Positions 1 to 64,000 of a stretch of 64,000 bases of DNA are shown here, in pieces. Source of the stretch: Halomonas huangheensis (GTDB taxonomy: Bacteria > Pseudomonadota > Gammaproteobacteria > Pseudomonadales > Halomonadaceae). Position numbers and translations under genes: made by a program. The notes beneath the pieces were generated by a model. It had not been told where the DNA came from, did not search any database, and saw nothing but the letters and a program-made list of their open reading frames with translations. The DNA lies in contig NZ_CP013106.1 of the NCBI RefSeq assembly GCF_001431725.1, forward strand, positions 992,001 to 1,056,000. Direction: 5' to 3'. Within the stretch, counting starts at the first letter, position 1, and the number at the start of each line of letters is the position of its first letter.

Positions 1-281
1 GCGACAGCATCTCGGCCGGCTTTGGTACCGCGTTTGCGCTCAACGAGCGCTTGAGTCTCGCCTTGTCCTACTCTCATGAGCACATTCGTGAAACCAGGAT
101 CACTCCAGACGGTGGCAGCAGCACCAAGGTGGTCGGTAGTGGCGCCAATATCGGTGTGTTCAATATCGGCGGCACCTATGCACTGAGTGATTCCACGTCT
201 GTGGTGACCAATCTCGGGATAGGCATGACCGAAGATGCTTCCGATATCCTGCTGACCTTCAGAATGCCGTTTCAGCTGTGA
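1..281 (+). CDS. C-terminal end of a probable outer-membrane beta-barrel protein (partial)
   Basis: The reading frame is open from base 3 to the TGA at 279-281, so the gene begins upstream of the window; about 92 codons are visible. The visible part alternates polar and hydrophobic residues (for example LSLALSYSHEH, TYALSDSTSVVTNLGIG) with glycine-rich turns and ends in MPFQL. This resembles the last strands of outer-membrane transporter or porin-like barrels. I do not recognise the family. A stem-loop follows the stop codon directly. The internal TTG at 51 is not a credible start because the frame is open on both sides of it. Confidence 0.5.
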   Translation, partial: DSISAGFGTAFALNERLSLALSYSHEHIRETRITPDGGSSTKVVGSGANIGVFNIGGTYALSDSTSVVTNLGIGMTEDASDILLTFRMPFQL

Positions 282-283
282 TG

Positions 284-307
284 AGCTGCGGGCTGTGGCC
301 CGCAGCT
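284..307 (+). terminator. Stem-loop after the first gene
   Basis: A perfect 10-bp inverted repeat, AGCTGCGGGC / GCCCGCAGCT, encloses the loop TGTG three bases after the stop codon. No T-run follows, so this may be a Rho-assisted end or a member of the dispersed AGCT-rich repeat family rather than a classical terminator. The rest of the gap to ftsB (308-468) is rich in AGCT/GCTGCG words and shows no gene. Confidence 0.4.
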
Positions 308-468
308 ACCAGCACGCTTCGCCTGGGCTACGGGCTGTTCGGCTGCGCTCCATGGCTCAGGCACACAAGCCGGAGACAGATTACAGCTCGCGCGGAGCGT
401 GCTCGATGCTCGCTGCTCAATGATGCGGTCGCCCCTGTTGGTCGGTAGATGGCATACTAGTCGCCAGG

Positions 469-819
469 ATGAATTTGCAACGGACCCCGGGCATGCTCAA
501 GTGGTTGGCGATAGTGCTGGTGGCGTTGCTCGCTCTGCTGCAGTACCGACTGTGGCTGGGAGAGGGTGGCGTCCAGGAAATGAAGGAAGTCAGTGGACGA
601 GTCGAGGTTCTGGAGACAGCCAACAAGCCATTGCGTGACCGCAATGCACGGTTAGCCGCTGAGATTGTCGATCTCAAGACGGGGCTGGATGCCATCGAGG
701 AGCGTGCGCGCAGCGATGTAGGCATGGTCCGTACCGATGAACAGTTCTTCTGGGTACCGGGAGTGGAATCCAGCGAGCCGGCGACCAGCCCGGCTCCCAA
801 GCCGGGAGCGTCCCAATGA
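469..819 (+). CDS. ftsB: Cell division protein FtsB
   Basis: A 116-residue bitopic protein. Residues about 9-26 form one hydrophobic membrane segment, followed by a heptad-like coiled coil at about 32-75 containing the family-typical LQYRLWLGEGG and ALEERAR-like (here AIEERARSDVGM) motifs, then a Pro-rich periplasmic tail. FtsB joins FtsL and FtsQ in the divisome. E. coli FtsB is 103 residues, so length agrees. It is the first gene of an operon-like run; its stop overlaps the ispD start by 4 bp (ATGA). The first ATG is used. A second ATG at 493 would still keep the membrane segment and cannot be excluded, because neither has a strong ribosome-binding site. Confidence 0.9.
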   Translation: MNLQRTPGMLKWLAIVLVALLALLQYRLWLGEGGVQEMKEVSGRVEVLETANKPLRDRNARLAAEIVDLKTGLDAIEERARSDVGMVRTDEQFFWVPGVESSEPATSPAPKPGASQ

Positions 820-1550
820 CACCACGTTGGCTGATCGTGCCGGCGGCAGGGGCAGGGCGACGCATGGGCTCGGAATGCCCCAAGCAATATCTGTGCATTG
901 CCGAGCGACCGGTATTGGCACACACCCTGGCGCGACTTCACCTGGCCTTTCCCGAGGCTGGGCTCTGTCTGTGTCTGCAGGCCGATGACCCATATTTCTC
1001 TGCTGAGTGGGTACCGTTTGCCGACTATCGGCGCGTATCGGGTGGAGAGGAACGCGTCGACTCGGTGCTCAATGCCTTGCGCGCCATTGAAAGTGAGGCT
1101 GCGGACGACGATCTGGTGCTGGTACATGACGTGGCCAGACCCTGTGTCAGTATCGACAATCTCCTTGAGCTGGCCCGCGAGGCCACGCTGTCTGCAAGTG
1201 GCGCGCTATTGGCGACGCCAGTGGCAGATACCATCAAGCGTGATGACGCTGCCGGGCGTGTCCAATCTACCGAGGACCGTCGCGGGCTATGGCAGGCTCA
1301 GACACCCCAGGGGTTCCGTTATGCGCTGCTGCGTCAGGCGTTGGAGATGGCGTTGGGAGCGGAAGGCATCGGCGCATCTCTGGTGACCGATGAAGCCTCT
1401 GCAGTGGAGGCACTGGGGTTGGCTCCCAGGCTTGTGGCGGGTCGTCGCGACAATATCAAGATTACTCATCCCGAGGACCTTGCTCTGGCCGAGCATATTC
1501 TGGCGGCCCAGCGGCAGTCCGAGCATATCCAGGAGACAACGGCATCATGA
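816..1550 (+). CDS. ispD: 2-C-methyl-D-erythritol 4-phosphate cytidylyltransferase
   Basis: IspD couples CTP to methylerythritol phosphate in the non-mevalonate isoprenoid pathway. At 244 residues it matches the family size. The N-terminal nucleotide-binding loop [18 protein letters not shown] is present, as are VHDVARP and the DTIKR segment that lies close to the substrate in known structures, and [11 protein letters not shown] near the C-terminus. The ATGA overlap with ftsB and again with ispF implies translational coupling. IspF, which acts two steps later (IspE lies between them), follows directly, the usual gammaproteobacterial order. Confidence 0.96.
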
Positions 1551-2056
1551 CCGCGAGCGGGCTGCGAATCGGCCATGGATTTGATGTACACCGCTTTGGT
1601 GAAGGCGATCATCTGATGATCGGTGGTGTACGAATCCCCTTTGATCACGCCTTTATCGCCCACTCCGATGGTGACGTGTTGCTGCATGCGATCAGTGATG
1701 CCTTGCTGGGCGCCTGTGCGCTGGGGGATATCGGTCACCACTTTCCCGATACCGACCCCGCCTGGCGGGGAGCAGACAGCCGTGATCTGCTGCGCCAGGT
1801 GATGACATCGGTGGCTGAGCAGGGTTACCGAGTCGCTAACCTGGACGCCACTCTGATGGCACAGGCACCGAAGATGGCACCTCACCTGGCGGCCATGCGT
1901 GAATATATTGCCGACGATCTGCGGGTGCCGATGGAAGCGATCAACGTCAAGGCAACGACCACCGAGCGGCTGGGCTTTACCGGTCGTGGAGAGGGAATAG
2001 CCGCAGAAGCCGTGGTGTTGTTGGTGAGTGTCGGTGAGGCCAATGATGCGCGATGA
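1547..2056 (+). CDS. ispF: 2-C-methyl-D-erythritol 2,4-cyclodiphosphate synthase
   Basis: IspF cyclises CDP-methylerythritol 2-phosphate. The 169-residue protein opens with [12 protein letters not shown], where Asp13 and His15 are two of the zinc ligands, followed by [11 protein letters not shown] carrying the third (His) and [10 protein letters not shown]. The C-terminal part has [17 protein letters not shown], the family's conserved nucleotide-contact region. It overlaps ispD by 4 bp and truD by 14 bp, so the three are surely cotranscribed. Confidence 0.96.
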
Positions 2057-3158
2057 TATCCACTGGCCACCCGAGTGGCCTCGTGCGCTGGATGCTCGTT
2101 TCGGGATACCCGTTGCGGGAGGTTATCGTGCCTGTGCCGAGGACTTTGTTGTTGAGGAGTGTCTTGACTTCGCACCGGAAGGCCAGGGCGAGCACCTGTG
2201 GCTGTGGGTCGAAAAACGTAATGCCGCGACCAGTGATGTGGCCAGACAGTTGGCGCTTCAGTGCGAGGTGGGGTCGCGAGATATCGGCTATGCCGGTATG
2301 AAGGATCGCGTTGCGGTGACTCGCCAGTGGTTCTCGGTACACTTGCCGGGTCGCGAGGCTCCCGAGGACCTGGTCGAAGGCCTGACAGAGCGCGGCTTCA
2401 AAGTGCTGAACATGACTCGCCACCCCCGCAAGCTCAAGCGCGGCGTGCATCGCGGCAATCGCTTCACGCTGCGCTTGAATGGGGCAGTGACTCAAGACGA
2501 GTCGCTGGAGCAGCGTTGGCAAGCCATTGTCGCCGAGGGGGTTCCCAATTATTTTGGTCCCCAGCGCTTCGGCAGCGATGGACGTAACCTGTTTCGCGCG
2601 CGAGATCTGCTGGCGCGCGGCTGGCGAAAACGCGATGACCGTGAAGGCATGCTGCTGTCAGCAGCGCGTAGCTTCCTGTTCAATGCTCAGTTGGCGGAAC
2701 GTCTGGTGGCAGGGCAGTGGCGGACGGTGCTGAATGGTGATGTGATGATGCTGGATGGCACTCAGAGCATGTTTGCGGTCGAGGCGCAGGATAGCGAACT
2801 CCAGCAACGCTTGATCTCCGGAGATATTCATCCCACTGCGGTGCTTTGGGGACAGGGCGGATCGCGTGCCATGGGCGATGCTGAGCAACTTGAGCAGAAG
2901 GCTCTGGCGTGCTGGCCCGGCCTCTGTAACGGCCTTGAACGTGCCGCCGTCAAGGCATCGCGTCGTGCGCTGCGAGTCCGGCCATCCGAAGGGCTGCTGC
3001 AGCGTGATGCCGATGGTGTCACGCTGGAGTTCACGCTCCCCAGTGGTGCCTTTGCTACCGCAGTGTTGCGTGAGTTGATGAGTCATCCGACGCTGGACTT
3101 CGATACCTTGCCCGACGCTCGCGCGGCTGAGCAGGGAATGAACGGGGAGCCACAATGA
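2043..3158 (+). CDS. truD: tRNA pseudouridine(13) synthase TruD
   Basis: TruD isomerises U13 of tRNA-Glu. The motif [16 protein letters not shown] holds the catalytic Asp (Asp88 from this start), and [34 protein letters not shown] and [14 protein letters not shown] match the TruD family through its full length (371 residues; E. coli 349). A GTG at 2028 is in frame, but GAGG at 2036-2039 best serves the ATGs at 2043 or 2046, inside the end of ispF. It overlaps surE by 4 bp. Confidence 0.95.
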
Positions 3159-3901
3159 GGCGTTTATTGCTGTCCAACGATGATGGGGTCAATGCGCCCG
3201 GTCTGCACGCACTGCATGAGGCACTGTTGCCATATGCGAAACTGCGGGTAGTGGCACCGGATCGTGATCGCAGTGGCGCCAGTAATTCATTGACCTTGTC
3301 GCGACCATTGTCGCTGACGGCTCTGGAAAGCGGCTTCTACAGTGTCGATGGCACGCCAGCCGATTGTGTCTACCTCGGTGTCAATGGAGTCTGGGATGAA
3401 TCACCGGACCTGGTGATCTCCGGGATCAATCATGGTGCCAATCTAGGCGATGATGTGCTCTATTCGGGCACAGTAGCGGCGGCCATGGAAGGACGCAATC
3501 TGGGCATGATTGCCATCGCAATGTCGTTGGCTGGTCGTCAGCATTTTGATAGCGCCGGGCGTGTTGCTGCTAGCCTGGTGGGCGCGTTGGAACAGTTGTC
3601 ACTGCCACCGCGTACACTGCTCAATGTTAATGTGCCGGACTTGCCGTGGCAGGAGATTCGCGGTTTTCGTGTGACCCGGCTTGGCCATCGAGGCCCTGCG
3701 GAACGCCCCATCGAGACCCGTGATCCGAGAGGCCGAATCCGTTACTGGATTGCTCCGGTGAGCGAGAATGCCGATGACGGCCCGGATACCGATTTTGCTG
3801 CCGTGGAGTCAGGCCACGTGTCGATTACGCCGCTACAGACCGACCTGACTCGGCATGCGGCCCTTGAGGATGTGCGAGACTGGCTGGATGCACTCACCTG
3901 A
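3155..3901 (+). CDS. surE: 5'/3'-nucleotidase SurE
   Basis: SurE is a metal-dependent nucleotidase and exopolyphosphatase linked to stationary-phase survival. The 248-residue sequence starts [13 protein letters not shown] (Asp9, Asp10 bind metal), has [13 protein letters not shown] (metal-binding Ser) and [19 protein letters not shown] with the metal-binding Asn. It is coupled to truD by an ATGA overlap and lies next to pcm and, further on, nlpD-rpoS, the same stationary-phase cluster as in E. coli. Confidence 0.96.
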
Positions 3902-3917
3902 TCTTCGTGGTGTTGGG

Positions 3918-4553
3918 ATGACATCGCAACGTACTAGAGACCGCATGGTGCAACGTCTTCATGAGCAGGGCATTGAAGACAGCCTGGTGCTGGACATCAT
4001 GGCCAGGGAACCACGTCACCTGTTTCTCGACGAGGCGCTATCGCATCGCGCCTACGAGGACACGGCACTGCCGATTGGTCATGCTCAGACGCTGTCGCAG
4101 CCATGGATCGTGGCGCGAATGAGCGAGCTGGTGCATGAACAGCAGCCGACCAGAGTACTGGAGATAGGCACTGGCTCAGGCTATCAGACGTTGATACTGG
4201 CCCGCATGGTCGAAGAGCTCTGGTCGGTGGAAAGAATCAATGCGCTGCATCGCCAGGCAGCGAAGCGCATGCGTCTGCTCAAGGCGCATAACGTGCGTCT
4301 ACGGTTGGCTGACGGTGGTCATGGGTGGCCGGAGGCAGCGCCTTTCGACGTTATTCTGTTGACGGCCTGCGCCAGTGAACTACCGGAGCCGCTGTTGTCG
4401 CAACTGGTCGAGGGCGGAGTACTGATTGCACCACTCGAAGCTCATGACGGCAGCCAATGGCTGACGCGTGTACGCCGCTGTGGCGAAAGCTATGAACATG
4501 AACGGCTGGAACCGGTCCGGTTCGTGCCGTTACTCGAAGGAGTTATTCGTTGA
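3918..4553 (+). CDS. pcm: Protein-L-isoaspartate O-methyltransferase
   Basis: Pcm uses SAM to start repair of isoaspartyl damage in ageing proteins. The 211-residue protein shows LPIGHAQTLSQPWIVARM (substrate/SAM region), LEIGTGSGYQT (SAM glycine loop) and FDVILLTACASELPEPLL. The frame is open further upstream to 3855, but the ATG at 3918 gives the family length and sits 16 bp after the surE stop, preceded by GTTGGG. Its TGA overlaps the next start codon. Confidence 0.94.
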   Translation: MTSQRTRDRMVQRLHEQGIEDSLVLDIMAREPRHLFLDEALSHRAYEDTALPIGHAQTLSQPWIVARMSELVHEQQPTRVLEIGTGSGYQTLILARMVEELWSVERINALHRQAAKRMRLLKAHNVRLRLADGGHGWPEAAPFDVILLTACASELPEPLLSQLVEGGVLIAPLEAHDGSQWLTRVRRCGESYEHERLEPVRFVPLLEGVIR

Positions 4554-5536
4554 AGCGATATCCCGGGATTTTCCTGCGTGGCTTGGGCATGGGAGCCGCA
4601 GATGCCGTTCCCGGAGTGTCAGGGGGAACCATTGCCTTTATCACTGGCATTTATGAGGAACTGATCGAGAGCATCAAGCGTTTCGGCCCGAGTGCCTTTG
4701 CCGCTCTGCGTCAGAGAGGACTCCAGGGACTGGTTGAACATCTCAATCTCGGGTTTCTGGTGCCTCTGCTGGCTGGCATTGCGTTGAGCGTGGTCAGTGT
4801 TGCCCATGCCGTGGTGTGGCTACTCGATAACCATCCACTGCTGCTCAATGGCTTCTTTTTCGGGTTGGTGGCAGCGTCGGCGGTGGTTGTCGCCCGACAC
4901 CCGGTGGATTGGCGCTGGTGGTATATCCTGCCGTTGGCTTCCGGGTTGCTGTTGGCTCAGGGGCTTCCTGCGCTGATGCCTGCGGTCAATGCGCTGGGTA
5001 GCCCGCAACTGGTGCTTATGGTTGCCGGGGCCATCGCCATCAGCGCGATGCTGTTGCCCGGGGTGTCGGGAAGTTTCCTGCTGCTGAGCATGGGACTATA
5101 TGATGTGGTGATGGGGGCCGTGCGTGGGTTCGACATCGCGCTGCTGGTCTGGTTCGCCGGTGGTTGTGTGCTGGGCCTGGTGTGTTTTTCGCGTTTGTTG
5201 TCCTGGCTATTGCGTCATTATTACGGCGCGACGCTGCAGATGTTGCTGGGCTTCATCATCGGTTCGATGCCGGTGCTGTGGCCCTGGCGTGAGTTGATTC
5301 GCTATCAACTTGGTGGTGAAAATCAAATTGTTCCGCTGGATTATCGTTATCTGGCCCCCTGGGATTACTCGTCGGTGACCGGTGAACCCGCACAACTATT
5401 GGGGGTGACTGTTGTTGCTGTGATCGGCATGCTACTGGTGCTGGTGATCGCCCATGTGGGGAACAAATCCGTCAATAACCGTGGTCATAATGATACTGCG
5501 CCCCTTGCCGACAAGGAGAAGAGTTCCGATGCATAA
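4550..5536 (+). CDS. DUF368 polyprenyl-phosphate/lipid-carrier type membrane protein
   Basis: A 328-residue polytopic membrane protein of the DUF368 family. The signature is GLGMGAADAVPGVSGGTIAFI near the N-terminus, repeated in part later as ISAMLLPGVSGSFLLL, indicating an internal duplication; roughly eight hydrophobic segments follow. Some DUF368 proteins have been reported as undecaprenyl-phosphate translocases; whether this one has that role is inference. The start is TTG at 4550, overlapping the pcm stop, with AAGGAG nine bases upstream. The non-ATG start and full coupling suggest low, operon-tuned expression. It overlaps nlpD by 8 bp. Confidence 0.85.
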   Translation: MKRYPGIFLRGLGMGAADAVPGVSGGTIAFITGIYEELIESIKRFGPSAFAALRQRGLQGLVEHLNLGFLVPLLAGIALSVVSVAHAVVWLLDNHPLLLNGFFFGLVAASAVVVARHPVDWRWWYILPLASGLLLAQGLPALMPAVNALGSPQLVLMVAGAIAISAMLLPGVSGSFLLLSMGLYDVVMGAVRGFDIALLVWFAGGCVLGLVCFSRLLSWLLRHYYGATLQMLLGFIIGSMPVLWPWRELIRYQLGGENQIVPLDYRYLAPWDYSSVTGEPAQLLGVTVVAVIGMLLVLVIAHVGNKSVNNRGHNDTAPLADKEKSSDA

Positions 5537-6668
5537 GACCCTTATCGTCTCCAGCCTGGCCCTGGTTCTGGCTGGCTGTGCCAATCAACAGGGCCCCGCT
5601 CAACCTGTACAGGTGCAGGATCTGTCTTCCACTCGTGTTGCCGAGTCCGACGTGCCTGCGCAATATACGGTAGAGGCGGGAGATACTCTCTATGGCATTG
5701 CATGGCGCCATAACATGGATTTTCAGGAGTTGGCGAAGCTCAACAATATTTCGCCACCCTACCGCATCGGCGTCGGGCAAACGCTGGTTCTCCAGCCCGG
5801 TGCTCAGGGGCAACAGGTTGCTCAAGCCCAGACGGGTAATCAGGAAGGTGCCGTGGCAACTCCGCTGGGGTCTGCTGGCGCCAACGCAACAGCGGCGGCG
5901 GGCTCCGAAGATCTCGAATGGCTGCTGCCGGATGGCAGCACCGAAACGGTGTCCTCGAGTGGCGGAGGGCAGGTCACTGGTGCAGCAGCGGCAGGAGCCG
6001 TGGCTGCGGCTGGAGCTTCCATGCCAGGTCCTGTTCAGAATTGCAGTAGTCCCGGAGCCAACTGCACAGCAGAGGAGGCCCAGGAGGCGGTAGTAGCGGC
6101 GGCGGAGCGGGAAGCGCAGCAGCAACAGGAACAGCAGCAACAGGAACAGCAGCAACAGGAACAGCAGCAACAGGAACAGCAGCAGGTATCTGCCGAAGAC
6201 GCCTCAAGCACCAGCCAGCAGAGTGCCGAGTCGCCCTCTTCCAGTTCTTCCAGCAGCGCCTCCAGCAGCTCTCGGAAGACCTACACACCCGCGGAAAACA
6301 TCAGCTGGCAGTGGCCGGTGGATGGCCAGGTTGTGTCGGGTTACGGTGAGGATACGAGGGTCACCAAAGGCATTGATATCGGCGGACAAAAGGGGCAACC
6401 TGTGAAAGCAGCGGGGCCGGGCATTGTGGTCTATGCAGGCGATGGTGTCAGCGACTATGGCAACCTGGTCATGATTAGACACAACGATGAGTATCTGAGC
6501 GTTTACGCCTACAACGATTCCCTCAATGTGAAGGAGAATGATGTTGTCGATGCCGGTCAGGTCATTGCCACCATGGGGAAAACGGACTCCGATGATGTTC
6601 GGCTTCATTTTGAGGTGCGCAAGGACGGTCAGGTGCAGGATCCCCTGGAATATCTGCCTGCCCGTTGA
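5529..6668 (+). CDS. nlpD: NlpD-type murein hydrolase activator lipoprotein
   Basis: A 379-residue outer-membrane lipoprotein that in E. coli activates the amidase AmiC for daughter-cell separation. Residues 1-16 form a lipoprotein signal with LAGC, making Cys17 the lipid site. A LysM domain spans about 45-90. A low-complexity linker contains four QQQQE repeats (residues 197-216) and a Ser-run. Residues about 258-376 form a LytM/M23 domain. The zinc ligands are lost (TKGID where peptidases have HxGID; VRLHFEV where they have HLHF), as expected for an activator without enzyme activity. The ATG at 5529 follows AAGGAG. In relatives an rpoS promoter lies inside this gene. Confidence 0.93.
   Translation: MHKTLIVSSLALVLAGCANQQGPAQPVQVQDLSSTRVAESDVPAQYTVEAGDTLYGIAWRHNMDFQELAKLNNISPPYRIGVGQTLVLQPGAQGQQVAQAQTGNQEGAVATPLGSAGANATAAAGSEDLEWLLPDGSTETVSSSGGGQVTGAAAAGAVAAAGASMPGPVQNCSSPGANCTAEEAQEAVVAAAEREAQQQQEQQQQEQQQQEQQQQEQQQVSAEDASSTSQQSAESPSSSSSSSASSSSRKTYTPAENISWQWPVDGQVVSGYGEDTRVTKGIDIGGQKGQPVKAAGPGIVVYAGDGVSDYGNLVMIRHNDEYLSVYAYNDSLNVKENDVVDAGQVIATMGKTDSDDVRLHFEVRKDGQVQDPLEYLPAR
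6117..6176 (+). repeat. 15-bp tandem repeat (x4) in nlpD
   Basis: Four exact 15-bp units, CAGCAGCAACAGGAA, encode QQQQE four times in the linker between the LysM and LytM domains of NlpD. The unit length is a multiple of three, so gain or loss of copies changes only linker length. Confidence 0.95.
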
Positions 6669-6715
6669 ATGAGTGCTGGCCAGGGCCACAGGAGTGGTGA
6701 CTGGTCAGGACCTCC

Positions 6716-6746
6716 CCGACGAGAAGAATGGATCACTTCTTGTCGG
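6716..6746 (+). promoter_or_regulatory. Stem-loop in the nlpD-rpoS spacer
   Basis: CCGACGAGAAG (6716-6726) pairs with CTTCTTGTCGG (6736-6746), 11 bp with one G-U pair and a 9-base loop. No T-run follows. It lies 48 bases after nlpD and 81 bases before the chosen rpoS start, so it would be part of the rpoS leader if transcription starts within nlpD, as in other gammaproteobacteria. Confidence 0.5.
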
Positions 6747-6827
6747 AGCGTCACACAATAATAATCTTTAGCGTTGATCTTGGGCGATGAAGACAACGCT
6801 GGGTCGCAACCATGGGGTAGCTATACG

Positions 6828-7820
6828 ATGAGCATGCTTGAACGGGATCTTCAGGATGTGAATCTCGACACGGTAGACGAGGTCGATGATGTGTCCGATG
6901 GAAACATTGTTGACGACTCGGATGATGCCGAAGAGGAAAATGAGGAGTTCGAGAAGGCGCTTGGCAAGGAAGATCGGTATTCGCGTCAGAGCCTCGATGC
7001 GACGCAGATCTACCTCAATGAGATCGGCTTCTCGCCTCTGCTGACACCGGAAGAAGAGGTCTTTTACGGCCGCCTGGCACGTAAAGGGGACCCTCAGGGG
7101 CGTGCGCGGATGATCGAGTCCAACCTGCGCCTGGTGGTCAAGATTGCCCGCCGTTACCTCAATCGAGGGTTGACCCTTCTGGATCTGATCGAAGAGGGCA
7201 ATCTGGGCCTGATCCGTGCGGTGGAAAAGTTTGATCCCGAGCGAGGTTTTCGTTTCTCGACCTATGCCACCTGGTGGATTCGCCAGACGATAGAGCGCGC
7301 GTTGATGAATCAGACGCGCACCATTCGCTTACCTATTCATGTGGTCAAGGAGCTCAATATTTATCTGCGTGCTGCAAGAGAGTTGACGCAGAAGCTCGAC
7401 CACGAAGCCACAGCCGAGGAAATTGCCGAACACCTCGATAAGCCGGTGGATACGGTCAAGAAGATGATGGGGCTCAATGAGCGCGTATCCTCGGTGGATT
7501 ATCCGATGGGCGGTGACAGTGACAAGCCGTTGATCGAGACACTGGCCGATGACAATGAGCAGGGCCCCGAATCAACACTGGTAGATGGGGACGTCAAGGC
7601 ACATGTCGACCAATGGCTGGCTGAGTTGACCGATAAGCACTGTGAAGTAGTGGTACGGCGTTTTGGCTTGCGAGGCCACGAGGCGGCGACGCTTGAGCAG
7701 GTCGGTGAAGAAATTGGCCTGACACGGGAGCGTGTGCGTCAGATTCAGGTCGAGGCGCTCAAGAAGCTGCGGCGCATGCTCGACAAGCAGGGCCTCTCGC
7801 TTGATGCCATCTTCGAATAG
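6828..7820 (+). CDS. rpoS: RNA polymerase sigma factor RpoS
   Basis: The general stress and stationary-phase sigma factor, 330 residues here. An acidic N-terminal stretch precedes region 1.2 ([16 protein letters not shown]). Region 2 is nearly identical to E. coli RpoS ([48 protein letters not shown]), and region 4 ends with [19 protein letters not shown]. The ATG at 6828 is preceded by GGGGTAG; a second ATG at 6834 is possible, and the frame stays open to a TTG at 6774. Position after nlpD and the leader hairpin suggest the usual mixed transcriptional and post-transcriptional control. Confidence 0.96.
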
Positions 7821-7851
7821 CCCTCTATTCCCTTGAAATCCTGTAGTGTTG

Positions 7852-7873
7852 CGGCCGCCAGATATGGCGGCCG
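7852..7873 (+). terminator. Stem-loop after rpoS
   Basis: CGGCCGCCA / TGGCGGCCG form a perfect 9-bp stem with loop GATA, 32 bases after the rpoS stop. The tail is TGTTGCGTC, poor in T, so termination may be weak or bidirectional. Two more small hairpins follow at 7897-7917 (AGCGTTG/CAACGCT) and 7916-7930 (CTGGCG/CGCCAG). Confidence 0.5.
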
Positions 7874-8085
7874 TGTTGCGTCAAGACGGTAGCTCAAGCG
7901 TTGTCGGTACCAACGCTGGCGCCCCGCCAGACATTCCCTGCATGGAAGTAGCTATTTCTGTATTTGTTCTTGAGGTTGGTCGATGCGACCAGATGATGAC
8001 TTAAAGTCAGTTGTTTTGGCCATGAATGTCGCGCAAGGTTTGTCGATAATATGTTTCTTTCCCGGTAACCTGATGGTTGAACCAC

Positions 8086-8173
8086 TGACGTGTTTGAAAC
8101 CGCTTCGTGTTTGACACCTCCCATGTGGCTGAAAACCGGTACTTGAAAACACGTCAACCTGTTGGAGGCCTTG
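8086..8173 (+). promoter_or_regulatory. Structured leader ahead of alr
   Basis: The 353-bp gap between rpoS and alr holds no convincing gene. Just before alr, TGACGTGTTT (8086-8095) and AAACACGTCA (8147-8156) are a perfect 10-bp inverted repeat 51 bases apart. Inside lie GTGT-TTG-ACAC (8107-8117) and CCTCC (8117-8121), the complement of the alr ribosome-binding site GGAGG (8164-8168). This could be a riboregulator or a protein-binding site; the role is inference. Confidence 0.4.
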
Positions 8174-9283
8174 ATGGCACGTCCGCTTGTCGCGCATATC
8201 GATCTTGATGCTCTGTGTCACAACTATCGACTGGCCTGTGAACTAGCGCCCAATAGTCGCTCTGCGGCGGTACTCAAGGCTGATGCCTATGGTCATGGTG
8301 CGGTGCCCTGTGCTCGAGCCCTGCAAGCCCTGGCTCCGGCCTTTGCGGTGGCAGCCATCGAAGAAGCGGTCAAGCTGCGTGAAGCAGGTATCGAGACGCC
8401 TATCGTGTTGCTGGAGGGGATTTTCAGCGCGGATGAGCTGGCGTTGGTCGATGAGCTGAAGCTGGGGATGGCGATTCACAGCCAATGGCAGTTGGAGGCG
8501 GCGTTGGCTCGGCGACCACGTTGTCCAATACCGGTGTGGCTCAAGGTGGATTCTGGAATGCATCGCCTGGGCTTCGCACCACAGGATGCTGAAGCCATCT
8601 GGAAGCGACTGCTCTCGGCGCCGAGCCATGTGACCGACCTGCACTTGATGAGCCACTTTGCCACCGCCGACCACACCGACAATGATTATTTTCGCCGTCA
8701 GCATGACGAGTTGCTGGCGTTGGCAGCACGGCTTGAAGCGCCGCTGTGTCTGGCAAATTCTCCTACCGTCCTTGCTCACCCTGAGGCTCACGGTGAATGG
8801 AACCGACCTGGTGTGATGCTCTACGGCAGTGATCCTCTGGAGATGTCCTGCGATGCCAGTCGCCGCTTGCGCCCGGTGATGAGCTTGCGTTCCGAGATCA
8901 TTGCTGTGCGTGAGCTGGAGAGTGGAGAGCCGGTGGGATATGGCGGGCGTTACCTCACGCCAGGGCGCTCGCGCATCGGTGTGGTGGCCTGTGGTTATGG
9001 TGATGGTTACGACCGCCACGCGGTCGATGGCACCCCGGTATTGGTCGACGGTCAACGCACGTCGATTGCCGGCAAGGTATCGATGGATATGCTGACGGTG
9101 GACCTGACTCATCTGCCGGAGGCTGATATCGGCAGTGAGGTGGTACTGTGGGGAATCAGTCGTTTCGGTGGCGAGTTATCGGTGGATGAAGTGGCACAAT
9201 ACTGCAGTACTATCAGCTATACCTTGCTGACTGGGGTGCTGCCGAGGGTGCCCAGACGCTACAATACTGCGCAATCTGCCTGA
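8174..9283 (+). CDS. alr: Alanine racemase
   Basis: A PLP enzyme that makes D-alanine for peptidoglycan. The protein has 369 residues. Lys35 in AAVLKADAYGHG forms the PLP Schiff base and Tyr275 in CGYGDGYDRH is the second catalytic base. KVDSGMHRLGF and the C-terminal GKVSMDMLTVDL and SYTLLTGVLPRVPR match Alr/DadX. The ATG at 8174 follows GGAGG by five bases; an upstream in-frame TTG at 8162 overlaps that site and is unlikely. No dadA lies nearby, so this is more likely the biosynthetic Alr. Confidence 0.94.
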   Translation: MARPLVAHIDLDALCHNYRLACELAPNSRSAAVLKADAYGHGAVPCARALQALAPAFAVAAIEEAVKLREAGIETPIVLLEGIFSADELALVDELKLGMAIHSQWQLEAALARRPRCPIPVWLKVDSGMHRLGFAPQDAEAIWKRLLSAPSHVTDLHLMSHFATADHTDNDYFRRQHDELLALAARLEAPLCLANSPTVLAHPEAHGEWNRPGVMLYGSDPLEMSCDASRRLRPVMSLRSEIIAVRELESGEPVGYGGRYLTPGRSRIGVVACGYGDGYDRHAVDGTPVLVDGQRTSIAGKVSMDMLTVDLTHLPEADIGSEVVLWGISRFGGELSVDEVAQYCSTISYTLLTGVLPRVPRRYNTAQSA

Positions 9284-9298
9284 ATATCGAGAGCTTGC

Positions 9299-10219
9299 AT
9301 GGCTGACACCGCTTCAACCGCTTTACTCCATCCGCGCTACTGGCCCACCTGGCTGGCTATCGCAGGAATGCGTATCAGTGCCTGGCTGCCCTGGCGATTC
9401 AAACTGGCATTGGGACGCGGGATTGGATTACTCGCCTGGCGTTTTGCCGGGCGTCGTCGTCGCATCACCGAGACCAACATTCGTCTGTGCTTCCCGGAGT
9501 TGGATAGCGAGGCTCAGGCGCGCCTGGTCAAGGAAGCCTTCCTCGCCAATGGTATTGGCATCTTCGAGACCGCGACGGGCTGGTGTCGGGATCCCGAGCA
9601 TCTGCGTCACCGGGTAACCTTCAAGGGCCAGGAGCACATGGCAAAGGTGCAGGAGGCGGGGAAGGGCGCACTGATTATCGGTATCCATTTCTCGACTCTC
9701 GATCTGGGGGGTGCGCTACACTCGCTGTTCTTCCCGGCAGATGTGGTCTATCGCCCCCACGACAATCCGCTGTTCGAGCGCTTCATGACTCGTGCGCGAA
9801 ACGGCATCTTCGGCACCTCCATTGATCGTCACGATCTGCGCGGTGTCGTGCGGCGCATCAAGTCCGGCCATCACGTGTGGTACTCGCCTGATCAGGATTT
9901 CGGTCGCGATGCCAGTGTCTTTGCACCGTTTTTCGGCATCGAAGCGGCATCGATCAAGCTCACCGCCAAGATCGCAAAGATGACCGGAGCACCGGTGATG
10001 CCGCTGATCTTCCATCGCAACCCGGATAACCGCACCTATTCGCTGGAATACCTGCCGCCGCTGGACAACTTTCCCAGCGGTGATGAAGTTGCCGATGCTG
10101 CACGTATCAACGCAGTGATCGAGCAGGCGATTCGCCGGCATCCTGAGCAGTACTTGTGGATGCACCGTCGCTTCAAGACCCGCCCGAACAGAGACGATCC
10201 CAAGCTCTATGATGTCTGA
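9299..10219 (+). CDS. LpxL/HtrB-family lysophospholipid acyltransferase
   Basis: A 306-residue membrane-associated acyltransferase that adds a secondary fatty acid to Kdo-lipid A or a related lipid. His130 and Asp135 form the HX4D catalytic motif (GIHFSTLD). The YRPHDNPLFE and SPDQDFG boxes, and a C-terminal YLWMHRRFKTRP, are typical of LpxL/LpxM. The N-terminus has a hydrophobic anchor near residues 15-45. It starts 15 bp after alr on the same strand and may be cotranscribed. The exact acyl chain cannot be told from sequence. Confidence 0.87.
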   Translation: MADTASTALLHPRYWPTWLAIAGMRISAWLPWRFKLALGRGIGLLAWRFAGRRRRITETNIRLCFPELDSEAQARLVKEAFLANGIGIFETATGWCRDPEHLRHRVTFKGQEHMAKVQEAGKGALIIGIHFSTLDLGGALHSLFFPADVVYRPHDNPLFERFMTRARNGIFGTSIDRHDLRGVVRRIKSGHHVWYSPDQDFGRDASVFAPFFGIEAASIKLTAKIAKMTGAPVMPLIFHRNPDNRTYSLEYLPPLDNFPSGDEVADAARINAVIEQAIRRHPEQYLWMHRRFKTRPNRDDPKLYDV

Positions 10220-10320
10220 GCTACGAGCTGGAAGCGGTAAGTTATAAGCTGCAAGTAACCCCGTAGCGGCGTGTCACGGGGCGGCACTGGATGGCTTGAC
10301 GCTCGTTGCTGCTTCCCCCC
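10219..10320 (+). repeat. Dispersed intergenic repeat, copy with AAGCGGTAAG
   Basis: The spacer between the acyltransferase and the convergent DUF2254 gene is made of AGCTGGAAGCGGTAAG, TTATAAGCTGCAAGTAA and a 6-bp hairpin CCCCGT/ACGGGG (10259-10281). Nearly the same words occur in the same order at 58400-58430, also just after a stop codon. Confidence 0.55.
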
Positions 10321-10321
10321 T

Positions 10322-11653
10322 CTATGGTGCTTTCAGTTCGGCGGGGAGCAGCAGTCGATGGTGGCCCTGCTTTAGTCGCTGACTGACGAACCGGCGATCC
10401 AGATGATGTTGGCTGTGTTGCTCCAGGTTCTCGATGATACGGTCGGCGACCTGCTGGAGTGTTGTCAGCTGTGATGGATTGGCCATCAATGACAGTGACT
10501 TCACTGCCTTGAGCAATCCGAGCAGAATACTCTGGTCTTCGACACCGTAGTGGAGGATAGGCGTCAGCAGGCGGTGTACCAGGCTCTCGAAGGGTTCTAT
10601 CTGCCAGTAGACGCGTACCTTGCCGTTGCTGTCGGTGAGGCAGTTGGCGGGCTGTTCACGCATGTAATGGCTGAGTAGATCGGTGAGCCGATGCAGGCAC
10701 AGGCGCGCAGTTCCGGGATCGTTGATGCCGGGGGAGAGCGCCTTGATGGCGACTTCCATCAACTGGGTCATGCCATAGACGAAGTGCTCCTCTACGGACT
10801 CGCCATGCAACTGAATAAGACAGTCGCACAGATCATCTCGCCATTGCTGGTCGGGAACTGGTGCGCACTCCAGCCGCAGGATCGGCTGACCTTCCAGTAC
10901 GTAATCACCGAAACGAAAGTCGAGGTGAACGATAGCGTCACTGTCTGCCGCCAGCTTTGCCATACTCGAAAGGTCGGCGTTCTGCAGGTAACCCGCTTCA
11001 CGGGCAGGAATCTCATGATACGAGGCGTTGCTGACGTCGGGCACAGGCAGGCTTTGCCACTGCTTGCCCTGTTCATTGTCGCGTCTGCATTGCATCGACT
11101 TCAGGGTCGCGGCGTGCAGGCCGCTGATGACGGCATCAATCTGAATCGACTGTGACACGTTGTGAATGAAGTAGACGAACAATCCAAGACAATGCAGAAC
11201 CATCAGGCAGGCGCTATACACCGCAGCAGATCGCCACAATCGATCGCCATCGGTGGCATGAGGCACGATCAGTAGCATCAGGATGAACAGAATGGTGCCC
11301 AGATAATGGCCGAGCACCCACTGATGGCGGCGTTCGGATATCAGGCCGAATACCAGTTTGTGGGAGAAGTTGGCGCCGGCCTGGGACAGCACCGACATGA
11401 CCATCGAGAAGCTGAATACCATCAGCGAGATCATGCCTGCCAACAGAGCCGACAACAGCGGTTGCGCATCGCCGGGACTGGCCAGGCCCAGCTGCTTGAG
11501 GGCCTCTGGCAGAAAATCACTGGAGACGGGCGGGATCAGAGCAAGCACGCCGAGGGCGGCATAGACGATTGCGGCCAGCGTGGGTAAGTAGGCAATGCTG
11601 CTGGCGAAGCGTTTGAACAACAGAATGGGGTGAAACAGCAGTGACAGTCCCAT
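10322..11653 (-). CDS. DUF2254 membrane protein
   Basis: A 443-residue protein with about four hydrophobic segments in the N-terminal 170 residues, then a soluble region containing VAIKALSPGINDPGTA, the most conserved motif of DUF2254. The function of the family is not established. The ATG at 11653 follows AAGGGGCG on the minus strand and gives an N-terminus that runs directly into the first membrane segment; the frame stays open 17 codons further upstream. It faces the acyltransferase convergently. Confidence 0.82.
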   Translation of the reverse strand: MGLSLLFHPILLFKRFASSIAYLPTLAAIVYAALGVLALIPPVSSDFLPEALKQLGLASPGDAQPLLSALLAGMISLMVFSFSMVMSVLSQAGANFSHKLVFGLISERRHQWVLGHYLGTILFILMLLIVPHATDGDRLWRSAAVYSACLMVLHCLGLFVYFIHNVSQSIQIDAVISGLHAATLKSMQCRRDNEQGKQWQSLPVPDVSNASYHEIPAREAGYLQNADLSSMAKLAADSDAIVHLDFRFGDYVLEGQPILRLECAPVPDQQWRDDLCDCLIQLHGESVEEHFVYGMTQLMEVAIKALSPGINDPGTARLCLHRLTDLLSHYMREQPANCLTDSNGKVRVYWQIEPFESLVHRLLTPILHYGVEDQSILLGLLKAVKSLSLMANPSQLTTLQQVADRIIENLEQHSQHHLDRRFVSQRLKQGHHRLLLPAELKAP

Positions 11654-11769
11654 GATGCGCCCCTTGCGGCTGATGACTACCAGCAAAGCCAGTAGGTAGT
11701 CCACTCCTTATGCAGTGAGTAGCCATAAAGCGCAAGGTAGTTTCGGCATCGATACTCGTTTCTTCAAGA

Positions 11770-11802
11770 GAATCCCCCGCAGGCCAGGCCTGCGGGGGAT
11801 TC
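11770..11802 (-). terminator. Terminator of ettA
   Basis: GAATCCCCCGCAGGCC and its exact complement flank a single central A, giving a 16-bp perfect inverted repeat 55 bases past the ettA stop. The flanks have only modest T content on either strand (TCTCTTGAAG on minus, TGTTTG on plus). Confidence 0.7.
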
Positions 11803-11857
11803 TGTTTGCGCCTCGCGATACGAGTTGCGCAGCCGTGCCGGTGCGGAAGATGCCGGC

Positions 11858-13519
11858 TCAGGCGTCGATGCGCTTGTACTTCATGCGACGCGGGGTATCG
11901 TCGCCGACACGCTTGCGGTGATCCGCTTCATATTCGGTGTAGTTGCCATCGAAAAACACCACCTGGGAATCGCCTTCGAAGGCAAGGATATGAGTCGCGA
12001 TACGGTCGAGGAACCAGCGGTCGTGAGAGATGACCATGGCACAGCCGGGGAAGGCCAGCAGAGCTTCCTCAAGTGCACGCAGGGTCTCGATATCGAGATC
12101 GTTGGACGGCTCATCGAGCAGCAGTACGTTGGCGCCCTGCTTGAGGGTCTGGGCCAACTGCAGGCGTCCGCGCTCACCACCGGACAGGTCGCGCAGGAAT
12201 TTCTGCTGGTCATTGCCCTTGAAGTTGAAGCGGCCGACGTAAGCACGTGAAGACACTACATAGCCATTGATGTTGAGCATGTCCTGACCATCGGACACCG
12301 CTTCCCATACGGTTTGCTTGTCGTCTAGAGCGTCACGCAACTGTTCGACGTAGGCGATATCGACAGTGTCGCCTGTGACTACCTGGCCGTTGTCCGGTGT
12401 CTCATTTCCCTGAATCAGCTTGAACAGCGTCGATTTACCTGCACCGTTGCCGCCGACAATACCGACGATGGCACCTTGTGGAATGGTGAAGGACAGATCT
12501 TCGTAGAGCAGCTTGTCATCGAAGCGCTTGGATACACCGTGAAACTCGATGACCTTGTCGCCGAGACGCGGTCCGGGTGGAATGTAGATCTCGTTGGTTT
12601 CGTTGCGTTTCTGGAAGTCGCCGGATTGCATTTCCTCGAAGCGATTGAGACGCGCCTTGCTCTTGGCCTGACGCCCCTTGGCGTTGGAGCGCACCCATTC
12701 CAGCTCGTGCTTGATGGCCTTCTGGCGAGAGGCTTCCTGTTTGGCTTCCTGCTCGAGGCGGCTTTCCTTGGCTTCCAGCCATTGGGAATAGTTGCCTTCG
12801 AAGGGGATGCCCTGGCCGCGGTCCAGCTCGAGAATCCAGCCGGCGACGTTATCGAGGAAGTACCGGTCGTGGGTGATGGCGACCACGGTGCCGGAGTAAT
12901 CGTGGAGGAAGCGTTCCAGCCAGGCCACCGACTCGGCATCGAGGTGGTTGGTTGGCTCGTCGAGCAGTAGCATATCCGGGCTGGACAGCAGTAGGCGACA
13001 CAGTGCTACACGGCGACGCTCACCACCGGACAGATTGCCTACGCAGGCATCCCAGGGCGGCAGGCGCAGGGCGTCGGCGGCGACTTCCAGCTTACGCTCC
13101 AGGTTGTGGGCGTCAGCGGCCTCGATGATGTTCTCGAGACGGGCCTGCTCGGCAGCCAGAGCGTCGAAATCAGCATCAGGCTCGGCATAGGCAGCATAGA
13201 CTGCATCCAGCTTCGTCTGAGCCTCCTTGATCTCGCCGAGGGCCTCTTCTACCGTTTCGCGCACGGACTTTTCGTCGTCCAACTGCGGCTCCTGCGGCAG
13301 GTAACCGACATTGATGCCAGGCATCGGACGCGCTTCGCCCTCGAACTCGGTGTCAACGCCGGCCATGATGCGCAGCAGGGTCGATTTACCGGCGCCGTTG
13401 AGGCCCAGTACACCGATCTTGGCACCCGGGAAGAAGGACAGCGAAATGTCCTTGAGGATCTGCTTCTTGGGGGGTACGACCTTGCCCACCCGATTCATGG
13501 TGTAGACGTATTGCGCCAT
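11858..13519 (-). CDS. ettA: Energy-dependent translational throttle protein EttA
   Basis: A 553-residue ABC-F protein that binds the ribosomal E site and gates entry into elongation according to the ATP/ADP ratio. Two ABC domains are complete: Walker A GLNGAGKST and GGNGAGKST, signatures LSGGERRRVAL and LSGGERGRLQL, Walker B LLLDEPTNHLD and LLLDEPSNDLD. The charged linker between them (EQEAKQEASRQKAIKHELEW and so on) and the short C-terminus fit EttA rather than Uup. The N-terminus AQYVYTMNRVGKVVPPKK is family-specific. There are no membrane segments. Confidence 0.95.
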   Translation of the reverse strand: MAQYVYTMNRVGKVVPPKKQILKDISLSFFPGAKIGVLGLNGAGKSTLLRIMAGVDTEFEGEARPMPGINVGYLPQEPQLDDEKSVRETVEEALGEIKEAQTKLDAVYAAYAEPDADFDALAAEQARLENIIEAADAHNLERKLEVAADALRLPPWDACVGNLSGGERRRVALCRLLLSSPDMLLLDEPTNHLDAESVAWLERFLHDYSGTVVAITHDRYFLDNVAGWILELDRGQGIPFEGNYSQWLEAKESRLEQEAKQEASRQKAIKHELEWVRSNAKGRQAKSKARLNRFEEMQSGDFQKRNETNEIYIPPGPRLGDKVIEFHGVSKRFDDKLLYEDLSFTIPQGAIVGIVGGNGAGKSTLFKLIQGNETPDNGQVVTGDTVDIAYVEQLRDALDDKQTVWEAVSDGQDMLNINGYVVSSRAYVGRFNFKGNDQQKFLRDLSGGERGRLQLAQTLKQGANVLLLDEPSNDLDIETLRALEEALLAFPGCAMVISHDRWFLDRIATHILAFEGDSQVVFFDGNYTEYEADHRKRVGDDTPRRMKYKRIDA

Positions 13520-13723
13520 GGGAACTCACTAGATGTTGGAGGTTCGCGAAACCAGCTTCGTATCTCTCTGGCGTGGTGAGCGCCAGGGAACTATGGGCAG
13601 TGATGATAGAGCCCGAAGCGAGTAAAGAAAACACTAGTGCAATGCTAGTGAGGCAGCGGTCGGCATGAGAATGCCGCGTTGCAGGCAAGGATCGTACACA
13701 AGAGCACAGCATAACAGCCCATG

Positions 13724-13743
13724 GGCCTCACCATAGTGAGGCC
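13724..13743 (-). terminator. Hairpin after the PA3496-like gene
   Basis: GGCCTCAC / GTGAGGCC, 8 bp with loop CATA, lies 54 bases past the stop of the small minus-strand gene. No T-run is visible, so it is a weak candidate. Confidence 0.35.
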
Positions 13744-13796
13744 GAACAGGACTGAAGCGAAGAAGAGGACGGATGGATGGATCGTATCAGGAGGCG

Positions 13797-14066
13797 TTAC
13801 TCCTCCTCTTCCTCATCGAATCCCCAGTCGTCGTCGATTGCCTGCTTCAGTCGACGTTCTTCCAGCAATGCCTCGACACGCCGTCGTGCACGCAGGGTGT
13901 CGGCACGACTCGACGAACGGCTGCGGCCGTAGTCATCGTCGTTGACGGCATCCTGGTCATTGGCTTCAGAGCCGTTGGAGTCCGGCCCGTTGGGTTCCGG
14001 CCCGTTGGAATCCGGCCCGTTGGAATCATAATAGTAGGTATCATCAAGAAGGGAATCGCGGCTCAT
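13797..14066 (-). CDS. Small acidic PA3496-like protein
   Basis: An 89-residue protein. Its C-terminal half, RARRRVEALLEERRLKQAI, followed by an acidic tail (DDDWGFDEEEEE), resembles the short PA3496-family proteins annotated as putative envelope-integrity factors. The N-terminal half carries 15-bp tandem repeats coding for variants of DSNGP. The ATG at 14066 has GGGGGA about eight bases upstream; the frame is open to 14114. It is probably expressed alone, between ettA and the MFS gene. Family assignment rests on the basic-acidic C-terminus only. Confidence 0.6.
   Translation of the reverse strand: MSRDSLLDDTYYYDSNGPDSNGPEPNGPDSNGSEANDQDAVNDDDYGRSRSSSRADTLRARRRVEALLEERRLKQAIDDDWGFDEEEEE
13971..14030 (-). 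repeat. 15-bp tandem repeat in the PA3496-like gene
   Basis: Four imperfect 15-bp units (plus-strand form GTTGGAATCCGGCCC and variants) encode DSNGP, DSNGP, EPNGP and DSNG-type pentapeptides. Confidence 0.75.
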
Positions 14067-14159
14067 GTGAAGGTCCCCCATGGCCAGGCCACCCACATCG
14101 GAGTGGCGAATCACACCAACTTACCATCAACGGGCCTTGTTTATCGGCCCGGGGAAAGC

Positions 14160-14188
14160 GCCAGCAGGATCCATTTGATCCTGATGGC
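14160..14188 (-). terminator. Stem-loop downstream of the MFS gene
   Basis: GCCA-G-CAGGATC and GATCCTG-A-TGGC form an 11-bp stem with one internal mismatch. On the minus strand it lies 97 bases past the MFS stop and is followed by GCTTTCCCC. The rest of 14067-14284 shows no gene. Confidence 0.4.
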
Positions 14189-14284
14189 TATATATGCCTC
14201 ATAGTGTGAAAGTGCAAGTCCCGGACTGCTATTTGCACAGTTCCTGAACCTCTATCCGCGATACGGCAGCTTCCAGGGCCACGG

Positions 14285-15598
14285 CTACTCGACTTCCGGG
14301 AGACGTTGGGCGAACCAGGCTGCGAGCAGAGCGGTTGCCGCCAGTATCAGCAACAGTACCAGCGTGCCGAAGACGTAGGCAGCGGCACCGGCAAGGCCGC
14401 CGACAATCAGCATCAGTATTCCGGTCAGAGTATTGGACAGGGCGACGTACAAGGCGCGGTTATCGACGTTGGACATATCGACGATATAGGTCTTGCGACC
14501 GAGGCGTACCCCGGAATGCACAACCACCAGCAGCGCATAGACCAGCGCATAGGGCCAGACACTGGTCGAGATGGCCTCAGGCAACAGCGGAATGGACGCG
14601 CCCAGACAGCAGCACAGCAGAGTGCCTATGGCCGCGTCGCGCATCACCTTGCGGCTGGAGGTGTCTGAGCGCTTGCCCCAGATTGGACTGGCAATCATCG
14701 AGGCCACGCCGGACACCAGAATCAGTACGCCAAGCCCGCCCAGTTCGGAGCCGCTCTGACGCTGTCCAAGCAGCGCCAGATAAGGCAGTGCAAGGGCACT
14801 GGAAAGCAGTAGGGCACGAGTGAGATTGAAGTTGCGAAAGGTCGCGTCTTCCCGCAGTACCGTCCAGTTGTCGCGAATGCTCTGCCATGCACTGTGGCCC
14901 CCGGAGGTTTCACCGGGTTCCTCGGCAATGGCCGCGGCGCACAGCGCATTGCTTATCCACCCCAACGCTGCCACCGCCAGCAGCACTGCCAGAGCGATCT
15001 CTCCGGGTCGGTCATCGAACCACAGCAACACCGCACCGGCACAGAGCGTCGCGGCACCGGCGATACTGCTGCTCCACCCCATCAGCGTGCCACGGCGGCG
15101 TTTGGCAATGGTCTTGCCGAGTACATCCTTGGTGGCAATCGATTGCAGGCCGCGTGCCAGCGACAGCGCTACCAGCACCAGCAATACCAGGCTACCGCCC
15201 AGTGCCCCGCTTGAGAATAGCGCCAATAATGACAGGCAGCAGGCGGCGGCCGATTGCGCCAGACTGCCGATTACCCACCACCACTTGCGTTCGGGTTTGA
15301 GGCGAATGAAACCTGCCACCAGCACCTGTGGTAGCAGGGCGCCGGCTTCCCGGATCGGCACCAGCAGACCAACCATCCAGGTCGGAGCACCCATGGTACC
15401 CAGCAGCCAGGGGAGTACCAGACGTGCGCTCGACATCTCGTCGGCGAGCTTGTTGCCGAGCGCTGCCAGCAGGTGAAGCATGAAGTTGCGTGGCTGATGG
15501 CGGCAGGCGTTGTCGGGGATATCGAGACACATGCGACTGTCATCATCGCCGTTGAGCCATTCATGAAATTTGGTCAGTGAGATATCCGAGGTGGCCAT
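14285..15598 (-). CDS. Major facilitator superfamily transporter
   Basis: A 437-residue protein with about ten to twelve hydrophobic segments. Short basic loops (KPERKWWW; DTSSRKVMRD; AKRRRGTLMG) fall where MFS cytoplasmic loops are expected, and the pattern of two six-helix halves is clear. An unusually long polar N-terminus of about 40 residues, with Cys residues (MCLDIPDNACRH), precedes the first helix. The substrate is unknown. The ATG at 15598 was preferred to upstream in-frame starts because AGGA lies just before it on the minus strand. It is divergent from the SelW-like gene with 65 bp between starts. Confidence 0.75.
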   Translation of the reverse strand: MATSDISLTKFHEWLNGDDDSRMCLDIPDNACRHQPRNFMLHLLAALGNKLADEMSSARLVLPWLLGTMGAPTWMVGLLVPIREAGALLPQVLVAGFIRLKPERKWWWVIGSLAQSAAACCLSLLALFSSGALGGSLVLLVLVALSLARGLQSIATKDVLGKTIAKRRRGTLMGWSSSIAGAATLCAGAVLLWFDDRPGEIALAVLLAVAALGWISNALCAAAIAEEPGETSGGHSAWQSIRDNWTVLREDATFRNFNLTRALLLSSALALPYLALLGQRQSGSELGGLGVLILVSGVASMIASPIWGKRSDTSSRKVMRDAAIGTLLCCCLGASIPLLPEAISTSVWPYALVYALLVVVHSGVRLGRKTYIVDMSNVDNRALYVALSNTLTGILMLIVGGLAGAAAYVFGTLVLLLILAATALLAAWFAQRLPEVE

Positions 15599-15663
15599 GG
15601 GATCCTTCCTGGCTGGTATGATCGAAACGAGAGTCCATCCATTCCAGTGACGGGAGAAACCAG

Positions 15664-15933
15664 TTGTCACGAGTCCGGATTATCTACTGTACGCAATGTC
15701 AGTGGCTGTTGCGCAGTGGCTGGTATGCCCAGGAACTGCTGTCGACCTTTGGTGAAAGTCTCGAGGAGGTGGCATTGCAACCTTCTCATGGGGGCCGCTT
15801 CGAAGTCAGTATCGATGGGGAACTGGTGTGGGAGCGCAAGCGTGATGGCGGCTTTCCCGATATCAAGACCCTCAAGCAACGCGTGAGAGATGTGATTGAG
15901 CCGGAGCGTGACCTGGGTCATATCGACCGTTGA
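15664..15933 (+). CDS. SelT/SelW/SelH (Rdx) family thioredoxin-fold protein
   Basis: An 89-residue cytosolic protein. It begins with a strand and then CTQCQWLLR, the CxxC redox motif that replaces the CxxU of animal selenoprotein W. The middle has the G-x-F-E/x-V repeat (GGRFEVSIDGELVWERK) and the C-terminus ends FPDIKTLKQRVRDVI, all typical of the Rdx family. The start is TTG with GGGAGA eight bases upstream. The physiological partner is unknown; a thiol-redox role is inferred from the fold. Confidence 0.88.
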   Translation: MSRVRIIYCTQCQWLLRSGWYAQELLSTFGESLEEVALQPSHGGRFEVSIDGELVWERKRDGGFPDIKTLKQRVRDVIEPERDLGHIDR

Positions 15934-15945
15934 AGAGTCATCCCG

Positions 15946-15985
15946 ATGCTCTTGCTCTTGCTCTTGCCCGCAGCTCGCAGCTGAC
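15946..15985 (+). repeat. Short intergenic repeat (GCTCTT units and CGCAGCTCGCAGCT)
   Basis: Three head-to-tail GCTCTT units are followed by CGCAGCTCGCAGCTG in the 72-bp spacer before the EamA gene. The second word belongs to the AGCT-rich dispersed repeat family seen elsewhere in the window. Confidence 0.4.
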
Positions 15986-16005
15986 CCCATAAACAAGGAC
16001 GTGAA

Positions 16006-16902
16006 ATGAACTCTGACCGGCGTGCGATAGGCTATGGATTGGCGGCAGTAGCGCTCTGGTCGACCGTCGCCACGGCATTCAAGGTGGCGCTCGGTTACAT
16101 GAGCCCGCTGGAGTTGATGTGGATTGCTTCGCTGGTGTCCTGGGCGCTGATGGGGGCGTTGGTCATTCAGCGTGGTCAGATGCGACGTGCCCTGAAACAG
16201 GGGTGGTCAACGGCACTGTGGGCCGGCCTGATGAATCCAGTGGCCTATTATCTGGTGTTGTTCGCTGCCTACGACCGTTTGCCGGGACAGGAGGCCATGG
16301 CGCTCAACTACACCTGGGCACTGGCGATGGCGCTGTTGGCTGTACCGATTCTCAAACAGACGCTGACGCGTATGGACGTTGTTGCCGGGCTGGTGGCCTA
16401 TTCCGGTGTCTGGGTGATTGCCACTCGGGGCAAGGTGCTGGATGTCGACTTCGCTGACCCACTGGGTGTGGCGTTGGCGCTGGTCTCGACCCTGATCTGG
16501 GCGCTCTACTGGCTACTCAACGCCCGTGATGCTCGTCCGGCATTGGTCGCCCAGTGGCAGAATTTTTCGGTAGGTGTACCAGTATTGAGCGTACTGCTGA
16601 TAGCTGGCCCTGGCCTGCAATGGCATGGCATCAAGGCGCTGGGAGCGGGCATCTACGTGGGGCTGTTCGAGATGGGCGTGGCTTTCGTGCTGTGGCAGAT
16701 GGCAGTGCAGCAAGTCTCGCGGACTGCAAAGGTGTCCAATCTGATCTTTCTGTCACCACCGGTGTCACTGTTGTTGCTGTACCTTGTGATCGGTGAACCG
16801 ATTCTGGTCTCGACCCTTGCCGGCCTGGTGTTGATCCTCGGTGGACTGGGGCTGCAACAATGGCAACGCAGCCCGTCGTCTCAGGAGGATGCCTCGGCCT
16901 GA
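16006..16902 (+). CDS. EamA/DMT-family transporter
   Basis: A 298-residue inner-membrane protein with ten hydrophobic helices in two five-helix EamA repeats (first from LAAVALWSTVATAFKVAL, second from PLGVALALVSTLIWALYW). Such proteins usually export amino acids or other metabolites; the substrate here is unknown. AAGGAC lies shortly before the ATG. Its 3' end overlaps the 3' end of tesA by 22 bp convergently. Confidence 0.85.
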   Translation: MNSDRRAIGYGLAAVALWSTVATAFKVALGYMSPLELMWIASLVSWALMGALVIQRGQMRRALKQGWSTALWAGLMNPVAYYLVLFAAYDRLPGQEAMALNYTWALAMALLAVPILKQTLTRMDVVAGLVAYSGVWVIATRGKVLDVDFADPLGVALALVSTLIWALYWLLNARDARPALVAQWQNFSVGVPVLSVLLIAGPGLQWHGIKALGAGIYVGLFEMGVAFVLWQMAVQQVSRTAKVSNLIFLSPPVSLLLLYLVIGEPILVSTLAGLVLILGGLGLQQWQRSPSSQEDASA

Positions 16903-17621
16903 ACCGCATCGGTGGCCAGCTGTACGCCTTCCTCACGTAACAGTGGGGCGAGCTCAGGCCATACATTGTCGAGAATCCGGGGCTGGGCCTCGGCGGTGGG
17001 GTGGATACCGTCGTCCTGCATCAGTGTCGGTTCGAGAGCCACACCGTCGAGCAGGAAGGGTAATAGCGGCAGTTGATGTTCAGTGGCAAGGTTGCGGAAC
17101 ACTTCGGTGAACGCATCGCGGTAAGCGGGACCATAGTTGGGGGGAATGTCGATACCCAGGAGTAATACCTCGGCACCACTGGCCTGGCTCTGCTCGACCA
17201 TATTCGCCAGGTGGGCCTGCATCTGCTGAAGAGGAAGGCCGCGTAGGCCATCATTGCCGCCGAGCTCAAGGATCACGATATCCGGGCTGTGTTGCTCGAG
17301 TAGTCCGGGTAGGCGGCTGGCACCGCCGCTGGTGGTTTCGCCACTGATGCTGGCATTGACCACTCGGGCCTGGCCGTCGAGGCGTTGGTCGAGCAGTGTC
17401 ACCCAGCCGGACTGTTGGGGAATGCCGTAGGCGGCGCTGAGACTGTCACCCACCACCAGTATCGTGGGTGGCCGCGGTTGCGCCTGGGCTTGAGTCTGGG
17501 CTTGAGCACCACCGATTCCCAACCACAGGCCCAGACACACTGTCATCACCGCGAGCAGCCAGCGGCTGCGCCACCCCGGGTTGCGGTGCAACTGTACAAC
17601 TTCAGGGATACTGTTTGTCAT
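16881..17621 (-). CDS. tesA: GDSL esterase/lysophospholipase TesA
   Basis: A periplasmic SGNH hydrolase (thioesterase I / arylesterase), 246 residues. Residues about 1-42 contain a basic stretch, a hydrophobic core (LLAVMTVCLGLWLGIGG) and AQA, a Sec signal with a long n-region. Ser60 in VVGDSLSAAYG is the nucleophile; GGND and DGIHP supply Asn, Asp and His. AGGAG lies eight bases before the ATG at 17621. That start codon shares the palindrome CATG with the start of the divergent ybbA. The tesA-ybbA-ybbP arrangement is as in E. coli. Confidence 0.92.
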   Translation of the reverse strand: MTNSIPEVVQLHRNPGWRSRWLLAVMTVCLGLWLGIGGAQAQTQAQAQPRPPTILVVGDSLSAAYGIPQQSGWVTLLDQRLDGQARVVNASISGETTSGGASRLPGLLEQHSPDIVILELGGNDGLRGLPLQQMQAHLANMVEQSQASGAEVLLLGIDIPPNYGPAYRDAFTEVFRNLATEHQLPLLPFLLDGVALEPTLMQDDGIHPTAEAQPRILDNVWPELAPLLREEGVQLATDAVQAEASS

Positions 17622-18363
17622 GTCCAAGGCTCCTGTTTCATCTGCTGCTTCAACTTCGCACCCCATTCATCAGGTTGCTGTTCTCGAGGCTCGCGGCCTG
17701 GCAAAAAGCGTGACCAGTGGTTCTCGTGAACTGACTATTCTGCGTGAGCTTGAGCTCGCCGTACATGCCGGAGAAAGCGTGGCCATTCTCGGTCAGAGTG
17801 GTGCCGGCAAGTCGACCCTGTTGGGACTGCTGGCGGGACTCGATGATCCCACCGGCGGCGAACTGATGCTGTTTGGTGAATCCTTGACCGCACTCGACGA
17901 AGATGGCCGTGCTGCCCTGCGCAATGGTCGAGTCGGCTTTGTGTTCCAGAACTTTCAGTTGTTGCCGACGCTCACTGCTCTCGAGAATGTGCTGTTGCCC
18001 ACTGAGCTTTCGGTGCTGAATCATCGTGAGCGGCGTGCTCGCGAGTGGCTGGCAAGGGTTGGCCTGGAACAGCGTCATGATCATCTGCCACGCCAGCTTT
18101 CCGGTGGTGAGCAGCAGCGTGTCGCGCTGGCGCGGGCCTTTGTTACCTCTCCAGAGCTGGTGTTTGCCGACGAACCGACCGGCAACCTCGATCCGCATAC
18201 CGGAGAAAGGATCATTCAGACATTGTTCGAACTCAACCAGGAGCAGGGCACTACGCTGGTGCTGGTGACCCACGATCATGCCCTCGCCAGACGCTGTGAC
18301 CGCTGTCTGCAACTGGTGGGCGGACGTCTCGAGGCGATGGATATGGCTGAGGCCGTATCATGA
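17620..18363 (+). CDS. ybbA: ABC transporter ATP-binding protein YbbA
   Basis: A 247-residue LolD/MacB-type ATPase. Walker [11 protein letters not shown]-loop [18 protein letters not shown], signature [14 protein letters not shown] and Walker [13 protein letters not shown] are complete. It pairs with the permease YbbP encoded next with a 4-bp overlap. In E. coli the pair neighbours tesA and has been linked to release of hydrophobic compounds or lipids from the inner membrane; the substrate is unsettled. AGGGAT ten bases upstream supports the ATG at 17620. Confidence 0.92.
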
Positions 18364-20972
18364 GTGGCCGTCACTCCATGGGCGCAGGGGCGCTGTGTAG
18401 CATGGCGGCTCGCAGCCTCAGGCGAGATCTGCGCGCTGCGGATGTACGTGCATTACTGATCGCGCTGATACTGGCAGTGGCTGCCTCGACCATGATGGGG
18501 TTCTTCCTCGATCGCCTGGAGAGGGGGTTGGTACGCCAGGCGGGGCAGATGATGGGCGGGGACCTGGTGCTGGAACAGTCGGCGCCCTTCGACAAGGCGT
18601 TGCGTCAACAGCTTGTGGATGCGGGCCTGAATCTCAGTGACCAGGTCGACTTGGTCTCGATGGCCAGTCGCGAAGGAGCTTTCCAGCCAGTCAGTATCAA
18701 GGCGGTCGATGAGGTCTATCCCCATTACGGAAGCTCACGCATTGATCGTGGTCAGGGCGTCGAAGAAGTCGAGCATGGTCCGGTGCATGGCGAAGTGTGG
18801 CTATCGCCGCGACTAAGGCAGCTACTCGATATCGAGCTGGGCGATTCACTACAACTAGGCCAGGCGCAGCTGAAGGTCAGCGCCTGGCTGGTGCGTGAGG
18901 CGGATCAGTCGACCGGCTTCGGTAGCCTCAATCCACGCGTCATGATGCATGTCGACGACCTGGATGCCACTGGGCTCATCCAGCCCGGGTCGCGACTGGA
19001 ATACGAGATTCTGGCGGCGGGGTCAGCGCAGAGTGTTGAACAGCTCTCGTCACTACTCGAACGCTTGCGCCGCGACGGCGTGGAAGTGCGCGATGTGCGC
19101 AGCGACCGGCCACGGCTGGGGTCTGCACTCGAGCGCGCCGATACCTATCTGAGCCTTGCGGGGCTGGTGGCAGTGCTGCTGGCAGGGGTCGCTGTGGCGC
19201 TGGCGACACGACGCTATGTCGAGCGGCATCTCGATAGTGCAGCGCTGATGCGTTGCTTTGGCGCCTCTCAGACGACCTTGATCAGACTGTTTGGCCTGCA
19301 GTTGTTGGCACTATCTCTGGTCGCTTCGATGCTGGGTGCTGTGCTCGGGTTGCTGGGGCAGGCCGTGATGGTGGCACTAATGCAATCCTTGCTGCCTCTG
19401 GAGTTGCCGCCGCCGGGTTGGTTGCCGTTGTGGCTGGGGGTACTGACCGCTCTGGCGGTGTTGGGTGGTTTCGCAGGGCCGACGTTGCTGCGACTTCGTC
19501 GCGTCAGTGCACTCAAGGTGTTGCGGCGTGAGTTGGATCCGTTGCCGACCTCTGCATGGCTGATGACGGCAGTCGCTGCAGGGGCCTTTGGCGCCTTGAT
19601 GTGGCTGTATTCCGGCAGTCTCGGCCTCGCCGTTGGCCTGTTGCTCGGAGGTCTGGTGGCGCTGGTGGTGACGTGGTGGTTGGGGGGAATGGTGCTCGAT
19701 GCACTGTTGTGGCTGATATCGCGGCTCGGTAATGGCTCCCGCCAGGGGTGGCGGCATGCGCTGCGTCTGGGGGCAGGGCAGTTGGCACGCCGTCGTAGTG
19801 CAAGCCTTGGGCAATTATTGGCCTTCGCAGTGACTTTCTTTGCCATGGCCATGATCAGCCTGGTGCGCGGTGATCTGATCACCAGTTGGCAGGCCCAGCT
19901 GCCCGCCGATACTCCCAACCACTTCGCGATCAATATCCAGCCGGGGGAGCGTGATGCCTTTGAGAAGCAACTGTTGGAAATGACTGAGGCGCACAGCGAA
20001 CTGTATCCGATGGTGCGTGGGCGCATTGTTGCCATCAATGGGCAATCACCGCGCGAGGCTGTGCCCGCCGAAGCCCAGGGCGAGAATGCACTGCGCCGCG
20101 AGCTGAATCTGACCTGGAGCAGTGACTTGCCGCAAGGCAATCGACTGGCCGAGGGGCGCTGGTTCAGTGAGGGAGCGGATGGAGGTGAGCCAGGCGATGG
20201 CAACTGGTACGCAGAGGTCGACACCGGGCAACCGTCGGAGGCTCCTATCTCGCTGGAGAGCGGTCTCGCCGAGCGGCTGGGGTTGGAGATGGGGGACCGC
20301 CTGACCTTTTCGGTAGGAGCGGATTCGCTTGATGGTGTCGTGAGTAGCATTCGTGACCTGGACTGGGACAGTTTCCAGCCAAACTTCTATGTCATCTTCC
20401 CACCCGGCTTTCTCGACCGCTTTGCGCACAGTTACATCACGGCCTTCCATCTCGACTCAACTGGGACAGCGGCCGAGCAACCGAATGCGCTGGGTGAGCT
20501 GGTTGCATCTTTCCCGGCAGTCACGATTCTGGATGTCGACGCCTTGTTGAGCCAGGTCCGCGAGATGCTGACTCAGGTGACCAGAGCGGTGGAGCTGGTG
20601 CTGGTCTTCGTGCTGTTGGCGGGAATCAGCGTAGTCTATGCGGCATTGATCGCCAGCCATCCCGTGCGCGCCCATGAGAGCGGACTGCTGCGCGTGTTCG
20701 GCGCGGGATCGCGCATGATGGCACGCATGCAGTGGGCGGAGTTTGCGGTAATGGGGTTGGCTGCTGGTTTGCTGGCGGTACTGCTGGCCGAAATCGCCAC
20801 TGCGGCACTCTATCTGGCCTGGCTGGATCTGCCGCTCAGGCTGCATCCGTTGTTATGGGTGACATTGCCACCACTGGCAGCATTGCTGTTGGGGAGTGTC
20901 GGTCACTTGCTGTCACGCAATATCCGCCGTCAAGCACCAGCGGCTAGCCTTGGGCTATTGGGCGATACTTGA
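18360..20972 (+). CDS. ybbP: FtsX-like ABC permease YbbP
   Basis: An 870-residue permease. The pattern is one membrane helix near residues 30-50, a large periplasmic domain, a block of helices near 260-500 (LAGLVAVLLAGVAVALATRRY, then LRRVSALKVLRREL, the FtsX coupling region), a second periplasmic domain, and a C-terminal group of three helices (VELVLVFVLLAGISVVYAAL onward). This duplicated FtsX layout is that of YbbP, not of four-helix MacB. It is coupled to ybbA by ATGA. Confidence 0.9.
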   Translation: MSGRHSMGAGALCSMAARSLRRDLRAADVRALLIALILAVAASTMMGFFLDRLERGLVRQAGQMMGGDLVLEQSAPFDKALRQQLVDAGLNLSDQVDLVSMASREGAFQPVSIKAVDEVYPHYGSSRIDRGQGVEEVEHGPVHGEVWLSPRLRQLLDIELGDSLQLGQAQLKVSAWLVREADQSTGFGSLNPRVMMHVDDLDATGLIQPGSRLEYEILAAGSAQSVEQLSSLLERLRRDGVEVRDVRSDRPRLGSALERADTYLSLAGLVAVLLAGVAVALATRRYVERHLDSAALMRCFGASQTTLIRLFGLQLLALSLVASMLGAVLGLLGQAVMVALMQSLLPLELPPPGWLPLWLGVLTALAVLGGFAGPTLLRLRRVSALKVLRRELDPLPTSAWLMTAVAAGAFGALMWLYSGSLGLAVGLLLGGLVALVVTWWLGGMVLDALLWLISRLGNGSRQGWRHALRLGAGQLARRRSASLGQLLAFAVTFFAMAMISLVRGDLITSWQAQLPADTPNHFAINIQPGERDAFEKQLLEMTEAHSELYPMVRGRIVAINGQSPREAVPAEAQGENALRRELNLTWSSDLPQGNRLAEGRWFSEGADGGEPGDGNWYAEVDTGQPSEAPISLESGLAERLGLEMGDRLTFSVGADSLDGVVSSIRDLDWDSFQPNFYVIFPPGFLDRFAHSYITAFHLDSTGTAAEQPNALGELVASFPAVTILDVDALLSQVREMLTQVTRAVELVLVFVLLAGISVVYAALIASHPVRAHESGLLRVFGAGSRMMARMQWAEFAVMGLAAGLLAVLLAEIATAALYLAWLDLPLRLHPLLWVTLPPLAALLLGSVGHLLSRNIRRQAPAASLGLLGDT

Positions 20973-21060
20973 GCTTCCAGGCTCGCATCGATAGCTCGCT
21001 GCGAGTATGGCCTGATATCCGAGTCATGGTGAGTGGGATGGATATGCCTGGGGGGGTGAT

Positions 21061-22500
21061 ATGTCCAGTGATGGCGAGGAGGCGCTGCGCTTCCGGCTTC
21101 TTTCGGCCCAGCTCGAGCTGGCGCGCACTGAAAAACGTGCTGTAGTGGTGCTGGTGGCAGGGCATGCCGGTACCGGGAAAGGCCACCTGATCAATCGGCT
21201 CAACCACTGGCTGGAAAACCGACTGACCGAAGTTCAGGCCCTGGTGCCCTGCGAAGAGGACCGCCGACACCCCTATTGGTGGCGATACTGGACGCGGCTT
21301 CCGGCAAGAGGTCGCACCACTGTCTTCGTCCACGGCTGGGTAGGCGATGCGTTGCTCGGGGCGGCGACCAGGCGCCTGGGGCAGGGTGCCTTTGCTGACC
21401 GGTTGATAGAGATTGCGACGTTCGAAGCTGACTTGAAGGCAGCGGGCATCACGCTGGTCAAGTTGTGGCTCGATATTGATGTCGACGTTCAGGCTCAGCA
21501 TCTAGCGACACTCGAAGCAGACCCGCTGACACGTTGGCAGGTTACCGAGGACAAATGGTTCCGCCACAGTCAGCATGGTGTGATTCACCAGTTGGGCCGA
21601 CAGTTGCGTAAGGCTACCGAAACTGAGGATAGCCCCTGGCTATGTCTGGATGCGGCACCTGGCAACGATCTCTTGACGCCTGTAGCACGCCATATCATCA
21701 AGGCCATGGAGGGGGCTGCGGAAGGTCGATTCGTCCCGAGGCCGCCCGTCAGCCAGGAAGTGCTGAACCCTGCGTCGGCCATACCCCAATTGTCTGATCT
21801 GATTGAGCACGCTCCGGCGATCAGCAAGTCCGCATACCGAGATCGTCTGGCCAGTGCCCAGGCGAAGGTTGCCGAGCTGGCAAGGCGAGCCGTATGGCGA
21901 GGTATCCCCGTGGTCGTTGTATTTGAGGGCCATGATGCCGCGGGCAAGGGCGGCAGTATACATCGTCTCACCTCGGCTCTGGATGCCCGCACGTACCGGG
22001 TACACTCGATTGCCGCGCCTTCTGAGCGAGAGTTGCTGTTTCCCTGGCAGTGGCGCTTCTGGCAGCGTCTGCCGGCGGATGGCGCCGTGTCGATCATGGA
22101 TCGCTCGTGGTATGGGCGAGTGCTGGTTGAGCGCGTCGAGTCATTGATTGATGAACAGGAATGGCGCCTTGGCTACCGCCAGATTGTCGATTTCGAGACA
22201 CAGTTGCTGCGGCATGGCGTCGTTCTGGTCAAGCTGTTCCTTGCCATCGATAGTGACGAGCAACTCAAACGCTTCAAGGCACGTGCGGTCACGCCGCACA
22301 AACAGCACAAGTTGACGGAGGAAGACTGGCGCAATCGTGCGCGTTGGGAGGAGTATGAACAGGCAATCGATGAGATGTTTGCTGCCACTCATCGGAAGGC
22401 CCCCTGGACGCTGATTGATGCCAATGACAAGCGCCATGCACGTCTGGCCGTGCTGCATGAGGTCGCTGCAAGGCTTGAGGACCGATTGCAGGCAAACTAG
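21061..22500 (+). CDS. Two-domain PPK2 kinase (polyphosphate:AMP phosphotransferase type)
   Basis: A 479-residue protein built of two PPK2 domains. Domain 1 (about 10-230) has GHAGTGKG and CEEDRRHPYWWRYW; domain 2 (about 265-479) has the complete VFEGHDAAGKGGSIHRLT, APSERELLFPWQWRFWQRLP and IMDRSWYGRVLVERVE motifs. Two-domain PPK2s of this kind (PAP, as in Acinetobacter and Pseudomonas) use polyphosphate to turn AMP into ADP, with the second domain catalytic. A G-rich stretch (GGGGGGG) precedes the ATG. Confidence 0.88.
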   Translation: MSSDGEEALRFRLLSAQLELARTEKRAVVVLVAGHAGTGKGHLINRLNHWLENRLTEVQALVPCEEDRRHPYWWRYWTRLPARGRTTVFVHGWVGDALLGAATRRLGQGAFADRLIEIATFEADLKAAGITLVKLWLDIDVDVQAQHLATLEADPLTRWQVTEDKWFRHSQHGVIHQLGRQLRKATETEDSPWLCLDAAPGNDLLTPVARHIIKAMEGAAEGRFVPRPPVSQEVLNPASAIPQLSDLIEHAPAISKSAYRDRLASAQAKVAELARRAVWRGIPVVVVFEGHDAAGKGGSIHRLTSALDARTYRVHSIAAPSERELLFPWQWRFWQRLPADGAVSIMDRSWYGRVLVERVESLIDEQEWRLGYRQIVDFETQLLRHGVVLVKLFLAIDSDEQLKRFKARAVTPHKQHKLTEEDWRNRARWEEYEQAIDEMFAATHRKAPWTLIDANDKRHARLAVLHEVAARLEDRLQAN

Positions 22501-22661
22501 GGCACTGTTGCATATGCGCTGAATGGCACATTATCTTCAGCGGGTATCTGGCTGGTGTCGCCAGGGCATGACATTATAAATGAGTGTAGCGACGATGAAT
22601 CGATTGCCGTCGTCTATGCTGGTTGACTGTCAGCAATTCACCAGGGAGGTGATTGAATCTC

Positions 22662-24047
22662 ATGGCCAGATTGAAGTTTGTCGCAGCGGCGGCGCTGGGA
22701 GCAGTGTTGGTGCCTGGCTTGGCTCAGGCCGATGCCGAGCAGTTGGAACAGGATCTGCGCACGCTGGCAGGGGAAGGCGGCGAGATTGCCATTGGTGACG
22801 TTTCGGACTCGATGTTCGGTGGCTCTGTTACTGCCAAGGATATCTCCATCACTCAGGCGGATGGTGACGTCATTACCATCCGCAGCTACAAGGTCGATGG
22901 CGATTACGATGACCCCAGTGAGGTTGTTGCCGAGGGCATTCGCATTTCCGACTCGGATCTGGATATCGCGGCGAAGAGCCTGACGCTCGAGAAGCCGGGC
23001 AGTGCCGTACTTGATTTCTCCAATCTGTCCGCGACCTATAACGCCGAGAATCCGTTGCCGGGCTTGAGCGTGAAAGAGCTGGTGTTGGATCAGACAGAAC
23101 CCACCCTGCTGGACACTGAAGATTCCTCCGAGTTGCGCGGCGCGCATATCGAGGTCGCCAGTTTGACTGCCTCGGACATCAGCGGCGATGCCATCGGCGA
23201 GTTCAGCCTGTCTGAGCTTGTCGGCTCCGCCGAACAGTTTGCCGAGTTGGGTGCTGCGACTTTTTCACTGCCGACCCTGTCGTTCTCCGGGCTGGTAGGG
23301 ATGCAGGAGGACGCGCCGCAGTTTGATGATTTCTCACTGTCGGATCTCGATATCAGCTCCGACAAGCTGGTGCTTACGCTCGCAGGCATGACGCTGGACT
23401 CCAATATGGAGGATGGTGACTACAACTCCAGCCTCGAGACCCTGACAATCGATCTGGCGAAAATGATCGAGTTGGCTCCAGTGGATGAGCGCACCAATCT
23501 GCGTATGCTCAGTAACGTGCTGACAGCTGGCAGCGGCCAATTGACGCTGGATTCCGTGCTCAATGGTACCTGGCAGCAGGATGGTGATACTGGAGACCTC
23601 GGTACCAACTTCGAGCTGAATGCCACCGATGCCTTCAAGTTCAACTTCGATGCTGATCTGCCGGTTGCCATTCCCGAGGGAGTTGAAGCCAGCGAGTACT
23701 TCGCCAGCCTGGATGACTGGACAGAGCTTGATACGTTGGGCGGAGATGTAACCCTGAACCTTGAGGAACTCGGTGTGTTTGGCCGCATCGCTCCTGTCGT
23801 TGCTGCGGCTCAGCAGGTCACTGAACAGGAGTTCATCGATCAGATGCGTACTCAGGCCGAAGGCTTCGGCACGCTGATGGGACCAAAGCTCGGCGAGGTG
23901 TTGACTGGCCTGGTACAACTGATGGCGGGTGAAGCCAGCAACCTCGCAGTGACACTTGAGCTGCCGCCGAGCAGTGAAGCGGAGAAACTCTCACAGGACC
24001 CGTTGGGACTGCCGCAGGCCATGCAGATGCAGGTGGAAGTCCAGTAA
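22662..24047 (+). CDS. Exported protein of unknown function, paralog A
   Basis: A 461-residue acidic protein. Residues 1-25 are a Sec signal (basic MARLK, hydrophobic core, GLAQA cleavage). I do not recognise the mature part. It contains EQLEQDLRTLAGEGGEI near the start, YKVDGDYDDPSEVVAEGI, and a C-terminal MAGEASNLAVTLELPPSSE, with many short strands and few Cys, suggesting an elongated beta-rich periplasmic or surface protein. The next gene is clearly a diverged copy. GGGAGGTGA 11 bases upstream supports this ATG over the in-frame TTG at 22653. Confidence 0.75.
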   Translation: MARLKFVAAAALGAVLVPGLAQADAEQLEQDLRTLAGEGGEIAIGDVSDSMFGGSVTAKDISITQADGDVITIRSYKVDGDYDDPSEVVAEGIRISDSDLDIAAKSLTLEKPGSAVLDFSNLSATYNAENPLPGLSVKELVLDQTEPTLLDTEDSSELRGAHIEVASLTASDISGDAIGEFSLSELVGSAEQFAELGAATFSLPTLSFSGLVGMQEDAPQFDDFSLSDLDISSDKLVLTLAGMTLDSNMEDGDYNSSLETLTIDLAKMIELAPVDERTNLRMLSNVLTAGSGQLTLDSVLNGTWQQDGDTGDLGTNFELNATDAFKFNFDADLPVAIPEGVEASEYFASLDDWTELDTLGGDVTLNLEELGVFGRIAPVVAAAQQVTEQEFIDQMRTQAEGFGTLMGPKLGEVLTGLVQLMAGEASNLAVTLELPPSSEAEKLSQDPLGLPQAMQMQVEVQ

Positions 24048-24155
24048 CAGGTGGTTGTCAGTTCTTCCGACAATCACTCGATGCCACAAGTGACCCATGG
24101 CTGCCTCCTTTGCGAGTCAGTCATGGGTTTCGTGTTATTGGGCGCAGGAGGCCAT

Positions 24156-25628
24156 ATGCAAAGTGTTGTATCCAGTAGGGCTGCTTCACGTGGGAGAAGG
24201 GGACCGACAGTGGTCTCCAGTCTGGTGTTTGGCATGAGCCTGTTCTCGCCACTGGTGCTGGCTGATACGCAGCGTCTCGAGGAAGATCTGGCGCATTGGT
24301 CCGATGCTGGGCATGTGCGAGTTGGCGAAGTAAGGCAGGTGGCTGATGACCTCTCTCGAGCCAGCAATATTTCCATCGTCGAGAATAGCGATACTCGGCT
24401 GCAGGTCGAGCAGTATGACGTTGAAGGTGATTACGACGCCCCCGACCGAGTGGTGATGTCGGGGCTGGTGCTGACTGCTCCGGATGTGCGTATGGAAGTC
24501 GGGCGCCTGGTGATTGATGAACCCTCGAAGGCCGTGTGGGAGCTGGACCATCCAGAGCTTGAGCTCAGCGCAGCGAATATTGTTGCGCAGGATGTCACGT
24601 TGGCCACGCGTGTCTCGGGCGCGGATATGAGGGCATATTCCGGCGATCCTGCGCCGCCACAACGCATTACGATGGAGGTAGATGCTATCGAGGCGTTGGC
24701 ACTGGATGTGTCATCGGAACATGGCAGTCTCGGATCTCTGACGTTGAAAGGCCTCTCATCAACGATGAGTGGCCTGGATGGCTGGCGCCTGGCGTTGGAA
24801 TCCCTTGCGCTGTCCGATTTCTCCTGGGGCGCTCCGCGAGGTGCGTTGCTGGTCGGTGGCATGACGTTGGCCGAGTTGGCAGTGAACAAGGACGATGTTC
24901 AGGTTGCCGGCATCACTCGGCTGACCAGTACCAGCGAGATCACTGCCGAGCGTTTGACCTCACACAGCGTTCTCGATGAGGCATTCGTTGATTTCAATCA
25001 GTTGATCGGTCTGGTGCCGATCGAAGACCGCTCTGCTATTCGCATGGTCACCAACGTCATGACCGGTGATAGCGAACGCTTCACCATGAGCGGGGAGGGT
25101 GCCGGCGTTATCGAGGCGCGTGGAGCGAGCCTCCTGGCTCATTCCGACAGCCATCTTGATATCCCGGGTTCCTTCGGCTTGACGCTCGATTACGAATTTC
25201 CGCTGGCCTTGTCAAAAGGGCAGACGGCCGAAGAGCTGTTTACTCGATTCGCTGACTACAGCCTGGTGCTTGATCCGCTGGAAGAGCTGGGAGATTTCTG
25301 GCTGCCGGTGAAGCCGTTGGGGGGGCACCTGAGTGTTGTTTATCACAATCAGGGCATGATCGACCGTCTGATGAGTGTGGCGGCGGTGACCATGGGGCAA
25401 TCGCGCAGTGAACTGCTGGCCAGCATGAGTGCAGAGTTGGAGCAGGGAGAGCAGCGGAGGTCGCTCACCTCTCCACAGGTCGTCGGGAGTGTGTTGAAAC
25501 TCCTTGCAGGAGAAGCCAGCACATTGCGTCTGGACCTGGAATTGCCACCATCAGTAGCGATTCACAAGCTGGTCAATAATCCCGAAGGAGTCGTGGAACA
25601 TCTGGTCGTGACTGCCAGCACGGAGTAG
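24156..25628 (+). CDS. Exported protein of unknown function, paralog B
   Basis: A 490-residue protein, tandem copy of the preceding gene. Shared landmarks in the same order are [50 protein letters not shown] and [17 protein letters not shown]. Residues 1-36 form a signal peptide with a long basic n-region ([11 protein letters not shown]) and end LVLADTQ. AGGAGG six bases before the ATG at 24156 sets the start, although the frame is open from 24051. Identity to copy A looks low, so the duplication is old. No function is proposed. Confidence 0.72.
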
Positions 25629-25794
25629 CGAAGGACCTGAATGCAGCAGCCGATGCTCTGCGTTCAGGATTTCTCAAGCCGGCATGAGAAATGATGCAGT
25701 TGTGCATGATGGTCTTTCATGTGAAAGCCTGCATGGCCTGCGCTATCATGGCGACTTCCAATTCTTCTTCCCCAGCTGTGAGGTTTGCCCGCCG

Positions 25795-27060
25795 ATGTTC
25801 AGCCGTGACATGACGATTGCCGGTTTTGATGATGCCCTGTTCGACGCCATGCAGAAGGAAGTGGGTCGTCAGGAAGCCCACATCGAGCTGATCGCTTCCG
25901 AGAACTACGCCAGCCCTCGCGTGATGGAAGCCCAGGGTAGCCAGCTGACCAACAAGTATGCAGAGGGTTATCCAGGAAAGCGTTACTACGGCGGCTGTGA
26001 ATACGTCGACGTGGTCGAGCAGCTGGCGATCGACTATGCGAAGGAGTTGTTTGGCGCCAGCTATGCCAATGTACAGCCGCATTCCGGTTCTCAGGCCAAT
26101 GGCGCTGTCTTCCAGGCGTTGGTCAAGCCCGGTGATACTGTGCTCGGCATGAGCCTGGACGCGGGGGGTCACCTGACGCACGGTGCGCGCCCCAACTTCT
26201 CGGGCAAGCACTACAACGCCGTGCAGTATGGCATCGATGACTCTGGTCGCATTGACTACGATGAAGTCGCGCGCCTGGCGCGTGAGCACAAGCCGAAGAT
26301 GATCATTGCCGGCTTCTCCGCCTACTCCCAGATCATCGATTGGGCGAAATTCCGTGAGATCGCCGACGAAGTCGGTGCTTACCTGCTGGTCGATATGGCG
26401 CATATCGCCGGTCTGGTCGCCGCGGGTCTGTATCCGACGCCGATGCCGCATGCTCATGTGGTGACCACCACTACCCACAAGACCCTGCGTGGTCCGCGTG
26501 GCGGCCTGATCCTGTCCGCTGAGAACGATGCCGATATCGAGAAGAAGCTGCAGTCTGCGGTCTTCCCCGGCATCCAGGGCGGCCCGCTCGAGCACGTTAT
26601 CGCCGCCAAGGCGATCTGCTTCAAGGAAGCCATGGCGCCCGAGTTCAAGACCTATCAGCAGCAGGTGATCAGCAACGCCCAGACCATGGCCGGTGTGTTC
26701 ATCGAGCGCGGCTATGACGTGGTCTCCGGCGGAACGGAAGACCACCTCTTCCTGCTGTCACTGATCAAGCAGGAGTTGACCGGTAAGGACGCGGATGCGG
26801 CCCTCGGACGTGCCCACATTACCGTCAACAAGAACGCGGTGCCGGGCGACCCGCAGAGCCCCTTTGTTACCTCCGGGTTGCGTATCGGTACTCCGGCAGT
26901 GACCACTCGTGGCTTCGGTACTGACGAGTGCCGTGATCTGGCTGGCTGGATCTGCGATATCCTCGACGTGATGGCTCGCGGAGAGGATTCGTCCTCCATC
27001 GAGTCCGAGGTCAAGGCCAAGGTGGAAGAAGTCTGTGCCCGCCTGCCGGTATATCGCTGA
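25795..27060 (+). CDS. glyA: Serine hydroxymethyltransferase
   Basis: GlyA converts serine and tetrahydrofolate to glycine and methylene-THF. The 421 residues align along their length with E. coli GlyA; Lys229 in [14 protein letters not shown] is the PLP lysine at the same number as in E. coli, which fixes the start at the ATG at 25795. [37 protein letters not shown] and [17 protein letters not shown] are family signatures. Codon use looks strongly biased toward common codons, as expected for an abundant enzyme. A double hairpin follows. Confidence 0.97.
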
Positions 27061-27088
27061 GTTGACTGGCGTACCGATGCGTTTGTTT

Positions 27089-27185
27089 GCCAGCTGATGG
27101 CATAGCTGGCGTGAAGCCTTGAACGGTTGAATGCGATCAAACAATGCCCCATTCCGGTGCGCCGGAATGGGGCATTGTCGTTTCT
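27089..27185 (+). terminator. Tandem hairpins terminating glyA
   Basis: A first hairpin GCCAGCT/AGCTGGC (27089-27110, 8-base loop) is followed by a perfect 17-bp stem: ACAATGCCCCATTCCGG (27141-27157) with its complement (27162-27178), loop TGCG, tail CGTTTCT. The second is a strong intrinsic terminator candidate. The rest of the gap to 27339 shows no gene. Confidence 0.8.
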
Positions 27186-27339
27186 CCGCGGTGCAGAGTG
27201 TGATCCGGTCCCATCGATGCGGTGTTGACCCATTGATCATCAGGGCTTTTTTCCTCTCTGGCATGGACCCTGCCTTGTGCAGCCTGTGAAGCGAAAAGGA
27301 CGCGTATTCCGTGCGTTCGCCAACTGCACAGGGGGAGCC

Positions 27340-28236
27340 ATGTCGTCATTACCGGATGTCCGGCTGCGAGAAAGTGCTGGGCCACGGCTGGTGTTTACCG
27401 ATCTCGATGGATCCCTGTTGGATCATGACAGCTACGACTGGTCGCCGGCTCAACCTTGGCTGCGTGCGCTGAAGGCATCCGGTGCGTTGGTGATTCCCGT
27501 TACCAGCAAGACGCGCAGTGAGTTGATGGCCCTGCGTCAGGCGTTGGATCTCGGTGACTCTCCCTTCATTGCCGAGAATGGGGCTCTGGTAGCCTTGCCA
27601 CCAGCCTGGTGTCACGCAAGGCGCGATACCTCTCCCGGCCCCGATGGCCTGGTATTACGCAACCTGGGCATCGATGTTGGCCTGATACGTCGTCGAGTCA
27701 TCATCTGGCGCGAACGCCTCGGTGTGCGCTGTCGGACCATGAGTGAGATGTCCTTGGATGAGGTCATGGACATTACCGGTCTCGGCGAACAGGAGGCGCG
27801 CCTGGCACGTCTGCGAGAAGGCAGTGAGCCGCTGATATGGCAGGACACAGAGGGTTGCTTCGAAGCGTTCCGCGCGGGGCTTGCCGGAGATGGTTTGCGC
27901 ATGACCCGTGGCGGTCGGTTCTGGCATGTCACTGGAGATACCGACAAGGGGCTTGCCGTCGACTGGTTGGTTCGGCGCTTCAGAGATCTACGCGGGGTGG
28001 TGCCGCATACGCTGGCGCTGGGCGATGGCCCCAATGATGTCAGCATGCTGGAGACTGTTGATTCAGCCGTCGTCATTCGTAGCCGTCATGGACTGGTGGT
28101 AGCACCCAGAGCACGCCAACTGTACCGAACCGAAGCTAATGGGCCCCATGGCTGGGCCGAAGGCATTGCCCACTTCTGGGGTGTATCCGCCCATGCGTCG
28201 CAGACTCCACAGCCAGGTCAGGAGAGAAAGGCATGA
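27340..28236 (+). CDS. HAD phosphatase of the mannosyl/glucosyl-3-phosphoglycerate phosphatase family
   Basis: A 298-residue Cof/MPGP-type HAD phosphatase. Asp21 and Asp23 in FTDLDGSLLD are the nucleophile and acid/base; TSKTRSEL is motif II; GDTDKG carries the motif-III Lys; LGDGPNDVSML holds the metal Asp residues. Family members remove phosphate from mannosyl- or glucosyl-3-phosphoglycerate. The gene that follows with a 4-bp overlap encodes a GT81-like synthase, so glucosyl-3-phosphoglycerate is the likelier substrate. GGGGGAG precedes the ATG at 27340. Confidence 0.82.
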   Translation: MSSLPDVRLRESAGPRLVFTDLDGSLLDHDSYDWSPAQPWLRALKASGALVIPVTSKTRSELMALRQALDLGDSPFIAENGALVALPPAWCHARRDTSPGPDGLVLRNLGIDVGLIRRRVIIWRERLGVRCRTMSEMSLDEVMDITGLGEQEARLARLREGSEPLIWQDTEGCFEAFRAGLAGDGLRMTRGGRFWHVTGDTDKGLAVDWLVRRFRDLRGVVPHTLALGDGPNDVSMLETVDSAVVIRSRHGLVVAPRARQLYRTEANGPHGWAEGIAHFWGVSAHASQTPQPGQERKA

Positions 28237-29453
28237 GTGACTTCCATCAGAACGGCATCATCACCGACTTCCACAATCTGACCCGGCGTAGCGTCGAGGA
28301 TCTCGATCGAGATCTCTGCGAATTCTCTCGCAACCGACCGTTGGGTCTCATCCTGCCGTCGCTTTACTCCGAACTCGAGGGGCCGGCGCTATCGCGGATC
28401 GTCGAGGAGCTGGCGCAGGTTCCATGGTTGGACGAAGTTGTCATTGGTCTCGATCGAGCTGACCGCGAGCAGTTCCTGCATGCGCGCGAGTTCTTCTCTC
28501 GCCTGCCACAGCGTCATCGTATCCTGTGGAATGATGGGCCTCGCCTGAAGGCCCTCGATGAGGAACTGGCCACCAAAGGGCTTTCACCACAACAGCCGGG
28601 CAAGGGCCGTAACGTCTGGTTCTGCGCGGGTTATGTGCAGGCGTCTGGACGTACCGCCGCAGTGGGCCTGCATGACTGTGACATCCTGACGTACGAGCGT
28701 GGCCTGCTGGCGCGATTGATGTACCCGGTGGCGCATCCGCGCTTCAACTACGCATTCTGCAAGGGTTACTACCCGCGGATTGCCGACGGAAAACTCAACG
28801 GTCGAGTCTCAAGGTTGATGGTGACTCCGTTGCTGCGGGCATTGAAGATGATTCATGGCTCACGCCCGTATCTGGAATATCTGGATAGCTTTCGTTATCC
28901 ACTGTCAGGTGAGTTCTCGATGCGCACCGAGGTTCTGGATGGCATCCGGATTCCCGCGGACTGGGGGCTGGAGATCGGCGTGCTCTCGGAAGTTCAACGT
29001 GATCACTCCACCAACCGTTTGTGTCAGGTCGATATCGCGGACATCTACGATCACAAGCATCAGCCGGTGTCGGCGGATGATGCCGCCGCTGGACTCAATC
29101 GCATGAGCCTGGATATTGCCAAGGCGCTATATCGAAAGCTGGCAACGCAGGGGGTGGAGTTCTCGGCAGAAGGATTCCGAACGCTCAAGGCGACCTACTA
29201 TCGATTGGCGCTGGACTTGATCGAATCCTATGACCATGACGCGATCATGAATGGATTGAGCCTTGATCGGCACGCCGAGGAGCAGGCCGTAGAACTGTTC
29301 GCCGGCAATCTGATCGAAGCCGGCAATGCCTTTCTCGACAACCCTCGCGAGAAGCCCTTCATACCCAGTTGGAATCGGGTCAGGGCGGCATTGCCGGATC
29401 TTCCCGAGCGTCTCCACGCCGCGGTGGAAGCCGATAACTCGGAGAGGGGTTAG
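28233..29453 (+). CDS. Glucosyl-3-phosphoglycerate synthase-like glycosyltransferase
   Basis: A 406-residue GT-A fold enzyme. LPSLYSELEGPALSRIVEEL opens the nucleotide-sugar domain, and GLHDCDILTYERG holds a DxD metal motif (Asp148, Asp150). GEFSMRTEVLDGIRIPADWG and EIGVLSEV match the C-terminal conserved region of GpgS/MpgS-type (GT81/GT55) enzymes, which join a sugar nucleotide to 3-phosphoglycerate. The coupling to an MPGP-family phosphatase strongly supports this. Whether glucose or mannose is transferred is not proven; the nearby GH13_18 gene favours glucose. Its stop overlaps the convergent dsbG stop. Confidence 0.8.
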   Translation: MSDFHQNGIITDFHNLTRRSVEDLDRDLCEFSRNRPLGLILPSLYSELEGPALSRIVEELAQVPWLDEVVIGLDRADREQFLHAREFFSRLPQRHRILWNDGPRLKALDEELATKGLSPQQPGKGRNVWFCAGYVQASGRTAAVGLHDCDILTYERGLLARLMYPVAHPRFNYAFCKGYYPRIADGKLNGRVSRLMVTPLLRALKMIHGSRPYLEYLDSFRYPLSGEFSMRTEVLDGIRIPADWGLEIGVLSEVQRDHSTNRLCQVDIADIYDHKHQPVSADDAAAGLNRMSLDIAKALYRKLATQGVEFSAEGFRTLKATYYRLALDLIESYDHDAIMNGLSLDRHAEEQAVELFAGNLIEAGNAFLDNPREKPFIPSWNRVRAALPDLPERLHAAVEADNSERG

Positions 29454-30253
29454 TTGAGCTCGGAACCCATGATGGTGGTCATCTGCTCCGGTGTTGGCGC
29501 GCCCTGACTCATTTCCAGCTTATCGCCGTTGTAATAGACGATGCCCGGCGTGGCGACCATGCCAAAGCCATAGAACAGGTTGTGGTTGTCCTGCAGGCGC
29601 TGTTCCAGTTCGCGCGGAAGGTTCTTCAGCGGCTCTACCGCGTCACCGCTCTCATGGGCTGCCAGCATGGCTGACGGATCATCAGCAGCAAGCATGGTGA
29701 CTGCCTGACGGGGGCTTTTGGCAGGATCAAGAATGCCGACCATGACATGACGCAACTGCACTTTACCGCTTTCCACCCAGGGGCGACTGTCGTGGTAGAA
29801 GCGGGTGCAATAGGGGCAGTTGGGATCGGTGAAGACATAGACAATGCGTTCTGCATCGTCGCTGCCATCGGCAATCCAGGCGCTGTTGCCGAGATTCTGC
29901 CAGGCGACATCATCCATTGGCACCTGAACAAGGCGCTCCAATGGCTCTTCGGAGAGGTTGGTTGCGTTGCTGTCGAGCAGATTGCCGACGATGGCATGCT
30001 CGCCATCGGCGGTCACGAAGATGGTCATCGGCTGTCCCTGGTGGCTGGCGGCATACCCCGTCAGCCCCTCGGGCGCGTCGAACTCTCCATAGACTTCAAG
30101 CCCTTCCTTCTCGAGTGCCTGGATCGGAGCTGGATAATCGTCGGCGAAACTGGCCTGAAAAGGCAGTAGCCCGAATGCGGCAGCGGCAACTTTCAACCGC
30201 GTAGAGCGATGAGGCAACAGACAACGCAGTTGCTGACGTGTGGTACTGGACAT
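29450..30253 (-). CDS. dsbG: Thiol:disulfide interchange protein DsbG
   Basis: A 267-residue periplasmic thioredoxin-fold protein. A signal peptide (basic region, LKVAAAAFGLLPF, cut near ASFA) precedes a DsbC/G-type dimerisation domain, then VYVFTDPNCPYCTRF with the CPYC active site (Cys146, Cys149) and RPWVESGKVQLR as in E. coli DsbG. DsbG protects single cysteines from over-oxidation or isomerises disulfides. The frame is open to 30328, but the ATG at 30253 gives a normal signal peptide and has AGGAG upstream. It lies 126 bp downstream of the phosphorylase gene on the same strand; a link to sugar metabolism is not evident. Confidence 0.88.
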   Translation of the reverse strand: MSSTTRQQLRCLLPHRSTRLKVAAAAFGLLPFQASFADDYPAPIQALEKEGLEVYGEFDAPEGLTGYAASHQGQPMTIFVTADGEHAIVGNLLDSNATNLSEEPLERLVQVPMDDVAWQNLGNSAWIADGSDDAERIVYVFTDPNCPYCTRFYHDSRPWVESGKVQLRHVMVGILDPAKSPRQAVTMLAADDPSAMLAAHESGDAVEPLKNLPRELEQRLQDNHNLFYGFGMVATPGIVYYNGDKLEMSQGAPTPEQMTTIMGSELN

Positions 30254-30379
30254 GGGAATGCGATCTCCTGACTTCCTTGGTGGGGAGGGCTCTCGGTCAG
30301 ACATCAATATGCCTGTGAGGTTCTTCATGCAAGTCAGCAGATGAAGTGCAGGTGTCGAATTGGTGCTGGAACCCTGCTT

Positions 30380-32167
30380 TCAGGGCTCGGAAGTTTCCAC
30401 CAACCATAAGGTGCGATACGGACCGATACTGTCCTGACGTTGCCAGATGCAGTCTTCGACACAATCCCACCAGTCGGGGGAAGTCAGCTCCGCGATCGGC
30501 AATGGTTGTCGATGGTCGGTGATATTGTGGATGGCCAGCAGGCGCCGGCCATCGCTCAAGGGGCCGCGCTCAATGATCAGTAGCTCCGGCGGTGAGGCGA
30601 CGACACGTTGCCCGGCATCGGGGTGAAAGCAGGGTTCGCGTCGGCGGATGGATAGCCGCCGGGTCAAGGCCCTGAACACCTCCCGCGTTGGTGTATGGCG
30701 ACTGTCCAGAAGTTCTTCCAGTTCCCGGTTCTGCCAGCGCTTGCGGTTGATGGCGCGCAGGTGGCCGCTGTGCTCGACACCTTCGTGATCGTTCTGGGTC
30801 GCCGTCAGGCAGTGGAGATAGATCGCCGGAATACCCTTGAGGGCCAGCATCAGGTGCTGGCTGAGCAGGAAGCGTTCGACCTGCCATGGATCCAGCCCCT
30901 TGCGGGTACCGCTCATGGCGTCGAACCAGGTGATATTCAGCTCGTAGGGACTATCGCTGCCATCCGCATGGCTGCGCATGCTGACGAATCCCCCGAAGCG
31001 TTGCATCAGTGCCATCAAGGCTTCGATGTCATGCGACTCCAGCCAACCCTCCAGCGGGCGTACACCGATGCCGTCGTGGCTGGCGGTGAAGTTGAGGTAG
31101 CTGCAACCCGGTGGTAGCTGCGGAAGACTCGTCAGCCAGCGCGCCAAAGTGCTGGCCTCACCGCTGGTCAGCGTATGCAGCAGTAATGGTGGCAGGGTGA
31201 ACTGATAGACGAGGTGTGCCTCGTCGGGTCGGCTGGTTTCTTCTGTCGACGACAATCGCTCAAGACCGAAGTAGCTGATGTTTTCGGCATGGGGCACATT
31301 GGTCTCGGTGATGATCAGGGTTCCGGGCGCCAGGTGATCGACGATCAAGCGCAGCAATCTGACCACCGCATGGGTTTCCGGCAGGTGAATGCAGCTGGTG
31401 CCCGGGTGCTTCCACAGATAGGCGATAGCGTCGAGCCGAATGATCCGTGCGCCCTGCTCAAGGTAGAACAGCAGAATACCGACGAATTCCAGCAGCACAT
31501 CCGGGTTGGCGAAGTTGAGATCAATCTGGTCCTCGGAAAAGGTCGCCCACAGGTGACGCAAACCGCGCCGGGTGGATACCGGCACCAGTAGCGGTGAGCT
31601 GCGCGGACGAACGACATCGGAGAGCTCGGTGTCGGGATCCATCTCGATGAAGAAATCGCGGCCGGGCAGACTGCCTCCGAGATAGTCGGCGAACCACAGT
31701 GATTCCCGTGAGACATGATTGAGCACTAGATCGACCATTAGATCGCGATGTCCGGCCAGGCGGCGGATGTCCTGCCAATCGCCCAGGGTGGGATTGACCT
31801 CGCGATAGTGGATGACCGAGAACCCGTCGTCGCTGCTCCAGGGGAAGAAAGGCAACACGTGCACACCACTGAAGACGTCACCGAGACGGTGCTGCAGAAA
31901 CTCGTCTAGTACCGCCAGCGGTGGACGTTGGTCCTCCAGCAGCGAGTCGCCGTAGACAATCAGCCATTGGTCCGCCTGGCTCCATAATGGCGCTGGACCT
32001 GCACCATGCAAGTGCGCAAGGTCATCGCGATGGGCATCGATCAGGCGCATCAATCGACGCATGACTTCGTCACGGCGTTGGCCGTAGAGCATGTCGATCA
32101 GCAGGGTGGCACGCTGCTCGAACTGATCGCGGGATGGCGGTGGCGGTAGAGGGGCATCGATCGACAT
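30380..32167 (-). CDS. GH13_18 sugar phosphorylase, probable glucosylglycerate phosphorylase
   Basis: A 595-residue alpha-amylase-fold enzyme of the sucrose-phosphorylase subfamily. The catalytic residues are Asp246 (IIRLDAIAY, nucleophile), Glu288 (IITETNVP, acid/base) and Asp365 (TASHDGIGVRP, transition-state stabiliser). VDLVLNHVSRES and HVLPFFPWSSDDGFSV are conserved. This subfamily splits sucrose, sucrose 6-phosphate, glucosylglycerol or glucosylglycerate with phosphate. The neighbouring glucosyl-3-phosphoglycerate-type genes make glucosylglycerate the best guess. There is no signal peptide, so it is cytosolic. CGGGAGAAC precedes the ATG. Confidence 0.8.
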   Translation of the reverse strand: MSIDAPLPPPPSRDQFEQRATLLIDMLYGQRRDEVMRRLMRLIDAHRDDLAHLHGAGPAPLWSQADQWLIVYGDSLLEDQRPPLAVLDEFLQHRLGDVFSGVHVLPFFPWSSDDGFSVIHYREVNPTLGDWQDIRRLAGHRDLMVDLVLNHVSRESLWFADYLGGSLPGRDFFIEMDPDTELSDVVRPRSSPLLVPVSTRRGLRHLWATFSEDQIDLNFANPDVLLEFVGILLFYLEQGARIIRLDAIAYLWKHPGTSCIHLPETHAVVRLLRLIVDHLAPGTLIITETNVPHAENISYFGLERLSSTEETSRPDEAHLVYQFTLPPLLLHTLTSGEASTLARWLTSLPQLPPGCSYLNFTASHDGIGVRPLEGWLESHDIEALMALMQRFGGFVSMRSHADGSDSPYELNITWFDAMSGTRKGLDPWQVERFLLSQHLMLALKGIPAIYLHCLTATQNDHEGVEHSGHLRAINRKRWQNRELEELLDSRHTPTREVFRALTRRLSIRRREPCFHPDAGQRVVASPPELLIIERGPLSDGRRLLAIHNITDHRQPLPIAELTSPDWWDCVEDCIWQRQDSIGPYRTLWLVETSEP

Positions 32168-32272
32168 GTTGTTCTCCCGGTCATGGAAGTTGGCCGAATC
32201 GGGTGTCGGCGAGTGGCATTCACGCTACAGCCCCTGCACGACTAGAGTATCCAGCATTGAGATGTTCCTGTT

Positions 32273-32292
32273 CATGACAAGCACAAGTCATG
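32273..32292. promoter_or_regulatory. Palindrome between the phosphorylase gene and nrdR
   Basis: CATGAC and GTCATG, 6-bp perfect arms 8 bases apart, lie in the 204-bp divergent spacer. This could be an operator for either gene. Nothing else in 32168-32371 looks like a gene. Confidence 0.25.
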
Positions 32293-32371
32293 CCAGGTGC
32301 GCGGGAACTGTCCGCAGCGTCCGTCAACCGGTACACTAGGGGAACAAGGATTAGAGCTGGATAGCCCAACT

Positions 32372-32862
32372 ATGCACTGCCCATTCTGCGGCGCCCAAGA
32401 TACCCGTGTGACCGATTCTCGACTGGTGGCTGAAGGTGACCAGGTACGCCGTCGTCGTCAGTGCGCTGAGTGCGGCGAGCGTTTCACTACTTATGAGACC
32501 GCTGAACTGGTGATGCCGCGTATCATCAAGGCTGACGGCACTCGAGAGGTGTTCGATGAAGCCAAGTTGCGTGCGGGGATGTTGCGTGCGCTGGAAAAGC
32601 GTCCGGTTAGTGCCGAATCCATCGAAGCGGCCGTAGAACGTATTCGCCAGCAACTACGTGCTCGCGGTGAGCGCGAAGTACACGCACGGGTTGTCGGAGA
32701 AGAGGTCATGGGCGCACTCAAGCGCCTGGACCAGGTGGCGTATATTCGCTTCGCATCGGTGTATCGGCGTTTTCAGGATATCGATGAGTTCCGAGCCGAG
32801 ATCGATCGTCTTGCGCAGGAGCCAGGCTTCTCTCCGGATGGATCGACGCGTGGGGATGGCCG

Positions 32863-32866
<4 letters not shown>
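32372..32866 (+). CDS. nrdR: Transcriptional repressor NrdR
   Basis: A 164-residue regulator of ribonucleotide reductase genes that senses ATP/dATP. The N-terminal zinc ribbon has Cys3/Cys6 and Cys31/Cys34 ([17 protein letters not shown]), followed by an ATP-cone domain at about 49-139 ([20 protein letters not shown] onward). The ATG at 32372 places the zinc ribbon at the N-terminus as in all NrdR. It overlaps ribD by 4 bp, the usual nrdR-ribD-ribBA-ribH-nusB order. Confidence 0.96.
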
Positions 32867-33993
<1,127 letters not shown>

Positions 33994-34161
33994 AGCAGGC
34001 CCGCCTCCACTCATCGGGTTTGTGAGCAGCCTGAAGGCTGAATAATCCGGCGTTACTGGCGCATGGCGTTCTGCCACGGTAACCTGACGCCGTTTCCGGC
34101 ATTTGCTGGCGCCACCTGGATTGCGCCGCTTGATGTTCCGATTGGTTTCAAGGGAGACTTC

Positions 34162-35325
34162 ATGTCGCACTCCTCAAGCAAGGGCATTGCCCCGATCGCC
34201 GAGCTCGTTGAAGACATTCGTCAAGGGCGCATGGTCATTCTGATGGATGATGAGGATCGCGAGAACGAAGGCGATATCATCATGGCCGCCGAGAAGTGTG
34301 AAGCGCAGCATATCAACTTCATGGCAGTGCATGCCCGTGGCCTTATCTGCATGCCGATGACTCGCGAACGCTGTGAGCAGCTCAAGCTTCCCTTGATGGT
34401 GCAGGACAATGGCTCTGGATTCGGTACCAAGTTCACGTTGTCGATCGAGGCGGCGGAGGGCGTGACCACCGGTATCTCGGCTGCTGACCGGGCGCGTACC
34501 GTACAGGCAGCCAGCGCCCGCAACGCGGTGGCCGAGGATATCGTCCAGCCGGGACATATCTTCCCGTTGATGGCGGAGCCGGGTGGCGTATTACGTCGTG
34601 CGGGGCACACCGAAGCGGCCTGTGATCTGGCCGCCCTGGCCGGTTGTGATCCCAGTGGCGTCATCTGTGAAGTCATCAATGAAGACGGCACCATGGCGCG
34701 CCGTCCCGAGCTGGAGCAATTTGCCGAGAAACATGGCATCAAGCTGGGGACTATTGCTGATCTTATCCACTACCGCATTCACAATGAGCAGACAGTGGAA
34801 GAGGTCGAGCAGTTGCCGGTAACGACCGCCTATGGTGAATTGACACTGCATGTGTTCCGCGATCGTATTCAGCAGGCGCATCATCTGGCGTTGGTCAAAG
34901 GTTCACCAACCCCGGAAGTCACCACCACTGTGCGCGTGCATCTGGCCAATGAGATGCGCGATCTGCTGTGTCTGATCAAGGGCGAGGATGTTTCCTGGCG
35001 AGCTCACCAGGCGCTGGAGGCGGTAGCAAACTCCGAGCAGGGCGTGTTTGTGTTGCTCGATGATGTGCGTCAGCGTCAGGATCTCAATGATCTGTTGCAG
35101 GTGTTCCTCGAGCGTCGCCGTACACCTCGCGGTAGCGAATCCGATGGTGCCGGCAATTACCTGACCATCGGTACCGGATCACAGATCCTGCGCGAACTGG
35201 GCGTTGGCCGCATGCGGCTGCTGAGTTCGCCATGGAAGTTCTCGGCCCTGTCAGGGTTTGACCTTGAGGTTGTTGAGCAGGTGACTCCTGCTCAGACAGG
35301 CAGTGAGACTGACGAGTCAGTCTGA
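34162..35325 (+). CDS. ribBA: 3,4-dihydroxy-2-butanone-4-phosphate synthase with a degenerate GTP cyclohydrolase II domain
   Basis: A 387-residue two-domain protein. The N-terminal DHBP synthase domain is intact (DDEDRENEGDIIMAAE; GHTEAACDLAALAG; RPGH-type DIVQPGHIFPL). The C-terminal domain keeps the GCHII fold length, but the zinc-cysteine cluster (C-x10-C-x-C) is absent: the equivalent stretch reads ANEMRDLLCLIKGEDVSW. A separate RibA must exist elsewhere. AAGGGAG lies before the ATG at 34162; the frame is open further upstream to 34063. No FMN riboswitch was recognised in the 168-bp spacer after ribD. Confidence 0.9.
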   Translation: MSHSSSKGIAPIAELVEDIRQGRMVILMDDEDRENEGDIIMAAEKCEAQHINFMAVHARGLICMPMTRERCEQLKLPLMVQDNGSGFGTKFTLSIEAAEGVTTGISAADRARTVQAASARNAVAEDIVQPGHIFPLMAEPGGVLRRAGHTEAACDLAALAGCDPSGVICEVINEDGTMARRPELEQFAEKHGIKLGTIADLIHYRIHNEQTVEEVEQLPVTTAYGELTLHVFRDRIQQAHHLALVKGSPTPEVTTTVRVHLANEMRDLLCLIKGEDVSWRAHQALEAVANSEQGVFVLLDDVRQRQDLNDLLQVFLERRRTPRGSESDGAGNYLTIGTGSQILRELGVGRMRLLSSPWKFSALSGFDLEVVEQVTPAQTGSETDESV

Positions 35326-35332
35326 ATTCATG

Positions 35333-35361
35333 CGCCGGGTGGCCCAAAGGGCCACCCGGCG
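35333..35361 (+). terminator. Terminator after ribBA
   Basis: CGCCGGGTGGCCC and GGGCCACCCGGCG make a perfect 13-bp stem with loop AAA, followed by TTAAATGTTGTT. It would reduce read-through into ribH, which starts 75 bp later. Confidence 0.7.
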
Positions 35362-35436
35362 TTAAATGTTGTTCATGAGCGAGCCCACGGGCCACTCGTG
35401 CTGGCGATAGTGCCGGTGTTATCAGGAAGAATCGAG

Positions 35437-35940
35437 ATGCATTCCATTTCCCAGGTCGAAGGTACCTTTGTCGACGTCGAAGGCCGCTACGTTATTGTCG
35501 TGGGCCGCTTCAATCATCATGTCGTGGACAGCCTTGTTGAAGGCGCCGTCGACAGTCTGATGCGTCATGGTGTCGATGCCGGAGCCATCGATATCGTGCA
35601 TGTGCCGGGTGCCTGGGAAATTCCGTTGGCGATCAAGCGCGTTCTCGAGGTCGCACGCCCCGATGCGGTGATCGCCCTCGGCGCGGTGATTCGTGGCGGC
35701 ACCCCGCATTTCGAGCATGTGGCTGGCGAGTGCAACTCAGCACTGTCGCGCCTGCAGCTCGAATTCGACACCCCGGTGGCCAACGGTGTTCTGACCGTCA
35801 ACTCCATCGAACAGGCCATCGAACGTGCCGGTACCAAGGCCGGTAACAAGGGCGTCGAGGCGGCCATGGCAGCGATGGAGATGGTCTCGTTGCTGCGTTG
35901 TTTCGGTGACGATGAAGCTTCACAGGAGAGTGCGTCATGA
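35437..35940 (+). CDS. ribH: 6,7-dimethyl-8-ribityllumazine synthase
   Basis: The penultimate riboflavin enzyme, 167 residues. [28 protein letters not shown] and [19 protein letters not shown] are the substrate-binding motifs, and the His in TPHFEHV is catalytic. The ATG at 35437 follows AGGAAGAATCGAG; an in-frame start at 35398 would add 13 atypical residues. Also named ribE in some annotations. It overlaps nusB by 4 bp. Confidence 0.95.
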
Positions 35941-36437
35941 GTCGTGAGCAGAAGGCGCCGTCCCGTGCCCAGCAGAGTCGTCGCGCAGCGCGTGAACTGG
36001 CGGTACAAGGCCTCTACCAATGGCAGATGACCGGCAAGTCGATCACTGCGGTTGAAGCCGAGTTCCGCAGCCAGCTACCGGATGATGATCTCGAGAACCA
36101 CGAGAATTGGCTCAAGGTCATGGAAATTGCCGATCTGGCCCTGTTCCATGAGCTACTGCATAATGTGGCGCGCTATCGTGCGGATCTGGATGCTTCCATC
36201 GCACCTTTGCTTGATCGTCGCCTCGAGGATATCGACCCCATCGAACTGGCTATCCTGCGCCTGGGTTCCTATGAACTGTCGCATCGCCTGGAAGTTCCCT
36301 ATCGTGCGGTCATCAATGAAGGGGTCGAACTGGCCAAGTCCTTCGGCGCAACCGATGGCCACAAGTACATCAACAGTATTCTCGACAAGCTGGCAAGCCG
36401 GTTGCGTAGTGCCGAGGTAAGTGCCCGTCGCCGCTGA
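35937..36437 (+). CDS. nusB: Transcription antitermination factor NusB
   Basis: NusB binds boxA RNA with NusE in rRNA antitermination. The 166-residue helical protein starts [20 protein letters not shown] and has [21 protein letters not shown] and [22 protein letters not shown], all typical. It is translationally coupled to ribH, a conserved pairing in gammaproteobacteria. Confidence 0.96.
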
Positions 36438-36450
36438 AGGTTGCGTTCTC

Positions 36451-37410
36451 ATGCACGGTGAATTCGAGCTCATTGCGCGCTGGCTAGCGCCAGATGCAAC
36501 CCAGCGCCGCCCTGATGCGGGTGTCGCGCTGGGCACAGGGGATGATGCCTGTCTGCTGGAGCCCAGTGTCGGACAGCAGTTGGTGGTGAGTGTCGATACC
36601 TCGGTTGAGGGGCGGCACTTTCCTGCCGATGCACCGGCCTGGGTGATTGGTCATCGTGCTCTCGCGGTCAGCCTCAGTGACCTGGCGGCGATGGGGGCCC
36701 GCCCCCGCTGGTGCCTGATGTCACTGGCTATACCGTCGGTTGATGACGATTGGGTTGCCGAGTTCGCACGTGGCTTCCATGCCTTGTGTACCGCTACGGA
36801 CGTCAGCTTGACCGGAGGGGACGTCACGGCGGGAGAGCGTGCCGTGAGTGTCACCGTCATGGGAGAAGTGGCGACTCAGCAGGCGCTGCGCCGTGATGGT
36901 GCCCAGCCAGGGGATATCGTGGCAGTGACCGGTGCCTTGGGTGGTGGCGCAGGAGGATTGGCGTTATGGCAGGCAGGTGAGCGTGATCTCGATCACCCGC
37001 TGTTGGCCCGCTACCTGTTGCCGCAGCCACGCCTGGCTGCCGGGCAGTTGTTGGTGGGGCATGCGTCCGCGGCGATTGATATCTCCGATGGGTTGTTGGC
37101 CGATCTCGGGCATGTACTGGATGCCAGTGGTGTCGGTGCTACGCTCGATATGGAGCGTCTACCGCTCGCTCCCGGATTGGCTGCTGCGTTGGGCGAGACT
37201 GTCGCTCTCGAGGCCGCCGTGGCTGGCGGTGATGATTACGAACTGCTGGTGACTCTGGCTCCGAAGCACCTCGATGAGGCATGCAATGCTCTGGCATCCA
37301 TCGGCCTGCAACTGACGCCGATAGGCCATATTCATGCAGGGCAGGGCATTCAGGGAGTTTCCTCCGCGGCTCGCCGAGGATGGCAGCATTTTTCGGGAGG
37401 AACGCCATGA
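36451..37410 (+). CDS. thiL: Thiamine-monophosphate kinase
   Basis: ThiL phosphorylates thiamine monophosphate to the active diphosphate. The 319-residue protein has the metal/ATP motif LGTGDDACLL, SVDTSVEGRHF, ALAVSLSDLAAMGARPRWCL and GGDVTAGE. The ATG at 36451 starts MHGEFELIARWL, the conserved N-terminus, 13 bp after nusB. An in-frame GTG at 36421 lies within nusB and is less likely. The C-terminus overlaps pgpA by 4 bp. Confidence 0.95.
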   Translation: MHGEFELIARWLAPDATQRRPDAGVALGTGDDACLLEPSVGQQLVVSVDTSVEGRHFPADAPAWVIGHRALAVSLSDLAAMGARPRWCLMSLAIPSVDDDWVAEFARGFHALCTATDVSLTGGDVTAGERAVSVTVMGEVATQQALRRDGAQPGDIVAVTGALGGGAGGLALWQAGERDLDHPLLARYLLPQPRLAAGQLLVGHASAAIDISDGLLADLGHVLDASGVGATLDMERLPLAPGLAAALGETVALEAAVAGGDDYELLVTLAPKHLDEACNALASIGLQLTPIGHIHAGQGIQGVSSAARRGWQHFSGGTP

Positions 37411-37880
37411 ATAAAGCTCCTGCAAGTGTATGGCACCGCCCGACGCATTTTCTGGCATTCGGCCTGGGCAGCGGGATGGCGCCTTTCGCTCCCGGTACTT
37501 TCGGTACTCTGGCAGCGATCCCTTTCTATTGGCTGTTGTCGGAGCTGACGCTCGGCTGGTATCTGGTGACGATCGCCATCACCTTTGTCTGGGGCGTCTG
37601 GCTATGTGACAAGACGTCGAAGGACCTTGGCGTTCATGATCATTCGGGCATTGTATGGGATGAGTTCGTCGGCTATTGGCTCACCATGGCCGCGGTGCCC
37701 TTTTCCTGGGAGGCTGCGCTCTGGGGATTCGCGGTATTTCGTGTCTTTGACGTCATCAAGCCCTGGCCGATTCGTTGGGCCGACCGCCGCGTAGCTGGGG
37801 GGTTCGGCATCATGATTGATGACATCCTCGCTGGGATATATGCGTGGTGCACCATGCACCTGTGGTTCTGGCTGCACTGA
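37407..37880 (+). CDS. pgpA: Phosphatidylglycerophosphatase A
   Basis: PgpA dephosphorylates phosphatidylglycerol phosphate in the inner membrane. The 157-residue protein has four or so hydrophobic segments, and GMAPFAPGTFGTLAA, HDHSGIVWDEFVGYW and FDVIKPWPIRWADRR, all PgpA signatures with the metal-binding Asp/Glu residues. The ATG at 37407 overlaps the thiL stop, the common thiL-pgpA fusion of reading frames. Confidence 0.94.
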   Translation: MNKAPASVWHRPTHFLAFGLGSGMAPFAPGTFGTLAAIPFYWLLSELTLGWYLVTIAITFVWGVWLCDKTSKDLGVHDHSGIVWDEFVGYWLTMAAVPFSWEAALWGFAVFRVFDVIKPWPIRWADRRVAGGFGIMIDDILAGIYAWCTMHLWFWLH

Positions 37881-37942
37881 TGGTGCCGACCGATATGGAA
37901 CGACTCTGACCTGAGAGCCAGTGTTGTCGAGTGGAGTGGGTG

Positions 37943-39214
37943 ATGCGCAAGGAACGATGGATCGTCCCGGTGGTAGTGGTGGTAGCGCTCGCCTGGGCAG
38001 TTGCACAGTATCTCGCCAGTGTGTTGTTTGAACGCGAACTGGCCCGTGCTCTGGCGGATCTCCAGGCTCGTGGTGACTTGCAGGTATCGCGTACCGAAGT
38101 CGAACGTGGCTGGTTGAATTCATCCGGCGTGATTCATCTTTCTCCACTGCTTGGCCATTCCTGGCATCTGGTAATGCCCTATGAAGCGCGCCATGGAGTG
38201 ATTGATACCAGCATTGTGGGCGACCTGAACATCCATGTTGGTGAGGATGATCGACTGCTGTTCGGAGAAGCATTGGCCTCGGCCCCTCCCTACTGGGAAG
38301 CTCATTATCGGACGCTGGGCGGCTCGCTCAGCGGCGAGCTCAAGCTTGCTCCCTTCGTGATCAGTCAGTCACCGTTGAATGATGAGCCTCGCTCATTGAG
38401 CTTCGGTGGCGGACTGGTCAACTTCAGTGGCATCTATGGCGACTGGCGTGTGCAGTTGCAGATGGAGCCTTGGCAGCTGCGCGATGGTAATGATGCAGTG
38501 CTGGAGATAGGTCCCTCCAGGTTGGAAAGTCGCTATGCCTATACCTCCGGAGCCCTGCATTTCAGTCAGCAGGATCGCCTGACCATTGACGCGCTTAGCC
38601 TGCGTCACCCTCTGGCCAGCATCGACGGCACCAATTTTGTGGTCCAGACACATACGGTGCTGGATGACAGCGAGCTTCGCGTACAGAGTCAACTGGATGT
38701 GGGTGAGATCTACTCCGGTGAGCAATTGCTGCTCGATGGCGTGTTGTCACTGGAAGTGTCACGTATCAACGCTGATGCATTGCGCGAGTTGCTGGCATTG
38801 CTGCAACGCAGAGCCACCGAGGGTGTGCCTTCCGATCAGCGAGAGGAGCTTGATCGGGCACTTGCCAATCTGTTGCAGGACTCGCCACGCCTGGACATCG
38901 CCGGAATTGATCTCGAGAGTCCGATGCTTGGGCTATCAGTGAAGGGTGATGGAACCCTGATTCTCGACTCACGACGACTGGATGAGCTCAGTCCTCTGGA
39001 GCTCCAGGATCCCGACATGCGTAAGCGCTTCATTGCACGCCTTGACGGTGATTTCGAGTGGGCTGAGGTGCCGGCCATGGTGGCGCTCTGGTTGGGCCAG
39101 CCGCTGGGAACGGATACCGTCACCATCGATGTGGTCAAGGGCCAGCTGTGGATCAATGGGCGTCCGTTACCTCCGGTACTGAAACAGCGTCTCCCTCTTT
39201 CGGGCACCAACTGA
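37943..39214 (+). CDS. DUF945 (YdgA-type) membrane-anchored periplasmic protein
   Basis: A 423-residue protein with one N-terminal anchor (basic RKERW, then about 20 hydrophobic residues) and a large periplasmic part. VSRTEVERGWLNSSGVIHL is the typical opening of DUF945, in which a repeated GW(L/F)xSSG-like unit follows the anchor. The family's function is unknown; E. coli YdgA is a relative. The ATG at 37943 is favoured over the GTG at 37931 because GGAG lies about eight bases upstream. It stands alone after pgpA, 62 bp away. Confidence 0.78.
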   Translation: MRKERWIVPVVVVVALAWAVAQYLASVLFERELARALADLQARGDLQVSRTEVERGWLNSSGVIHLSPLLGHSWHLVMPYEARHGVIDTSIVGDLNIHVGEDDRLLFGEALASAPPYWEAHYRTLGGSLSGELKLAPFVISQSPLNDEPRSLSFGGGLVNFSGIYGDWRVQLQMEPWQLRDGNDAVLEIGPSRLESRYAYTSGALHFSQQDRLTIDALSLRHPLASIDGTNFVVQTHTVLDDSELRVQSQLDVGEIYSGEQLLLDGVLSLEVSRINADALRELLALLQRRATEGVPSDQREELDRALANLLQDSPRLDIAGIDLESPMLGLSVKGDGTLILDSRRLDELSPLELQDPDMRKRFIARLDGDFEWAEVPAMVALWLGQPLGTDTVTIDVVKGQLWINGRPLPPVLKQRLPLSGTN

Positions 39215-39231
39215 TTTCGGGCACCAACTGA
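39198..39231 (+). repeat. Exact 17-bp tandem duplication at the DUF945 stop codon
   Basis: TTTCGGGCACCAACTGA occurs twice in direct succession (39198-39214 and 39215-39231). The first copy contains the stop codon; the second is non-coding. Confidence 0.95.
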
Positions 39232-39317
39232 CACTGCAATCCATAGGCCCTTCGCGGTAACCAACTCGGCTCTTCTTGTCGAGCTTTCCTGATAAACAGT
39301 GCTGCAGCAATCGATAC

Positions 39318-39347
39318 TTCAGAGTGGCGTTCAGCCATGATTCAGGT
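39318..39347 (+). promoter_or_regulatory. TTCAG direct-repeat box upstream of the cupredoxin gene
   Basis: TTCAG occurs at 39318, 39330 and 39341 (spacing 12 and 11 bp). The last two form TTCAG-N6-TTCAG and end 48 bp before the chosen start. TACAAG, a weak -10-like hexamer, lies nine bases further on. The same element precedes two other genes of this locus. Confidence 0.65.
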
Positions 39348-39395
39348 TGATGGGGTACAAGAGAGTCTCTTCACTGCACCATGAAAGAGACTTCC

Positions 39396-39875
39396 ATGAT
39401 CATGCGCAAGACATTGCTGGCACTGACCCTCAGCTTGACCGCTGGAGTAGCAGTCGCTGCCGGAGAACACGGAGCAGGCCACGCTGCGGCAAGTGATGCT
39501 GATGTTGACCGCACCATTCGCTTCCAGGCGGGGGATATGTGGTTTGACCCCAGGCAGCTCGAGATTTCACCCGGTGAGACAATTCGCTTTGAAATCGCCA
39601 ATACCGGTAACCTCGAACATGAGTTCGTGATCGGGAATGTCAGCTCTCAGGCGGAGCATCGCAGTATGATGCGAGAAATGAGTGGTGGCCATGGTGGACA
39701 CGAAATGACCGAGTCCGGACATGGCGATGGCATGGCATCGGTCTCGATCATGCCGGGCGAGACAGCGCAACTGATCTGGACAGTGCCCGAGAATGCCGAC
39801 AATCTGCAGTATGCCTGCAATATTCCCGGGCACTATGAGGCGGGAATGTTCGGGGCTTTCGAACTGCAGAAGTGA
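39396..39875 (+). CDS. Periplasmic copper-binding cupredoxin (plastocyanin/azurin-like)
   Basis: A 159-residue protein with a Sec signal (MIMRKTLLALTLSLTAGVAVA). The cupredoxin fold carries a type-1 copper set: His75 (EHEFVIG), Cys141, His146 and Met151 (YACNIPGHYEAGMFG). A His/Met-rich loop (MMREMSGGHGGHEMTESGHG) can bind further copper. Such proteins shuttle or buffer copper in the periplasm. The ATG at 39396 follows AAAGAGA; an ATG at 39381 is in frame but lacks a site. It sits just upstream of the copper two-component genes and shares their probable box. Confidence 0.88.
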   Translation: MIMRKTLLALTLSLTAGVAVAAGEHGAGHAAASDADVDRTIRFQAGDMWFDPRQLEISPGETIRFEIANTGNLEHEFVIGNVSSQAEHRSMMREMSGGHGGHEMTESGHGDGMASVSIMPGETAQLIWTVPENADNLQYACNIPGHYEAGMFGAFELQK

Positions 39876-39914
39876 GTCTTGTGAAGCATTGCATAGACAT
39901 ACAAGCGGGCGCAC

Positions 39915-39956
39915 GAAACCAGCCATATGAAACCAGCCATATGGAACCAGGCACAT
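39915..39956 (+). repeat. 14-bp tandem repeat (x3) at the copR start
   Basis: Two identical units GAAACCAGCCATAT and a third variant GGAACCAGGCACAT run straight into the ATG of copR at 39955. Each unit boundary makes an ATG (39927, 39941, 39955); because 14 is not a multiple of three they lie in three different frames. Confidence 0.9.
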
Positions 39957-40620
39957 GAAACTGTTGCTCCTCGAAGATGATGACCTGCTTGCCGAGAGTT
40001 TGACTGACACTCTGAAGCATCACGGCTATCGCATCGACCTGGCCACTTCGTTGAAGATGGCTAAAGCTCTCATGGCGACAGAGCATTATGAGCTGGCGAT
40101 ACTCGATCTCGGGCTGCCGGATGGCTCGGGGTTGGATCTGCTCTCGCAATGGCGTCGGCAGGGCCAGGATCTTGCTGTGTTGATTCTGACTGCTCGAGAC
40201 ACCTGGGATGACAAGGTGATTGGTCTGGAGAAGGGAGCCGATGACTATCTGACCAAGCCTTTTCATGAAGCTGAGTTGGTGGCACGCATCAAGGCGCTGC
40301 TGCGTCGGCGTTCAGGAAACGTCACTCAGCAGCTTTCGCTCAATGGTGTCGCGCTGGATGAGGCGGGGCAGCGGATAAGTATTGATGGAGGGGCGTGGAT
40401 TGCGTTGACAGGTACGGAATTCCTGTTGCTGCGCTACTTCATGCACCACCCCAACCGTGTCCTGTCCAAGGATCACCTGCTCAACCAACTCTATGCGCTG
40501 GACCAGGATATTGCCGCGCCGAACCTGGTGGAAGTCTATATCGCTCGCCTACGGCGTCACCTCGGCAAGGCGATGATCGAGACCCGTCGGGGGCAGGGGT
40601 ATGTACTTGTTTCGCGTTGA
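39955..40620 (+). CDS. copR: OmpR-family response regulator, CopR-like
   Basis: A 221-residue regulator. The receiver has the acidic pair in LLLEDDDLL, the phospho-acceptor Asp51 (ILDLGLPDGSG) and Lys101 (YLTKPF). The C-terminal winged helix includes LTGTEFLLLRYFMHHPNRVLS-like sequence and ETRRGQGYVL. Position between a cupredoxin, its kinase and copAB argues for copper sensing. The start lacks a clear Shine-Dalgarno and lies at the third unit of a 14-bp repeat. It overlaps copS by 20 bp. Confidence 0.88.
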   Translation: MKLLLLEDDDLLAESLTDTLKHHGYRIDLATSLKMAKALMATEHYELAILDLGLPDGSGLDLLSQWRRQGQDLAVLILTARDTWDDKVIGLEKGADDYLTKPFHEAELVARIKALLRRRSGNVTQQLSLNGVALDEAGQRISIDGGAWIALTGTEFLLLRYFMHHPNRVLSKDHLLNQLYALDQDIAAPNLVEVYIARLRRHLGKAMIETRRGQGYVLVSR

Positions 40621-41935
40621 CCGGCGTAGTTTGCGTACTCGACTGCTGCTGGGGTTATCCGGCATCTCACTGCTGGTGGTGGGAGTGACCTGGATACTGC
40701 ATGGCATTCTGCTGGAGGATCTGGCACGAGACTTTCTCGGTGACCGCCTGCAACGAGAAGCAGACCATTCCATCGAAGTACTTGAGCAGCAATATGACAC
40801 GACAACCATCACGCCGTCGTCGTCCCAGCGTCGCTACCGAATCCTCCATCACCTTTATGTATTACGTGTTGGCGAGCAGATTTCGTCATCGGATGAGCAC
40901 TGGCGCGAGACCCTGGCGCCTCTCCTTGATCAACAAGGCGAGGAGTTGCTCGAGTTCAAGGAGGGGGATCAGCATCTGCTGATCTATCGACACCACTTTA
41001 CGCTGAATGGAGCAGCAGGCGTTCTGCTGATGGGGGAGGACTTCTCTCAGGTTGAAGCAGGCCTCGGGAGGCTGCACTGGTGGGTGGCTGGAATAGCCGC
41101 AGGGTTGCTGGTGTTGCTGATGGTACTGAATCTACTGGCGATCAATGGTGGTCTGATTCCACTGTCGCGAATCCGAGATGAGTTGGAGGAATTGCAGACG
41201 GGCAAGCGTGAGAGGTTGTCCACCGATGTACCGTCGGAGCTGGATCGCCTGGTGGCACAGCTCAATCACTTTCTGGATGAGATTGACCGTCGCCTGCAGC
41301 GCTCACGTGACTCGGTGGCCAACCTGTCTCATGCACTCAAGACACCATTGGCTGCGGTCACTCAGGTATTGAGAGGTGAGCGTCCCATTGATGCAGAACG
41401 TCGCCGCAAGTTGGTGCAGCGACTGGAAGATATTCACAGACAACTGGATGCCGAGCTGAGGCGTGCCCGGATCGCTGGCCCCAATGCAGGGCGCTTCAGT
41501 CACCTGCAGCGTGACAGTGTTCGTCTGATCGAGATGTTCCGGGGACTCTACCCCGAAAAGCAATTCAACCTGATGCTATCGGCAGAGGCGGAGCGCTCGG
41601 TGGCGATCGAATCGCAGGATTATTCCGAGATGCTTGGCATTGTGCTCGACAATGCGGGGAAGTGGGCCCGCCACGAGATACAGTGCCAGCTGACGGCGGA
41701 CGCACAGGTCAGCATCGTGGTCGAGGATGATGGTTCCGGTGTTGCCATTGATGACCTTCCGCGCCTCGGCCAGCGGGGGCTACGCCTGGATGAGCAGTAT
41801 CCCGGTTATGGGCTGGGACTGTCGATTCTGAGGCAGCTGGTGAAGCGCTACTCGGGGCAGCTCCGGTTTGATGCTTGCCCAGGCGGTGGCCTGCGTGTCG
41901 AGATCACTATTCCGCTCAAGGAAGGTTTTCATTGA
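40601..41935 (+). CDS. copS: Sensor histidine kinase, CopS-like
   Basis: A 444-residue membrane kinase. Helices at about 14-36 and 160-181 enclose a periplasmic sensor of about 120 residues with several His (HLYVLRV, HLLIYRHHF). A HAMP segment follows, then NLSHALKTPLAAV with the phospho-acceptor His244, and an ATPase domain with VLDNAGKWA, DDGSGV and GYGLGLSIL. GGGGCAGGGG precedes the ATG inside copR, so the pair is coupled. Copper as signal is inferred from context. Confidence 0.87.
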   Translation: MYLFRVDRRSLRTRLLLGLSGISLLVVGVTWILHGILLEDLARDFLGDRLQREADHSIEVLEQQYDTTTITPSSSQRRYRILHHLYVLRVGEQISSSDEHWRETLAPLLDQQGEELLEFKEGDQHLLIYRHHFTLNGAAGVLLMGEDFSQVEAGLGRLHWWVAGIAAGLLVLLMVLNLLAINGGLIPLSRIRDELEELQTGKRERLSTDVPSELDRLVAQLNHFLDEIDRRLQRSRDSVANLSHALKTPLAAVTQVLRGERPIDAERRRKLVQRLEDIHRQLDAELRRARIAGPNAGRFSHLQRDSVRLIEMFRGLYPEKQFNLMLSAEAERSVAIESQDYSEMLGIVLDNAGKWARHEIQCQLTADAQVSIVVEDDGSGVAIDDLPRLGQRGLRLDEQYPGYGLGLSILRQLVKRYSGQLRFDACPGGGLRVEITIPLKEGFH

Positions 41936-42010
41936 ACTCGTTCCTATCGACCCCGCTTTCACTGAATTGGTCTTCATTGGTCTCAAGCCGACGGCCTGGC
42001 GGTGCGCTCT

Positions 42011-42028
42011 TTCAGCTGTAATTCAGCT
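42011..42028 (+). promoter_or_regulatory. TTCAG direct-repeat box upstream of copA
   Basis: TTCAGCT-GTAA-TTCAGCT, an exact 7-bp direct repeat with 11-bp period, ends 44 bp before the copA ATG. CATCAT, nine bases further on, is a weak -10-like hexamer. It is the likely binding site for the CopR-like regulator encoded next door. Confidence 0.65.
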
Positions 42029-42072
42029 TCTCTCGTCATCATGGAGATATTGCAGATCGACGGGAGTCACGC

Positions 42073-43908
42073 ATGGCAAGTTCGAGAATCACCCCCCATT
42101 CACTGTCACGCCGTCAACTCTTGAAGGGCGGTGTGGCGTTGGGGTCGATGGCGGCACTGGTCCCGGCCTGGGCCTCTCCATGGGGGCAGAGTAATACCTA
42201 TGCCCAAGGTGTTGAGGAAGGCCCTGAGGTATCGCTGACCATTCGTCGCGAATCCATTCCCATCAACGGTCAGGCAGCCAATCCCATCAGCATCAACGGC
42301 TCCAGCCCTGGGCCGCTGGTCAGATTGCGTGAAGGTCAGGATGCGGTTCTGCGGGTGACCAATCTGCTCGACGAACCTACGTCCATTCACTGGCATGGTT
42401 TGATTCTTCCCCCGGAGATGGATGGGGTGCCGGGAGTGAGTTTTGCCGGCATCGAACCAGGAGAAACCTTCACCTATCGTTTCCCGATACGCCAGCATGG
42501 TACCTACTGGTATCACAGCCACTCCGGTCTCCAGGAGCAAGAGGGGCATGCAGGCCCGCTGATCATTGATGCCGCCGAGCCAGAGCCCTTCCGTTATGAC
42601 CGGGAACATGTCCTGTTATTGACCGACTGGACCTTCGAAGCGCCGATGACGGTGTTCCGTAATCTGAAAACTGCCGAAGGCTATTACAACTTCCAGGAGC
42701 GCACCGTCGCTGACTTCTTTGCCGATGTGCGTGACAAGGGCTTTGCCGCTACCGCTGAGATGCGTGGTATGTGGGCGAGAATGCGTATGAGCTCACGAGA
42801 TATCGCCGATGTCACCGGCAGTACCTATACCTATCTGATCAATGGGCACGCTCCGGAAGAGAACTGGACAGCACTCTTCAGGTCTGGTGAACGGGTGCGT
42901 CTGCGGGTGATCAACGGCTCGGCGATGTCCTACTTCGATATACGTATTCCCGGACTGACGATGACTGTAGTGGCGGCCGATGGCCAGCCGGTGCAACCGG
43001 TTCCTGTCGATGAGTTTCGCATTGGTGTGGCTGAAACCTATGACATTCTCGTCACGCCGGAAGATAACACCGCCTATCCCATCTTCGCCGAAAGCATGGA
43101 TCGCAGTGGCTATGCGCTAGCTACTCTGGCGCCTCGTGAAGGCATGCGTGTGGATGTTCCTTCCCGGCGCAGGATTGCGGATCGTGGCATGGAAGCTATG
43201 GGAGCGCACGACATGCAAGGAATGGAGGGTATGGCACATGCCAACATGCCGGAGATGGATGGCATGAATCATCCCTCCGAGCAGGAAATGGACCACTCGG
43301 CGATGCAGGAGATGGACCATTCCGGGATGCAGGAGATGGACGCTTCCGGAATGCAGGGCATGGATCACTCCGGGACGGGCGGCATGCCTGCCGAGCATGA
43401 GCGCATGAATGCCAATGGGATGCTGATGTCAGGGCAGGCCCAACCAGGGTCCCGTTATGATCAGGCTGGTATCGGAATCGACCCACTGGAGCGACGTGTA
43501 CTGGTCTATAGCGACCTCATGGCCCTGACGCCATGGCCGGATCGTCGTGAGCCAGGTCGTGAGTTGGAGCTGCACCTTACCGGCAATATGGAACGTTACA
43601 TGTGGTCCTTCGATGGCCGGAAGTTCAGTGAAGTGACTGGTCCCATTCACTTCGCCAGAGATGAGCGACTGCGTCTGATTCTGATCAACGACACCATGAT
43701 GGAACACCCCATTCACCTGCATGGCATGTGGATGGAGCTGGAAAATGGTCATGGAGAGCTGATTCCCCGCAAGCACACGCTCAATGTCAAACCCGGTGAA
43801 CGTGTTTCGGCACTGATCACCGCGGATGCCGAGGGCAGCTGGGCCTTCCATTGTCATCTGCTTTATCACATGGAAGCCGGCATGTTTCGCGTCGTCCAGG
43901 TCGCATGA
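42073..43908 (+). CDS. copA: Tat-exported multicopper oxidase CopA
   Basis: A 611-residue periplasmic copper-resistance oxidase. SRRQLLKGG with a hydrophobic stretch and ALVPAWAS is a twin-arginine signal. The three cupredoxin domains carry all copper ligands: H106-W-H108, H148-S-H150, H545-P-I-H548-L-H550 and H593-C-H595...H599...M604. Between domains 2 and 3, residues about 376-450 are very rich in Met and His, with four 8-residue repeats. PcoA/CopA relatives oxidise Cu(I) and bind extra copper there. GGGAG precedes the ATG. copB follows 10 bp later. Confidence 0.94.
   Translation: MASSRITPHSLSRRQLLKGGVALGSMAALVPAWASPWGQSNTYAQGVEEGPEVSLTIRRESIPINGQAANPISINGSSPGPLVRLREGQDAVLRVTNLLDEPTSIHWHGLILPPEMDGVPGVSFAGIEPGETFTYRFPIRQHGTYWYHSHSGLQEQEGHAGPLIIDAAEPEPFRYDREHVLLLTDWTFEAPMTVFRNLKTAEGYYNFQERTVADFFADVRDKGFAATAEMRGMWARMRMSSRDIADVTGSTYTYLINGHAPEENWTALFRSGERVRLRVINGSAMSYFDIRIPGLTMTVVAADGQPVQPVPVDEFRIGVAETYDILVTPEDNTAYPIFAESMDRSGYALATLAPREGMRVDVPSRRRIADRGMEAMGAHDMQGMEGMAHANMPEMDGMNHPSEQEMDHSAMQEMDHSGMQEMDASGMQGMDHSGTGGMPAEHERMNANGMLMSGQAQPGSRYDQAGIGIDPLERRVLVYSDLMALTPWPDRREPGRELELHLTGNMERYMWSFDGRKFSEVTGPIHFARDERLRLILINDTMMEHPIHLHGMWMELENGHGELIPRKHTLNVKPGERVSALITADAEGSWAFHCHLLYHMEAGMFRVVQVA
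43288..43383 (+). repeat. 24-bp tandem repeat (x4) in copA
   Basis: Four 24-bp units starting at 43288, 43312, 43336 and 43360 encode MDHSAMQE, MDHSGMQE, MDASGMQG and MDHSGTGG, a Met/His copper-binding block. The last unit has diverged. Confidence 0.9.
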
Positions 43909-43918
43909 GGGAGAAGAC

Positions 43919-44686
43919 ATGAACCGGAATATTCTCGGAGTGAGTGTTGGTACTGTGCTGGCGATGATGTCTTCTGTGACCCATGCAGCGGATGGCTATG
44001 ATGCGCCGGATCATTGGCCTTCCCCAATGATGGAGCACAACATGGGGATGGCATTGTTTGACCGGCTTGAGTACTCGGTCCCTGACAAAGGTAAGGAGGC
44101 TCTGGTCTGGGACTTCCAGGCCTGGTATGGCAGTGATGTCAATCGCCTGTATATCAAGTCAGAAGGAGAGAATGTCCAGGGAGATGGAGAAGATGCCGAG
44201 TTCGAATCACTGGAGCTACTCTACAGTCGCTTGATCGCAGATTTCTGGGAGCTTCAGGGCGGTGTGGGGTACCAGGGGGGCGTCTTTTCGGATGACCATG
44301 AAGAACGCACTTATGGTGTGATTGGTTTTCAGGGAACCATGCCTTATCGCATCGAGTTGGATAGCGCCCTGCAAATCAGTGACGATGGCGACGTTGCGTT
44401 GAGTCTGGAAGGCGAATACGACCTGCGCCTGACGCAGCGTGTCTATCTTCAGCCGCGCACTGAAATCGCTGTCGCTGCCAGTGAAGTCGAGGAGTTTGGT
44501 GTCGGCAAGGGCCTCAACAGTGTGCGAGTGGGCGCAAGATTGCGCTATGAAGTGACCCGGCGCTTCGCGCCCTATGTGGGAGCCTGGTGGGAAAAGCAGT
44601 ATGGAAACACTGCAGACTTCTCACGTGTCGCGGGTGATGCTACAGAAGATACTGGGGTAGTGGCTGGCGTGCGATTGATGTTTTGA
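43919..44686 (+). CDS. copB: Copper resistance outer-membrane protein CopB
   Basis: A 255-residue protein with a signal peptide (cut near VTHA) and a beta-barrel body typical of CopB/PcoB: DHWPSPMMEHNMGMALFDRLEY at the start, WYGSDVNRLYIKSEGE, and a C-terminal strand ending in Phe (GVRLMF). Unlike many CopB proteins it has no long Met-rich N-terminal repeat; the Met-rich block is in CopA here. GGGAGAAG precedes the ATG at 43919. An intrinsic terminator follows. Confidence 0.9.
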   Translation: MNRNILGVSVGTVLAMMSSVTHAADGYDAPDHWPSPMMEHNMGMALFDRLEYSVPDKGKEALVWDFQAWYGSDVNRLYIKSEGENVQGDGEDAEFESLELLYSRLIADFWELQGGVGYQGGVFSDDHEERTYGVIGFQGTMPYRIELDSALQISDDGDVALSLEGEYDLRLTQRVYLQPRTEIAVAASEVEEFGVGKGLNSVRVGARLRYEVTRRFAPYVGAWWEKQYGNTADFSRVAGDATEDTGVVAGVRLMF

Positions 44687-44755
44687 TCCAGTGTCCTGAA
44701 CTTATGCTTTTGAAATGTCTCCTATAAACCAGTATCTGCATTTATTGAAATATTG

Positions 44756-44781
44756 ACGCTACCTTCAAGGTGGCGTTTTTT
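44756..44781 (+). terminator. Intrinsic terminator of copAB
   Basis: ACGCTACC (44756-44763) pairs with GGTGGCGT (44769-44776), one T-G pair, five-base loop, and runs into six T (44776-44781). Confidence 0.85.
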
Positions 44782-44798
44782 ATTGATGGATGTGTGTT

Positions 44799-44816
44799 TT
44801 CAGCTCTGTTTCAGGT
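44799..44816 (+). promoter_or_regulatory. TTCAG direct-repeat box upstream of the small exported gene
   Basis: TTCAGCT-CTGT-TTCAGGT, 11-bp period, ends 45 bp before the ATG at 44862 and lies just after the copAB terminator. Same layout as the boxes before the cupredoxin and copA. Confidence 0.6.
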
Positions 44817-44861
44817 GGTGATATTACTCTGAAGATGTTACCCGTGAATAAGGAGCTTTTC

Positions 44862-45284
44862 ATGAATATGAAGACGGTTTTCAAGACCATGATTATCGCG
44901 ATATCCATGTCAATGGCAGCCTCGGTGTCGGCTAGTATGGGAGCAAGTGCAGGACAAGCTGAGAGGTTGGAGAGGGGGATTTCCAACACTCAGATACTCT
45001 CACTGAAAACGCCGAAACGTTACGAGTTGGAGGTCGATCGCTCGACAATGCTACGGCTGTCCAGTGAGCAGCCGGCAGGAGAGCCGAGTAATAGCAGTTT
45101 CATCAAGGCCACGTTATACGATGATAGCGGGCGCAGTATTGCGCAGTCATCGAGCTATCAAGGAGAGTTGTATCTTTCCCGTCAGCTGCAACCGGGAGCA
45201 TATGAGCTGGAAGTCTCCGGCTGGACTCCGGCAGGAAAGTCGGAAGGCTTGAGTAATCGATACGAACTACACGTCGATTATTGA
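44862..45284 (+). CDS. Small exported protein of unknown function in the copper locus
   Basis: A 140-residue protein. Residues 1-28 are a Sec signal (MKTVFKTMIIAISMSMAASVSA). The mature part, about 110 residues, has RYELEVDRSTMLRLS, TLYDDSGRSIAQSS, LQPGAYELEVSGW and YELHVDY, the alternating pattern of a small beta-sandwich and reminiscent of bacterial pre-peptidase C-terminal (PPC) domains. It has no Cys and only one His, so it is not an obvious copper binder. AAGGAG lies seven bases before the ATG. It has its own TTCAG box and a strong terminator, so it is probably a single-gene member of the copper regulon. The surrounding spacer is clearly AT-richer than its neighbours. Confidence 0.75.
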   Translation: MNMKTVFKTMIIAISMSMAASVSASMGASAGQAERLERGISNTQILSLKTPKRYELEVDRSTMLRLSSEQPAGEPSNSSFIKATLYDDSGRSIAQSSSYQGELYLSRQLQPGAYELEVSGWTPAGKSEGLSNRYELHVDY

Positions 45285-45293
45285 TGGATCCGC

Positions 45294-45325
45294 AAAAAGG
45301 TCGAGCCTGTTGGCTCGACCTTTTT
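45294..45325. terminator. Bidirectional intrinsic terminator
   Basis: GGTCGAGCC (45299-45307) and GGCTCGACC (45312-45320) with loop TGTT; five A on the left and five T on the right extend the stem and give T-tracts on both strands. It ends the small exported gene and the convergent cytochrome c operon. Confidence 0.93.
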
Positions 45326-45351
45326 GTGGTTACGGAAAAGCCGAGTCAGCA

Positions 45352-45963
45352 TCATTTCTCCCAGTGGGCAAGATAATGGGCCAACGCCTGGATCTCATCG
45401 TCGGAGATGTCTCGCATGACCTCGATCATGGTGGTATCGGGACCGCCTCGGCTGCGCTCTCGATAAGCTTGCATGGCATGAGTCAGGTAGTCCTCTCGTT
45501 GGTTGGCCAGGCGAGGCATCTGCTCGTGGCCTGAAAAGTCAGAGCGATGGCAACTGGAGCAACGATGCTGCTTGGCCAGGTCTTGCCCCTGGGACATCAG
45601 TTCAGCGTCTGCATCCTCATCCGGTGCCTCCAGCACTTGGTCTTCATAGTAGGCAGCCAAAGCCTGAATCTCTCCATCGGAAAGTCCTCGTGCCATGGGG
45701 GTCATCACCTCACTCTGCCGCAGACGCTCGCGGAAGTAGATCAACTGGTTGGTGATGGCCAGTGCTGGCTGGCCGGCCAGTGAGGGGGTGCCAGGTTGGG
45801 ATGCGTTGCCATCAGGGCCGTGACAGGCACCGCACACCTGCACCTGTTCCTCCAATGGCAGGCCCGCGGCTGGCGACTCCTCGGCAATAGACGGACCAGA
45901 CAGTATCAGGCTGGCCAATGCAGCCAGTAAGCGCCCCGATAGGGCGCTCATGGATGGGGGCAT
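45352..45963 (-). CDS. Dihaem cytochrome c (c4-like)
   Basis: A 203-residue periplasmic protein with a signal peptide (LLAALASLILSGPSIA) and two c-type haem sites, CGACH (Cys44, Cys47, His48) and CSSCH (Cys135, Cys138, His139), each in its own domain of about 80 residues, as in cytochrome c4. MTPMARGLSDGEI and IEVMRDISDDEIQAL hold the likely axial Met residues. It starts four bases after the stop of the PQQ dehydrogenase gene, with GGAG overlapping that stop, so it is the probable electron acceptor of that enzyme. Confidence 0.88.
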   Translation of the reverse strand: MPPSMSALSGRLLAALASLILSGPSIAEESPAAGLPLEEQVQVCGACHGPDGNASQPGTPSLAGQPALAITNQLIYFRERLRQSEVMTPMARGLSDGEIQALAAYYEDQVLEAPDEDADAELMSQGQDLAKQHRCSSCHRSDFSGHEQMPRLANQREDYLTHAMQAYRERSRGGPDTTMIEVMRDISDDEIQALAHYLAHWEK

Positions 45964-45967
45964 GGTT

Positions 45968-47221
45968 TCACTCCACGTAGTCCGGTGTGGCGTAGCTGAC
46001 GCGATAGATGGCGCCGTTCTGCTCATCGGAAACCAGCAGCGCCCCGTCAGCCATCTGCAGCACGTCTACAGGGCGACCGGAAAAGTCGTTTTCGCTGGTA
46101 TCGAGGAAGCCGACCATGAAGGGAGAGAGGCCTGCTCGTTCTCCGTTATCGGAGATCCTGGCGACTTGTACGTCGTAACCAGCGCTGAGCGAACGGTTCC
46201 AGGAGCCGCGACGGGCGATGAAAATAGCGTTCCGGTACTCCTCCGGGAACATCTCTCCGGTATAGAAACGCATGCCCAGCGGAGCGCTGTGCGGATCAAA
46301 GGTGGCAGCGGGCAGGGAGACACCATCGCAGGATGCCGCGTCGCCCAAGGCTGGATCGGTTACACCAACACCGTGGCAGTAGGGAAAGCCGAAGTTCTCG
46401 CCGGTTTCGCTGACCCGGTTGAGCTCGTCGTTCGGTGCATGTTCACCCACCCAGTCCTGGTTGTTGTCGGTGAACCATAGTTCTCCTGTCTCGGGATGGA
46501 AGTCGAAGCCAACGCTGTTGCGGACACCGCGTGCTTCGACTCGCATGTCAGAGCCGTCCGGTTTGAAGCTGTGGATAGTGGCGTGCGTATCTGCGTCGAC
46601 CTCGCAACCGTTGCAGGGTGCGCCCACAGGTATGTAGAGCCGGTCATCTGGCCCGAAGGCGAGAAACTTCCAGCCGTGATGCTCGTCGTCAGGAAGGCCA
46701 AAAGCCTCGGTCAGCTCTTCGGGTTCCGGAACCTCTCCGTTGGCCAGAGAGTCCTCGATGTTGTCGTAACGGAAGATACGGTTGATGGCAGCGACATACA
46801 GGCTGCCATCCTTGAAGGCGACCCCATTGGGCTGGGTCAGTCCCTCGGCGACAGTGACGTGTTCTCGTTTGTCGCCGTTGTCCATAACGGCATAGACCCG
46901 GCCTATACCGCGAGTTCCGACAAAGACAGTTCCGTTGTCACCTATGGCCATCATGCGTGCACCTGGCATGCCGTGGGCCCAGATTTCGGCACTGAAGCCA
47001 TCCGGTAGGCGTAGGTCATCGATGGGGATGTTTTCAGGGGCGGTGACGGTCAGGGGAGTGGCGTGCGGAGCAAGCGGCGACTCGGCTAACTCGGCTGAAC
47101 GCCCTTGGGCCCAGGCTGGCTGCTGTTCTTCGGCACTCGCAGATGCGGTGAAGAAAGGGAGCGTCATCAGGCCAGCGGTGGAAATCGTCAGCGCGAGACG
47201 TGAGAGGGCAATGCGCGACAT
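45968..47221 (-). CDS. PQQ-dependent sugar dehydrogenase (sorbosone dehydrogenase-like)
   Basis: A 417-residue periplasmic beta-propeller. A signal peptide (LTISTAGLMTLPFFTASASA) precedes LPDGFSAEIWAHGMPGARMM, VAEGLTQPNGVAFKDGSLYVA, RGVRNSVGFDFHPETGELWF and GSWNRS, which match the GSDH/L-sorbosone dehydrogenase family that oxidises sugars with PQQ. The substrate is unknown. No PQQ synthesis genes are in the window. It is transcribed with the cytochrome c gene and divergently from lon. Confidence 0.85.
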   Translation of the reverse strand: MSRIALSRLALTISTAGLMTLPFFTASASAEEQQPAWAQGRSAELAESPLAPHATPLTVTAPENIPIDDLRLPDGFSAEIWAHGMPGARMMAIGDNGTVFVGTRGIGRVYAVMDNGDKREHVTVAEGLTQPNGVAFKDGSLYVAAINRIFRYDNIEDSLANGEVPEPEELTEAFGLPDDEHHGWKFLAFGPDDRLYIPVGAPCNGCEVDADTHATIHSFKPDGSDMRVEARGVRNSVGFDFHPETGELWFTDNNQDWVGEHAPNDELNRVSETGENFGFPYCHGVGVTDPALGDAASCDGVSLPAATFDPHSAPLGMRFYTGEMFPEEYRNAIFIARRGSWNRSLSAGYDVQVARISDNGERAGLSPFMVGFLDTSENDFSGRPVDVLQMADGALLVSDEQNGAIYRVSYATPDYVE

Positions 47222-47374
47222 GGAGTAGGCTCCTGTAGTGGTTATTCTTTATTAGCAACTGCCAACGCTTAGCCTAGTAAGGAATCGCCCTTTCATAGAT
47301 AGTTTCTTTCTATCATTGGAACTGCCTCAGCCCTCGGTGGTGGGAGGTCAGCTACGCTTTCAATCTCCGTGAAC

Positions 47375-47394
47375 AATCTGATCTGCATCAGATT
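47375..47394. promoter_or_regulatory. Perfect palindrome in the lon control region
   Basis: AATCTGAT-CTGC-ATCAGATT, 8-bp perfect arms, ends six bases before the heat-shock-like -35 of lon and 154 bp from the divergent dehydrogenase start. A second small inverted repeat GATAG-N7-CTATC lies at 47298-47314. It is a candidate operator with unknown regulator. Confidence 0.45.
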
Positions 47395-47399
47395 CATGA

Positions 47400-47427
47400 C
47401 TTGAACTTGGCCCAGGGTGCCCACATT
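47400..47427 (+). promoter_or_regulatory. Sigma-32-like promoter of lon
   Basis: CTTGAA (47400-47405) and CCCACATT (47420-47427), separated by 14 bases, resemble the heat-shock consensus CTTGAA-N13/15-CCCCATnT. The start codon lies about 48 bases further on. Lon is a classical RpoH target, which supports the call. Confidence 0.5.
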
Positions 47428-47475
47428 CCTGTAATCAGACAGGGCGTGTTGCCCATACATCTGGATGAGGTACGC

Positions 47476-49914
47476 ATGAGCGATGATCGTGATCCGCAAC
47501 AGGATGACCTGGATTGGGTCGGTATGAATGGCGAGCATGATGCCGATGCGGATGAGCAGGACGAAGATAGCCGTATTCAGGCCGTGATTCCTGCCAGTGC
47601 CATACTGCCGGAACGGCTATATCTACTGCCGATTCATAATCGTCCTTTCTTCCCTGCCCAGGTTCAACCGCTGGTCATCAACCGCGAGCGCTGGGAAAAA
47701 ACCATCGAGCGTGTCAGCGATACTCCCCATCACACCGTAGGCCTGGCTTTCGTCGGTGAAGCCGGTGTTGATGAACTGGGCTGGCAGGATTTCCCCGAGA
47801 TCGGTACCGCAGTCAAGATGCACAAACTGCAGGGAGATGAGCAGCAGATCCAGTTCATCTCACAGGGAGTAAAGCGTTTCCGTATCCAGCGCTGGTTGTC
47901 GAAAACACCGCCATTCCTGGTGGAGGTCAGTTATCCGAAGGAACCGGTGGATGCGGAGGACGATGAGACCCGTGCCTATGCCATGGCGATGATCAATGGC
48001 ATCAAGGAACTGCTGCCGATCAACCCTCTCTACGGAGAGGAGCTCAAGCAGTATCTCAATCGCTTCAGTCCCCACGAACCCGGCCCACTGACTGACTTTG
48101 CCGCCTCCATTACTTCGGCCCAGGGGCAGGAACTGCAGGGTGTGCTCGATACTCTGGCGGTAATGCCACGTATGCAGAAGGTCCTGCCGCTGCTGCGTAA
48201 GGAAATTGACGTCGCACAGTTGCAGAGCGAGATCAGCGAACAGGTCAATGCGCAGATGCAACAGCATCAGCGCGAGTTCTTCCTGCGCGAGCAGCTCAAG
48301 GTCATTCAGCGTGAACTCGGCATCTCCAAGGACGATCGCGAGAACGATGTTGATACCTTCCGTGATCGGCTGGAAAACAAGGTGGTGCCTGAGCGGGTCA
48401 TGGAGCGGATCAATGATGAGCTCGACAAGCTCTCGGTGCTCGAGACGGGTTCACCGGAGTACGGCACCACGCGTAATTATCTTGATTGGCTGACCAGCAT
48501 GCCCTGGGGGCAGACCAGTGACGACCAGTTGGATCTGCCGCACGCACGCAAGGTGCTGGATCGCGACCATGATGGTCTCGATGACGTAAAGGAACGCATC
48601 GTAGAGTTTCTCGCCGAAGGCACCTTCAAGGGTGATGTTGGCGGTTCCATTGTTCTGCTGGTCGGTCCTCCCGGCGTCGGCAAGACCTCCATCGGTCGCT
48701 CCATCGCGGAGGCTCTGGGACGCGAATTCTATCGTTTCTCGGTAGGGGGGATGCGTGACGAAGCCGAGATCAAGGGCCATCGTCGCACCTATGTCGGCGC
48801 CATGCCGGGCAAACTGGTTCAGGCGCTCAAGGAGGTGGACGTCGAGAACCCTGTGATCATGCTTGATGAGATCGACAAGATGGGCCAGTCGTTTCAAGGC
48901 GACCCGGCTTCGGCACTGCTCGAGGTGCTCGACCCGGAGCAGAATGTTGATTTCCTCGATCACTATCTGGACGTGCGTCTTGATTTGTCCAAGGTGCTGT
49001 TCGTATGTACGGCCAATACCCTGGATTCGATTCCGCCGGCCTTGCTCGACCGCATGGAGCAGATTCGTCTGTCGGGCTATATCGCCGAGGAGAAGTTGGC
49101 GATTGCCAAAAATCATCTGTGGCCACGTTTGCTCAAGCGCGACAACATTCCCAGGAAGCGTATCAATCTCACCGATGCGGCACTGCGCCAGGTGATCGAG
49201 GGCTACGCCCGCGAAGCGGGGGTGCGTCAGCTCGAAAAGCTGTTGCATCGCGTGGTGCGCAAGGCGGCGGTCAAGTTATTGGAGAGCGATCAGGCGTCGG
49301 TCAAGGTCTCGGTGAAGAACCTTGAGGAGTTCCTGGGGGCACCGATCTTCCGCAAGGAAAAGGTCATGAAGGGCTCCGGAGTTGTCACCGGCCTGGCCTG
49401 GACGTCGATGGGCGGGGCCACGCTATCGATTGAGGCCGGACGTGTGCATGCACTGGATCGAGGCTTCAAGCTGACGGGCCAATTGGGCGATGTGATGAAG
49501 GAATCGGCCAATATCGCCTACAGCTTTGTGCAAGGGCATATGGCGGAGTACGGTGCTGACCCTGACTACTTCGACAGTGCTTTCGTACATCTTCATGTCC
49601 CTGAAGGCGCTACGCCCAAGGATGGTCCCTCGGCGGGGGTAACCATGACCACAGCGCTGCTGTCGCTGGCACGCAACCAGCCAATCGAGCGTAACCTGGC
49701 GATGACCGGTGAGTTGACGCTGACGGGCCATGTGCTGCCGGTGGGAGGAATCCGCGAGAAGGTGATTGCCGCTCGCCGCAGCGATATCTTCGAAGTCATT
49801 CTGCCCGAGGCCAACCGTCGCGATTACGCGGAACTGCCCGACTATCTCAAGGAAGGCATGAGCGTGCACTTTGCCTCGAAGTATCGTGATGTGGCAAAGG
49901 TCGTATTTGGCTAG
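47476..49914 (+). CDS. lon: ATP-dependent protease Lon
   Basis: An 812-residue cytosolic protease. An acidic N-terminal extension of about 35 residues (HDADADEQDEDS) precedes the Lon N-domain (LYLLPIHNRPFFPAQVQPL). The AAA module has GPPGVGKTS (Lys403) and MLDEIDKM; the C-terminal protease domain has the dyad Ser719 (PKDGPSAGVTM) and Lys762 (REKVIAA), 43 residues apart as in E. coli. IHNRPFFP instead of LRDVVVFP suggests the second gammaproteobacterial Lon type (AsrA-like) may be a closer match than housekeeping Lon. GAGG precedes the ATG; upstream in-frame TTG at 47401 lies inside the promoter. Confidence 0.93.
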   Translation: MSDDRDPQQDDLDWVGMNGEHDADADEQDEDSRIQAVIPASAILPERLYLLPIHNRPFFPAQVQPLVINRERWEKTIERVSDTPHHTVGLAFVGEAGVDELGWQDFPEIGTAVKMHKLQGDEQQIQFISQGVKRFRIQRWLSKTPPFLVEVSYPKEPVDAEDDETRAYAMAMINGIKELLPINPLYGEELKQYLNRFSPHEPGPLTDFAASITSAQGQELQGVLDTLAVMPRMQKVLPLLRKEIDVAQLQSEISEQVNAQMQQHQREFFLREQLKVIQRELGISKDDRENDVDTFRDRLENKVVPERVMERINDELDKLSVLETGSPEYGTTRNYLDWLTSMPWGQTSDDQLDLPHARKVLDRDHDGLDDVKERIVEFLAEGTFKGDVGGSIVLLVGPPGVGKTSIGRSIAEALGREFYRFSVGGMRDEAEIKGHRRTYVGAMPGKLVQALKEVDVENPVIMLDEIDKMGQSFQGDPASALLEVLDPEQNVDFLDHYLDVRLDLSKVLFVCTANTLDSIPPALLDRMEQIRLSGYIAEEKLAIAKNHLWPRLLKRDNIPRKRINLTDAALRQVIEGYAREAGVRQLEKLLHRVVRKAAVKLLESDQASVKVSVKNLEEFLGAPIFRKEKVMKGSGVVTGLAWTSMGGATLSIEAGRVHALDRGFKLTGQLGDVMKESANIAYSFVQGHMAEYGADPDYFDSAFVHLHVPEGATPKDGPSAGVTMTTALLSLARNQPIERNLAMTGELTLTGHVLPVGGIREKVIAARRSDIFEVILPEANRRDYAELPDYLKEGMSVHFASKYRDVAKVVFG

Positions 49915-49975
49915 CGTGGCTCGCTGCTGAGGTTTTCCGTTAAGCTGGTGGGCATTGTTTCTGGAGCCCACTGTG

Positions 49976-51019
49976 ATGAACTTCACTTCCACCAGGGCCC
50001 GGATGGCGTATACGCTTCCGGGCCTTTGTCTGTCTCTGTCGATGACGGGGTTTGCAGCGCCTGCGTTGGCGGATGATAGCGAGCGCCCGACGCTGACGGT
50101 TTACACCTATGAGTCCTTCGTCGCCGAGTGGGGCCCTGGCCCTGGTGTGGAAAAGGCCTTCGAAGCTCAGTGCAACTGTGATCTGAACTTCGTGTCGCTG
50201 GGCGGGGGTGTCGATATCCTTCAGCGGCTGCGTCTTGAAGGCGACTCCAGCGCCGCGGATGTAGTGCTCGGGCTCGATATGAACCTGATCGATGAAGCAC
50301 GTCGCCTTGAGCTGCTGGCTCCGCATGGCGCCGACCTGTCGACGTTGCAGCTGCCCATCGAGTGGCATGACGACACCTTCCTGCCTTATGACTGGGGGCG
50401 CTTCGCCTTCATCTACGACAGTGAGATACTGCCCGACCCACCGACCAGCTTCGAGGAATTGCTCGATGCGCCTGATGATCTCAAGGTCATCATCAGCGAC
50501 CCACGCACCAGTGTGCCGGGGCTTGGGCTGTTGCTGTGGATCAAACACATCTACGGTGATCAGGCCGATGAGGCGTGGCAGCGGCTTTCACCGCATATCC
50601 TCACCGTAGCCAGTGGCTGGAGTCAGGCCTATTTCTCGCTGTTCATGAATGGCGAGGCGCCAATGGTATTGTCCTACAGCACCTCGCCCGCCTATCACAT
50701 GGCAGTGGACAACACCGACCGCTATCAGGCTGCGGAATTCAGCGAAGGTCACTATCTACAGATCGAAACTGCCGCAATGCTGGCGGGCTCGGAGCACCCG
50801 GGACTGGCACGCCAGTTCATGGACTTTATCCTCAGTGAGGACTTCCAGCGTGAAATTCCGCTGGGCAATGTGATGTATCCGGCAGTGGATCTCGGCGCTG
50901 AGTTACCGGAGGTATTCGAGCGTCTGATAGAGCCGGACAGTTTTACCTTTACGCCGGAAGAAGTCAGTGCCAATCGGCAAGGCTGGATTCGTGAATGGCT
51001 CAATGCAACCACTCGTTGA
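49976..51019 (+). CDS. thiB: Thiamine ABC transporter substrate-binding protein
   Basis: A 347-residue periplasmic protein with a signal peptide ending APALA. LTVYTYESFVAEWGPGPGVEKAFE is characteristic of ThiB, as are VLGLDMNLI, PYDWGRFAFIYD and VLSYSTSPAYH. It captures thiamine for ThiPQ. The ATG at 49976 has GGAG upstream; a 6-bp inverted repeat GTGGGC/GCCCAC (49948-49971) overlaps that site. No TPP riboswitch fits in the 61-bp spacer after lon. It overlaps thiP by 17 bp. Confidence 0.93.
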   Translation: MNFTSTRARMAYTLPGLCLSLSMTGFAAPALADDSERPTLTVYTYESFVAEWGPGPGVEKAFEAQCNCDLNFVSLGGGVDILQRLRLEGDSSAADVVLGLDMNLIDEARRLELLAPHGADLSTLQLPIEWHDDTFLPYDWGRFAFIYDSEILPDPPTSFEELLDAPDDLKVIISDPRTSVPGLGLLLWIKHIYGDQADEAWQRLSPHILTVASGWSQAYFSLFMNGEAPMVLSYSTSPAYHMAVDNTDRYQAAEFSEGHYLQIETAAMLAGSEHPGLARQFMDFILSEDFQREIPLGNVMYPAVDLGAELPEVFERLIEPDSFTFTPEEVSANRQGWIREWLNATTR

Positions 51020-52727
51020 CGTCCGGCAATCCTCTGTCGCTCCCCGGCACCCCTGCTGGTGGCGGCGTGCGGAAGCCAATCGACTGATACTGCCGGCAGC
51101 CTTGCTGGCAGTATTGCTCGTTGCGACGGTAGGCTTGGGTAGCCTCGGTGCCCTGCTGTGGCAGGCGCCGGATATGGATATATCACGCCTGTGGCGTGAG
51201 CCATGGCTGGCTGCCATTCTGCGTTTCAGTCTACTGCAGGCCACTCTGTCAACGCTGTTGTCGCTGGGCGGTGGTGTGCTGGTGGCTGTGGTACTGGCGC
51301 GGCGACCAGTGTTTCCCGGGCGCGCGCTGTTGTTGCGGGTCATGGAAATGTCGCTGGTGATCCCGGCGCTGCTGGCGTTGTTCGGCCTCGTGGCGGTGCA
51401 TGGCCGTCAGGGCTGGCTGGGGTCATTGCTGGAGTCGCTGCCCTTCGCGCCGAGCACTTCGCCGGATTATCTCTATGGCCTGTCGGGCATCGTGCTGGCG
51501 CATGTGTTCTTCAACCTGCCGTTGAGCGGCCGTGTCATGCTCCAGGCGCTGGAGCAGGCGCCCAGTGCTCACTGGCGACTGGTGGCTCAGTTCGGGCTCT
51601 CGCGAACCGCCATCTGGCGCACGCTGGAATGGCCACAGATCCGTCAATTGTTGCCGCGTCTGGCGGCGCTGGTCTTTACCCTGTGCTTTACCAGTTTTGC
51701 CATCGTCATGACTCTCGGCGGAGGGCCTGGCAGTAGCACCCTGGAGGTCGCGCTCTATCAGGCATTGAAGTACGACTACGACCTGGCGTTGGCGGCGTTG
51801 CTGGCGATGACGCAATTGCTGGTCTGTCTCTCGCTGTGGGCAGTAGCGCTGCGTGTAGGTGGCAATGCTGCGTTGATCGCTGCGGAAGGGCATGTCACCG
51901 GGCCGATGCAGCGGCGCGATGCTCATGGCTGGCGGCGCCTGGGCGATACTGCGGTACTGCTTGGCCTGGCGCTGCTCCTGCTACCTCCACTGGTCGCTAT
52001 TGTGGTGGCGGGGGTGGGTGGCATGCCGGATCTACTCAGCGACGTCGGAATATGGGCCGCCGCATTGCGCAGTCTGGTCATGGCCAGCAGTGCAGGACTG
52101 GGAGCTGTGGTGGTGGCGCTGTTGCTGCTGGCCGGTAGCGGTGACCTACGCCACAGGGGGCGCGGGACCATGGCGTCGATGATCGAAGGCAGTGGACAGC
52201 TGATCCTGATATTGCCGGCGCTGGTGCTGGGTACAGGACTGTTCATGCTGTTGCGACCGGGACTTGGCAGCGACCTGCAGGGCTACGCCCTGGTGGTGCT
52301 GGTCAACGCCCTGATGGCTTTACCCTTTGCGATGCAGGTCCTGCGTTCGGCTGTTACTGGGCTTGATGGAACCCAGCGCCGCGTGGCCGACCAATTGGCC
52401 GTACATGGCTGGTCGCGCCTGCGCTGGTTGATCTGGCCGCGCCTGCGGCGTCCTTTGGCGTTGGCATTGGCCTATGGCATGACGTTGTCGCTGGGGGATT
52501 TCAGTGTGATTGCACTATTTGGTTCGCCCTCGGCACCGACCCTGCCGATGTTGCTCTATCAGCAGTTGGGAGGCTACCGCTGGCAGAGTGCCGCGGCCAC
52601 CGCGTTATTGCTGTTGGTTCTGGTGGTGATGGTGTTCGCCATACTTTCTGGTTTGACGCGCAAGTTGCCACGTTATGCCTGGCGGCATGGCTCATCGGGC
52701 ACCGATATATCGAGGACTGCATGCTGA
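51003..52727 (+). CDS. thiP: Thiamine ABC transporter permease
   Basis: A 574-residue permease with about twelve membrane helices in two homologous halves. The cytoplasmic coupling loops EQAPSAHWRLVAQFGLSR and DQLAVHGWSRLRWLIWPRL are EAA-type motifs, one per half, as in ThiP and the ferric permeases. It lies between thiB and thiQ with overlaps on both sides (17 bp and 7 bp). Confidence 0.93.
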   Translation: MQPLVDVRQSSVAPRHPCWWRRAEANRLILPAALLAVLLVATVGLGSLGALLWQAPDMDISRLWREPWLAAILRFSLLQATLSTLLSLGGGVLVAVVLARRPVFPGRALLLRVMEMSLVIPALLALFGLVAVHGRQGWLGSLLESLPFAPSTSPDYLYGLSGIVLAHVFFNLPLSGRVMLQALEQAPSAHWRLVAQFGLSRTAIWRTLEWPQIRQLLPRLAALVFTLCFTSFAIVMTLGGGPGSSTLEVALYQALKYDYDLALAALLAMTQLLVCLSLWAVALRVGGNAALIAAEGHVTGPMQRRDAHGWRRLGDTAVLLGLALLLLPPLVAIVVAGVGGMPDLLSDVGIWAAALRSLVMASSAGLGAVVVALLLLAGSGDLRHRGRGTMASMIEGSGQLILILPALVLGTGLFMLLRPGLGSDLQGYALVVLVNALMALPFAMQVLRSAVTGLDGTQRRVADQLAVHGWSRLRWLIWPRLRRPLALALAYGMTLSLGDFSVIALFGSPSAPTLPMLLYQQLGGYRWQSAAATALLLLVLVVMVFAILSGLTRKLPRYAWRHGSSGTDISRTAC

Positions 52728-53386
52728 TCGCTGAAGCATTGAGCTTTCATTATTCACAGGCTGAACCCGGACAGACGCTGGACTTCCGTTTTGACCTGCG
52801 CCTGGCGCCGGGGCAGTGTGTCGCCGTAGATGGGCCTTCCGGCGCGGGAAAGAGCACGCTGCTCAATCTGATTGCCGGTTTCCTCAAGCCCGCATCCGGG
52901 CAGTTGCGCTGGCTGGACGAGGACCTGCTCGCTCTGCATCCTTGGCGCCGTGGGGTAACCACGCTGTTTCAGGATCACAACCTGTTCGATCATCTGCCGG
53001 TGTGGGCCAATATCGGCCTCGGGCTGGCGCCGGATCTGCGTTTGAATGCTGGCCAACGCCAGCGCATAACCGAAGGGCTGGAGCAGGTCGGAATGGCGGA
53101 AATGGCATCACGCCTGCCCAGCGAACTGTCCGGTGGTCAGCGTCAGCGAGTGGCGCTGGTGCGTGCATTGCTGCGTGATACGCGGCTATTGCTGCTTGAT
53201 GAACCCTTTACCGGCCTCGATCGTGCCAATCGCGAGACACTCTGGGTTCAGGTAGAGCGCCTCAAGCACAGCGGAGTCGCCGTACTGCTGGTCAGTCACG
53301 ACGCCGAGGACGTTCAGGCGTTGGCAGATTATCGCCTGCGTCTGGTTGAGGGGCGGTTGATAGTAGCCAGTCCCGCGCCTGCATGA
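52721..53386 (+). CDS. thiQ: Thiamine ABC transporter ATP-binding protein
   Basis: A 221-residue ATPase with Walker [12 protein letters not shown]-loop [18 protein letters not shown], signature [15 protein letters not shown] and Walker [13 protein letters not shown]. The small size (no regulatory tail) fits ThiQ. thiBPQ import thiamine, complementing the salvage enzyme ThiL encoded at 36451. Confidence 0.93.
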
Positions 53387-53483
53387 CAGAATCGATAGTC
53401 TGGACACGCGACACCGCCCGGGCCGCGAATTACCTTCGCAGAACAAGGCCACGGGTGGACACAGAATGATGAGGACCCTCCCA

Positions 53484-55328
53484 ATGCCTGAGTATCGCTC
53501 CCGTACAACGACCGCAGGTCGCAATATGGCTGGTGCCCGTGCCCTCTGGCGCGCCACTGGCATGAAAGATGACGACTTCCATAAACCGATCATCGCCGTA
53601 TCGAATTCATTTACCCAGTTCGTGCCCGGCCATGTGCATCTCAAGGATATGGGCCAGTTGGTGGCTCGCGAGATCGAAAAGGCCGGGGGAGTAGCCAAGG
53701 AATTCAATACCATCGCCGTGGATGATGGTATCGCCATGGGTCACGACGGCATGCTGTATTCGCTGCCGAGCCGTGATCTGATTGCCGATAGCGTCGAATA
53801 CATGGTCAATGCCCACTGCGCCGATGCGTTGGTGTGTATTTCCAACTGCGACAAGATCACTCCCGGAATGCTGATGGCTGCCATGCGCCTCAACGTCCCG
53901 GTGATCTTTGTTTCCGGTGGCCCGATGGAGGCCGGCAAGACCAAGTTGCTCGATCATGGTCTGGACCTGGTGGATGCCATGGTCATGGCGGCTGATGACA
54001 GTGTCGACGAGGAATTGCTCAACGAAGTCGAGCGCAGCGCCTGCCCGACCTGCGGTAGTTGCTCCGGCATGTTCACCGCCAATTCGATGAACTGTCTGAC
54101 CGAAGCGCTGGGTCTGGCACTGCCGGGCAACGGCACCGTAGTCGCCACTCACTCCGACCGCAGACGTCTATTCGAGAATGCGGGGGAGCGAATCGTCGAA
54201 CTGGCCAAGCGCTACTACGAAGGTAACGAAGAGCATCTGTTGCCGCGTGCCATCGCCTCCAAAGCGGCATTCCGCAATGCCATGACCCTCGACATCGCCA
54301 TGGGCGGCTCGACCAATACCATCCTGCACCTGTTGGCCGCCGCTCAGGAAGCGGGTGTCGACTTCACCATGCAGGATATCGACCGCCTCAGCCGTGAAGT
54401 ACCGCAGTTGTGCAAGGTGGCGCCCAACACCCAGAAATACCATATCGAGGATGTGCATCGTGCCGGTGGCATCATGGCGATTCTCGGTGAGTTGGATCGG
54501 GCCGGTGTGCTGGATGCCAGCGTACCCACTGTATATGGCGATACGCTCAAGGCTGCGCTGGACGAGTGGGACATCATGCGTAATCCGAGCCAGGAAGTGG
54601 TCAGCTTCTACAAGGCTGGCCCCGGTGGCGTACCCACTCAGGTCGCTTTTTCGCAGAGTGCTCGCTGGCCGAGCCTCGACGGTGACCGAGCGACCGGCTG
54701 TATTCGTGACTACGAACATGCCTTCTCGCGCGAGGGTGGCCTGGCGGTATTGACAGGCAACATTGCCGAGAATGGCTGCGTGGTGAAGAGTGCCGGTGTT
54801 GATGAAAGCATTCTGGTCTTCGAGGGACCCGCGCATGTCGTCGAATCCCAGGATCAGGCCGTCGAACATATTCTTGAAGGTCAGGTGAAGGAAGGCGACG
54901 TAGTGGTGATTCGCTACGAAGGGCCGCGTGGAGGCCCGGGGATGCAGGAAATGCTGTACCCGACCTCGTACCTGAAGTCCAAAGGGCTGGGCAAGGCCTG
55001 TGCGCTGCTGACCGATGGGCGCTTCTCCGGCGGAACCTCAGGTCTGTCGATTGGCCACGTTTCACCGGAAGCGGCTGCTGGTGGTGCCATTGGTCTGGTG
55101 GAAAATGGCGACCGGATTCGCATCGATATCCCCAACCGCACCATCAATGTGCTGTTGGACGAAGTGGAATTGTCGGCGCGTCGCGACCGTCAGGAAGCGC
55201 GCGGCAGTGATGCATGGAAGCCCAGCATCCAGCGAGATCGCAAGGTATCGGCTGCGCTCAAGGCTTATGCACTGTTGGCGACCTCGGCTGACAGAGGCGC
55301 TGTCCGAGATCTGGATAAGCTCGACTGA
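53484..55328 (+). CDS. ilvD: Dihydroxy-acid dehydratase
   Basis: IlvD makes 2-oxo acids for valine and isoleucine synthesis with an iron-sulfur cluster. The 614 residues align closely with E. coli IlvD from [20 protein letters not shown] onward, including [12 protein letters not shown] and [20 protein letters not shown], which carry the cluster cysteines, and [20 protein letters not shown]. The ATG at 53484 is chosen to match that start; an ATG at 53466 is also in frame. GAGG lies about ten bases upstream. Confidence 0.96.
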
Positions 55329-55355
55329 CTGGTTCATCCTGGATACCTTAGGTGC

Positions 55356-55384
55356 CCCCGAGTTGGCCTCCAGCCAACTCGGGG
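55356..55384 (+). terminator. Terminator after ilvD
   Basis: CCCCGAGTTGGC and GCCAACTCGGGG form a perfect 12-bp stem with loop CTCCA, 27 bases past the ilvD stop. The tail TCATTGAT is T-poor. Confidence 0.65.
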
Positions 55385-55418
55385 TCATTGATACAGAGAG
55401 AAGGTAGATGGATTCTTT

Positions 55419-56510
55419 ATGAAGACACAGACCCTGAACGTGGGCCTGGTAGGCTACGGGATGGCCGCCAGGACATTTCATGCACCCCTGATCAAGGCGG
55501 CAACTGGAATGGAGCTGATGGCCGTAGTCAGCTCTGACCCAGCCAGGGTAAAGGCCGACTGGCCTGATGTTGAAGTGGTCGATGGCCTCAACGACCTGCT
55601 CAATGAGCGGCTGATTGACCTGGTAGTGATTGCCACTCCCAACGACCTGCACTTTCCGATGGCCAAGGCCGCTCTGGCGGCTGGAAAACATGTCGTGATC
55701 GACAAGCCGATTACGGTATCGCTCTCGGAAGCTCGTACGTTACGTGTGCAGGCTGATCGCTCCAATCTGATGCTGAGCGTGTTCCATAATCGTCGCTGGG
55801 ACAGTGACTTTCTTACCGTGCGCAAGTTGCTCGATGAAGGTCACCTTGGCCGCGTGGTGTCGTTTACCTCGCGTTTCGACCGTTACCGTCCGCTGGTCAC
55901 CGACCGTTGGCGTGATCGCAACAAACCTGGTGGTGGTATCTGGTTCGACCTTGGACCGCACCTGCTCGATCAGGCTCGCGAACTCTTCGGAATGCCGCGC
56001 GCCATTCTGCTGGAACAGGCGACGTCACGAGAAGGCTCGGAAGTTGATGATGACTTCGTGGCGATGCTTGATTACGAGGGTTTGCGTGTCACCCTGCAGG
56101 CTTCGACGCTGGTGGCTGAGCCCAGTCCACGTTTCCTGATCCATGGCACCAATGGCAGCTACTCGACCTATGGCCTGGACCCTCAGGAAGCGATGCTCAA
56201 GGAAGGCCTGATGCCCAGCGAGAACTGGGGCGAGGATCCGTATCCAGGTCATCTGACGGTCAACCACGGTACGGTGGAGCAGCCGGAGTTGCTGGTCGAA
56301 GAGTATCCCTCGCTGCCGGGCAACTATCCCGCCTATTACGAATCCATTCGTGAAGCGCTGCTGCTCAAGGGTGGCCAACCCGCGGTGACCGGCGAAGATG
56401 GCGTCGATATCATGACGCTGCTGGAAGCCGGACGTGACAGCTATCGCCAGGGGCGCTGGGTGCGAGTCAAGGAAGGCAACAATAACCTGCGCCGTGTGCA
56501 GGCACGCTAG
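55419..56510 (+). CDS. Gfo/Idh/MocA-family NAD(P)-dependent oxidoreductase
   Basis: A 363-residue protein. VGLVGYGMAARTFHAPLIKAA is the Rossmann glycine loop, VIDKPITVSL has the EKP-type Lys (here DKP), and GGGIWFDLGPHLLDQA carries the catalytic Asp and His. It resembles E. coli YdgJ/YhhX, whose sugar or polyol substrates are poorly known. ATG at 55419 with AGAAGG some way upstream. The 155-bp gap after it (56511-56665) is GC-rich and shows no gene. Confidence 0.87.
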   Translation: MKTQTLNVGLVGYGMAARTFHAPLIKAATGMELMAVVSSDPARVKADWPDVEVVDGLNDLLNERLIDLVVIATPNDLHFPMAKAALAAGKHVVIDKPITVSLSEARTLRVQADRSNLMLSVFHNRRWDSDFLTVRKLLDEGHLGRVVSFTSRFDRYRPLVTDRWRDRNKPGGGIWFDLGPHLLDQARELFGMPRAILLEQATSREGSEVDDDFVAMLDYEGLRVTLQASTLVAEPSPRFLIHGTNGSYSTYGLDPQEAMLKEGLMPSENWGEDPYPGHLTVNHGTVEQPELLVEEYPSLPGNYPAYYESIREALLLKGGQPAVTGEDGVDIMTLLEAGRDSYRQGRWVRVKEGNNNLRRVQAR

Positions 56511-56665
56511 ACCACAGCCTACGGCCGGAGCCATGACCAGTGGGGCAGCACTGGTTGACTCGCGGCGCGGCGCACCTGGCTTGCGCTGTAGATGGCTCGA
56601 GCTGTAGCTGGCCAGGCCACCACAGCTGGCTGGGCCTCGTTGAAGCTTTGGATCTCGCTGAGCCG

Positions 56666-57232
56666 TTAGATCTCGTTGAGCAGTTTATCGCGGGCGATAT
56701 ACAGCGCGGCGATGGCTCGCCCTTCATGAAAGTCTTCTCTGGATAGCAGCGCGGGCAACGAGTCAATGGCATGTGTTTCGACCTCCAACTGTTCTGGCTC
56801 ATCGCCAGGCAGGCGTTCTTCATAGAGGTCGCGGGCCAGCATGACTTGAATGCGCTGACGCATGTAGTTGGGCGACAACGACAGCTCGACCAGCGGCTCG
56901 ATGCGTCTGGCACCGAAACCGCACTCTTCCTTCAGCTCGCGGTTGGCGGCAGTCACCATATCCTCTCCCTCGTCGATGACTCCCTTGGGTAGCGTCAGAG
57001 TGTAGTCCTCGAACCCCGCAGCATACTCACGAATCAGCAATACATGCTCCGGGTCTGGCATCGCCACGATCATCACTGCACCAATGCCCTTGCCGTTCCC
57101 GCCCAGGCGTTCAAAGGTACGTTCCGCGCCATTGGAGAAGCGCAGGTCAATTTCCTCGATGTTGAACAGGCGACTGCGGGCTACTGTTCGGCGTTCAAGA
57201 ATATGTGGCTTGTGGTCTGCAGTGGCTGTCAT
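56666..57232 (-). CDS. nudE: ADP-sugar/NADH Nudix hydrolase NudE
   Basis: A 188-residue hydrolase of ADP-ribose, NADH and related compounds. The Nudix box is complete (GVIDEGE, then RELKEECGF). YTLTLPKG before it and LSLSPNYMRQRIQV after it are NudE signatures. NudE, YrfG, HslR and HslO are neighbours in many gammaproteobacteria including E. coli, where nudE is likewise divergent from yrfG. Confidence 0.93.
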   Translation of the reverse strand: MTATADHKPHILERRTVARSRLFNIEEIDLRFSNGAERTFERLGGNGKGIGAVMIVAMPDPEHVLLIREYAAGFEDYTLTLPKGVIDEGEDMVTAANRELKEECGFGARRIEPLVELSLSPNYMRQRIQVMLARDLYEERLPGDEPEQLEVETHAIDSLPALLSREDFHEGRAIAALYIARDKLLNEI

Positions 57233-57251
57233 GAAGGCTCCTGGTGAATGA

Positions 57252-57300
57252 TGGCGTGAGCTAACTGCTGATTGCTTACGGCTTGCGGCTTATCAGGTAA
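57252..57300 (-). repeat. Dispersed intergenic repeat, inverted copy
   Basis: Read on the minus strand, the spacer between nudE and yrfG has GATAAGCCGCAAGCCGTAAGC, the same kind of AAGC/TAAGC words as at 10219 and 58400 but in opposite orientation relative to the window. Confidence 0.45.
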
Positions 57301-57340
57301 ACTATCATGTTATTTCCTTGCTGCTGCTACTGGGGTTTCA

Positions 57341-58012
57341 ATGATCGATTGGCGAGCCATTGATACTGTTCTGCTGGATATGGACGGTACTCTTCTCGAT
57401 CTGCATTTCGATAGCCACTTCTGGCTTGAGCACCTGCCGCGTCGCTATGTCGAGCTGCATCGTCTGGACGAGGCTGCGCGCCTGGCGCTACGAGATCGGA
57501 TCATGGGAGAGCGGGGCACTCTCAACTGGTACAGCCTCGATTACTGGAGTCGTGAATTGAGTGTTGATATCGTCGCGCTCAAGCGTGAAGTCCAGCACTT
57601 GATAGGTTTGCGCAGTGATGCTCTCGACTTTCTCAACTGGCTGCGAAAGGCGCACCCGCGGGTGGTGTTGGCAACCAACGCTGACCGGGCCAGCCTCGAA
57701 CTGAAGTTGCCGCTTACCGGGCTCGACGATTATCTCGATGCCATCGTCTCTTCAGCGGATCTCGGCGAACCCAAGGAGGAGCAGGCCTTCTGGCATGCGA
57801 TGCAGAAGGTGGAACCCTTCGATCCCCAGCGCACGCTGTTCATTGACGATAATCCGCATGTACTGGAAAGTGCGCGGCAGTTTGGCATCCGCTATCTGCT
57901 CGGTATTCGTCAGCCCGATAGTCAGCGTCCCGAGCTTGAGCTGGTGGACTTCACCGCCCTGGATCGTTTCGCCGATATCCTGCCGCCTGGCGAGGAGTCA
58001 GCGCATGGATAA
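57341..58012 (+). CDS. yrfG: GMP/IMP nucleotidase YrfG
   Basis: A 223-residue HAD-family nucleotidase. Asp13 and Asp15 in LLDMDGTLLDLHFD are catalytic; VVLATNADRASLELK is motif II and TLFIDDNPHVLESAR holds the metal Asp pair. E. coli YrfG acts on GMP and IMP. The ATG at 57341 matches the family N-terminus (IDWRAIDTVLLDMDG). It overlaps hslR by 8 bp. Confidence 0.92.
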   Translation: MIDWRAIDTVLLDMDGTLLDLHFDSHFWLEHLPRRYVELHRLDEAARLALRDRIMGERGTLNWYSLDYWSRELSVDIVALKREVQHLIGLRSDALDFLNWLRKAHPRVVLATNADRASLELKLPLTGLDDYLDAIVSSADLGEPKEEQAFWHAMQKVEPFDPQRTLFIDDNPHVLESARQFGIRYLLGIRQPDSQRPELELVDFTALDRFADILPPGEESAHG

Positions 58013-58397
58013 TGTTCGTCTCGACAAATGGCTGTGGGCAGCGCGTTTCTTCAAGACTCGTGCGCTGGCCAAGAAGGCCATCGATGGTGGCAAGGTCGAG
58101 GTCGATGGCGCCAAAGCCAAGACCAGCAAGGCCGTAAGCCCGGGGATGATGGTGCGCGTTCCACAGGGCTGGGATGTGTTGGAAGTGGAAGTCCTCGAGA
58201 TCAGCGAAAAGCGCCGCGGCGCACCGGAAGCCCAGGCTCTCTATCGTGAAACCGAGCAGAGCCGCCAACGCCGGGAACGTGAGTCTGAAAGCCGTCGCCA
58301 GGCACGTGAAGCCTTCCAGCATCCCCTCAAGCGCCCCGATAAACGCGCACGCCGCGATATCAAGCGCTTTCAGCGGGAGCAGGGTGATGAGCCGTAG
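58005..58397 (+). CDS. hslR: Ribosome-associated heat shock protein Hsp15
   Basis: A 130-residue S4-domain protein that rescues stalled 50S subunits carrying nascent chains. VRLDKWLWAARFFKTRALA and GGKVEVDGAKAKTSKAVSPG form the S4 RNA-binding fold in residues 1-60; the C-terminal half is a strongly basic helix (RRERESESRRQAREAFQ). GAGGAG precedes the ATG inside yrfG. A dispersed repeat and hslO follow. Confidence 0.93.
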   Translation: MDNVRLDKWLWAARFFKTRALAKKAIDGGKVEVDGAKAKTSKAVSPGMMVRVPQGWDVLEVEVLEISEKRRGAPEAQALYRETEQSRQRRERESESRRQAREAFQHPLKRPDKRARRDIKRFQREQGDEP

Positions 58398-58497
58398 GCG
58401 CCAAGCTATAAGCGGTAAGCTGTAAGTAAACTCTGACTCCGGACTCCGTGGATCGGCACTGGGCCGTTCAGGGCCCACGACTTACGGCTTCGTCCTC
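58398..58497 (+). repeat. Dispersed intergenic repeat with inverted ends
   Basis: AAGCTATAAGCGGTAAGCTGTAAGTAA starts two bases after the hslR stop (58400-58428). The inverted word CTTACGGCTTC lies at 58481-58491, and a small hairpin TGGGCC/GGCCCA at 58460-58477. The element is about 95 bp, bounded by opposed AAGCnGTAAG words, and resembles the copy at 10219-10320. Confidence 0.55.
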
Positions 58498-58523
58498 CCT
58501 TGAATTCCTGTATGTGAGTTTCC

Positions 58524-59399
58524 ATGACCGATCAAATTCAGCGCTTTCTTATCGATTCCACCAATGTTCGCGGTGAGGTGACTCGCCTTGAGCAGGCTTA
58601 TGCGGAAGTCCTCAATCGCCATGAGTATCCGGCGACCATCAACAATCAACTCGGTGAGTTGCTGGCCGCTGTGGCGCTGTTGACGGATACCGTCAAGCTG
58701 GATGGTACTCTGAGTATCGAAGTGCGCGGCAGTGCAGCGGTGAACCTGCTGATGGCGGAGTCCAATCCGGGGGGTGAATTGCGTGCCATTGCCCGCCTGG
58801 CGGAGGATGCAGTGTTGCCGTCAGGTGATGAGAGTTTTCGCGACCTGGTCGGTGATGGTCAGATCGTGATCACGCTGGACCCGCGAGAAGGGCGACGCTA
58901 TCAAGGTATCGTCGCCATCGAGCATGATTCTCTTGCTGGCTGCCTGGAAACCTATTTCTCTCAGTCGGAACAGCTGCCGACTCGTCTGTGGTTGGCTGCT
59001 GACGGAAAGCATGCGGGGGGATTGTTGTTACAGCGCCTTCCGGATGAGTCTCTCAACCAGGATGATGATGCCTGGGATCGTGCAACTCATCTGGCATCAA
59101 CGCTAGCCGATAAGGAGTTGGTGGAGTTGGACTCCACAACACTCTTGACTCGTCTGTTCCATGAAGAAACCGTGCGTGTCTTTGATCCCAAGGCGTTGTA
59201 TTTCGGTTGCACCTGCTCCCGTTCGCGTATTGCCGGAGCGATTGCATCACTCGGCGCCGAAGAATTGCGTGAAATTGTCGCGGAGCAGGGTGGTATTGAA
59301 ACGCAATGTCACTTCTGTCACACCCTTTACCAGTTTTCAGCGCTGGAAGTGGAAGGCTTGATCGAAGACCCCAGCGGAGACACGCCAACTCTGCATTGA
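58524..59399 (+). CDS. hslO: Redox-regulated chaperone Hsp33
   Basis: A 291-residue holdase activated by oxidation and unfolding. The zinc centre is intact: Cys229-x-Cys231 (GCTCSRS) and Cys262-xx-Cys265 (QCHFCH). [19 protein letters not shown] and [10 protein letters not shown] match the N-terminal domain. It follows hslR as in E. coli, separated by the dispersed repeat. Confidence 0.95.
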
Positions 59400-59465
59400 G
59401 TACCGCCCGATGCTGAGTGGATGGCAGGCACGGCTGGATGTTGTTGCCTGCTGCACGACCCCTCC

Positions 59466-59651
59466 TGTAGTTATACAACATAAATCCGGCGATTATTGGT
59501 AGATGTAGTAGTAAAACTACATGAACGTCGTCAAACGTGAGCATTTCCAGTTCGAATCTTTTTTGCCATAATCGCCGCCGATCCTGCAGGCCCGGTTGTC
59601 GTTGTCTTGCCACAGTTCACATCCAGTTGCGATGAATTGTGGTGACAATTC
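59466..59651 (+). promoter_or_regulatory. pckA upstream region with three palindromes
   Basis: The 431-bp gap between hslO and pckA contains no gene but has TGTAGT-TAT-ACAACA (59466-59480), TGTAGT-N6-ACTACA (59504-59521), a run of six T at about 59558, and GAATTGT-GGTG-ACAATTC (59634-59651). The first two share the half-site TGTnGT. They are candidate operators; the promoter itself could not be fixed. Confidence 0.35.
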
Positions 59652-59830
59652 CCAGAAGACGGTAAAGCCGCATTGGCGGCCGGGTGGTATCCCATGCGTT
59701 GAAGGTGGTGCTGTATCAGGTGGGGCAGCAGGGCGATGATGCCCCGCAGACTTCCCGCGAAGTACTGATCGGTATTGCTCGGACACGCCCGGTAAACGAG
59801 AGAGAGTGGCCGTCAGGCCCAGGAAATGAC

Positions 59831-61387
59831 ATGACCACGACCCAACAAGCGCCGTCCGTTCATATCAACCTCAGTACGGCAGAGCTCATCGAGCATGCTG
59901 TGGCCAATGGTGAGGGCCGCCTGGCCGCTCATGGTGCCCTGGTAGTCAATACCGGTGAGCGTACCGGCCGTTCGCCCAAGGACCGCTTCATCGTTGAAGA
60001 GCCGTCTACCAGCAGCAAGATTGACTGGGGTAACGTCAATCGCCCCTTCGATGCTGCGCGTTTCGACGCCCTGTGGGAGCGTGTTGAGCAGTACCTCGGC
60101 AGCCAGGACAGTTACGTCTCCGAATTGCACGTCGGTAGCGACCCGACGCATTATCTGCCGGTACGCGTGACCACCGAAACGGCCTGGCACAACCTGTTCG
60201 GCCGTACCATGTTCGTGCGCCCTGAAGCCTACAATGCCTCGCGCAAGGAAGAGTGGACCATTCTCAATGCGCCGTTCTTCAGCTGTGAGCCGGAGCGTGA
60301 CGGCACCAACTCCGATGGCTGCGTGATCATCAACTTTGCTGCTCGCCGCGTGCTGATCGCTGGTATGCGCTATGCCGGTGAGATGAAAAAGGCGATGTTC
60401 TCGGTGCAGAACTTCCTGTTGCCGGACTCCGATGTGCTGCCGATGCACTGCAGTGCCAACGTCGGCGAAGACGGTGAAACAACACTGTTCTTCGGTCTTT
60501 CCGGCACCGGAAAGACCACTCTCTCCGCGGATCCTGGCCGTTTCCTGATTGGTGACGACGAGCATGGCTGGGGCGTGGGCACCGTGTTCAACATCGAAGG
60601 CGGTTGCTATGCCAAGTGCATCGATCTGTCCGAGAAGAATGAGCCGGTGATCTGGAATGCCATCAAGTTCGGTACTGTGCTCGAGAATGTGGTGCTCAAC
60701 GATCGCCGTGAGCCCGATTACGCCGATGGCAGCCTGACCCAGAATTCACGTGCCGCCTATCCGCTCGAGCACGTGGCCAAGCGTGTTGCCGAGAACCGTG
60801 CTGGTGAGCCGAATGCGATTGTCTTCCTGACCTGTGACATGAGTGGCGTGTTGCCGCCGGTGTCAGTACTGTCTCGTGAAGCCGCCGCCTATCACTTCCT
60901 GTCCGGCTATACCGCCAAGGTCGGCTCCACCGAGATGGGCTCCTCCAGCGGCCTCGAATCAACCTTCTCGACCTGCTTTGGTGCACCGTTCTTCCCGCGT
61001 CCTGCGCGTGAATACGCTGACCTGCTGATCAAGCGCGTCGCCGAAAAGGATGCTCAGGTCTATCTGGTCAATACTGGCTGGACCGGTGGCTCCTACGGAG
61101 AGGGTGGTTCGCGCTTCTCGATTCCGACTACACGCGCCATCATTCATGCTATCCAGTCAGGTGTGCTGCGTGATGTTGAAACACGCCACATTGAAGGCCT
61201 CAACCTGTCGGTGCCGACTTCCGTGCCTGGTGTTGATTCACGTCTGCTGGATCCGCGTCAGACCTGGGAAGATCAGCAGGCCTACAACCGCAAGCGCGAC
61301 GAACTGGCACAACAGTTCATCGACAACTTCCGCAAGTTCGAGGGTGTCAGCGCAGCGATTGTCGAGGCAGGTCCGCGCCAGGATTGA
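59831..61387 (+). CDS. pckA: Phosphoenolpyruvate carboxykinase (ATP)
   Basis: PckA converts oxaloacetate to PEP for gluconeogenesis. The 518-residue protein has the kinase loop GLSGTGKTT (222-230, Lys228), DDEHGWG, and substrate residues in [14 protein letters not shown] and [17 protein letters not shown], typical of ATP-dependent PckA. The ATG at 59831 follows CAGGAAATGAC. The frame is open upstream to 59684, but those extra residues look unlike the family. A strong terminator follows. Confidence 0.96.
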
Positions 61388-61419
61388 TGTCACCTCGCGC
61401 TATGCATGAAGTGCTATGC

Positions 61420-61452
61420 AAAAAAGAGAAGGCTTCGGCCTTCTCTTTTTTT
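61420..61452 (+). terminator. Intrinsic terminator of pckA
   Basis: GAGAAGGC (61426-61433) and GCCTTCTC (61438-61445) with a TTCG tetraloop, extended by six A on the left and seven T on the right (61446-61452). A textbook terminator. Confidence 0.95.
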
Positions 61453-61454
61453 GT

Positions 61455-61590
61455 GCGGAGTCAGGAGTCAGGAGCAACGAGCTGCGAGTACGCTACGCTC
61501 GAGCTGAACTCCAGACCTCGGTTTTTGTCCATGTGCTATCAGAGCGCCACTGAAACTGCTCGCAGCTCGAAACTGACTGTAAGGATCGCG
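61455..61590 (+). repeat. Dispersed AGCT-rich intergenic repeats
   Basis: Downstream of the pckA terminator are two GGAGTCA units in tandem (61457-61471), CGAGCTGCGAGTACGC, CGCTCGAGCTGAACTCC and CGCAGCTCGAAACTGAC. These are words of the same AGCT/GACTCC family seen at 284-420, 15970 and 58430. No gene is evident up to msrB. Confidence 0.4.
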
Positions 61591-61645
61591 AATTACGGCC
61601 GACCAACCCTATGATGATGCGATTACCTGAAGCGGGAGAATGGTT

Positions 61646-62143
61646 ATGAAGCGACGTAGTTTTCTAGGCCTGATTGGTCTGGGCGGTCTTGCCGCTGCGG
61701 TGCCGGGACTGGTTCAGGCGCGTCCCGAGCTGACTCTGGAACGTTCCTCTGATATCCAGCCGCTGGAGTTGAGCAAGGACGAGTGGCGCGAACGCTTGAC
61801 CTCGGAGCAGTTTGCCGTGCTGCGCGAAGAGGATACCGAGCCCGCTGGCTCCAGCCCGCTGGACAAGGAGTATGGTCAGGGGGAATACCACTGCGCGGGC
61901 TGCGACCTGTTGCTGTTCACCAGCGCCATGAAATATGACTCCGGCACTGGCTGGCCGAGCTTCTTCGATCACGTACCGGGCCACCTGCTGACCAAGGTGG
62001 ATTATTTCCTGGTCTTCCCGCGTACTGAATATCACTGTGCGCGTTGTGGTGGGCACCAGGGGCATGTGTTCGAGGATGGTCCGGATCCCACCGGGCTGCG
62101 CTGGTGCAATAATGGCCTGGCGCTGAAGTTTGTTGCGGCCTGA
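61646..62143 (+). CDS. msrB: Peptide-methionine (R)-S-oxide reductase MsrB, Tat-exported
   Basis: A 165-residue enzyme that reduces methionine-R-sulfoxide. KRRSFLGLIG with a hydrophobic stretch is a twin-arginine signal or anchor, so the enzyme probably works in the periplasm. Zinc cysteines are Cys83/Cys86 (CAGC) and Cys131/Cys134 (CARC); YDSGTGWPSFF is the family signature; Cys154 in LRWCNNGLALKF is the catalytic position. GGGAG nine bases upstream favours the ATG at 61646 over the one at 61640. No MsrA is adjacent. Confidence 0.92.
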   Translation: MKRRSFLGLIGLGGLAAAVPGLVQARPELTLERSSDIQPLELSKDEWRERLTSEQFAVLREEDTEPAGSSPLDKEYGQGEYHCAGCDLLLFTSAMKYDSGTGWPSFFDHVPGHLLTKVDYFLVFPRTEYHCARCGGHQGHVFEDGPDPTGLRWCNNGLALKFVAA

Positions 62144-62151
62144 GGTCCTTC

Positions 62152-62218
62152 CACGTGCAACTCATCGCAGGCCCGCTGCCTTGATGTCATGAGAAGGTGT
62201 TCGAGGTGAGTTGCCGTG
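62152..62218 (+). promoter_or_regulatory. Long-range stem in the msrB-tex spacer
   Basis: CACG-T-GCAACTCA (62152-62164) pairs with TGAGTTGC-CGTG (62207-62218), 12 bp with one bulged base, enclosing 42 bases with a small inner CCTT/AAGG pair. No T-run follows. It may mark the end of msrB or belong to a leader. Confidence 0.35.
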
Positions 62219-62371
62219 AACCATTCAATCTGCCGCTATGAGCCTGAGAGCGCTGCTCACACGCGACTGGCTTGATGCGCGTCGCTGTTGCCATCGACAG
62301 TGCCCGCTGAGGTGCGCTTTGTGATACCTTGAGCGCCACTTGTATATAGATGTCGTAATGCCAGGGTATTC

Positions 62372-64000
62372 ATGGACGCAAACGCCAAGATCATTGCTCG
62401 CCTGGCCGATGAGTTGTCGGTCAAGAGTTCACAAGTCGCCGCTACAGTGGAATTGCTGGATGGCGGCGCGACAGTGCCTTTCATCGCCCGTTACCGCAAG
62501 GAAGCCACCGGCGCCCTGGACGATACCCAGCTGCGCACGCTCGAGGAACGCCTCGGCTATCTGCGTGAGTTGGAAGAGCGTCGTACCGCTGTGCTTGCGG
62601 CAATCGACGAGCAGGGCAAGTTGACCGAGGAGCTGGCTGCAAGCATTCGCATTGCGGATACCAAACAGCGCCTCGAGGATCTCTATCTTCCCTATCGCAA
62701 GAAGCGTCGTACCAAGGCGCAGATTGCCCGTGAAGCCGGACTCGAGCCGCTGGCCGATGCCCTGTTGGCCGACCCGACCCTCGATCCGGAAAGCGAGGCG
62801 CAGGCGTATCTGCGCGAAGCGGACGGTGAGATTCCCGCTATCGAGGATGCCAAGGCCGCACTGGATGGTGCCAAGCAGATCCTGATGGAGCGTTTCGCCG
62901 AGGATGCCGAGCTGGTGGGTGGCCTGCGTGAGCGGTTGTGGAACGAGGGTGAGCTATCCAGCCGGGTGATCGGTGGCAAGGAGCAGGAGGGCGCCAAGTT
63001 CTCCGACTACTTCGAGCACGACGAACCTTTGGCGAAGGCTCCTTCGCATCGTGCCCTGGCAATGTTCCGTGGCCGCAATGAAGGTGTGTTGGCGCTGAAT
63101 CTGCGCCTGCCCGGTGAGGACGAGGCACCTCTGCACCCAGCTCAGGTGGCCATTGCTCGTCATGTCGGGGTGACCGATGAAGGGCGCCCTGCGGATCGCT
63201 GGCTGGCCGAGGTCGTGCGCTGGACCTGGCGGGTCAAGCTCTATACCCATATCGAGACTGAGTTGATGGGGCGTTTGCGTGAACGTGCCGAAGGCGATGC
63301 CATCGATGTCTTTGCTGCCAACCTCAAGGATCTGCTGCTGGCCGCGCCGGCTGGGCCGCGCGCAACTCTCGCCATCGACCCCGGTCTACGCACCGGCTGC
63401 AAGGTGGCAGTCGTTGATGCGACTGGTCAGTTCCTGGAGCAGGGCACCATCTTCCCGCATGCTCCACGTAACCAGTGGGATGCCTCGCTGGCAGAGCTGG
63501 CCAGGTTGGTCGAGAAGCATGATGTGCAGTTGATTGCCGTGGGCAATGGTACCGCGAGTCGCGAAACCGACAAGCTGGCCGCGGATCTGCTCAAGGCCAT
63601 GAGTGGTCGTCAGCTGTCCAAGGTAATGGTGTCGGAAGCAGGGGCCTCAGTGTATTCCGCCTCCGAATATGCATCGAAGGAACTGCCTGATCTCGATGTC
63701 ACCATTCGAGGGGCTGTCTCTATCGCCCGTCGTCTGCAGGACCCACTGGCCGAATTGGTCAAGATCGAGCCCAAGTCGATCGGCGTGGGCCAGTATCAGC
63801 ATGATGTCTCACAGGTGCAGCTGTCCAGAAGCCTCGAAACGGTAATCGAGGATTGTGTAAACGCCGTGGGCGTGGACCTGAATACGGCATCCTCCGCGCT
63901 ACTGTCACGTGTTGCCGGGCTCAACTCGACTCTGGCCGAGAATATCGTTGCTCGACGTAATACAGGGGGCGTCTTCCGTGATCGTCGTGATCTACTCGAC
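62372..64000 (+). CDS. tex: Transcription accessory protein Tex (5' part, runs off the window)
   Basis: 543 codons are visible with no stop. The start DANAKIIARLADELSVKS and VPFIARYRKEATGALDDTQL, LEERLGYLRELEERR and LEDLYLPYRKKRRTKAQIA match the N-terminal Tex region; LAIDPGLRTGCKVAVVD from about residue 332 opens the YqgF-like RNase H fold; SVYSASEYASKELPDLDV and SIGVGQYQHDVSQ precede the helix-hairpin-helix part (VGVDLNTASSALLSRVAGLN). The C-terminal S1 RNA-binding domain must lie beyond the edge. E. coli Tex (YhgF) is about 773 residues. AGGG precedes the ATG. Confidence 0.95.
   Translation, partial: MDANAKIIARLADELSVKSSQVAATVELLDGGATVPFIARYRKEATGALDDTQLRTLEERLGYLRELEERRTAVLAAIDEQGKLTEELAASIRIADTKQRLEDLYLPYRKKRRTKAQIAREAGLEPLADALLADPTLDPESEAQAYLREADGEIPAIEDAKAALDGAKQILMERFAEDAELVGGLRERLWNEGELSSRVIGGKEQEGAKFSDYFEHDEPLAKAPSHRALAMFRGRNEGVLALNLRLPGEDEAPLHPAQVAIARHVGVTDEGRPADRWLAEVVRWTWRVKLYTHIETELMGRLRERAEGDAIDVFAANLKDLLLAAPAGPRATLAIDPGLRTGCKVAVVDATGQFLEQGTIFPHAPRNQWDASLAELARLVEKHDVQLIAVGNGTASRETDKLAADLLKAMSGRQLSKVMVSEAGASVYSASEYASKELPDLDVTIRGAVSIARRLQDPLAELVKIEPKSIGVGQYQHDVSQVQLSRSLETVIEDCVNAVGVDLNTASSALLSRVAGLNSTLAENIVARRNTGGVFRDRRDLLD

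Follow-up and report, generated by a model that had tools for sequence, protein, structure and literature searches.

Exact boxes at a copper locus

In the copper locus of Halomonas huangheensis analysed here, three genes are preceded by the same direct repeat, TTCAG-N6-TTCAG, which raises the question of which regulator reads this box and with what effect on transcription. A sequence-only reading of the window, by which we mean the whole stretch of 64,000 nucleotides that was analysed (contig NZ_CP013106.1, positions 992,001 to 1,056,000), had assigned the box to the response regulator encoded at 39955. The features of the locus, all on the forward strand, are listed below with the evidence for each.

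39318..39322, +: extra TTCAG before the cupI box (sequence)
39330..39345, +: TTCAG-N6-TTCAG box of cupI (scan, shuffles, conservation)
39356..39361, +: predicted -10 element of cupI, TACAAG, 10 nt past the box (position of the conserved A)
39396..39875, +: cupI, exported cupredoxin of the plastocyanin/azurin type, CopI-like (Pfam Copper-bind above cut-off)
39955..40620, +: response regulator of the OmpR/PhoB family, PmrA/BqsR(CarR)-like (Pfam, NCBIfam, identity)
40601..41935, +: sensor histidine kinase, PhoQ/BqsS-like (Pfam, NCBIfam)
42011..42026, +: TTCAG-N6-TTCAG box of copA (scan, shuffles, conservation)
42037..42042, +: predicted -10 element of copA, CATCAT (position of the conserved A)
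42073..43908, +: copA, periplasmic multicopper oxidase of the copper resistance type (TIGR01480, 800 bits, cut-off 479)
43919..44686, +: copB, copper resistance protein B (PF05275, 241 bits)
44799..44814, +: TTCAG-N6-TTCAG box of a small exported gene (scan, shuffles, homologue boxes)
44825..44830, +: predicted -10 element of the small gene, TACTCT (position of the conserved A)
44862..45284, +: small exported protein of 140 aa, no Pfam family (Pfam search, structure model)

Against the NCBIfam CopI model the cupI product scores 116 bits, which is under the cut-off of 280. The small exported protein is modelled as a PPC-like beta sandwich.

The scan confirmed the three exact boxes described in the sequence-only reading (39330-39345, 42011-42026 and 44799-44814) and found no fourth copy in the window, so that all of them do lie within the copper locus. 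The gaps given there between the end of the 7-bp unit and the start codons at 39396, 42073 and 44862 were reproduced exactly (48, 44 and 45 nt). A further TTCAG, likewise reported for the cupredoxin gene, is present at 39318-39322; it lies 12 bp 5′ of the first half-site of the cupI box and is thus 1 bp off the 11-bp phase. The expectation that such a box should be rare by chance in 64 kb also held, as 100 dinucleotide shuffles of the window gave a mean of 0.16 matches and none of them yielded three. When one mismatch is tolerated, the window contains 5 matches versus 4.1 expected, which corresponds to background, and therefore the exact form alone is informative.

On the scale of the 4.76-Mb genome, the exact core occurs twelve times and a reversed control pattern four times, while a scan with two mismatches gave 179 and 61 matches, respectively. 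The nine exact cores outside the window might speak for a short repeat that is clustered at this locus by chance. A weight matrix built from relatives, applied to the 14 listed sites of the two-mismatch scan with at most one mismatch and to one other site, scored the boxes of cupI, copA and the small gene with 30.7, 35.2 and 20.4, and the nine other exact cores with -12.6 to 17.7. The small-gene box is the weakest of the three, reaching 19.8 at equal length compared with 20.5 for a one-mismatch site elsewhere in the genome, and in score it does not stand out from background. Chance clustering was rejected on the basis of the shuffles and of conservation, the exact box being found somewhere in 16 of 17 orthologous relative loci, and the coupling to a -10 element described below likewise counts against it; we regard its probability as negligible.

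The regulator and its known relatives

The product of the gene at 39955 contains Response_reg and Trans_reg_C domains, both above the Pfam cut-off, which places it in the OmpR/PhoB family. Its phosphorylatable aspartate, D51, is invariant among 16 aligned sequences including the window regulator itself. The best NCBIfam match is PmrA (BasR) with 204 bits, below the equivalog cut-off of 330, and the heavy-metal family TIGR01387 (CusR/SilR/CopR) reaches 149 bits at a cut-off of 279. Escherichia coli BasR is the best full-length match in the PDB (91 of 219 alignment columns identical). The identity to a CarR-type regulator of Pseudomonas yangonensis, which matches the PDB CarR chains 8gc6 and 9yfa, amounts to 50% (105/212), and by pairwise identity the window regulator is nearer to the BqsR/CarR type than to PmrA. 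Its recognition helix reads N190-L-V-E-V-Y195-I-A197-R198.

In Pseudomonas aeruginosa, the operator of BqsR (CarR) is TTAAG(N)6TTAAG; the regulator acts there as an activator, the downstream pentamer overlapping the -35 region at the promoters studied (PMC4682146). The window system resembles it in the type of regulator, the pentamer-N6-pentamer arrangement, the association with a presumed metal sensor, the presumed activation and the downstream half-site at -35. However, the window boxes have C instead of A as the third base of both half-sites, they lie in a copper locus, and the accompanying sensors have invariant histidines that were not found in most relatives. No site of the window fits the BqsR-type pattern TTAAG-N6-TTAAG, either exactly or when one mismatch is tolerated. 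PmrA (BasR) binds 6-bp half-sites that are arranged head to tail and 5 bp apart, with the box CTTAAG-N5-XTTAAT (PMC3973317); the tandem order and the 11-bp period are shared, whereas the half-site base, the target genes and the helix residues differ (in the alignment with the PDB match, Y195/A197/R198 here correspond to H193/H195/N196 in PmrA). In Synechocystis sp. PCC 6803, the copper two-component regulator CopR is associated with TTCAT-N4-5-TTCAT direct repeats (PMC4182526), which, compared by operator alone, are of a similar TTCA type but have a period of 9-10 instead of 11 and TTCAT in place of TTCAG.

The CusR/CopR and AgrR systems of enterics, Pseudomonas and Cupriavidus are two-component systems for copper or silver that control similar genes. 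In contrast to the direct repeats of the window, their boxes are palindromic, e.g. ATTCATnnATGTAAT and ATKACA-N4-TGTMAT (PMC11195947, PMC7380067). Two such patterns, of the AgrR and the CusR type, were both without a match at up to three mismatches in the promoter intervals 39215-39395, 41936-42072 and 44687-44861. Inverted cop/cus boxes of these two patterns were rejected for the three promoters, in agreement with the earlier remark that the box is unlike them. The box is not isolated, as it belongs to the known PmrA/BqsR tandem-box type; this architecture has already been described and the new part is the C-for-A variant. A literature search covering few subscription journals revealed, among the matches listed, no recognised description of the box or of a BqsR-type copper regulator.

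Promoter layout, conservation and linkage to the regulator

A predicted -10 element is located 10 nt 3′ of the box, and its second base is an A in all 40 distinct exact cores of the regulator-fetched loci L050-L066. Across all loci fetched by regulator, and not by box, this A (offset 27) is present in 106 of 118 exact cores; the 12 cores without it include sites downstream of copB in L205, L210 and L214. The box occupies the expected position of a -35 element at a fixed spacing to the predicted -10, which is the layout of class II activation, and it is very probably an activator operator of this class. Some OmpR-family regulators are generally known to repress, and the boxes could accordingly be operators at which the regulator blocks transcription. 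Given the position of the box at -35, the 10-nt gap and the activation by BqsR from a like layout (PMC4682146), we consider repression very improbable.

A scan of relatives, which had been suggested as a check of the sequence-only reading, showed that the box recurs at the same genes. It is exact before cupI in 14 of the 15 relative loci that hold this gene, the remaining one having a single mismatch, and directly before copA in 13 of 14. Homologues of the small gene are preceded by an exact box in L061, L062, L099 and L101 and by a one-mismatch box in L195 and L197. In relatives, boxes are also found before lgt as well as 116-201 bp before DsbD-like, CcmF-like (named by eye), MerR-type and other genes, and a Halomonas plasmid carries one 271 bp upstream of the annotated copC start. 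With the box as a defined, probable operator, members of the copper regulon in Halomonas and related bacteria can be proposed by sequence; candidates in relatives are lgt and, less surely, the DsbD-like gene, the MerR-type regulator and a DUF2933 gene.

Within the genus Halomonas (61 genomes), the box together with its -10 was detected in 26 of 28 genomes with the regulator and in 6 of 33 without it (Fisher p 2.6e-9), and the reversed control in none of the 61. Among 73 matches in regulator-bearing genomes, 52 are at most 5 kb and 70 at most 100 kb away from the regulator. Since the 28 genomes with the regulator are exactly those with copA, presence alone cannot credit the box to the regulator over copA within the genus. 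Regulator copies without an adjacent copA (L063, L106) still have the box just upstream. Order-wide, 27 of 28 parsed regulator loci, whose regulators are 48-74% identical to that of the window, have a box with the -10 A (19 exact, 8 with one mismatch). Ten of these loci have a box 45-55 bp ahead of the regulator's own gene, in one case with a mismatch, and this position is seen in two other families of the order. The specificity at this level is far lower, as 117 of 293 genomes have matches and only 28 pass the regulator cut-off.

The box could also be read by another OmpR-family regulator, with the 39955 regulator having a different target. The same genome encodes six other regulators that are 40-44% identical to the one at 39955, and of the six regulator-less genus genomes with matches, five have a common alternative arrangement with boxes of the same form, which flank a different OmpR-family pair in the one genome that was inspected closely. 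The distribution of the box nevertheless follows the local regulator, and in the two other families it just precedes the regulator gene, which makes such cross-regulation quite unlikely. Box, -10 spacing, conservation and linkage to the regulator are evident at the level of genome sequence, and together with the boxes at regulator promoters they support the original assignment: the box is very probably bound by the PmrA/BqsR-type regulator at 39955, acting as an activator.

Signal, mechanism and specificity

From relatives of known mechanism we infer tandem binding, activation and phosphorylation. Two regulator protomers would bind head to tail, one per TTCAG at a distance of 11 bp or roughly one turn of the helix, thereby covering the -35 position 10 nt upstream of the -10 and recruiting RNA polymerase in a class II manner. 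The kinase encoded at 40601 would sense periplasmic copper and phosphorylate the regulator, leading to activation of cupI, copA-copB and the small exported gene. As the genes of regulator and sensor are located downstream of cupI, positive feedback would result. This explanation as a whole, with the box as operator of the 39955 regulator, class II activation, a copper-sensing kinase and three transcripts, appears highly probable to us.

Candidate copper ligands of the sensor, proposed from conservation, are E53, H56, H83 and H84. The pair H83-H84 occurs in 33 of 33 copA-linked sensors, which are close kin, Marinobacter-type sensors being outside the sample; ten more sensors with His83 have no copA within the fetched stretch. 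Positions 52 and 55, equated by eye with the glutamates of BqsS (the P. aeruginosa protein being absent from the alignment), are occupied by R and D in the window sensor, and by the same equivalence 32 of the 33 copA-linked sensors have R or Q at 52 and 7 have E at 55. The sensor may be without the ExxE iron motif. Copper as the signal is inferred from the controlled genes and the conservation of the sensor.

A different signal, for example silver or ferrous iron, or a broader envelope-stress response could act through the same site. The regulator belongs with BqsR/CarR, the sensor of that system, BqsS, is an Fe2+-binding protein (PMC12666569), and the additional box positions before lgt, DsbD-like, CcmF-like, MerR-type and other genes would fit such a wider role. 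The core targets are nonetheless cupI, copA and copB, the plasmid box precedes copC, and the invariant histidine pair as well as the mostly non-glutamate residues at the presumed iron positions speak against this reading; we consider another signal rather unlikely.

The half-site base appears to change together with helix residue 197, although on few independent switches. With A, G, R or K at this residue the second half-site is TTCAG in 86 of 87 boxes, and with N or T it is TTAAG in 45 of 46. This count comprises regulator-fetched loci only, with 102 regulators, 86 of them with a box; 23 of the 125 loci gave no new parsed regulator (duplicates or script mismatch). In a tree of 93 regulators calculated with the helix masked, the half-site base changes at least five times and N197 at least three times, but as there are only 1 to 3 independent pairs, it would be unjustified to take the correlation as proven. 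H195, at the position of PmrA His193, was dropped as half-site determinant and residue 197 preferred, since TTAAG is retained by regulators that combine Y195 with N197.

As a tentative idea, which we hold to be possible but somewhat short of probable, marine Gammaproteobacteria may have retuned, sensor and regulator together, a metal-sensing two-component lineage to which the iron-sensing BqsRS also belongs. E-x-x-H and a His-His copper site would have taken the place of the sensor's ExxE iron site; in the regulator, the replacement of Asn/Thr by Ala/Gly/Arg/Lys at residue 197 would have shifted TTAAG to TTCAG, and the resulting private operator would avoid cross-talk with BqsR- or PmrA-type regulators in the same cell. 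The close regulators collected here form a natural set where a single helix residue appears to co-vary with a single operator base, and such a set offers a simple system for questions of insulation within the OmpR family.

Box copies in the copper locus and in the genome

The sequence-only reading had claimed that a TTCAG-N6-TTCAG direct repeat, here called the box, defines a local copper regulon read by the regulator encoded at 39955. This claim is supported by the conservation of the promoters, the coupling of the box to a -10 element and its co-occurrence with the regulator. The locus comprises six genes:

39396-39875, cupI, azurin-type cupredoxin
39955-40620, OmpR-family regulator
40601-41935, sensor kinase
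42073-43908, copA, multicopper oxidase (TIGR01480)
43919-44686, copB, CopB
44862-45284, small exported protein

The first five were assigned by family matches; for the sixth, searches of Pfam and NCBIfam gave no match. Exact boxes precede cupI, copA and the small gene at the positions reported earlier, and their distances to the start codons (48, 44 and 45 nt) agree with that reading. They are the sole exact copies in the window, where 0.16 are expected from shuffled sequence and three were reached in 0 of 100 shuffles. The whole 4.76-Mb genome holds 12 exact cores. A weight matrix derived from 96 sites in relatives places the cupI and copA boxes far above the other nine cores. The small-gene box (20.4) slightly exceeds the best of these nine (17.7) and, in scoring at equal length, falls just below a one-mismatch site elsewhere in the genome (19.8 against 20.5). 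Judged by sequence, recognisable boxes mark this locus only.

Eight homologues of the small exported protein were found besides itself, the named ones from Halomonas, Billgrantia and Bisbaumannia. Its model (mean pLDDT 69.6; best PDB match 5sv5, E 1.1e-5), confident in the core only, predicts a beta sandwich like that of pre-peptidase C-terminal (PPC) domains. Convergent to the copper locus, open frames at 45352-47221 (-) resemble, by eye, a c-type cytochrome and a sugar-dehydrogenase-like protein.

Conservation of the box and its link to the regulator

The regulator was searched in 58 genomes, and 17 loci, orthologous or nearly so, were selected. An exact box lies upstream of cupI in 14 of the 15 loci holding this gene, the remaining one having one mismatch, and upstream of copA in 13 of 14. 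The copA exception (L066) belongs to another family and has the order cupI-copA-copB with the box before cupI. Another locus, L067, has the regulator, no copper genes and only boxes with one mismatch. In several relatives (G006, G020, G031, G069, G078) the copA match is split or contains a stop.

An alignment of 40 boxes, drawn from the window and these loci, shows an invariant A at a distance of 27 positions from the first T. This A occupies the second position of a -10 hexamer beginning 10 nt past the second half-site, and (C/G)TT is preferred directly after that half-site. Because this spacing is fixed, the box covers the would-be -35 region; an operator over this region is the usual layout of OmpR-family activators. 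We hold with high confidence that the local regulator would use the box as an activator, and copper is likely the signal of the system. Among all loci fetched by the regulator, the -10 A is present in 106 of 118 distinct exact cores; of the 12 without it, five lie in four loci from Marinobacter or Alloalcanivorax, and some may not be promoters.

Across the 61 genomes of the genus, the box with its -10 was found in 26 of 28 genomes with the regulator versus 6 of 33 without, and a reversed control pattern in none. The two regulator-bearing genomes lacking a match (G032, G034) contain the core box with a -10 falling outside the pattern. Genomes with the regulator hold 73 matches, and in 70 cases the regulator is no more than 100 kb away. 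Since the 28 genomes with the regulator are also exactly the ones with copA, data from the genus alone cannot tell the regulator apart from its target. In the wider order the regulator was detected in 28 of 293 genomes (cut-off E 1e-58), and 27 of 28 parsed regulator loci carry a box, exact in 19 and with one mismatch plus the -10 A in 8. A box lies 45-55 bp upstream of the regulator gene itself in ten of these 28; in named genomes of Marinobacter and Alloalcanivorax, such a box is divergent from one that faces cupI-copA-copB. At this scale the bare pattern lacks specificity: 117 of 293 genomes match it, and 21 match the reversed control (table count).

Of the six regulator-less genomes with a match, five (G007, G030, G064, G066, G081) carry a box ahead of one shared exported protein of 493-500 aa, and four of these have another ahead of a kinase-like gene; in G002 no obvious gene follows the box. 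The boxes of these five genomes keep the same -10 spacing (L112 at 4048-4063 and 5448-5463; L102, L117, L126, L127). Those of L112, the one locus looked at closely, adjoin an operon of ferredoxin type and an OmpR-family regulator distinct from that of the copper locus, and a Pfam search of its exported protein gave no family.

Regulator type, half-site base and sensor

Membership of the regulator in the CusR/CopR subfamily was rejected (149 bits against a cut-off of 279). Its best family match and best full-length PDB match are PmrA/BasR, with 91 of 219 columns identical to BasR. A Pseudomonas yangonensis homologue shares 50% identity with it and matches the CarR chains 8gc6 (233 bits) and 9yfa (168 bits) in the PDB. 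From these sequence comparisons, CarR (BqsR) appears as a closer characterised type than PmrA/BasR; BqsRS and CarRS are equivalent according to PMC12666569.

BqsR is described in PMC4682146 as an activator with the operator TTAAG(N)6TTAAG, whose downstream pentamer overlaps the -35 at the studied promoters. PMC3973317 gives the PmrA site as CTTAAG-N5-XTTAAT, read head to tail. The window box thus belongs to this known tandem type, differing by C instead of A as third base. Copper regulation offers an independent precedent in the Synechocystis CopR site TTCATN4-5TTCAT (PMC4182526). This kind of operator is already known; what is new is the TTCAG variant, together with its correlates in the helix and the sensor. 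In Methylophaga, Methylotenera and Shewanella (L203, L207, L216, L234, L235 and others), TTCAG-N6-TTAAG or TTAAG-N6-TTAAG with the same -10 spacing occurs near the regulator, copper genes being absent nearby.

Within the recognition helix, position 197 aligns with PmrA His195, one of two proposed determinants of base specificity (PMC3973317). The residue-base count covers only loci retrieved by way of the regulator, with 102 distinct regulators of which 86 have a box nearby, and it counts boxes, not evolutionary events. The second half-site reads TTCAG in 86 of 87 boxes where residue 197 is A, G, R or K; where this residue is N, TTAAG occurs in 36 of 37 boxes, and where it is T, in all 9. Residue 195 (Tyr or His) does not decide the base. 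A tree of 93 regulators implies at least 5 changes of the base and at least 3 of N197, and yields no more than 1-3 independent pairs. That residue 197 and the operator base change together is a good hypothesis.

In the sensor, E53, H83 and H84 are invariant in all 33 proteins with copA in the fetched locus, and H56 is found in 29; the 54 other sensors have Gly (44) or His (10) at position 83. The iron motif of BqsS is reported as E45xxE48, with E48 critical (PMC12666569). Placed by eye via Pseudomonas homologues, these glutamates fall on positions 52 and 55, where the 33 copA-linked sensors have R or Q in 32 and E in 7, respectively. This pattern suggests that a copper site may replace the iron site.

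Further box-preceded genes in relatives

Downstream of copB, an lgt-like gene (prolipoprotein diacylglyceryl transferase) has an exact box 50-107 bp upstream in eight loci (L054, L053, L104, L107, L110, L111, L113, L114), the Pfam assignment being made on the L054 protein only. This hints at a copper-induced Lgt in relatives. At larger distances, boxes precede genes for DsbD-like, MerR-type, DUF2933 and SHOCT-domain proteins, some box-assigned genes being no more than the long open frame closest to the box. On a plasmid of Halomonas sp. KO116 (L300) the gene order is copC-copD-cupI-regulator-sensor-copA-copB, and the module there has four exact boxes plus a fifth containing a mismatch; the module can therefore be plasmid-borne. 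An APC-type permease on this plasmid is also preceded by a box.
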